Virus record (IMG/VR): IMGVR_UViG_3300048838_000383
Location: 1 to 26,330 of that record
DNA: 26,330 nt
Source of the DNA: a virus
Direction: 5' to 3' (one strand)
The notes beneath the pieces were generated by a model. That model ran no database searches. It saw only the letters and a list, made by a program, of their open reading frames with translations, and was not told the DNA's origin. Shown here piece by piece: positions 1-26,330 of the stretch. Made by a program: the position numbers and the translations under genes. Each line of letters begins with the position of its first letter. Positions within the stretch are counted from its first letter, which is position 1.

Positions 1-2
1 AA

Positions 3-413
3 ACAGCGACGCAAGCATTTAATGATTTTGCGAATAGTATCGTTTCGCAAATATCAAAGATCGCGTCGCAAAAGATCGCACAATCGTTGTTTGGCGACAT
101 GGGCGGATCAGGTGGTGTTGGCGGGATATTCAGTTTCTTCGGCTCGTTGTTTAGTGGAGGTAAAGCGACAGGCGGACCGGTTGCGCCGAATAGTCTTTAC
201 AAGGTCAATGAGCGAGGACCTGAGATATTCGAACAAGGTGGAAGCCAGTATTTGATGACAGGCAGCAAGGGCGGAAACGTTATGCCGAATAGTGGCGGAA
301 TGGTGGTTAATAACAACTTTGCAATAAGCGGGCAGGTAGATCGACGAACGCAAACAAATATCGCGGCGGAGGTTGGGTTGTCGCTACAGAGAGCAATGGC
401 GAGGAATACATAA
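3..413 (+). CDS. Tail tape measure protein, C-terminal end (partial)
   Basis: The frame is open from the first bases to the TAA at 411-413, so this is the last ~136 residues of a longer gene that starts outside the window. The visible part starts with an alternating helix (AFNDFANSIVSQISKIASQ), continues through a Gly/Phe-rich stretch (residues ~35-55) and ends in a conserved-looking tail with VNERGPEIFEQGG. Lambda gpH-like tape measure proteins end this way: a GG-rich segment, then a RGPE-type motif. The protein sets tail length and is threaded through the tail tube. The DUF2460-type gene follows with a TAATG overlap, as expected for the start of a tail-tip module. The identity rests on motif and context, because the diagnostic long coiled-coil part is missing. 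Confidence 0.8.
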   Translation, partial: TATQAFNDFANSIVSQISKIASQKIAQSLFGDMGGSGGVGGIFSFFGSLFSGGKATGGPVAPNSLYKVNERGPEIFEQGGSQYLMTGSKGGNVMPNSGGMVVNNNFAISGQVDRRTQTNIAAEVGLSLQRAMARNT

Positions 414-1336
414 TGCCGCTTACGATATATAGCAACGTGATATTGCCGGAGTCTGTTATTCAGGCAGGGATCAGCGGACGAAACATTCGACTTAATCAAC
501 GGTCGCAGAATCAAGGTGGCTATGACACGGTAAACATCATCTGGACGAATACCGTTCGGCAGTATCAACTTGGCATTATTCCCATGCTCATAGAGCAATG
601 GCAAGCAATCGAGGGACTCTACGAAGTGACGGAAGCGGGTGCATACGGATTCCTGATGCAAGACCCTAAAGATCAATCAACTGATGCCGGGTTGCTTTAC
701 GCCTTGGTTGCTGGCATTCCAGGTGGATCGATAGGGTATGGGTACGGTGTGCCGGCAATGAACATGTACAAGCGATATACGTCTGTCGGATCGTCTAGGA
801 CAAAGGACCGAAAAATAACGCGGCCAAAGTCTGCATCTACGCTTAAGCGTGGCGGGTCGCCCGTTACGATTGGCGTAGCTGCTGGCAATGCGGCGATAGA
901 TTACGATACCGGTACGGTTACTTTCGTAGCGGATACGTCGCAAGCAATCAATACGATTACCATCGGCGCATCGACAATACTAAACTTTTCCAACGGTACT
1001 GGAATGGTTGCGGCAATGTCGGTAGGTCAGCGAGTGTATATAAGCGGCGTGACAGGAACCGCTGCGACAACTCTTAATGGATTGTCACATGAGATATCAT
1101 CGAAGGGCGCAACGAGTTTAACGATATCGACATCGACTACCGGGCTTGCAGTGACTGTCGCTGGTACGGCGTACAAATACCCACAGACTACAGAATCGCT
1201 CGCATGGGCTGGCGAATTTTATGTGCCGGTGCATTTTGTTAATGATTACATTGATTGGGACTTGATGTTATCTGGTCCTGCGACGGATCGTTTATTGGCC
1301 GGGCCGTCTGTTACCTTGCAAGAGGTCAAAGAATGA
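413..1336 (+). CDS. DUF2460-type tail tip protein (distal tail-like)
   Basis: A 307-residue protein. The ATG overlaps the preceding TAA (TAATG), so translation is probably coupled. The N-terminal part has the pattern of DUF2460 (TIGR02217) proteins of siphophages and gene transfer agents: a start with P-E-S-V, a Q-x-Y-x-L-G stretch near residue 50, and YDTGTVTF near 164-171. The family's usual closing segment, W-x-G-E-F-x-V-P-V-x-F, lies at about 265-275. Family members are linked to the tail tip/baseplate hub between tape measure and DUF2163 proteins. Between residues ~175 and 260 is an extra Thr/Ser/Gly-rich, beta-looking segment that would fit an inserted small beta domain. The next gene starts 3 bases before this stop (ATGA). 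Confidence 0.85.
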   Translation: MPLTIYSNVILPESVIQAGISGRNIRLNQRSQNQGGYDTVNIIWTNTVRQYQLGIIPMLIEQWQAIEGLYEVTEAGAYGFLMQDPKDQSTDAGLLYALVAGIPGGSIGYGYGVPAMNMYKRYTSVGSSRTKDRKITRPKSASTLKRGGSPVTIGVAAGNAAIDYDTGTVTFVADTSQAINTITIGASTILNFSNGTGMVAAMSVGQRVYISGVTGTAATTLNGLSHEISSKGATSLTISTSTTGLAVTVAGTAYKYPQTTESLAWAGEFYVPVHFVNDYIDWDLMLSGPATDRLLAGPSVTLQEVKE

Positions 1337-2193
1337 GCAATACGATCAGTGCAGGATTAGAGGCGCACTATCAAAGTGGCACGACGACGTTATCCACCCT
1401 TTGGAAGGTCACGCGGCAGGATGGAGTTGTATTCGGCTTCACGGATTGTGATCTGAACATTGATTATGGTGGCATGACATATGAGGCAAGCACTGGATTC
1501 ACACCGTCGGCGGTTGTTGGCACTGATACTCTGGCTGTTGATAATCTTGAGGTGGCCGGCGTCTTTGATGCGACCTCGATCACAGAATCCGAACTATTTG
1601 CAGGGCTTTGGGATTACGCGACAATAGAAATATTCGAAGTTAATCGTTCGGATCTAAGCCAAGGGTCTCGAGCAATCACAAAAGGAACCATCGGCGAAGT
1701 GTCTATGGGCCGGTCGCAATGGAACGCGGAACTGCGCAGTTTGACACAGTCATTGCAGCAAACCATAGGGGATGTTTATTCAGCGACCTGCCGAGCTGAG
1801 TTGTTCTCCGTCACCGGTCAATGGCGGTGCAACTTGATTGAGGCATCGTGGAAAGTTAGCGGATCAATAACGTCTGTTACTGGCCGGCAATCGTTTGCTG
1901 ATAGCACAAGAGCAGAAGCAAACGATTATTTTAACCACGGTAAGATCACATGGACGAGTGGTGATAATGACGGCCTCTCGATGGAGGTCAAGACATTTTC
2001 GTCTGGTGCATTCGAGCTTTACCTGCCCATGCCATATGACGTAGAAGTGGGCGACACATATGATGCATTGCCGGGATGTAACAAGATCGGACGGAACGGC
2101 GATTGCAAAAACAAGTTTAACAATTACATCAATTTCAGGGGCGAAGAAGATCTACCAGGCGCTGATGAAATACTGGCGGTTGGCGGCGCATGA
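1333..2193 (+). CDS. DUF2163 / phage BR0599-family tail protein
   Basis: A 286-residue protein. ATG 1333 was chosen over an upstream in-frame TTG because it overlaps the previous stop as ATGA. The N-terminal half (about 1-160) matches the DUF2163 pattern (W-K-V-T-R-x-D-G, F-T-D-C-D near 30-40). The C-terminal part shows the BR0599-type ending, with a P-G-C-x-K-x-x-x-x-x-x-x-C core and KFNNYINFRGE near residue 265. DUF2163 proteins lie between DUF2460 and NlpC/P60 proteins in siphophage and GTA tail modules and belong to the hub/tip. The two Cys of the terminal motif may bind an Fe-S cluster or metal, as in lambda gpL; that is inferred from analogy. The order tape measure, DUF2460, DUF2163, NlpC/P60, large tip protein supports the call. 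Confidence 0.87.
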   Translation: MSNTISAGLEAHYQSGTTTLSTLWKVTRQDGVVFGFTDCDLNIDYGGMTYEASTGFTPSAVVGTDTLAVDNLEVAGVFDATSITESELFAGLWDYATIEIFEVNRSDLSQGSRAITKGTIGEVSMGRSQWNAELRSLTQSLQQTIGDVYSATCRAELFSVTGQWRCNLIEASWKVSGSITSVTGRQSFADSTRAEANDYFNHGKITWTSGDNDGLSMEVKTFSSGAFELYLPMPYDVEVGDTYDALPGCNKIGRNGDCKNKFNNYINFRGEEDLPGADEILAVGGA

Positions 2194-2639
2194 TGGCGCT
2201 GGCAGATCGCATTGTTGCCGAAGCTAGAACGTGGATCGGGACGAGGTTCGCGCATCAGGGCCGACTAAAAAATGTAGGCGTTGATTGCGCTGGCTTGATT
2301 GTTTGTGTTTGCGCGAATGTCGGGATCACGATAAATGACAAGATCGGGTATTCGATGAAGCCCGATGGTGTGTCACTCAAGGCGCAATGCGACGAGCAAC
2401 TAACGCGGATCGATTCGGCGGATATCGTACCTGGCGACGTCCTGTTATTCAGATTTGAAAATGATCCACAGCATCTTGCATTTGTCGGCGGCTATCCTAC
2501 CGGCGGGCTTTCGATCATCCATGCCTATTCACTCGCCCGGAGAAATAAGCTTCTTGGCTGGGTGGTAGAGTCTCGACTTGATGATGTGTGGCGCAAGCGT
2601 ATGGTCTCTGCGTACAGAATTACAGGAGATGATGCATGA
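2190..2639 (+). CDS. NlpC/P60-family tail peptidase
   Basis: A 149-residue protein overlapping the DUF2163 gene by ATGA. The cysteine peptidase signature is present: VDCAGL with Cys33, a following helix, H95 in DPQHLAFVGG, and H111 in IIHAYS. These are the expected Cys/His/His catalytic positions of NlpC/P60 enzymes, which cleave D-Glu to diamino acid bonds of the peptidoglycan stem. Family members at this position in tail modules act at the tail tip and are thought to open the cell wall locally during DNA entry, or to help in tail assembly like lambda gpK. The length is normal for a single-domain form. The downstream tip-protein gene starts inside its last codons. Confidence 0.9.
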   Translation: MMALADRIVAEARTWIGTRFAHQGRLKNVGVDCAGLIVCVCANVGITINDKIGYSMKPDGVSLKAQCDEQLTRIDSADIVPGDVLLFRFENDPQHLAFVGGYPTGGLSIIHAYSLARRNKLLGWVVESRLDDVWRKRMVSAYRITGDDA

Positions 2640-5600
2640 GGCTAGTATTGGGGACCGCTGGTGCTGTTATAGGCTTTTACGCTGGTGGCCCGACTGGCGC
2701 GTCTATAGGCTGGTCTATTGGTTCAGCTATCGGCGGCATAGTTGATCCGCAGGTAACCAAGCAGCAAGGGCCGCGTCTATCAGACCTCCGTGTGCAATTG
2801 AGTTCATGGGGTGCGCCGATCCCAAGAGATTACGGAATGATGCGTCATGCCGGCAATGTGGTCTGGTCGTCTGGATTGCGTGAGACATCGCACACAGAAT
2901 CACAAGGTGGTAAAGGTGGGCCGAGCGTTGAGACGACGACTTACACATATTCAGCCGATTTTGCTATCGCGTTGTGCGAGGGGACGATTGAGAACGTTCG
3001 TCGAATATGGGCTGACGGACGATTGATCTACAACAGCGGCACTGATGCAAATGCAGATACGTTAGCGGCTTATCCTCTACCCATGACGCTGTATCTTGGC
3101 GACGAGACACAAGAGCCGGATCCGATCATTGAGTCTGCGTTAGGCGTTGGCAATGTATCTGCGTATCGCGGACTTGCTTATGGAGTTTTCGAGAACTTCC
3201 AGCTAGCGGACTACGGCAACAGAATCCCTAACTTCGAGTTTGAAATCTGCGTCGAATCGACAAGCGCTTATTCATGGTATGAGACTAATGATCTCTCTAT
3301 GGAGTACGCGCCAATTTCTTATTACGGAAATTTGATGGGCGCGACATATTCCGATACTGACGGGATACATATCTATCAAGTCCTATCAAATGATGTGAAT
3401 GTAATTGAGTGGATTAAACCGTGGGATGGAGAACCGTATAAGTTACGTGTTATCAATTATCCCGGAATTATTGCATCGATTGGTGGCACTCCGGGAAACG
3501 ATCAAATAACGCGGGGACGTTGTGATTCGCCTGGGTTTTTTATCTCAAGTACGAGTGCACCAAAATGGGTTAGTGCAGATGGATCGGCGATAACTTATAC
3601 GTTGCCATCCACTGTCAGAAGAACGCAGTCTCACATGAAGAAAGGCGATACGTTTGCGTGTTACGATGAATATGGTAAGACGTTTATTGCTGTGCAAGGA
3701 TCGACTGCATTACAACAGGTTTCTGGACCATCAGGATATTCTCTGCCGACGTATGGAGAGGTTCGATGCTTACAGATAACGGAGAATTATTTAATCGTAG
3801 GACATGTTATTGCATCTGGTGGCTACGTGCTGGCATTAGTAAGATACTCTCTTGTGGATGGGTCGCGTGTAGATCAACTCATGCTGCCGCCCGGAATATT
3901 TGGCGACATGAGCGATGCGTATGCACTTGATGATGACACAATCATCACGTCGTACAGCAGCGGAGCGTTATATCAATTGGACATTCCTACCGGCGACGTT
4001 ACGAGCTACGGCAGGGATTTGAATGGGGCCGGTGCAACATTTGTAGATGCATCGCCAACGTATAACTGGCAATACTTCGAACCGAACGATGCTGTTTATT
4101 CCGTTGTTCTAACTTACCGAGGCTTTGCAAAAGTCGCAGTGTGGAAAAGCGGTGTAACTTCAACTGATGCGATTCTTTCCGACATCGTCACGTCACTATG
4201 TGAGCGCTCCGGGCTAACATCTGGCGATCTGGAAACAACAGATTTAACGGACTCTGTTACCGGGTACACAATAACGAGACAGGAGAGCGCACGAGCAAGC
4301 ATTGATCAGTTGCAGAAAGCGTATTTCTTTGATGCGACTGAAGCGGATAACAAGGTAGCATTTATAAAACGCGGTGGATCTGTTGTGGTCAATATTCCGT
4401 CTGATGACATCGGTGCGATGGAATCTGGATCTAGTCAGACGGATGATGCACTAGGGTTGAAGCGGGTCCAGGAGCTAGACTTGCCGTCGTCTGTAGTTAT
4501 CACGTATGCGAATCAGGCGGCGGATTATCAAGTCGCAACAGAGCGCGCATCCAGGCTCGTTACCAAGTCAGATATTAACGTGACGGTTAATTTGGCAATC
4601 GCTCTATCGGTTGATAAGGCCGCGAAGATCGCAGACGTATTGCTATTTGACGCTTACGCCGGACGGACTTCGGCATCGTGGGCGACAACGAAAAAGTATG
4701 CGAAGTACTTGCCGACTGATGTCGTTACCGTTGAAAATGATAACGGGATTTACAGGCTACGAATAACAAAGAAGCAAGAAGCCGGCGCAATAATTACGTG
4801 GGAAGGCGTGACTGATGACGCAACAATTTATACGTCTGTTGCTGAAGGTGGAACATATGGGACGACACAAACGCAGGTCGAGTCACCGGGCATTACTCGC
4901 AACGAGATATTAGACATACCGATACTGCGAGACGAGGATAATGATCCGGGATTGTATTTTGCTCTTGGTGGATACAAGCCTGCATGGAAGGGCGCGGCGC
5001 TTTACAGGTCACCGGATGACAATGACTACTCGCAGGTCGGATCGGTAACGCGTGGCGCTACGATGGGGTGGTGTGATGCAACGCTCGCAACGTGGGACGG
5101 CGGGAATTTCTTTGACGAAAAGAACACGTTGACGGTAACGCTCGATAGTGGATCGTTGTCTAGCGTTACGTATGACCTTGCGTTAGCTGGATCAAATGCG
5201 GCGTTAGTGGGATCTGAAATCATCTTCTTCCAGACCGCAACGCTGGTCGGGACAAATCAATATACGCTTAGCGGATTGTGGCGCGGGCGGTTTGGAACAG
5301 AACAATATATATCGACTCACTCATACAATGAACGGTTCGTTTTCTTCTCCACATCCGGGATGCTCAGAATAAATGAAGGCGCATCGATCATAGGAATAGA
5401 CAGATATTACAAGGCGGTCAGCTTTGGCAGAAGTCTGTTGTCAACGCCGTCGCAGGAATATGCAAATACGGCAGTAGGATTGATGCCTTATGCGCCATGC
5501 TTGTTTAGCGGTGGCAAGCAAGTCAATGATGACTTTATCATCGGCTGGACTAGACGAACTAGGATTGATGGATCGTGGCGCAATCTTGTTGATGTGCCGT

Positions 5601-5806
5601 TAGGCGAGGAAAGTCAATCGTATGAAGTTGATATAATGAGCGGAACAACGATTAAGCGAACGCTAACGAGTGCGAGTGCAACGGTAACTTATACGTCGGC
5701 GATGCAAACGACAGATTTTGGTTCGCCGCAATCGACGATCACTGTTAATGTTTATCAAATGAGTGCCACCGTTGGGCGAGGGTTCCCCGGCAATCATGTT
5801 TATTAG
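2636..5806 (+). CDS. Large tail tip/host-specificity protein (GTA/J-type hub)
   Basis: A 1056-residue protein overlapping the NlpC/P60 stop by ATGA. It opens with a Gly/Ala-rich hydrophobic stretch (residues ~1-40) that is typical of this class. Next come P-x-D-Y-G-M (~63-68), a tail-hub beta region (WADGRLIYN at ~145) and a hub-like region at ~505-720 with VKA-type repeats such as VTGYTITRQESARASIDQLQ. The C-terminal third is fibronectin-like and beta-rich (SGLWRGRFGTE at ~880). Such proteins form the tail tip and contact the receptor. Between ~210 and 500 lies a beta-rich repetitive region (Y-x-x-x-G-x and D-G-S-type turns) where GTA-type homologues carry a TIM-barrel-like domain. That replacement is inferred. 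The gene is the largest of the tail module and is followed by a fibre gene. Confidence 0.82.
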   Translation: MRLVLGTAGAVIGFYAGGPTGASIGWSIGSAIGGIVDPQVTKQQGPRLSDLRVQLSSWGAPIPRDYGMMRHAGNVVWSSGLRETSHTESQGGKGGPSVETTTYTYSADFAIALCEGTIENVRRIWADGRLIYNSGTDANADTLAAYPLPMTLYLGDETQEPDPIIESALGVGNVSAYRGLAYGVFENFQLADYGNRIPNFEFEICVESTSAYSWYETNDLSMEYAPISYYGNLMGATYSDTDGIHIYQVLSNDVNVIEWIKPWDGEPYKLRVINYPGIIASIGGTPGNDQITRGRCDSPGFFISSTSAPKWVSADGSAITYTLPSTVRRTQSHMKKGDTFACYDEYGKTFIAVQGSTALQQVSGPSGYSLPTYGEVRCLQITENYLIVGHVIASGGYVLALVRYSLVDGSRVDQLMLPPGIFGDMSDAYALDDDTIITSYSSGALYQLDIPTGDVTSYGRDLNGAGATFVDASPTYNWQYFEPNDAVYSVVLTYRGFAKVAVWKSGVTSTDAILSDIVTSLCERSGLTSGDLETTDLTDSVTGYTITRQESARASIDQLQKAYFFDATEADNKVAFIKRGGSVVVNIPSDDIGAMESGSSQTDDALGLKRVQELDLPSSVVITYANQAADYQVATERASRLVTKSDINVTVNLAIALSVDKAAKIADVLLFDAYAGRTSASWATTKKYAKYLPTDVVTVENDNGIYRLRITKKQEAGAIITWEGVTDDATIYTSVAEGGTYGTTQTQVESPGITRNEILDIPILRDEDNDPGLYFALGGYKPAWKGAALYRSPDDNDYSQVGSVTRGATMGWCDATLATWDGGNFFDEKNTLTVTLDSGSLSSVTYDLALAGSNAALVGSEIIFFQTATLVGTNQYTLSGLWRGRFGTEQYISTHSYNERFVFFSTSGMLRINEGASIIGIDRYYKAVSFGRSLLSTPSQEYANTAVGLMPYAPCLFSGGKQVNDDFIIGWTRRTRIDGSWRNLVDVPLGEESQSYEVDIMSGTTIKRTLTSASATVTYTSAMQTTDFGSPQSTITVNVYQMSATVGRGFPGNHVY

Positions 5807-5816
5807 AGGCTAAAAA

Positions 5817-6905
5817 ATGGCTGACTCAACGACTAATATCACACAGATGACCAGCTCGCAGGCTGGGAAAGAAGTCACATTTAATGCGTTGATTGATGCT
5901 GCTAGCCCGTCGATGTTATACGGACGAAACGCACTAACAACGACCGGGCTGACGTGGGGATACTACGGCGGGAGATATCAAAGCACGTTAATAGCAAATG
6001 CCACAAAGACGCTTACGGCAAGCACTACGAACTATGTTGTTGCGGCGATTGCTGATGGCACTGTCAGCGTATCTACATCAACAACGAATTGGGATGATGA
6101 CTCCACCTATATCAGGCTTTACAAGATAGTTACCGGAGCAAGTACGATAACGAGTTATGAGGACCATCGTGCCGCAAGCGGTGGGTGTGGATCACTTCCG
6201 AGCGATGCGACCTTTAATAATCTGACGGCGAGTACATCTCTAACTGTTCCGACCTCAACCTCCCCGTCCCAAACCGCCGAAGGCTCAATCGTCTGGGACT
6301 CGGACGACGACCGGCTCACAGTCGGCACCGGTGCGGGGCGCAAGACGCTGGTTAATACGGACGGCGGGCAGAATGTGACGCTGGGCGTAGTAACGGGAAC
6401 GTCATTTGCAGGCGCACACAACGGCACCCTCGGTGCAACTACCCCGGCAGCGGCGAGTGTTACGACGCTGAGCGCAGGCGTAACCACTTTAACCGGACCA
6501 TCTTCTGGTCGCATCGCTACGCTTAACGCTCCAACGAACGGTGGATATGTAACGTTTGAAACTGGTGGAACGGCTTACGCAGACATCGGTTCACAACTGG
6601 GGCTAATCGGGGCAGGGTCTGGAACGAATTTAATTATCTCGGCTCGCTCAGGGAACAGCACCATACTCAGAGCAGGCACGACCAATGTTGCGACTATTTC
6701 ATCCACCGGCCTCGCAGTCACCGGGGCGGTGAGTGCAAGCACATCAATCAATCTCCCTTCCTATACGGTTGCCACCCTGCCATCCGCTGCAACAGCCGGG
6801 GCAACATGCTACGTCAGCAACGCGGCCGGGAATGGACCGTGCATTGCAGTAGCAGACGGAACAAACTGGAAGCGCTGCGATAACACTTCAACAACCGTTT
6901 CTTAA
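5817..6905 (+). CDS. Tail fibre / appendage protein
   Basis: A 362-residue Thr/Ser/Gly-rich protein with an AGAGG ribosome binding site ~7 bases upstream. The N-terminal ~125 residues look like an attachment domain that docks to the tip. The middle is built of short beta repeats of the LTGxxSGRIATL type, as in triple-beta-helix fibres. The end carries a phage-fibre tail module (YTVATLPSAATAGATCYVSN, then VADGTNWKRC), often seen at the C-terminus of receptor-binding fibres. Base use changes near 6230: the first 400 bases are A/T-rich like the tip gene, the rest is richer in C and G. That fits module exchange in the receptor-binding part. No adenine-directed variable repeat or reverse transcriptase is visible. 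Confidence 0.75.
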   Translation: MADSTTNITQMTSSQAGKEVTFNALIDAASPSMLYGRNALTTTGLTWGYYGGRYQSTLIANATKTLTASTTNYVVAAIADGTVSVSTSTTNWDDDSTYIRLYKIVTGASTITSYEDHRAASGGCGSLPSDATFNNLTASTSLTVPTSTSPSQTAEGSIVWDSDDDRLTVGTGAGRKTLVNTDGGQNVTLGVVTGTSFAGAHNGTLGATTPAAASVTTLSAGVTTLTGPSSGRIATLNAPTNGGYVTFETGGTAYADIGSQLGLIGAGSGTNLIISARSGNSTILRAGTTNVATISSTGLAVTGAVSASTSINLPSYTVATLPSAATAGATCYVSNAAGNGPCIAVADGTNWKRCDNTSTTVS

Positions 6906-6914
6906 GGAATAACC

Positions 6915-7343
6915 ATGACAATTCAGAAAACGACGACCCCTTACGAGTTTTTGATTCGTTGGGGCAAAGACGGAAGTATCAGTGGCGCGCATGTCAAATG
7001 GCTAGATACCGTGCGTGATGACGATACGATCATTTCGGAAAAAGAAGGCGTTGCTATTCCGGTTTCGCTTGCCGGCGAGGCGGGGTACCCTATCGGCGAC
7101 ATCTTTGCCGCAATTGATACCACAGCAAAATCGACAGCCGAGTCGGCACTGGCATCAATAGCCTTGGCAGATCAACAAGCGGCTGACCTCGTGGCAAAGC
7201 AGGCCGAAGTCAAAGCCGCAGCCGATGCGCTCGAAGCCGAGAACGTCCGGCTTGCTGCTGCGAAGGCGGTCAAAGCCGCGAATGATGCTCAAGAGAAGTT
7301 CGACGCAGCAGTCGCGGCAGCGGTCGCGGAGCAAGTGAGCTAA
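6915..7343 (+). CDS. Hypothetical tail-associated protein with coiled coil
   Basis: A 142-residue protein with an AAGGA site 6 bases before the ATG, 9 bases after the fibre gene. Residues 1-70 contain a compact beta-like part (EFLIRWGKDGSISGAHVKW). Residues 75-140 are almost only Ala, Glu, Lys, Asp and Gln and should form one long helix or coiled coil. Position after the fibre suggests a fibre partner or assembly helper, but no family was recognised. It is the last gene before the lysis cassette. Confidence 0.65.
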   Translation: MTIQKTTTPYEFLIRWGKDGSISGAHVKWLDTVRDDDTIISEKEGVAIPVSLAGEAGYPIGDIFAAIDTTAKSTAESALASIALADQQAADLVAKQAEVKAAADALEAENVRLAAAKAVKAANDAQEKFDAAVAAAVAEQVS

Positions 7344-7349
7344 TCCGTC

Positions 7350-7682
7350 ATGCGTTATTGCACCCTCTTGCTTGCATTACTCATCTCTGGATGCGCAAGC
7401 ATACCGGAAGGAGTGAAGGATGTGGCGACCTCTCCCGAGACTTTCGCGGTGTGTAAGACGGCTGATGTAATCACTACTGCGGTCGCGCTTAACTCGGGGA
7501 ATTTTGTCGAGGCGAATCCATTGCTCAAAGGGCTGATTGGACCACACAACATATTCCCACTCGTTGCGATATCTGTTGCGATGTACCTCATCATAAAACA
7601 TTTCAACGAGCCAAAGCTCACGCTAGCAGCAAATGCAATTACCTGCGGAGTTGCCGCGCATAATCTTATCTTACTGCACTGA
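7350..7682 (+). CDS. Small lipoprotein/membrane protein in lysis cassette
   Basis: A 110-residue protein. The N-terminus is a lipoprotein signal: basic start, hydrophobic stretch, then a lipobox ending I12-S13-G14-C15. The mature part begins with a short polar region followed by TADVITTAVALNSGNFVEANPLL-like sequence (positions ~37-60; quoted parts CKTADVITTAVALNSG and EANPLL), then two hydrophobic segments (~66-82 and ~90-109). The pattern resembles DUF5658-like small membrane proteins found in phages, but the match is from memory and weak. Its function is unknown. Its place directly before the endolysin suggests a role in lysis or superinfection exclusion. The ribosome binding site is poor and the gene may depend on translation of its neighbours. 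Confidence 0.6.
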   Translation: MRYCTLLLALLISGCASIPEGVKDVATSPETFAVCKTADVITTAVALNSGNFVEANPLLKGLIGPHNIFPLVAISVAMYLIIKHFNEPKLTLAANAITCGVAAHNLILLH

Positions 7683-7683
7683 T

Positions 7684-8145
7684 ATGACACCTAACCAAGC
7701 CGCATTCCTCGATATGATCGCGTGGTCTGAGATAGGGCCGAAATTGTTATCGATTAGCGATAACGGGTACAACGTATTAGTTGGATCGACACCGAGCAAA
7801 CCGTTGTTATTTAATTCATACGCCGAGCATCCTCGTATTCGTAATGCTGCAATGAATTCAGATGCTGCGGGTAGGTATCAATTCATGGGAAGATATTGGG
7901 AACATTACAAAGCTCAATTATCTCTTCCCGATTTTGGGCATGACTCACAAGACAAGTGGGCATTGCAATTGGTTAAAGAATGCCACGCGATGAATGCGAT
8001 AGAAGCAGGTGATCTTGAAACTGCTGTACACCTCTGTCGTAGCAGATGGGCTAGCTTCCCAGCGGCTGGGTATGGCCAACATGAGCATAAGTTTTCAAAC
8101 TTAGCTGCTGCTTATACACAAGCAGGCGGTACACTCAATGTCTGA
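7684..8145 (+). CDS. R: Endolysin, lambda R-like lytic transglycosylase
   Basis: A 153-residue protein closely matching the pattern of lambda gpR. The order is AFLDMIAWSE with the catalytic Glu at residue 16, then NGYNVLVG, a P-L-L-F-x-S/Y-x-x-H-P segment, DAAGRYQFMGRYWEHY (residues ~58-75), SQDKWALQLVKE, and AGYGQHEHKF before the end. Lambda R cleaves the MurNAc-GlcNAc glycan bond, forming the 1,6-anhydro product. There is no signal peptide or SAR anchor, so release needs a canonical holin. ATG 7684 lies one base after the previous stop and gives the usual lambda R length. An in-frame upstream extension was rejected because homologous sequence starts here. The next gene begins 8 bases before this stop. 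Confidence 0.93.
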   Translation: MTPNQAAFLDMIAWSEIGPKLLSISDNGYNVLVGSTPSKPLLFNSYAEHPRIRNAAMNSDAAGRYQFMGRYWEHYKAQLSLPDFGHDSQDKWALQLVKECHAMNAIEAGDLETAVHLCRSRWASFPAAGYGQHEHKFSNLAAAYTQAGGTLNV

Positions 8146-8449
8146 TCACATAGACCATCGCCCGAATGATATCCCACATAATTGCCGTGCGAGACACAGC
8201 GACGACTTGATCGCGGATCTAAAGTCTCAATTCACGGCGCACGCAATGCTGGAGATGAACGAGCGCCACGAGATTTTACGACGGCTCGATGAGATGCAGC
8301 ATACCTCGTTAGAAGTAAAGCAAATGCTCGAAGTGTGGCATGCAGCGAAGGGGACTTACGATGCAATGAAATTCTTTGCACGAATTGCTTTGTGGTTTAG
8401 CGCAATAGCTACGTTCTTTGCTGCTATCTGGTGGGGGAACAGGAAATGA
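8138..8449 (+). CDS. Small membrane protein in lysis cassette
   Basis: A 103-residue protein overlapping the end of the endolysin gene. Residues 1-75 are charged and largely helical (NERHEILRRLDEMQ). A single hydrophobic segment (~78-97, ALWFSAIATFFAAIWWG) is followed by a short basic end. The topology is a cytoplasmic N-terminal domain with one C-terminal membrane anchor. It may be a second holin-like or antiholin protein, or a helper of the lysis cassette; no family is recognised. The next gene starts inside its stop (ATGA). Confidence 0.65.
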   Translation: MSDHIDHRPNDIPHNCRARHSDDLIADLKSQFTAHAMLEMNERHEILRRLDEMQHTSLEVKQMLEVWHAAKGTYDAMKFFARIALWFSAIATFFAAIWWGNRK

Positions 8450-8712
8450 ACGCAGCTCAATTTCACGAGAAATATATTAGCGGCTGGCTAGTACCGCATT
8501 GGAGAGTTGTCTGGCGATATGCAAGCGCACGGACTGGTGTTCTTGGTGGTGCGCTCGTTGCAACTTATGGACTGATGTACGACAAACTCAAAGGCGATAT
8601 TCCACCGCGCTGGATGCTAGGGCTGACTGTACTGATATTCTTCATCTCTGTTTCAAGCCAGTACGTACATCAGAAAAAACTCGATCCACCGTGCGATAAG
8701 CAAGATGAATAA
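8446..8712 (+). CDS. Putative holin
   Basis: An 88-residue protein. ATG 8446 overlaps the preceding stop and has a strong GGGGGAACAGGA site. After PHWRVVWRYASARTG come two hydrophobic segments, about 31-46 and 57-74 (WMLGLTVLIFFISVSSQYVH), then a polar tail ending KQDE. This two-segment form with a W-R-x-x-W-R-Y-A-S-x-R motif resembles the DUF7940 / phage holin group. A holin would form the inner-membrane lesions that release the endolysin. The location between endolysin and spanins is the classical place. Which of this protein and its upstream neighbour is the true holin cannot be told from sequence alone. Confidence 0.7.
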   Translation: MNAAQFHEKYISGWLVPHWRVVWRYASARTGVLGGALVATYGLMYDKLKGDIPPRWMLGLTVLIFFISVSSQYVHQKKLDPPCDKQDE

Positions 8713-9289
8713 GCAGCGCGGGATTATCTCTCAGGTATATCTCTATGGTGCCGTTGTGCTGGCAATCATCATTGCAGCTACCGCAGGGATCGCTGCTTGG
8801 CACTCGTTCATCAAGTCAATCGACAAGGCCGGCTACGACCGCGGCGTTGCCGAGACTCAGGCCGCATACAAGGAACGTGACAACACGCAATTGCAAGCCG
8901 TGGTGGCCGCTCAAAAGGCGGCTGAGGTAAAGGCTAGAGCGGCGGAAGACAAGGCCGCCACGGCTCAATCTGAAGCGCTGACGGCATACAAGAAAGGAAT
9001 CACCGATGGTAAAAATAAATTGGCTGCTTTTATTTCTGCTACTCCTCGGCTGCGCGACCCCTCCGGTAGCAGTGGAGCCTGCACCGCCGGCAGTGGTGGA
9101 GCTACAACGGCCACGACTACCGCCGATCCCGGAAGAGCTGATGAACAAGACGGGGGAGGAAGACTTCTTAGTGAAGCTGCAAGCGTTTTTCTCATCTCAG
9201 AAGCGGTCAGAGCAAATGCAGTTATTACCAAGCTCAACCTTGCCCGCGAAGTGATACTAACTGATCATCAGGTATGTGACGTGCCTTAG
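8705..9289 (+). CDS. Rz: i-spanin (Rz-like)
   Basis: A 194-residue protein overlapping the holin stop. It has a short cytoplasmic start, one membrane anchor (residues ~10-31, VYLYGAVVLAIIIAATAGIA), then a long periplasmic Ala/Lys/Glu/Gln-rich helix (~45-105) as in Rz proteins. A Gly/Ser/Thr-rich region (~118-145) follows, caused by overlap with the Rz1 frame. The last ~35 residues (SEAVRANAVITKLNLAREVI) form another helix with a closing Cys. i-spanins pair with the outer-membrane Rz1 to fuse the two membranes in the last lysis step. The 3' end overlaps the antisense HNH gene by 56 bases. A second, similar C-terminal end is found at 9935-10039, so this end may have been brought in by the HNH element. 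Confidence 0.85.
   Translation: MNKQRGIISQVYLYGAVVLAIIIAATAGIAAWHSFIKSIDKAGYDRGVAETQAAYKERDNTQLQAVVAAQKAAEVKARAAEDKAATAQSEALTAYKKGITDGKNKLAAFISATPRLRDPSGSSGACTAGSGGATTATTTADPGRADEQDGGGRLLSEAASVFLISEAVRANAVITKLNLAREVILTDHQVCDVP
9006..9254 (+). CDS. Rz1: o-spanin lipoprotein (Rz1-like), nested in Rz
   Basis: An 82-residue product in another frame, entirely inside the Rz gene. It has a signal peptide (MVKINWLLLFLLLLGC) with lipobox L13-L14-G15-C16. The mature protein is Pro-rich (PPVAVEPAPPAVVEL, PRLPPIPEEL), which is the hallmark of Rz1-type outer-membrane spanins. The nested arrangement is the classical lambda Rz/Rz1 design. The start has an upstream AAAGGAATC site about 6 bases before ATG. 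Its stop lies just before the region where the HNH gene joins, so the o-spanin is complete. Confidence 0.87.
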   Translation: MVKINWLLLFLLLLGCATPPVAVEPAPPAVVELQRPRLPPIPEELMNKTGEEDFLVKLQAFFSSQKRSEQMQLLPSSTLPAK

Positions 9290-9908
9290 GTCGTTTGGCC
9301 CATTTTTTGTAGGAAATCGCCTGCTCTACTGTAAAGCCGTTTCTCAGCCGTCGATATAAGTGAAAATAATTCATACCAATTTGCGTCGCTAGTTCAGATA
9401 TTGTTTTTGTCTCCCCATTGAGTACCACAAGATGATTTGTGCTTTTGTTATTTTGTTGTTCTCTCATTGTTGCCCATCTGCAATTAGCAGGTTCATAGTT
9501 TCCGTTTGTGTTTATTCGATCCAAGGATGCCCCTTTAAACGGGACCTCTCCCATGTCAAGCAGGAACTCAGAAAAAGACTGTCGCCAGCGTTCGCAGACA
9601 GAGATTCCACGTCCGCCATATCTATCATATCCAGATCTGTTTTTGTCATAGCATCTCTGAATCATAGATTGCCATCGGTGATACGTTACCGAATAGCACA
9701 TCCCATGCTTCCGAGCTGCATCTCCTATGGCTTTTGATCTAGCGCATCCGCAACTTTTTGTAGCTCCGCTTGTAAGGCTACCAGATGGTAGATCGCGGAC
9801 TTTTCCACAATCGCACAGACATCGCCACAAACGGCGACCATGTTTATCCTTCACTTTTGACATGGTCACAGTAAGCATTCCAAAACGTTTATTAATTAGA
9901 TCGGCCAT
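9234..9908 (-). CDS. HNH homing-type endonuclease
   Basis: A 224-residue protein on the opposite strand to the lysis genes. ATG 9908 (MADLINKRFGMLTV) was preferred over the upstream in-frame codons because phage HNH proteins of this group start like this. Residues ~25-55 hold a Cys-rich knuckle (CLCDCG, then SCGC). Residues ~85-145 carry the HNH core (YDRYGGRGISVCERW, ASLDRINTNGNYEPANCRW), and a C-terminal helix-turn-helix-like repeat (ISELATQIGMNYFHLYRRL) would bind DNA. Such enzymes make site-specific breaks that spread their own gene. The last ~16 residues are encoded by the antisense of the Rz 3' end, suggesting read-through into target DNA after insertion. A TATTAT box lies upstream, but no good ribosome binding site. 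Confidence 0.85.
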   Translation of the reverse strand: MADLINKRFGMLTVTMSKVKDKHGRRLWRCLCDCGKVRDLPSGSLTSGATKSCGCARSKAIGDAARKHGMCYSVTYHRWQSMIQRCYDKNRSGYDRYGGRGISVCERWRQSFSEFLLDMGEVPFKGASLDRINTNGNYEPANCRWATMREQQNNKSTNHLVVLNGETKTISELATQIGMNYFHLYRRLRNGFTVEQAISYKKWAKRPKARHIPDDQLVSLRGQG

Positions 9909-9934
9909 ATGAAAAACATAATACCACAGTTCTT

Positions 9935-10039
9935 TACAGGTACGACGCTTATATCCTCGCAAGCGAAGCCGACACTGTAGCGTTACAACTTACTGCCGCT
10001 CAGTCGAGGATCAAGAGCGACTACGAACTGTGCAAGTGA
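9935..10039 (+). pseudogene. Orphan second C-terminus of an i-spanin
   Basis: In the same reading frame number as Rz, beyond the HNH gene, lies an open stretch ending in TGA at 10037-10039. It encodes YRYDAYILASEADTVALQLT followed by AAQSRIKSDYELCK. It has no start codon of its own. It can be aligned with the last 30 residues of the intact Rz: both have a hydrophobic run, SEA, a Leu-x-x-Ala helix, and a D-x-x-x-C ending. The simplest reading is that this is the original Rz end, displaced when the HNH element arrived with a replacement end. The alternative is that it was once the continuation of Rz. The identity is only at amino-acid level. Confidence 0.55.
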
Positions 10040-10233
10040 ATAGCACCAAAGCCGGCATCATTGCTCAAGCTCCCTCCCTCTCCCTTGGGTAGTGGTGCCG
10101 GTCGGAGGCGGATGGTTGACCGCAGGAATGGGTCCTCGGTCGGCCGTTTCGGACCACTGCGAACCCGTGCAAACTCCCGTAAACCTGCGGGTAGGCAACT
10201 GTCCGGAATCTCCGGAGGGTTGCGGGTGCGGGG

Positions 10234-10264
10234 ACCAGTTATCCGGGATTTTCGGATAGCTGGT
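10234..10264 (+). other. 12-bp hairpin
   Basis: Left arm ACCAGTTATCCG (10234-10245), 7-base loop, right arm CGGATAGCTGGT (10253-10264). All 12 positions pair in rightward RNA with one U-G wobble; in leftward RNA that position is a C-A mismatch. It has no T-run after it, so it is not a simple intrinsic terminator. Confidence 0.7.
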
Positions 10265-10298
10265 GACAAGGACCTGTCCGCTGGCCGAGTCGATGTTA

Positions 10299-10339
10299 AA
10301 GCGATCTTTAATTGCAGGCCTCGGCATTAAAGACCGCTT
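10299..10339 (-). other. 14-bp hairpin
   Basis: Left arm AAGCGATCTTTAAT (10299-10312), 13-base loop, right arm ATTAAAGACCGCTT (10326-10339). In leftward RNA all 14 positions pair with one G-U wobble; in rightward RNA that position is an A-C mismatch. No T-run follows closely. Confidence 0.7.
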
Positions 10340-10595
10340 GCATTGGGTTCACCGCCATGCGGGTTACCAGTCGTGTCCAGAGCTGGTCGACGACGACCCG
10401 AGTAGCAGGCTCTTACCGCAGGGGGCTCGCCCGTACCAAGGTCGATATAAGGCATTGATCTGGCGCGCGATTGCTGTTGTATCGCGCAAATTCTATCGAC
10501 CGGCTATTGCCGATATCATGCTCCCTGTCCGATAGCCTGCCTGGCACGGCGCTATGGCTGATGGGCTCACGGTCGGCCAGCATGTTATTGCTGTA

Positions 10596-10698
10596 TTACT
10601 TCTCATCGTCGCCGGGTGCGCGGTCGGCCTCAATCTGCTTGATCAACCGGTCAAAATCGCTTTCAAACAGCCGGTGCACGGATCCGATCTAAACTCAT
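10596..10698 (-). pseudogene. Short early gene, apparently frameshifted
   Basis: Read leftward, ATG 10698 overlaps the previous stop as ATGA and gives MSLDRIRAPAV, then TGA after 11 codons. A neighbouring frame reads on as protein-like sequence, HRLFESDFDRLIKQIEADRA then PGDDEK, to TAA at 10596-10598. Joining the two frames near GATCCGTG would give a ~33-residue protein. The shorter alternative is a GTG-started 25-codon gene with no good ribosome binding site. A one-base indel, natural or from sequencing, is the likeliest explanation. This is the last gene-like sequence of the leftward operon. Confidence 0.4.
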
Positions 10699-10835
10699 TC
10701 TCGACGATGAACATTTTGGGCACAGTAGCAGCTTGCCGCCTGCGCCAAGCGATCCCATAGGGAGGCGGTGAGGCGGCGCTCAACGGCAAGCTCGGCATGC
10801 ACGGTGGGAATGGCGGCGTGGCGTGTGGGCGTCAT
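10695..10835 (-). CDS. Small hypothetical protein after ssb
   Basis: A 46-residue product (starts MTPTRHAAIPTVHAELAVER) with a good AGAGGA site 7 bases before the ATG, directly downstream of ssb in the leftward operon. The start was chosen for this site; an upstream in-frame start would run into ssb. The body is a predicted helix (VERRLTASLWDRLAQAAS) ending in a C-x-C. In another frame the same DNA carries a CPKC knuckle (LLLCPKCSSS), so the 3' half could also be frame-shifted. No family was recognised. Confidence 0.5.
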   Translation of the reverse strand: MTPTRHAAIPTVHAELAVERRLTASLWDRLAQAASCYCAQNVHRRE

Positions 10836-10867
10836 GGGTTGATCCTCTCGAACTCTAGGGCGCTCTT

Positions 10868-11377
10868 TCATATCCGCCGCAGCCTCTTCCAAGTGATATC
10901 GCGCTCGATCGAGCAGTCCATGAAGGGGATGTCATCCTCGAAGTCAGCGAACCCGCTATTGCCGCCACCGCCTCCGGTACTCGTTGGCGTCTTAGCTGCT
11001 TCCGACTTACGCTCTTCGCGCGGCGTGTCGCTACTGCCTTGGCGCGATCCCAGCATCTGCATTTGATTGACGACGATCTCGGTCATGTATTTTTCCTGGC
11101 CGTCCTTGTCCTGCCATTTGCGTGTCGCCATCTTGCCGCTGACGAAAACCTGTGACCCCTTGACGAGATATTCGCCGCAGATTTCACCTAACTGGTGCCA
11201 TGCGACGCAACGTATCCACTCGGTCTTCTCTTTCTTTTCACCAGAGACCTTGTCTTTCCACGATTCGCCAACAGCAATACTGAAATTTGCGCAGGCGTCT
11301 CCGTTTGGGGTATGCCGAACTTCGGGGTCGTGCCCGAGCCGGCCGATAAAGTTACATTGATTTAGGTCATTCGCCAT
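10868..11377 (-). CDS. ssb: Single-stranded DNA-binding protein
   Basis: A 169-residue protein. ATG 11377 ([20 protein letters not shown]) is placed 9 bases after GGAG; the ATG two codons earlier is too close to the site. The OB-fold covers ~1-105 with the SSB signature ([57 protein letters not shown]). A Gly-rich linker (~110-140) leads to the acidic tip [10 protein letters not shown] that normally recruits partner proteins. Unlike the bacterial form, the protein does not stop there but goes on for 17 residues rich in Arg, Lys and Trp. SSB protects single strands during phage replication and works with Bet and the exonuclease in the same operon. Confidence 0.93.
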
Positions 11378-11407
11378 CGCCATCTTCTCCAAAAATGCGT
11401 TTCTCGA

Positions 11408-11638
11408 TTAGCCGGAGCCGTAGCCGTAGCCGGAGCCGTCGCCGTCGCCGGAGCCGGAGCCGTAGCCGTAGCCGGAGCCGTCGCCGTAGCCGGAGCCGTC
11501 GCCGTAGCCGGAGCCGGAGCCGTAGCCGGAGCCGGAGCCGTCGCCGGAGCCGTAGCCGGAGCCGGAGCCGGAGCCGTAGCCGGAATCGTCAGCGCTAACC
11601 TCCGTCAGACCAAGCGTAAAGCTCCTACGCGAGACCAT
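11408..11638 (-). CDS. Gly-Ser/Tyr/Asp repeat protein
   Basis: A 76-residue product between the DUF6948-like gene and ssb, on the operon strand. Residues 1-19 (MVSRRSFTLGLTEVSADDS) are ordinary; the other 57 are 28 Gly-Ser, Gly-Tyr or Gly-Asp dipeptides plus a final Gly. ATG 11638 overlaps the end of the upstream gene, but its ribosome binding site is weak. The N-terminus is short, so this may be what is left of a longer protein whose 3' part carried the repeat. Gly-x repeat tails of this type occur in hypothetical phage proteins; no function is known to me. The opposite strand reads as Arg-Ser repeats, which is a shadow. Confidence 0.45.
   Translation of the reverse strand: MVSRRSFTLGLTEVSADDSGYGSGSGSGYGSGDGSGSGYGSGSGYGDGSGYGDGSGYGYGSGSGDGDGSGYGYGSG
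11411..11581. repeat. Hexanucleotide tandem repeat (28 units)
   Basis: 171 bases made of 6-base units. On the leftward strand they are GGCTCC, GGCTAC and GGCGAC in irregular order, differing only in positions 4-5. The reading frame is kept throughout. The array could change length by slippage or recombination without breaking the frame. Confidence 0.95.
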
Positions 11639-11984
11639 TGATCGTCTCGCGTGCGACATCGGAGCAAGGAATCGTCTCGCAGACGCCGACCAGCATGATG
11701 TCCGGCAGCACTACATCAATCTTGCCACTCTTGATTCCATTCACCGCAAGACCGGATAGCGCCACACCAGCCTTAGCTGTCCACTGCCAAAGCCTGCGCG
11801 AGTTCTTCAAATGCACAACATCGCCATCCTGAGACACCAATTCACCAGCATGGACGCCTGCAGCGTAGCAGCGGCAGATAACGTATTTGCCGACGAAAGG
11901 CGATACCTGTTTCGGTGCACTCACCGTGCCGAACATCGCCGCGATCTGCTTCAATTCACCGTATTTCATGTCATCTATATTCAT
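11625..11984 (-). CDS. DUF6948-like hypothetical protein
   Basis: A 119-residue protein with GGAG 7 bases before ATG 11984. Residues 1-30 are helical. The core (~33-110) has the pattern VICRCYAAGVHAGELVSQ, VVHLKNSRRLWQW, SGLAVNGIKSGKI and ETIPC, which I recognise as the DUF6948 family of small phage proteins. Their function is unknown. The start overlaps the stop of the tiny gene upstream (TGA/ATG), so the two are coupled. It lies between early-region genes and ssb, so a role linked to DNA metabolism is possible but not shown. Confidence 0.75.
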   Translation of the reverse strand: MNIDDMKYGELKQIAAMFGTVSAPKQVSPFVGKYVICRCYAAGVHAGELVSQDGDVVHLKNSRRLWQWTAKAGVALSGLAVNGIKSGKIDVVLPDIMLVGVCETIPCSDVARETINGLA

Positions 11985-12052
11985 TTTGAATCTCCATGGT
12001 TGATAAAAAAGTTAATCATTTCACTCTCCAATTGGTCAATCGTTCGTTTCAT
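11981..12052 (-). CDS. Tiny coupled gene (23 aa)
   Basis: Encodes MKRTIDQLESEMINFFINHG plus DSK. Its ATG overlaps the stop of the gene before it, and its TGA overlaps the ATG of the gene after it. A GGAGCG site lies ~7 bases upstream. The two tight overlaps argue that it is translated. It may be a coupling peptide with no separate function. No relatives recognised. Confidence 0.5.
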   Translation of the reverse strand: MKRTIDQLESEMINFFINHGDSK

Positions 12053-12546
12053 TCTTTCGCTCCGATTCCACTGTGGCGAAACTGACTTAATGACTCGGTT
12101 AGTATTAACGTGCCATCCGTTCCGATGTAGGAGATACGCCCGTATCTGTTCCGCTTGACGCGGGCCACTTCGACAATGCGAGGACCGGTGCGACCGATGA
12201 GCGGCCAAATAATCAGGTTGTCGCCGACCTTGGCGTACCGCTCCGTAATAGACAAGCCGCGCTGCGGCACCAGACGCACTCGCGGCTTCGTCATTGCGCT
12301 ACCTTCTCGTCGGCCATCAATCGTCAAACTCGGCGGAAACATGCGAACACCATCGACCTTGCTGTATGGGAACATGGCTTCGTATGGGTAGTTGTCTGGT
12401 AACTCGTCCTCGTACAGCCACGCCACCGGCTCACCCCTGCGCTTGCGGTCGGCTTCGATGGCGGCTCGTCCCCAAGACCGAACAAAATCAATTAGTCCAT
12501 GCTCCCAGTGCGCTGGAAGTGGCGGCAGATCGTATTCAGTCGTCAT
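12049..12546 (-). CDS. Hypothetical phage early protein
   Basis: A 165-residue protein (starts MTTEYDLPPLPAHWEHGL) with a GGAG site 7 bases before the ATG. Residues 1-40 have a Pro-rich start, then a helical part ending AAIEADRKRRGEPVAW, a pattern common at the N-terminus of phage early proteins of unknown function. The C-terminal half (~85-160) is beta-rich and basic (MTKPRVRLVPQRGLSITERY, VARVKRNRYGRISYIGTDGT) and could be a small RNA- or DNA-binding barrel. An internal MTKPR start with an upstream GAAGGTAG-like site could produce that half separately. The function is unknown. Confidence 0.7.
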   Translation of the reverse strand: MTTEYDLPPLPAHWEHGLIDFVRSWGRAAIEADRKRRGEPVAWLYEDELPDNYPYEAMFPYSKVDGVRMFPPSLTIDGRREGSAMTKPRVRLVPQRGLSITERYAKVGDNLIIWPLIGRTGPRIVEVARVKRNRYGRISYIGTDGTLILTESLSQFRHSGIGAKE

Positions 12547-12724
12547 GATCTTCTCCTTCTATTTCTTGTCGCCTAGCGACGATGAATGCCTCAATTCGCT
12601 GCGCTTTACCGTCGTAGTCGTACCAACTCATTTCCGCCAAGAAGTCATAGCATGTGCTGCACTCAACGGGCTTGCCTTCTAGGAGGCCCTTAGTTGTACC
12701 GCAGTGGATGCATCTGTCAGTCAT
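12536..12724 (-). CDS. Small zinc-ribbon protein
   Basis: A 62-residue protein with four Cys in two pairs, CIHC at residues 5-8 and CSTC at 22-25, spaced as in a zinc ribbon, followed by a helical acidic C-terminus. It overlaps the gene after it by 11 bases and the gene before it by 4 (ATGA). Such small knuckle proteins are common in phage early operons and often bind nucleic acids or host proteins. No specific function can be assigned. Confidence 0.65.
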   Translation of the reverse strand: MTDRCIHCGTTKGLLEGKPVECSTCYDFLAEMSWYDYDGKAQRIEAFIVARRQEIEGEDHDD

Positions 12725-13146
12725 TCCCCCTCCCTCTCAATGCGTCGGGCGTGGTCGATGGCTGCGCTAATCTGGTCGCTGAATGCCTCGCCGCTCATAT
12801 CGATCATTGTTTCCGCCCCGTCTGGAGCTGACAGATAGACAGTGCCAGCGCCCAGCTCCAGACTGATGCGAATCCCCCAGTTTTTAGGGAGGTCTGTTGC
12901 GGCACGGCTTATGGCCTTACCGATGCACCTGAACTCGCGAACATCATCAGCACACCATTCATCGGCAATTAACGTTGGAGCAACCTTTTCCATTTCGGAA
13001 ACAGTTCCAGATTTCATGCTTGCTCTTTCTCGTCGGTCATTCGGCGCAGCGTTCTTGGCGGTGAGGAACTGGTGCTTCTCCCAGCTTGAGAGGTCGCTGC
13101 CGACAGTCTCGGCGAGGATGCGATTTATGCGATCGGCGGGGGTCAT
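12721..13146 (-). CDS. Hypothetical early protein
   Basis: A 141-residue protein. ATG 13146 (MTPADRINRILAETVGSDLS) has a strong GGGAG site 6 bases upstream; a longer form from ATG 13194 (16 extra residues) is possible. Residues 1-45 are helical. The C-terminal half (CIGKAISRAATDLPKNWGIR, then SLELGAGTVYLSAPDG) has the look of a small alpha/beta domain common in phage hypotheticals (DLPxxWxIxISLExGAGxVxL). The function is unknown. It lies between the exonuclease and the zinc-ribbon gene in the recombination operon. Confidence 0.65.
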   Translation of the reverse strand: MTPADRINRILAETVGSDLSSWEKHQFLTAKNAAPNDRRERASMKSGTVSEMEKVAPTLIADEWCADDVREFRCIGKAISRAATDLPKNWGIRISLELGAGTVYLSAPDGAETMIDMSGEAFSDQISAAIDHARRIEREGE

Positions 13147-13228
13147 GACGTCTCCCTTGGTCGGTTTCATCATCGGGATATGTGGAGGTTTCATCTTTGC
13201 CTTTCAGTGAGTGCTGCTGGCTGGTTGG

Positions 13229-14815
13229 TCAGAGGACTTCCATGAGGTCAAGGCTGTCCAGCACACGCCTGAGCTCCCCCTCGGACATGAGGTTGATGCG
13301 CGCGATGATCTGCTCGCGCAGGATGAGTGCGCCGTCCCTTAGTGTTTGCCCCGTAGCAACAGGCAGTGGTTCTGCTGGCTTGGCCGACGATGCAACCTTG
13401 GCCTGCTGCTCTGCGGCCTGCGCCTTGATGTCTGCTGCTGCCTGCGCATCCGCTTCGGCCTTCGCCTTTGCTGTTGCCTTGGCCTCTTCCTCGACGCGGA
13501 TCCTCGCACGCTCGGCATCTAGGCGCTTCGCCTCATCTTCCTTGTGCTTGTTGATGCGCGATTCAATCAGCATCACCAGGTCGTCGGTATTCTTGAGGAC
13601 AATAGCCGCGGTGTCCGCAAACAGGAAGGTATGCTCGGACGCGAGATCGCGAAGCGTGTTGAGGTTCAGTCCGATCTTGTCGGCTATCTCGTTGGCGTCA
13701 ATCTTCGCGCGGGCAAGCTCGGTATCGACGGCGTCGCGCAGGCTTGAAATCGTCCGCTTGCTCTTCATCACTCCCGCAAAGTCCGCTTCGATCGTCGGCA
13801 TGTAGTTCTTGCCCAGGCGTTTATTGAGCGAGGCGATATGCTCCGCGAGCTTTGCCTTGCCACCCTGCAGGATCTCGACCCGAATGGAGTCCTTGCGCGC
13901 CTTAACCAACTTATCGAGTTCGAGCCGCTTGGCACGCATGCTGGCCTTAATCTCGTCCAGTGCGCGGAAGACTTCGTCAATGCTCTTGGCTTGCGACTGC
14001 GCTTGCGTTTTCACCAGATCGATGCGCTTCTCACCGTCATCGAGAAACTTCACCATCTTGTCGGCGTCGGCAAAGTCCTGATCGGTCTGAAGATCGGTAT
14101 TGATCGAGGCAATGCGCTCGGTCACGATCGTCCGCCATTGCGGGAAGTTCGACGCGGCTACCTGGCCGACGATGTCGACTTGCAGCGCGGGCAGGTCACT
14201 GATTGGCGTAGCTGTTGCGGCAGGAAGAACCTCTGGCGGAACGTAGGCGGCGAGGTCGGCGGCGAATTGCTCCCAGCCCTTGACGATCCGGGTGCGCAAT
14301 TCCAGGTCGGGCTCATACCAGAAATGCTTTTCTTCGATCAGGTTGCCGTCGGCGTCCCACTTGGAGCCCATGAAGAGACACTTCCCTGCGCCGGAGACCA
14401 TGAGCTGGTGTTCCATCTGGATCCGATACATAGCCGGAAGATCGCCGGCACACACGCATTCGCGAATCTCGTCATTGATCGACTTATGCTCGAACGCCAC
14501 ATCTTCCATGAGCGTCAGGCCGTCGAACGAGGCGGAATACTGGCCATCCACCCCGGTGACCGGCGACAGGTCCTCGCCGATGATTTCCTCTGCTACCGGG
14601 CGGGACAGCGCTTCGTAACGATGGCCGTCGTCAAACCGCTGCTGCGTTCCGGAATCGATTTCCGGAATAAAGCCAGTCGCCAACTCCCGCAGCAACTGGT
14701 TGCGCGTCTTGTACGGCGAAACACCCATCATGGCCGGTGCATCGCTGGCATTGAAGTGGCTCGCGCGGTGAGCCAGCCATTCCGGGCTTCCTTGGGTTAG
14801 GGATAGAACCTTCAT
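13229..14815 (-). CDS. YqaJ-type recombination exonuclease with long C-terminal region
   Basis: A 528-residue protein. ATG 14815 lies 7 bases after AGGGAG and overlaps the bet stop; ATG 14818 is the alternative. Residues 1-~200 form a YqaJ (lambda-exonuclease-like) nuclease: LTQGSPEWLAHR, a Ser-Asp pair near 24-25, GHRYE with E68, D98 in SFDGL, and E109-x-K111 (FEHK) form the metal site, followed by YRIQMEHQLMVSGA. It degrades one strand of duplex ends to feed Bet. The family is usually ~200-330 residues. Here ~300 further residues form helices and coiled coils (~260-470, DUF1351-like) and an Ala/Lys/Glu-rich stretch (~440-500), then a small helical end. The fusion may add an annealase- or partner-binding role. 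Confidence 0.88.
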   Translation of the reverse strand: MKVLSLTQGSPEWLAHRASHFNASDAPAMMGVSPYKTRNQLLRELATGFIPEIDSGTQQRFDDGHRYEALSRPVAEEIIGEDLSPVTGVDGQYSASFDGLTLMEDVAFEHKSINDEIRECVCAGDLPAMYRIQMEHQLMVSGAGKCLFMGSKWDADGNLIEEKHFWYEPDLELRTRIVKGWEQFAADLAAYVPPEVLPAATATPISDLPALQVDIVGQVAASNFPQWRTIVTERIASINTDLQTDQDFADADKMVKFLDDGEKRIDLVKTQAQSQAKSIDEVFRALDEIKASMRAKRLELDKLVKARKDSIRVEILQGGKAKLAEHIASLNKRLGKNYMPTIEADFAGVMKSKRTISSLRDAVDTELARAKIDANEIADKIGLNLNTLRDLASEHTFLFADTAAIVLKNTDDLVMLIESRINKHKEDEAKRLDAERARIRVEEEAKATAKAKAEADAQAAADIKAQAAEQQAKVASSAKPAEPLPVATGQTLRDGALILREQIIARINLMSEGELRRVLDSLDLMEVL

Positions 14816-15672
14816 CATTGATCTCCCTCGTGAGCCCAGGAGTCTATTTCGAGTTTCTGGTCTTCGCTCAAGATTGCCCGTTTGCTCAACCACTCCACCA
14901 TTTCGGCGGCGGTCTTCTTGCCGGATAGGACAAGGTCGCGCCACACGGCCTTGTTCGCCTCGAATTTCTCCGCGCTGTATTCTTCGAGCGCCGGCTTTTC
15001 GCTTTTCCGCTGCTGGATGATCTCGCCGGTGCTGCCATCGATGGTCTCACCATCGAAGGACTTGCCTTCCATCTCGTCGGCAGTCGGCTGAGATCCGATC
15101 TCCGGGAACGCCTTGCGCAGCGCCTGGGCCTCGGCACACTTGGCCAGTTGCCCATAGGGGCGGCGCTTCCACATGACGTTCGGCTCAATGCTCTTGGCGC
15201 TCTTGGTCGCGTAGTTCTCTTTCCACAATTCCTTGGCGGAAAACTCAACGATGATGCCGTTTTGCATCAGGCGCTTGACCGTGACCTTGCTCCACTTGGG
15301 ATAGGTGATCTGCGTCTCCCCGAGCTTCTCGGTAACGTCCTCGCCGAACTCCGGCTCGGTCACGCCGGCGTATTCGCCCGATCGCGCGGCCTGGGTGCGG
15401 TAGAGTCCGATTCCCGGCATGACCACATCGCGCATTTCCTTGATGTCCCAGCCGCTGTCATCCTTGCGTCCGGTGCTGACGGACATCGGCACGATATGCA
15501 CCGGCTTCTGCATCGGGTCCAGCCCGGACGCCTTGCAATAGCCGATCACCATCTTGATGCTCTCGTCCTTGGCTCCAGGGTAGAGCGAGCTTTTCAGCAC
15601 GCTCATCAGTTCCTGCTCGTTCATCTGGATGGACGGCAGCGCAGACTTGAACGCTACGACTTCGTTGCTCAT
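14815..15672 (-). CDS. bet: Phage recombination protein Bet (RecT/Redbeta superfamily)
   Basis: A 285-residue single-strand annealing protein with GGAGGA 5 bases before the ATG. The Bet pattern is clear: LYPGAKDESIKMVIGYCKAS (residues ~31-50), GLDPMQKPVHIVPM, a GIGLYRTQAARSGEYAG segment (~88-104), a beta region, then MWKRRPYGQLAKCAEAQALRK (quoted parts MWKRRP and QLAKCAEAQALRKAFPE) near 165-190. The C-terminal ~80 residues are variable. Bet coats single strands and anneals complementary DNA, working with the exonuclease encoded next and SSB further down. The operon order matches other phages of this type. Confidence 0.94.
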   Translation of the reverse strand: MSNEVVAFKSALPSIQMNEQELMSVLKSSLYPGAKDESIKMVIGYCKASGLDPMQKPVHIVPMSVSTGRKDDSGWDIKEMRDVVMPGIGLYRTQAARSGEYAGVTEPEFGEDVTEKLGETQITYPKWSKVTVKRLMQNGIIVEFSAKELWKENYATKSAKSIEPNVMWKRRPYGQLAKCAEAQALRKAFPEIGSQPTADEMEGKSFDGETIDGSTGEIIQQRKSEKPALEEYSAEKFEANKAVWRDLVLSGKKTAAEMVEWLSKRAILSEDQKLEIDSWAHEGDQ

Positions 15673-15701
15673 GATTTCCTCCGGGGTTGTTGTTGGGCGT
15701 G

Positions 15702-15839
15702 TTATGTCGTCAGGCGCTTAGGCTGCTGCGCGCACTGCGGCGTCTGGCGCTCGCTGGCATGGGTGTAGCCCAGGTCGTAGGCTTTGAAGAGCGCCACGGT
15801 GAGGACCACGATGACGAATACATAACCGTCGCGGCTCAT
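15702..15839 (-). CDS. Small membrane protein (45 aa)
   Basis: Encodes MSRDGYVFVIVVLTVALFKA then a polar tail with one Cys. One hydrophobic segment spans residues ~6-20. The ATG overlaps the preceding stop as ATGA and AGAGGAA lies upstream. The upstream longer frame was rejected as antisense-like. Membrane localisation follows from the hydrophobic segment; the function is unknown. Confidence 0.6.
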   Translation of the reverse strand: MSRDGYVFVIVVLTVALFKAYDLGYTHASERQTPQCAQQPKRLTT

Positions 15840-16018
15840 GCTGCGTTCCTCTGCCGCTGACGCTCGGCTTGCAACTGCTCGCGCCACAGGCTCAGCAGAA
15901 ACACGCCATCGGGGCGCGGTTGCCATGTGCTGCCCTTATCGGCAGCGAACGGCTTCCCGAATCGCTGGCGGGCGATGTCGATGGGGGTGGGGGTCTGGTT
16001 CATGTCTGGGCGGTTCAT
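15836..16018 (-). CDS. Hypothetical protein (60 aa)
   Basis: ATG 16018 (MNRPDMNQTPTPIDIARQRF) has a GGAGG site 6 bases upstream and overlaps the previous stop. Residues ~15-60 are helical and basic (LLSLWREQLQAERQRQRNAA). It is one of the run of small early genes upstream of bet. No family was recognised. Confidence 0.6.
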   Translation of the reverse strand: MNRPDMNQTPTPIDIARQRFGKPFAADKGSTWQPRPDGVFLLSLWREQLQAERQRQRNAA

Positions 16019-16281
16019 GATTGGGCCTCCGCTTTGGCGATAGCGGCGCGGGCTTGTATGATACACGCGTCACGCTCCAAGACCTTGCCTTGGCAAACCT
16101 GAAATACGATGGCGTTCAGCGCCGCCAGCAGTTCGGGCGCGGCGGCTATCAGGCGCTCGTTTGCATCGGCCTCATCCACGCCCATGTGCGAATAGGTTTC
16201 GCAGATCGTTCCAGATGACGACTGGATGCTGCGATGCGAGCCGACAGCCCACGGCCCCGGCGTGTGCTTGGCATTGCTCAT
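16015..16281 (-). CDS. HTPGPW-motif small phage protein
   Basis: An 88-residue protein starting MSNAKHTPGPWAVG. The HTPGPW start followed by NERLIAAAPELLAALNAIV and a closing ARAAIAKAE helix is a very common small protein type in siphophages of Gram-negative hosts. Its function is unknown. ATG 16281 overlaps the stop of the gene before it. An upstream in-frame start was rejected because the family begins just before HTPGPW. Confidence 0.75.
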   Translation of the reverse strand: MSNAKHTPGPWAVGSHRSIQSSSGTICETYSHMGVDEADANERLIAAAPELLAALNAIVFQVCQGKVLERDACIIQARAAIAKAEAQS

Positions 16282-16655
16282 CGCGTCCCCCTTCCTTGGC
16301 ACGCGAAACAGAGCGTGCCGTCGCAGAATCCTTCCCCACTGCCAGCGCAACCCGGGCAGATGCCTTCTTCATCCTGCTCGTCGGCGTCTTCCTGCTCGAT
16401 GGCGTCCAGCGCGAGCGCGGTGAGATCCGCAATCACGTCTTCGGCCAGGAACTCGGCAATGTCGTCGATGGACTCGCCGACTTCGGCGACCGTGAGATCG
16501 AAGCGGCCGGCGGCATACTGGCCGCGCACGGTCCAGCGCATGCGGCCGTATTCCACGACCGCGGAGCGGCGCGCCGGCCGCCCGGCGGCGATTTCGTCCA
16601 GCGACATCGGCCGGTCCATCCAGTCCGCCTCGGCTCGCGACAGCGGGGTGGTCAT
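16278..16655 (-). CDS. Hypothetical protein with DnaJ-type zinc knuckle
   Basis: A 125-residue protein. The first 70 residues form a beta-rich part (SAVVEYGRMRWTVRGQYAAG). The middle is acidic (AIEQEDADEQDEEG). The C-terminal 26 residues hold two CxxCxGxG-like units (CPGCAGSGEG and CFACQGRG), as in the zinc domain of DnaJ. The start overlaps the preceding stop (ATGA) with an AAGGTGA site. Knuckles of this type bind zinc and proteins or nucleic acid; no specific role can be given. Confidence 0.65.
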   Translation of the reverse strand: MTTPLSRAEADWMDRPMSLDEIAAGRPARRSAVVEYGRMRWTVRGQYAAGRFDLTVAEVGESIDDIAEFLAEDVIADLTALALDAIEQEDADEQDEEGICPGCAGSGEGFCDGTLCFACQGRGTR

Positions 16656-16774
16656 GCCGTCACCTTCTTGGCCCGGAACAACTTCTTGGCCTGCCGCCGA
16701 GCGGTATTTGCATCAGTGAATCGGAAGTAGGCCGCGTGTTGCAAGATGCTTGATCTTAGTGCCCAAGTGTTCAT
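16652..16774 (-). CDS. First gene of leftward operon (40 aa)
   Basis: Encodes MNTWALRSSILQHAAYFRFT followed by a basic helical end (ARRQAKKLFRAKKVTA). The ATG lies ~7 bases after GAGAGGGA. Its stop overlaps the next ATG. It is the first open frame after the consensus promoter at 16832-16805, with a ~30-base leader. The high Arg/Lys content suggests nucleic-acid contact; this is an inference only. Confidence 0.6.
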   Translation of the reverse strand: MNTWALRSSILQHAAYFRFTDANTARRQAKKLFRAKKVTA

Positions 16775-16804
16775 ATCGTCCCTCTCGTTTGTGATTGCAA
16801 CCCG

Positions 16805-16832
16805 ATTATAAGAGCATAAAAACGGATGTCAA
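16805..16832 (-). promoter_or_regulatory. Sigma70 promoter of the leftward early operon
   Basis: On the reverse strand: TTGACA (16832-16827), 16 bases, TATAAT (16810-16805). Both boxes are perfect consensus with a slightly short spacer. The start site should fall near 16798, about 25 bases before the first gene. This is the PL-like promoter. Confidence 0.85.
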
Positions 16833-16852
16833 GCCTTTTCGTAAAATAATTA

Positions 16853-16879
16853 TTGAAATATTCCGCGCGATGTGATAAT
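16853..16879 (+). promoter_or_regulatory. Divergent rightward promoter (cro side)
   Basis: TTGAAA (16853-16858), 15 bases, GATAAT (16874-16879) preceded by TGT, i.e. an extended -10. The spacer is short, so the extended -10 probably carries recognition. It would drive the cro-like gene 29 bases downstream. With the leftward promoter it makes a PL/PR-like divergent control region; the A/T-rich AATAATTATT between them is a possible operator core. Confidence 0.6.
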
Positions 16880-16907
16880 CTGCAATCTCAATATGGAGGA
16901 AACCAAC

Positions 16908-17090
16908 ATGACATTCGAACAAGCATTTGATTATTATGGGCGCGACATGACAGTTATGGCGTACAAACTCAACGTAACAACGGCGACGCTCTACAATTGG
17001 CAGCGCTCGGGAATCCCACAGCATAGGCAGTACGGGATTCAGGCTCTAACCAAAAACAAGCTGAAGGCTGACAAGGAGCGCGGGCGATGA
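16908..17090 (+). CDS. cro: Cro-like transcriptional regulator
   Basis: A 60-residue protein with GGAGG 8 bases before ATG 16908. It has the compact Cro helix-turn-helix: YYGRDMTVMAYKLNVTTATL (residues ~9-28), then YNWQRSGIPQHRQYGIQALT and a basic end. Y-N-W/Y-Q-W after the turn and IPxxRQYxIQxLT are typical of phage Cro (PF14549-like) proteins. Cro would bind operators in the adjacent divergent promoter region and shut down early transcription. It is the first gene of the rightward operon. No divergent CI repressor gene is found beside it. Confidence 0.82.
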   Translation: MTFEQAFDYYGRDMTVMAYKLNVTTATLYNWQRSGIPQHRQYGIQALTKNKLKADKERGR

Positions 17091-17209
17091 ACAATAGTCT
17101 TTTCTGGTTGCTCATCGGGATCTGCCTGATCGTGTGGATCGCGTTAATGGCGTTGATGTATTCGTGCTCCGAAGATGCGAAGCGTGAGCGTAAAAGGATG
17201 GGGGATTGA
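17087..17209 (+). CDS. Small membrane protein (40 aa)
   Basis: Starts MNNSLFWLLIGICLIVWIAL; the ATG overlaps the cro stop (ATGA). Residues 5-25 form one transmembrane segment, followed by a short charged cytoplasmic tail (EDAKRERKRMGD). AAGGAGCG upstream is a good ribosome binding site. The function is unknown. Confidence 0.6.
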   Translation: MNNSLFWLLIGICLIVWIALMALMYSCSEDAKRERKRMGD

Positions 17210-17210
17210 C

Positions 17211-17534
17211 ATGGCCTACACAGCAGAAGAAGATCAATTTATAATCATGTACCACAACAAAGGCAAGACGTGGCAATGGATCGCTGCGATGCTTGGGCGT
17301 GACTCAGCGTATCAAGTCGAGCAGCACCATGCTGTGCTTGTTGCTCGAGCTGAAAAAAACAAGGTCAAGGTGCGTACGCCTCGCTGCTTAGTCTGCCGAG
17401 AGCGATTCGAGACTACTGACGAGACGCAATATATACATAAATATCGATTAGTCGTCCAGGTAGCAGTGGCTGTAGAGATAGTGGCAGTGAAATGGATTGG
17501 AACCCACAGCGAATATACAGGCCGAAAATTTTGA
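17211..17534 (+). CDS. SANT/Myb-like small DNA-binding protein
   Basis: A 107-residue protein starting MAYTAEEDQFIIMYHNKGKT; the ATG follows the previous stop by one base, with GGGGGA upstream. Residues ~4-45 look like a SANT/Myb- or resolvase-type HTH (W-x-x-I-A-x-x-L-G-R). A Cys pair, CLVC, occurs at ~63. Similar phage proteins usually have a second Cys pair and then stop. Here the region after TTDE changes to a hydrophobic, Val-rich run (~80-95), which looks like a frame change or replaced 3' end just before the HTH/protease gene. Confidence 0.6.
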   Translation: MAYTAEEDQFIIMYHNKGKTWQWIAAMLGRDSAYQVEQHHAVLVARAEKNKVKVRTPRCLVCRERFETTDETQYIHKYRLVVQVAVAVEIVAVKWIGTHSEYTGRKF

Positions 17535-17542
17535 GAAATGAT

Positions 17543-18790
17543 ATGGAATTTAGAGTAATTAAGAGCGAATCTCAGTATCACACGATGCTGAGCGAGGCGG
17601 AACGTCTCGTGGCTTTGGACCCGAATCTTGGGTCCAGGGAGGCTGATCGGCTCGAACTTTTGTCCGTGCTAATAGAAGATTACGAGAAGAGGAACTTCCC
17701 GTTTGAATCTCCCGACCAAATAGGAGCAATTGAATATCGGATGATGGAACAGGGCCTTCGGCAGGTCGACTTGGCGCAACTTGTAGGCAGTCGTAGCCGT
17801 GCATCGGAAATATTGTCGCGTAAGCGGCCTCTAACAGTTCCGATGATCAGGTCACTTTCAACTGGCCTGGGGATTCCTTTAGAGGTCTTGCTGTCCGAGC
17901 GTAACTCTGGACAGCACGTAAAGGGAAGCGTCTTAACCGAGGAAAAATATGATTGGGACAAATTTCCAGTCAAGGAAATGGCGCGGCGTGGTTGGATTAA
18001 TGTTCAAATCCCTTCTAGAGTAACGGCCTCTGTTAAACGGGCAGCCGAGGACAGTCTGAAGGCATTTCTTGCGACTGTATATAAGAATGTCGCATCTCCG
18101 GCGCTATTTAGGAGAACCTTTCGAGGGGACGCGTTAGACGAAAAAACCTATTACTCAACGCTTGCATGGAGTGCGCGCGTTTTGGCACGAGCGAAGGAAT
18201 CTGGTCGTCGGTACAAAAAATTTGATCCAGGTCTGCTAAACGAAGAATATTTTGTGCAGCTTACGCGCCTTAGTTGTTGGCCGGACGGTCCCAAGAGAGC
18301 AGTTGAAATGCTTGCCACAAAGGGAATTGCGCTGGTTATAGAACCAAAACTACCAAATACCTTGATAGATGGTGCTGCGATGCTGTCTGAAAGTGGCTTG
18401 CCTGTGATCGGGATGACGCTAAGATACGATCGTGTTGATTACTTTTGGTTTACATTACTCCATGAGCTTGCGCACGTTTGGAAGCATCTGAACTCTTCGG
18501 ATGAAGCATTTATTGACAGGATCGAAAACGGCTCTCCTAGTGCAATTGCGGAGAAACAAGCAAATAGGATCGCACGAGACTCACTAATTCCGCGAGCGAT
18601 CTGGAAGCGAAGCCCAGCATTCTTAAATGCTTCACGGGAGACAATCATTCGACTTGCTAATGACTTGTCTATTCACCCAGCTATCGTAGTTGGTAGGTTG
18701 CAAAAGGAAACGGAAAGATACGATTGTTTTAGGGATATGTTAGGTCAAGACACCATTCGTCCGCTATTCCCAAAGGCATCTTTTAGTTAA
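17543..18790 (+). CDS. HigA-like HTH / ImmA-IrrE metalloprotease fusion
   Basis: A 415-residue protein. ATG 17543 (MEFRVIKSESQYHTMLSEAE) matches the usual start of HigA-like antitoxin proteins; a GAG lies upstream but the site is weak. Residues ~58-105 are an XRE helix-turn-helix (MMEQGLRQVDLAQLVGSRSR). Residues ~235-370 are an ImmA/IrrE (DUF955) zinc protease with HELAH at 307-311 and a later Glu-rich helix that could supply the third ligand. Related two-domain proteins act in stress or phage-switch control by cleaving a repressor. No toxin gene is evident upstream. Its place between cro and ninB suggests an accessory gene that could replace a repressor circuit. Confidence 0.82.
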   Translation: MEFRVIKSESQYHTMLSEAERLVALDPNLGSREADRLELLSVLIEDYEKRNFPFESPDQIGAIEYRMMEQGLRQVDLAQLVGSRSRASEILSRKRPLTVPMIRSLSTGLGIPLEVLLSERNSGQHVKGSVLTEEKYDWDKFPVKEMARRGWINVQIPSRVTASVKRAAEDSLKAFLATVYKNVASPALFRRTFRGDALDEKTYYSTLAWSARVLARAKESGRRYKKFDPGLLNEEYFVQLTRLSCWPDGPKRAVEMLATKGIALVIEPKLPNTLIDGAAMLSESGLPVIGMTLRYDRVDYFWFTLLHELAHVWKHLNSSDEAFIDRIENGSPSAIAEKQANRIARDSLIPRAIWKRSPAFLNASRETIIRLANDLSIHPAIVVGRLQKETERYDCFRDMLGQDTIRPLFPKASFS

Positions 18791-18799
18791 GGAACTGTC

Positions 18800-18844
18800 A
18801 TGACAAAACACATATATATCCCGATCGTGAAGGGGACAGCATGA
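18800..18844 (+). CDS. 14-codon leader peptide before ninB
   Basis: Encodes MTKHIYIPIVKGTA with AAGGA 6 bases before its ATG. Its TGA overlaps the ninB ATG, so it would couple ninB translation. It may be only a translational coupler or the remains of a gene disturbed by the upstream accessory gene. Confidence 0.4.
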   Translation: MTKHIYIPIVKGTA

Positions 18845-19245
18845 TCCGAATCACTCTCTCCAACGCTATCCGCCGTCAAGCCGCCCACCGTGCCATCGAC
18901 GATGCGGCGGAAGGCCAAGTAGTCGAGATAAAGGATATGTCTCGGACGTTGGAACAGAACGCGCTCCAGTGGCCTATCCTGCAAGACTGGGCGAATCAGA
19001 AGGAGTGGCCGGTCAATGGGGCAATGTCAAAGCTCTCGAAAGAGGAATGGAAGGACATACTTACGTCTGCTTTTGAGGGCGAGACAAGCCCGAGAATAGC
19101 AGCAGGGTTTAATGGCGGAATTGTGATGCTCGGCAAACGCACCAGCGCGTACGGTAAGTCCAAGTTTAGCGAATGGATTGAATGGCTACTGGCCGCGAGT
19201 CATCATGCTGGAATTAGATTATCTGCACCGGATCGCATGGAATGA
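18841..19245 (+). CDS. ninB: NinB-type recombination protein (Orf)
   Basis: A 134-residue protein with the NinB pattern: RTLEQNALQWPILQDWANQ at residues ~36-54, KLSKEEWKDILTSAF, GKRTSAYGKSKFSEWIEWLL near 98-117 and a short end. Lambda NinB (Orf) is a recombination mediator that can take the place of RecFOR and binds SSB and DNA. Length is close to the lambda form (146). It overlaps both neighbours, the next start lying in its last codons (ATGA). Confidence 0.93.
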   Translation: MIRITLSNAIRRQAAHRAIDDAAEGQVVEIKDMSRTLEQNALQWPILQDWANQKEWPVNGAMSKLSKEEWKDILTSAFEGETSPRIAAGFNGGIVMLGKRTSAYGKSKFSEWIEWLLAASHHAGIRLSAPDRME

Positions 19246-19820
19246 ACCGCAACAAATCACCTCATTGTAAATATTGCAGGTCCGCATTTAAGCCGGCAAA
19301 GCCTGGCGCTGTTGTCTGTTCGGTTGAGTGCGCTCAGGCGCTAGCGGAAAAGAAGCGGCAGAAGTTCCAAATCCGGGAAGCCAGGGAACGACGAGTCGAG
19401 ATAAAGAAGAAGCTAAACGCGATGAAAACGCTACCCATGCTCAAGAGAGAAGCCCAGATTGCGTTTAACAAATTCATCAGAGAGCGGGACGCTGACAAAC
19501 CGTGCATCTGTTGTGGCAGGTTTGATGTTCCTGGTTATTCGAGAGGCGGAAAGTGGGACGCTGGGCATTATCGAAGCGTTGGCAGCGCACCGCACATGCG
19601 ATTCATAGAGGCCAATTGCCACCGACAACTGAAATTCTGCAATTCCTACGGCTCAGGACGTGCGGTTGATTACCGGATCGGCTTGATTGCAAGGATTGGA
19701 CTCGCGGCGGTCGAGGTTCTTGAAAATGACAACGAGCCACGGCATTACACAAAAGACGATCTGCGCTCACTGATAAATTTTTACAAAGCGAAAGCGAAAG
19801 CCTTGACTTCCTGCAATTGA
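19242..19820 (+). CDS. ninG: NinG/Rap-type recombination nuclease
   Basis: A 192-residue protein with the NinG arrangement. It starts with a zinc knuckle (CKYCRSAFKP, then VVCSVECAQA) followed by a long basic helix (~30-75). Next come FNKFIRERDADKPCICCGRF and an HNH-like Cys/His set (WDAGHYRSVGSAPHMRF, NCHRQLKFCN at ~127-136), then YRIGLIARIG. Lambda NinG (Rap) is a structure-specific endonuclease acting on recombination intermediates such as Holliday junctions. It sits directly after ninB as in lambdoid phages. Confidence 0.93.
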   Translation: MNRNKSPHCKYCRSAFKPAKPGAVVCSVECAQALAEKKRQKFQIREARERRVEIKKKLNAMKTLPMLKREAQIAFNKFIRERDADKPCICCGRFDVPGYSRGGKWDAGHYRSVGSAPHMRFIEANCHRQLKFCNSYGSGRAVDYRIGLIARIGLAAVEVLENDNEPRHYTKDDLRSLINFYKAKAKALTSCN

Positions 19821-19881
19821 TGATCTAGGATTACGTAGCAGTTCATTTATCAGGTCGGGGGACCAATGAAAAGAGGATTCA

Positions 19882-19989
19882 ATGTTTAGTTTGTTCCAGA
19901 AGCCAGCTACCACCATTCGGCAAGCGCCCTCTTTCGCCCCGACGTGTGCCATTCCCCCTGGCCGGTGGCTGGCCCCTAGAGGAAATTAA
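19882..19989 (+). CDS. Possible small gene (35 aa)
   Basis: Encodes MFSLFQKPATTIRQAPSFAP followed by TCAIPPGRWLAPRGN. GAGGA lies 5 bases before the ATG and the stop ends just before the first start of the ParB-like gene. The sequence is Pro/Arg-rich without clear structure. The translation signals are good; no relatives are recognised. Confidence 0.4.
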   Translation: MFSLFQKPATTIRQAPSFAPTCAIPPGRWLAPRGN

Positions 19990-20010
19990 CCGATGAAAAG
20001 CGGAGAGAAA

Positions 20011-20844
20011 ATGACAAAATCAATGGTTGAAACGGTGAAGCTTTCTGACATTGACATTAGCGGCGGAACTCAACAGCGAGAAAAGATCAATAACGAGATC
20101 GTTTCAGAGTATGCCGAGGCGATGCGATGCGGTGCGAAGTTTCCGCCAGTTCGCCTGTTCTTCGATGGCGTTACATATTGGTTAGCAGATGGCTTTCACC
20201 GCTTCCATGCGCGGAAGGAAGCTGACATACCAGACATAGACGCGATGATCGTATCGGGAAGCGTCAGGGAGGCGCAACTTTACTCTACAGGAGCCAATAA
20301 CGACCACGGAATTAGGCTAACCAATGCGGACAAACGCAAGTCAGTAATGGTGATGCTGTCCGACAAGGAGTGGTCAGGATGGTCTGACAATTCCATCGCT
20401 AAACATTGCAAAGTGACCCATCCGTATGTCGGAAAGCTACGTGGAGAAATGGCAGATGCTTTAGGCTTAAAGGTTGTAACGGTTACAACCCCACCTAGTA
20501 AGCCATTGAATACAGAAGAAGAAAAAAACGGAAAAAGGACAGAATCAGCAGATAGTCAGACGGAATCAGAGCCAGAATACACCGAGCTAGACGAAGCCAA
20601 AGACACCATCATCGAATTGCAGAATGCGCTTGTTGTGCAGAACATGGATGGATCGGACGAGGAAAAAGAACAGGCCAAGGAGTTAATAGAACGACTCAGA
20701 GCGGAAATAAAGATGCTTCGAGCATCTGAGGCCGCGTTAAAAGTGAGCAGAGATAATTTTCAGGCTCAAGTGGCAGAACTCAAGAAGCAAATCCAAAGGC
20801 AACGAAGAGAAATCGACAAACTAACAGGCGGAAAGACTGCCTAG
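20011..20844 (+). CDS. ParB-like nuclease/partition-domain protein
   Basis: A 277-residue protein. ATG 20011 lies 5 bases after GGAG; ATG 19993 would add 6 residues. The N-terminal ParB/sulfiredoxin-like domain (~1-110) has KLSDIDI, a Q-Q-R-E pair and ADGFHRFHA (59-67), then NDHGIRLTNADKRKSVMVML. An HTH follows (~120-150, SDNSIAKHCKVTHPYVGKLR). The C-terminal ~100 residues are an acidic then coiled-coil region (LIERLRAEIKMLRASEAALK). Phage proteins of this type often precede helicase/primase genes. A perfect 19-bp palindrome lies inside the gene in the linker. The role may be DNA binding for replication or regulation; CTPase activity is untested. Confidence 0.82.
   Translation: MTKSMVETVKLSDIDISGGTQQREKINNEIVSEYAEAMRCGAKFPPVRLFFDGVTYWLADGFHRFHARKEADIPDIDAMIVSGSVREAQLYSTGANNDHGIRLTNADKRKSVMVMLSDKEWSGWSDNSIAKHCKVTHPYVGKLRGEMADALGLKVVTVTTPPSKPLNTEEEKNGKRTESADSQTESEPEYTELDEAKDTIIELQNALVVQNMDGSDEEKEQAKELIERLRAEIKMLRASEAALKVSRDNFQAQVAELKKQIQRQRREIDKLTGGKTA
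20472..20490. promoter_or_regulatory. Perfect 19-bp palindrome inside the ParB-like gene
   Basis: GGTTGTAACGGTTACAACC: two 9-base arms around a single G. It encodes VVTVTT at the start of the linker, where sequence constraint is low. It could be the binding site of the ParB-like protein itself. The half-site TGTAAC resembles the TGTAAG units after the primase gene. Confidence 0.5.
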
Positions 20845-20881
20845 CCACGCTCGCGGTCATGCGAGCAATTAGGAGTAGATC

Positions 20882-22363
20882 ATGCTTAACCTTCGTGATT
20901 ATCAAAGCGATGGGCTTAATGCGTTACGCGCTGGATTCGCAGCAGGCCATAAATCGCAGATGCTTTACGGTCCCTGTGCCTACGGAAAAACAGAGCTAGC
21001 AATATCGATGATGCACGCTGCAGCAACGAATCCACGAGGACAAAAGCGATCAGCGATGATTGTTGATCGAAGAATACTTTGCGAGCAAACCAGCGATAGA
21101 CTCACGAAGTACGGCATAGATCATGGAGTATTGATGGCCGGGTCGAGCCGATGGCGTCCTGAACTTCCTATTCAAATCTGCACGGCACAGACGCTCGAAG
21201 CGCGCGAAGGCTTCCCGGCAGTGGATCTGCTCATAGTGGATGAGGCGCACTGTATGCGGGAATCAACCTCTGAATTTATCAGGGCGCATCCTTCGGTAAA
21301 TGTGGTGGGGCTTTCCGGCTCGCCTTTTACAAAAGGCATCGGAAAAATCTACACGAACGTCGCATCTGCGATAACCATCGCTGAAATGGTTGCTCAAGGA
21401 TGGCTGGTCAATCCGCGCATTTTTATAGCAAAAGAAATCGACATGACCGGCGCAAAGAAGGTAGCAGGAGAATGGTCGGCAAAGGAAGTAACAAGCCGAG
21501 GCGTTCAAATCACTGGCGATGTTGTATCGGAGTGGGTTAAAAAGACATTCGAAGTGTTCGGAGGCCCGAGAAAGACAATCGTCTTTTGTGCGGGTGTTGC
21601 TCACGGCGAGGATCTATCGAAGAAGTTTGCCGAGGCAGGCTACAACTTTGTGTCAATCTCATATCGGGATGACGACGAATACAAACAACAAGTACTGGAA
21701 GAGTTCAACAAACCGGACACCGATATAAATGGCGTCATTGCTACTGATATTCTATCGAAGGGCTTTGATCAGTCAGATGTGATGATCGGGGTTCTAGCCA
21801 GACCGTTTTCTAAATCTTTTTCTAGCCACGTGCAGCAAATTGGACGCGTGATGAGAGTGCATGAGGGAAAGGATCAATGTGTAATCTTAGATCATGCTGG
21901 AAATTTTCTCAGATTTAGGGATCAGTGGGAGGCGCTTTACCACAATGGGGTTTCAGAGCTCGACGACGGAGCCGAGAAAGCGAAGCCAGAACCAACGGAT
22001 AAGGAAAAGGAAGCATCGAAGTGTCCCAGTTGTGGTGCGGTGTGGCTACCTCAATCCGATGTTTGCTCTCACTGTGGGCATGTTCGAATCAGGCGAAACG
22101 ATGTGGTCGAAGTGGCCGGAGTAATGAAGGAGATGACCCAGGTTGCACCAGTTGCAGAAAAGTATGATGGTGCGACTAAAGAAAGATGGTATCAGGAGTT
22201 ACTTGGTTACGCGAGGACGCACGGATATAAGGACGGCTGGGCTTATCACAAATACGTGACTAAGTTTAAGGTAGGTCCATCATGGAAGAAGATCGGCATC
22301 GAACCAGGACCTGAAGTATCGGGATGGATTCAAAGCCGCAACATCGCATGGTCGAAGAGATAA
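20882..22363 (+). CDS. Superfamily 2 DEAD/DEAH-box helicase (replicative)
   Basis: A 493-residue protein with GGAG 8 bases before the ATG. Motifs in order: Q-like start (LRDYQSDGL), Walker A GPCAYGKT at 30-37, DEAH at 120-123, motif III LSGSPFT, motif IV region (TIVFCAGVAHGEDLSKKF), motif V ATDILSKGFD, motif VI QQIGRVMR. A four-Cys zinc ribbon follows at ~380-400 (CPSCGAVW, CSHCGH). The last ~70 residues include W-Y-Q-E-L-L-G-Y-A and YHKYVTKFKVGPSWKKIG, typical of phage helicases next to primases. It would unwind the origin or fork. The primase start overlaps its TAA. Confidence 0.92.
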   Translation: MLNLRDYQSDGLNALRAGFAAGHKSQMLYGPCAYGKTELAISMMHAAATNPRGQKRSAMIVDRRILCEQTSDRLTKYGIDHGVLMAGSSRWRPELPIQICTAQTLEAREGFPAVDLLIVDEAHCMRESTSEFIRAHPSVNVVGLSGSPFTKGIGKIYTNVASAITIAEMVAQGWLVNPRIFIAKEIDMTGAKKVAGEWSAKEVTSRGVQITGDVVSEWVKKTFEVFGGPRKTIVFCAGVAHGEDLSKKFAEAGYNFVSISYRDDDEYKQQVLEEFNKPDTDINGVIATDILSKGFDQSDVMIGVLARPFSKSFSSHVQQIGRVMRVHEGKDQCVILDHAGNFLRFRDQWEALYHNGVSELDDGAEKAKPEPTDKEKEASKCPSCGAVWLPQSDVCSHCGHVRIRRNDVVEVAGVMKEMTQVAPVAEKYDGATKERWYQELLGYARTHGYKDGWAYHKYVTKFKVGPSWKKIGIEPGPEVSGWIQSRNIAWSKR

Positions 22364-23193
22364 TGATGTTCGATCAATTCGCGGCGGCGCATGGACTTAT
22401 CCTGGACGGGATAGAGATCGGCAAATGGGTGCGGACAAAGACGGTTAATCATCCGAATAAGAAAAACGGCGCTTATAAGTTTCTAGGCGACGTGGGATGG
22501 GTGCAAGATCACGCGACGATGTCCGAACCGGCGACGTGGTTTGCGGATAAAGAAAACAGGATGAGAATCGATCACGATCAGATCATAAGACATAGGGACA
22601 AGGCGGAAAAAGAACGAAGGGAGGGACGAGAGCGAGCCGCTAAGAAAGCCGGATGGATACTTCACAAATGCAAAATAGAACAGCATTCCTACCTCGATTC
22701 AAAAGGGTTCCGAGAAGATAAAGGGCTTGTCTGGTGGCGCAGCGATAAAGACAATCAATTGATAATCCCCATGAGGATTAATAGCAAATTAGTCGGCGCT
22801 CAATGCATAGACCGTAACGGAGACAAGCGGTTTTTGTTCGGCCAGCAAACGTCTGGCGCGGAGTATGTGATAGATAACAAAGGCCGGGATTTTTATTGTG
22901 AGGGTTACGCCACGGCTTTATCACTAAGGCTCGTTCTACATGCGTTAAAGCTCCGCTACCGCATACATGTAACTTTCTCGGCACACAATCTCACCAGGCT
23001 CGCTAAAGGCGTTCGCGAGGCGATTGTGATCGCAGATAACGACTCTAACGGAGTCGGAGAAAAGGCCGCGATTGACTCAGGTTGTAAGTATTGGATTAGT
23101 GAGGTGATCGGCGAGGATATGAATGATGCGCACAGGCGACTAGGCGTGTTTCGACTGTCGCAGAATATGCGTAGGTTCTTGATGGCAGTGTAA
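22363..23193 (+). CDS. Toprim-domain primase-like protein
   Basis: A 276-residue protein. ATG 22363 overlaps the helicase stop (TAATG); in-frame ATGs upstream inside the helicase gene are less likely. The N-terminal part (~1-110) is basic with helices (KEREGRERAAKKAGWIL-like; quoted KAGWILHKCKIEQHSYL). The middle has LIIPMRINSKLVGAQCI. The Toprim part has E180 in FYCEGYATAL and D225-x-D227 in IADNDSNGVGEKAA, the metal-binding acids. No N-terminal CHC2 zinc finger is visible, so it may be a short primase that works with the helicase or another domain. The TGTAAG repeats begin at its stop. Confidence 0.88.
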   Translation: MMFDQFAAAHGLILDGIEIGKWVRTKTVNHPNKKNGAYKFLGDVGWVQDHATMSEPATWFADKENRMRIDHDQIIRHRDKAEKERREGRERAAKKAGWILHKCKIEQHSYLDSKGFREDKGLVWWRSDKDNQLIIPMRINSKLVGAQCIDRNGDKRFLFGQQTSGAEYVIDNKGRDFYCEGYATALSLRLVLHALKLRYRIHVTFSAHNLTRLAKGVREAIVIADNDSNGVGEKAAIDSGCKYWISEVIGEDMNDAHRRLGVFRLSQNMRRFLMAV

Positions 23194-23298
23194 GAAATAT
23201 CCTACACGCTGTAAGAAAATTCTTACACTAAAGCCGCCGTTTTTCTTACATGTGCAGGCAGCTATTGTCTTACATAAGGAACAGTTTAAGCCTTACAG
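23189..23298. repeat. Iteron-like TGTAAG/CTTACA cluster (candidate origin)
   Basis: Six short related units in 110 bases right after the primase gene: TGTAAGAAAT (23189-23198), TGTAAGAAAA (23210-23219), TTCTTACA (23220-23227, inverted, making a 18-base palindrome with the previous unit), TTTTCTTACAT (23241-23251), TGTCTTACAT (23266-23275) and CCTTACAG (23291-23298). The region is A/T-rich compared with its surroundings. Placement after helicase and primase genes fits a replication origin; clustered operators for a regulator are the alternative. Confidence 0.6.
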
Positions 23299-23353
23299 AC
23301 TTGTTTAATCGTCTTGTTTTATAGTGTCATCAAAGTTGTTCATACCAACTCCA

Positions 23354-23616
23354 CCCAAGAGGATTTTTTGTGTCTTGGGCGCACTCCGAGCGTATCAAGA
23401 GCCTAACCCGGCTGCGCGGAATAAAAGGGTATCGGTAACTTGCCGATGGTAGGCAAGCGGTGCAAATCCGAAAGAATCCGACGGACTCGCCTAAGCCAAA
23501 ATGTCCGGGGGCTAACGAGCATTGCCGGCTCGTTGCAATTGGTTCCGCGAAAGCGGGCTGAAGATTGCCAGCTCTTTCCCTCCCTGGGTTGGGGTAGGGG
23601 GAGCCTTTGGCTGAAG
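23354..23616 (+). ncRNA. Candidate structured non-coding RNA
   Basis: About 260 bases without a gene. Visible helices: CCCAAGA/TCTTGGG (23354-23379), AGCC/GGCT (23399-23413), ATCGG/CCGAT or CTTGCC/GGCAAG (23431-23457, mutually exclusive), AACGAGC/GCTCGTT with a 7-base loop (23514-23534), and CCGC-GAAA-GCGG with a GNRA tetraloop (23545-23556) inside GCAAT/ATTGC (23535-23568). A pyrimidine/purine pairing region spans 23571-23606. GGCTGAAG occurs twice (23556-23563, 23609-23616). The two alternative helices at 23431-23457 could be a switch. No match to tRNA, tmRNA, RNase P or a known riboswitch was recognised. Confidence 0.45.
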
Positions 23617-23628
23617 TTAAGGTTCTTC

Positions 23629-23826
23629 ATGGATGATGTAAAGCGCACGGAGACCGAGAAATTCCGCTCTGACTTCCTTCGGTGGGAAACGAAGCTAACT
23701 CGCGAAGGCGACACGCCGGCTGACATCGAAGAGATACGGCAAGCGGTGCGCGATGCATGGAGCGATCAACATTTGCGCGGATTGTGGATCAAATACGTAA
23801 CCATAGAGGTGGAATATGAGCGATAA
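23629..23826 (+). CDS. Hypothetical protein (65 aa)
   Basis: Starts MDDVKRTETEKFRSDFLRWE with AAGG 6 bases before the ATG, just downstream of the structured non-coding stretch. It is highly charged and helical (ADIEEIRQAVRDAWSDQHLR), ending KYVTIEVEYER. The upstream open frame was rejected because it runs through the structured region. No family was recognised. Its stop overlaps the next small gene. Confidence 0.65.
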   Translation: MDDVKRTETEKFRSDFLRWETKLTREGDTPADIEEIRQAVRDAWSDQHLRGLWIKYVTIEVEYER

Positions 23827-23887
23827 GCGAATGAATGAGTTTAGAGTTAAGGTAACAGTGCGAAACAACTTGCGTGAATGCTTATGA
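23816..23887 (+). CDS. Tiny gene, probably truncated (23 aa)
   Basis: Encodes MSDKRMNEFRVKVTVRNNLR plus ECL. It overlaps the gene before it by 11 bases and its TGA overlaps the next ATG. The start M-N-E-F-R-V-K-V-T-V-R-N-N-L resembles the first residues of longer phage HTH-type proteins, so this may be a shortened copy kept for coupling. That comparison is from memory. Confidence 0.4.
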   Translation: MSDKRMNEFRVKVTVRNNLRECL

Positions 23888-24078
23888 TGACAAATTCGAA
23901 TACGTCAGAAATGACGTGCTACAGCTGCCACTACAGCGAGCAAGTAGAGTCTGGAGACTTGAGATGCGCCAAAACTGGCTTGCTAGGCGTAATGATGGCC
24001 GCTGACTGTCCGATGTTTGTTTATGCGCCTGGAACAGACGAAAACGAAAGAGAGAAAAATGACAATACAAAGCGTTAA
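23884..24078 (+). CDS. Small Cys-rich (zinc knuckle) protein
   Basis: A 64-residue protein (ATG 23884; ATG 23887 is the alternative) overlapping the previous stop. Four Cys are placed as C-x-x-C (CYSC, ~13-16), C near 28 (RCAKTG) and C near 43 (ADCPMF), followed by VYAPGTDENE. The pattern C-x2-C, R-C-x-x-x-x, A-D-C-P-x-F is a recurring small zinc protein of siphophages. The function is unknown. Its 3' end overlaps the next gene by 20 bases. Confidence 0.65.
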   Translation: MMTNSNTSEMTCYSCHYSEQVESGDLRCAKTGLLGVMMAADCPMFVYAPGTDENEREKNDNTKR

Positions 24079-24358
24079 TGTAATCATGTCGAGGTTGGAT
24101 GGATGCGATCCATCCTCACCCATTGCGGTATTTATGCAGGCTGATATGACACCTGGACTGGATGCGGTATTTGCCAATACGGTGAGGTCGCAACAAATGA
24201 TCAAAGGCTTGATGCCTGGTAAGTTAGTAGGCATATACCACGGTCTGATGGATAAGCATCGAATCGAGAAAGAGCTTCTGCAGGCGGCCAAGGATGCTAG
24301 AGCGCGTTCGCCGAGAGTGGCGAAAGATAGCAATAAAAAAAGTTTAAAAAATGCTTGA
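24059..24358 (+). CDS. Hypothetical protein (99 aa)
   Basis: ATG 24059 (MTIQSVNVIMSRLDGCDPSS) has an AGAGAG site 5 bases upstream. The protein has a mixed N-terminal part and a basic helical end (KELLQAAKDARARSPRVAKD). In-frame starts further upstream lie in the zinc-knuckle gene. No family was recognised. The stop codon overlaps the -35 box of the next promoter. Confidence 0.6.
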   Translation: MTIQSVNVIMSRLDGCDPSSPIAVFMQADMTPGLDAVFANTVRSQQMIKGLMPGKLVGIYHGLMDKHRIEKELLQAAKDARARSPRVAKDSNKKSLKNA

Positions 24359-24383
24359 CAAGCGTTGGCGGCAGGATAATAAT
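24355..24383 (+). promoter_or_regulatory. Strong sigma70 promoter
   Basis: TTGACA (24355-24360), 17 bases, AATAAT (24378-24383). One mismatch from consensus over both boxes. The predicted start is at about 24390, which is the A of an ATG in the 27-bp repeated element. It would drive the two genes at 24437-25121. Confidence 0.8.
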
Positions 24384-24401
24384 AGCGCCATGGTGATCAG
24401 G
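24375..24401 (+). repeat. 27-bp promoter/ATG element, copy 1
   Basis: Begins GATAATAATAGCGCC and continues with ATGGTGATCAGG; 26 of 27 bases are identical to the copy at 25133-25159. It contains the -10 box, the likely transcription start and an ATG opening a 8-codon frame (MVIRKGCH, 24390-24416). Confidence 0.9.
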
Positions 24402-24436
24402 AAAGGTTGCCATTAACCTATAGAGAGGGAAAAATC

Positions 24437-24811
24437 ATGACCAAGCCACTACACACCATGATGACGACTGATCTCGGTCTCACCAAAGAGCAGGACGCGA
24501 TGTTGCAACCGGGCTGCTTTGTTGTGTTGCATCCCAATAGCAAGCATCCAGATGCGGGGCGCGTCGGCAAGATCATCAGCCGCAAGGGTAGCGAGATGCT
24601 GGTCGAGTTCTGGCGGGATGATCTGATCGGAAAGAGCGAGTTCAGCACAATCCCGCTCGGGCACTGGGGACCGGTTCCGGAATTCTTCGTTGAGGAGTAC
24701 GAACCTCGTGCCAAGAAACGCGGCTGGCGTGTCACCGAGCGCGGTATGAAGATGTTTCGTGACCTTGGTTGGGGCTATACGGCGGCGACAGAGGGGAAAG
24801 ACCATGCTTGA
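24437..24811 (+). CDS. Hypothetical protein, expressed from own promoter
   Basis: A 124-residue-class protein (ATG 24437, starts MTKPLHTMMTTDLGLTKEQD) with AGAGAGGG 7 bases upstream. The middle looks like a small beta barrel (PGCFVVLHPNSKHPDAGRVG, SEMLVEFWRDDLIGKSEF) as in KOW/SH3-like folds, followed by PEFFVEEYEPRAKKRGWRVT and a helical end. A barrel with basic parts could bind nucleic acid, but no family is recognised. The upstream in-frame ATG lies in the leader. It overlaps the next gene by 8 bases. Confidence 0.7.
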   Translation: MTKPLHTMMTTDLGLTKEQDAMLQPGCFVVLHPNSKHPDAGRVGKIISRKGSEMLVEFWRDDLIGKSEFSTIPLGHWGPVPEFFVEEYEPRAKKRGWRVTERGMKMFRDLGWGYTAATEGKDHA

Positions 24812-25121
24812 TGTGCGCATCGTGCTGGATGATGTTCCAGAGTACGTTTTCAAGGCTTGCGGAGCCACGACACAAGACGAACGCGACACCATCAGCGCGT
24901 GCGTTCGCACCTACGCCAGAGATTGCATTGCGAAGACGCTTTTGACCATCGAGGACGGCCCGGTATTCAATGATGCGTGGCGCTACCGTGTCATGGTTGA
25001 AAACGGGGTTGTGCAGTCTGAATGGCACGAGATCATCAGCCAAGGACGCGATGGATACCGCGTCCACGCTGATGCTGCCTTTGACCAATTCGTTACCGAC
25101 GAGCTTTCCGATTACGAATAA
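24804..25121 (+). CDS. Hypothetical protein (105 aa)
   Basis: ATG 24804 (MLDVRIVLDDVPEYVFKACG) has GAGGGGAAAG 5 bases upstream. It starts with a short beta/alpha part, then CVRTYARDCIAKTLLTIEDG, a segment with W-R-Y-R-V-M-V-E-N-G, and an acidic end (DQFVTDELSDYE). It is paired with the gene before it under the promoter at 24355. Function unknown. The second 27-bp element begins 11 bases after its stop. Confidence 0.65.
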   Translation: MLDVRIVLDDVPEYVFKACGATTQDERDTISACVRTYARDCIAKTLLTIEDGPVFNDAWRYRVMVENGVVQSEWHEIISQGRDGYRVHADAAFDQFVTDELSDYE

Positions 25122-25132
25122 ATCGGATAGCC

Positions 25133-25159
25133 GATAATAATAGCGCCATGGTGATAAGG
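25133..25159 (+). repeat. 27-bp promoter/ATG element, copy 2
   Basis: Same element as at 24375-24401 with one change (C to A in the second last third). The -10-like box is kept, but the -35 region is poor (TTACGA at 25112-25117, 18 bases away). Its ATG at 25148 opens a 16-codon frame whose TGA overlaps a GTG start at 25195. Confidence 0.9.
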
Positions 25160-25194
25160 CCAAACCCGGCCCTGGCTCACGCAGGCTGCATGCC

Positions 25195-25281
25195 GTGACC
25201 AATCTGCCCACGAACAAGGACAACGGTCTGGCGCTGCTTAACTCTGGCAGCTTGGCAATTGATATGCCGTGCTATCGGTAA
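25195..25281 (+). CDS. Possible small gene (28 aa)
   Basis: GTG 25195 overlaps the end of the 16-codon leader frame (GTGA). It encodes MTNLPTNKDNGLALLNSGSL followed by AIDMPCYR, which looks protein-like. No clear ribosome binding site; coupling to the leader is assumed. Confidence 0.3.
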   Translation: MTNLPTNKDNGLALLNSGSLAIDMPCYR

Positions 25282-25304
25282 CGAGTATCTTGAGCGATAT
25301 AGCT

Positions 25305-25499
25305 ATGATCCATGACCTACCGCTAATTGAGAAAATCCGCCATGCGTTGGCGCTGATATCCTGGGGCAATGCTTGGCTTGAAGCGATTGATGAGCTGCGC
25401 CCACATGCGTTGATCCACAATCGTAAGATGTACTTTGTGAAGGAAAAAAAAATGAAGATCATGGCATCTGCGATTGTCGGTGGCGCTCGGCGATATTGA
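25305..25499 (+). CDS. Hypothetical protein (64 aa)
   Basis: Starts MIHDLPLIEKIRHALALISW; ATG 25305 has only a weak GAGCG site. The sequence is mostly helical (NAWLEAIDELRPHALIHNRK) and then turns to a basic stretch after a run of nine A (25444-25452), ending IVGGARRY. Just after this point another frame reads LGDIDKFLEWRGKGPIGQIT without a start, so the 3' end may be shifted. Function unknown. Confidence 0.5.
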   Translation: MIHDLPLIEKIRHALALISWGNAWLEAIDELRPHALIHNRKMYFVKEKKMKIMASAIVGGARRY

Positions 25500-25563
25500 T
25501 AAGTTTCTGGAGTGGCGAGGCAAGGGGCCAATTGGCCAAATAACTTGGAGAGAGGGTAATAAA

Positions 25564-26238
25564 ATGAGGACTTACGACATAACACTGACTGGCAAGACAC
25601 CACTACTGATGCATCATGATGATATCGAGTGGGCGGACTTTATGGACCAATGGAAGAACGATCCAAACAACAAGAAAACCTCGAAGGCTGGCGATGATCG
25701 TACTCCGGCATGGCGTTGGCTTGGCTGCTGCTATCACGACGATGAGGTGCTGACGGTGCCGCAGGCGAACATCATGCGCTCACTGATGGAGGGCGGCGCG
25801 ATGGTACCGGTGCCTGGTGGGCGTAGCGGTAAGACTTACAAATCACAGACACAGAGCGGGATGATGAGCGCGACGCCGTATTGGGACTTACTGATCGGCG
25901 GTGCGACGGTTGCGTGGGCTGACATCAAGGCGCTCAAAGACGAGGATAGTTTCGCAACGCAACGTGAGATGGTGCGAGCGTTAGGATTCGATCTGATGGT
26001 TAAGCGGGCGAAGATTGGATCGTCGAAACACATAAGGGTGCGCCCTGAATTCCCGGCTGGCTGGCAGTTGTCAGGTCAGCTCGCGGTATGGGATGAGCAG
26101 ATAACGGATCAGGCGTTGGGGCAGATCCTCGAATATGCGGGTCAATACAAGGGGCTGTGCGACTGGCGGCCTGGTGGCAGGACTCCGGGGCCTTATGGGA
26201 CGTTTGAGGCGGAAATTAAGGCGGTTAGTAACGTATAG
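25564..26238 (+). CDS. Unrecognised phage protein (224 aa)
   Basis: ATG 25564 (MRTYDITLTGKTPLLMHHDD) lies 8 bases after GGAGAGAGGG. Notable segments: IEWADFMDQWKNDPNNKKTS, PAWRWLGCCYHD, VPQANIMRSLMEGGAMVPVP followed by GGRSGKTYKSQTQSGMM, then FDLMVKRAKIGSSKHIRVRP and YAGQYKGLCDWRPGGRTPGP before GTFEAEI. It has the look of a well-conserved phage protein. The G-G-R-S-G-K-T segment is not a true Walker A. The Gly-rich loops and beta/alpha order could suit a RAMP-like RNA-binding fold, but this is only an impression. It precedes the GGCNN repeats and an unfinished gene. Confidence 0.75.
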   Translation: MRTYDITLTGKTPLLMHHDDIEWADFMDQWKNDPNNKKTSKAGDDRTPAWRWLGCCYHDDEVLTVPQANIMRSLMEGGAMVPVPGGRSGKTYKSQTQSGMMSATPYWDLLIGGATVAWADIKALKDEDSFATQREMVRALGFDLMVKRAKIGSSKHIRVRPEFPAGWQLSGQLAVWDEQITDQALGQILEYAGQYKGLCDWRPGGRTPGPYGTFEAEIKAVSNV

Positions 26239-26247
26239 TATTTGATT

Positions 26248-26292
26248 GGCGCGGCGGGGCCGGGCGAGGCGGGGCTGGGCGGGGCATGGCAA
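26248..26292 (+). repeat. GGCNN pentamer array (9 units)
   Basis: Nine exact GGCNN units in a row (GGCGC, GGCGG, GGCCG, GGCGA, GGCGG, GGCTG, GGCGG, GGCAT, GGCAA), followed by GGGGT. The last unit and GGGG supply the ribosome binding site of the next gene. Only G-rich on this strand, so strand-specific structure such as a G-quadruplex or RNA signal is possible. Confidence 0.9.
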
Positions 26293-26299
26293 GGGGTCT

Positions 26300-26330
26300 A
26301 TGACCACTAATTATCAATTACAGGAGATAA
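26300..26330 (+). CDS. Start of a gene running off the window
   Basis: ATG 26300 lies 4-9 bases after AAGGGG and opens MTTNYQLQEI, still open at the window end. Too short to identify. GGAGATAA at 26323 could instead be the binding site for a later start. Confidence 0.4.
   Translation, partial: MTTNYQLQEI

Follow-up and report, generated by a model that had tools for sequence, protein, structure and literature searches.

The window analysed here is the whole of a 26.3-kb linear IMG/VR record (26,330 nucleotides) from a tailed phage, represented by a single uncultured contig. Its tail genes are followed by an endolysin gene (7633-8145), a small gene, a holin-like DUF7940 gene, and a gene for an Rz-like spanin (Table 1). 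The predicted Rz protein has the makeup of an i-spanin, with an N-terminal membrane segment (hydrophobic residues at about 12 to 36) and a coiled periplasmic domain, and its terminus reads DHQVC-DVP. It is 30% identical to the annotated Rz lysis protein of Acinetobacter phage Alexa, with the C terminus matching strongly. In lambda Rz, a C-terminal cysteine is functionally important. An Rz1-like gene is embedded in Rz, a layout shared with L054, L057, L060, L096, Mica, and Alexa. The window pair has the parts of an embedded two-component spanin, namely an i-spanin and a predicted o-spanin lipoprotein in the +1 frame, and it probably works.

Table 1. Features at the 3' end of the spanin genes (positions in the window)
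Feature	Position	Strand	Evidence
Rz-like i-spanin, complete, 194 aa	8705-9289	+	PHROG 2466 (Rz-like spanin), E=2e-5, residues 19-184
Rz1-like o-spanin, lying inside Rz in the +1 frame; proline-rich, with lipobox LLLLGC	9006-9254	+	Translation
Resident i-spanin C-terminal segment (end in use)	9167-9289	+	C-terminus profile positions 1-35, E=4.4e-4
HNH endonuclease gene, 224 aa, pointing toward Rz/Rz1 and overlapping them	9234-9908 (from ATG)	-	PHROG 374, E=5e-71
Final 17-18 codons of HNH, opposite the Rz end on the other strand, past the homologous part of the HNH family	9234-9289	-	Shorter homologues stop earlier
HNH leader, AT-rich (34% GC)	9909-9955		GC change-point at 9954; spanin homology resumes at ~9944-9957 in both frames
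Displaced, start-less 3' end of an older Rz	9944-10039	+	C-terminus profile match, E=1.4e-10 at 9956-10033
Displaced 3' end of an older Rz1, SQAKPTL and stop	9957-9980	+ (+1 frame)	Rz1-end profile, KPT-type motif, stop spacing

The HNH gene belongs to a family that is large in phages (1,063 phage records by tblastn). Alignment with phage homologues shows an intact DRIN-NGNYEPANCRW motif, and the protein carries the HNH family motif together with DNA-binding flanks; a comparison with Pfam gave nothing above the cut-off. Shorter homologues terminate opposite residues 201 to 208 of the window protein, which is the position of the Rz stop codon. Several longer homologues extend past these residues, where clear conservation is absent. 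On this alignment, the final 17 to 18 residues are an extension into antisense Rz; the first-pass annotation of this DNA had put the antisense portion at about 16 residues. Promoter and terminator scans gave no clear excess over shuffled sequences.

Beyond the HNH gene lies a second Rz-type end, DAYILASEADTVALQLTAAQSRIKSDYELCK followed by a stop codon. The open frame that contains it (9896-10039) has no ATG, GTG, or TTG start, and its stop (10037-10039) has the same frame number as Rz. Translation, profile match, and the missing start codon bear out the first-pass description of an Rz gene complete to 9289 and a second, start-less i-spanin-like end running to 10039 in the same frame number. 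An independent, complete gene ending at 10039, the counter-case raised with that description, is ruled out by the lack of a start codon in the frame.

To score such ends, we used a profile of the last ~38 residues of 11 i-spanins with the embedded layout (Alexa, Mica, MQ-4, P744, P840, and IMG/VR loci L003, L053, L054, L056, L057, and L060), with the window left out. Among all 1,105 six-frame segments of the window, the segment at 9896-10036 ranked first and the resident Rz second (E values in Table 1), followed by a third-best segment at E=0.64. The displaced tail alone, a very short query, had no match in PHROGs; in other sequences it was looked for by DNA motif scans.

The embedded Rz1 gene and its displaced end are absent from the first-pass annotation. 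In the +1 frame, the displaced segment reads LISSQAKPTL and stops 59 nt ahead of the Rz stop, a spacing equal to that in L057. In most relatives the Rz1 stop precedes that of Rz by 20 to 89 nt (by 143 nt in L003), and the protein often ends in KPAEPTK or SPAKPTR. A KPT-type end with suitable spacing was found once behind 1,909 stops. In a six-frame search of the window with an Rz1-end profile, the displaced +1-frame segment ranks second, at an E value (0.45) that is not significant alone. Because the remnant keeps an Rz1 end in the +1 frame at a family-typical stop spacing, the ends of both overlapping genes appear to be duplicated. From these features, the remnant is almost certainly the 3' end of both genes, and we have little doubt that the duplicated dual-frame end is real.

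The two Rz ends resemble each other position for position. After its FLISE segment, the resident tail, AVRANAVITKLNLAREVILTDHQVC, pairs gaplessly with the displaced ASEADTVALQLTAAQSRIKSDYELC, with the distal cysteine in register. Over 25 gapless codons up to the last cysteine, no other of 23,048 six-frame windows matches the displaced tail as well as the resident tail does, with a score of 38 compared to 25 for the next (shuffle p ~1e-5 or less). With the displaced end set aside, the resident tail is also the best match in the window for the tails of Alexa, L057, and L060. Against the family profile, the displaced tail scores 36.9 bits and the resident tail alone 3.0, a value reached by ~4% of shuffles; the likeness of the ends is thus carried strongly by their pairwise match and not by the profile score of the resident tail. 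The better fit of the displaced tail to the family would be expected if it was the long-established end. A D-x-x-x-C motif had been noted in both ends and is real, but the "SEA" that they were also said to share is about three residues out of register, the gapless match being AVRAN...DHQVC with ASEAD...DYELC. At the DNA level, only 28 of 75 positions are identical, so the two ends come from separate lineages as old homologues rather than from a recent tandem duplication. Two versions of the 3' end of the target gene therefore flank the endonuclease ORF.

This likeness bears on the simplest account, in which the HNH gene split an Rz that was once longer, so that Rz now reads by chance into the antisense strand of HNH and ends there. 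The overlap of the HNH gene and the Rz end on opposite strands is what such an insertion would give. However, the resident tail is homologous to the family and displaced tails up to and including the last cysteine, and relatives with the family tail bear one tail each, not two in tandem. We consider simple insertion very improbable.

HNH genes are frequent residents of phage introns. A group I or II intron with an antisense HNH gene, spliced to give an Rz ending in SDYELCK, would have parallels in the ICP1 examples described in PMC10448857. There is no Rfam intron match in the window at either the gathering or a relaxed threshold, however, the HNH gene is antisense, and Rz already has a complete, family-like end upstream, which together effectively refute an intron.

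A two-breakpoint GC model identifies a low-GC block with maximum-likelihood limits at 9160 and 9954. The right limit has a range of 9922-10076 within 2 log units and matches the resumption of spanin homology; the left limit is less well fixed (9116-9367). Read together, composition and homology place the right boundary of the inserted DNA within, or at the end of, the HNH leader. The resident tail has a GC content of ~47%, compared to 57% in the Rz body. This drop of 0.10 lies at the edge of the range in 30 uninterrupted spanin relatives used as a control (mean body-to-tail change -0.033, sd 0.042, lowest -0.101; z ~-1.7 for the window), and GC3 shows no such drop. The low GC suggests a foreign origin for the HNH part, but for the resident tail it is no proof.

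Between the maximum-likelihood limits lie the resident tail and HNH, and the frame of the HNH gene continues into that tail. Both observations are consistent with a strict end-swapping element, in which the HNH gene and only the Rz/Rz1 3' end (~9160-9955) homed into the border between Rz body and tail and supplied their own tail, which would have allowed both spanins to survive. Against this, GC3 runs on unbroken, and the region just before the tail (LSEAASVFLISE) shares its type with the resident tail, with no chimeric junction visible. Indeed, the nearest relatives of the Rz body bear the resident-type tail first and the other type next, so that no chimera signal is visible in Rz. We regard an element of this narrow kind as possible but not probable.

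A different kind of join would be an assembly chimera of two metagenome phage variants, meeting near 9909-9956. The record is a single uncultured contig, and a second copy was not found. Such a join would need to land exactly between the start of an HNH gene and the point at which a second Rz end comes into alignment. Further, the GC3 of the genes at 17 to 26 kb resembles that of the left part, so that the contig as a whole shows no break at 9909-9956. A chimera is unlikely.

Relatives of the locus were sought in several collections. IMG/VR scans with Rz, HNH, tail protein, and lysozyme yielded no syntenic close relative and no empty site, INPHARED scans with the region and Rz yielded no close relative and no uninterrupted gene, and GTDB contig samples queried with the tail protein yielded no syntenic close relative. 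The closest sequences across the three reach ~44-50% for the tail protein and ~53% for lysozyme, with no locus combining Rz and synteny. An Rz profile gave no credible match over 385 genomes of one class. A wider search found the tail of the window's Rz family at 26 places in 18 of 399 genomes of one bacterial order, and two of these places are start-less orphan Rz ends in bacterial prophage loci unrelated to the window. The first (L094/L101; L101:5175-5320) lies ~660 bases past a complete but different Rz/Rz1 pair, behind a DUF1330 gene. The second (L095/L100; L100:2690-2815) comes directly after a DUF1353 gene and keeps an Rz1 end in the +1 frame, SFLQRMEQMLNDSLLKPTTSPNS followed by a stop codon. 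There is no HNH gene near either end. Orphan Rz ends can therefore also arise when cassettes are simply exchanged, which suggests that leftover spanin ends are a general scar of such events. L101 comes near to a case that had been named as telling against end swapping, HNH-less relatives with both C-terminal ends, but these prophages are unrelated to the window.

These orphan ends speak for a module exchange without homing, in which a cassette ending in Rz/Rz1, with HNH as a passenger, would have replaced an older one by illegitimate recombination at the Rz 3' end and left the last ~30 codons of the old pair behind. The GC3 of the displaced end (0.61) is also nearer to that of the SSB gene on its right (0.67) than to that of the lysis genes on its left (0.42-0.56), although a value from 31 codons is weak evidence. 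On the other side, the join lies within ~50 bases of the HNH start, which fits a boundary defined by HNH. We give this course real but less than predominant weight, and judge plain cassette exchange to be about as likely as the strict end swap. As for the end-swap proposal in the first-pass annotation, the superseded end past HNH, the HNH frame running into the Rz end, and a family-like Rz tail all stand, whereas delivery of the tail alone by homing is only a possibility, no uninterrupted relative having been found.

The reading that we favor, and think fairly probable, takes the 3' end of the overlapping spanin pair for the scar of a recombination, in which a foreign Rz/Rz1 end and an HNH gene were joined into an older end. 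The ancestor would have had an Rz ending in ASEADTVALQL...DYELCK and an Rz1 ending in SQAKPTL. DNA of another phage, with a working Rz/Rz1 3' end and a gene for a homing-type HNH endonuclease directly behind it in the opposite direction, would then have been joined into the older 3' end. Most likely, the older Rz 3' end was broken, probably through cleavage by the HNH enzyme, and then mended by donor-templated repair. On the left, joining would have relied on homology in Rz or the lysis genes; on the right, it would have taken place close to the HNH leader and with hardly any homology. Both lysis genes would thereby have stayed complete, with the older end of both staying as a start-less remnant. 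The incoming DNA may have been either an element of ~0.8 kb (9160-9955) or a piece that reached further left. The direction of replacement and the HNH enzyme as the maker of the break are both inferred, order and direction because no empty-site relative was found. The position of the join close to the HNH start, together with nuclease genes at phage exchange boundaries (PMC10448857), makes HNH cleavage a plausible driver. Confidence in this scar overlaps with that in two of the readings above, since the strict end swap is its narrow version and cassette exchange differs from it in that HNH has no role.

Known systems offer several parallels. In fungal mitochondria, mobile ORFs with a carboxy-terminal duplication occur in atp6 of Allomyces macrogynus and in atp6, atp9, cox2, and nad3 of Glomus sp.; the endonuclease ORF arrives with a foreign carboxy terminus, and the native one is left behind (PMC3630166). 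The window shares their architecture, an endonuclease ORF between a foreign end in use and a displaced native end, and this favors the strict end swap. The fungal elements, however, encode LAGLIDADG or GIY-YIG endonucleases, with parts in phase or cotranscribed with the target, and their native ends match relatives at 91-98% (PMC3630166). The window has an antisense HNH gene and two overlapping genes affected at once, its tails are only 28/75 identical in DNA, and no close relative was found against which to prove the swap.

Spanins had been said to be rarely described as homing targets, a statement that needs a caveat: in phages Shivani and phiR201, but not in T5, a GIY-YIG homing endonuclease lies between the spanin genes (PMC6139136). 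This system resembles the window in having a homing-type endonuclease gene at the C-terminal end of the i-spanin in a phage lysis region. In Shivani and phiR201, however, the insert separates overlapped i- and o-spanin genes, whereas the window keeps its embedded pair intact and carries the old ends as duplicates downstream. HEG islands and nuclease genes at the boundaries of phage genetic exchange (PMC10448857) likewise place a nuclease gene where mosaic segments meet, close to a phage gene that is essential; the available part of that paper reports no duplicated gene end, and spanins are absent from it. The L100 and L101 orphan ends also consist of a start-less Rz end (with an Rz1 end in L100) at a lysis-region boundary, but a DUF1353 or DUF1330 gene, and no HNH gene, precedes the remnant. 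Relative to the literature searched, which is no proof of absence, a two-frame rescue of overlapping genes appears to be new.

More speculatively, and on balance doubtfully, a homing element would carry as its cargo a 3' end that serves two frames, so that i-spanin and o-spanin are repaired together; it would be the first counterpart in a bacterial virus to the fungal end-swappers. If an HNH element does bring a replacement end, it could invade an essential coding gene with no need of an intron or intein and leave its host phage viable, and the C terminus of the target protein would be altered upon entry. With an embedded Rz/Rz1 pair, one swap would rewrite two proteins. This would be a concrete route by which spanin C termini turn over and lysis cassettes acquire mosaic joins at their end. 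A plain scar would also leave a searchable signature, an orphan Rz end with an Rz1 end in the +1 frame.

The DNA to the right of the remnant has features of its own. About 830 bases (10040-10867; ~59% GC) without a convincing gene separate the remnant from the antisense SSB gene, and they hold three imperfect 18-nt copies ending in CGGTCGGCC at 10128, 10561, and 10612. The antisense SSB-RecE-RecT block (10868-15672) has a GC3 of 0.67-0.81, compared to 0.42-0.56 in most genes elsewhere, which suggests a separately acquired recombination module. Tandem 6/18-nt units (TAGCCG..., ~29 hexamers) at 11409-11584 form the 3' end of an antisense ORF and encode a Gly/Ser/Tyr-rich C terminus. Between the recombination and replication genes, a plus-strand gene (17492-18790) encodes a 432-aa protein, the N-terminal half of which matches phage transcription-regulator families and the C-terminal half regulator/metallo-protease families.
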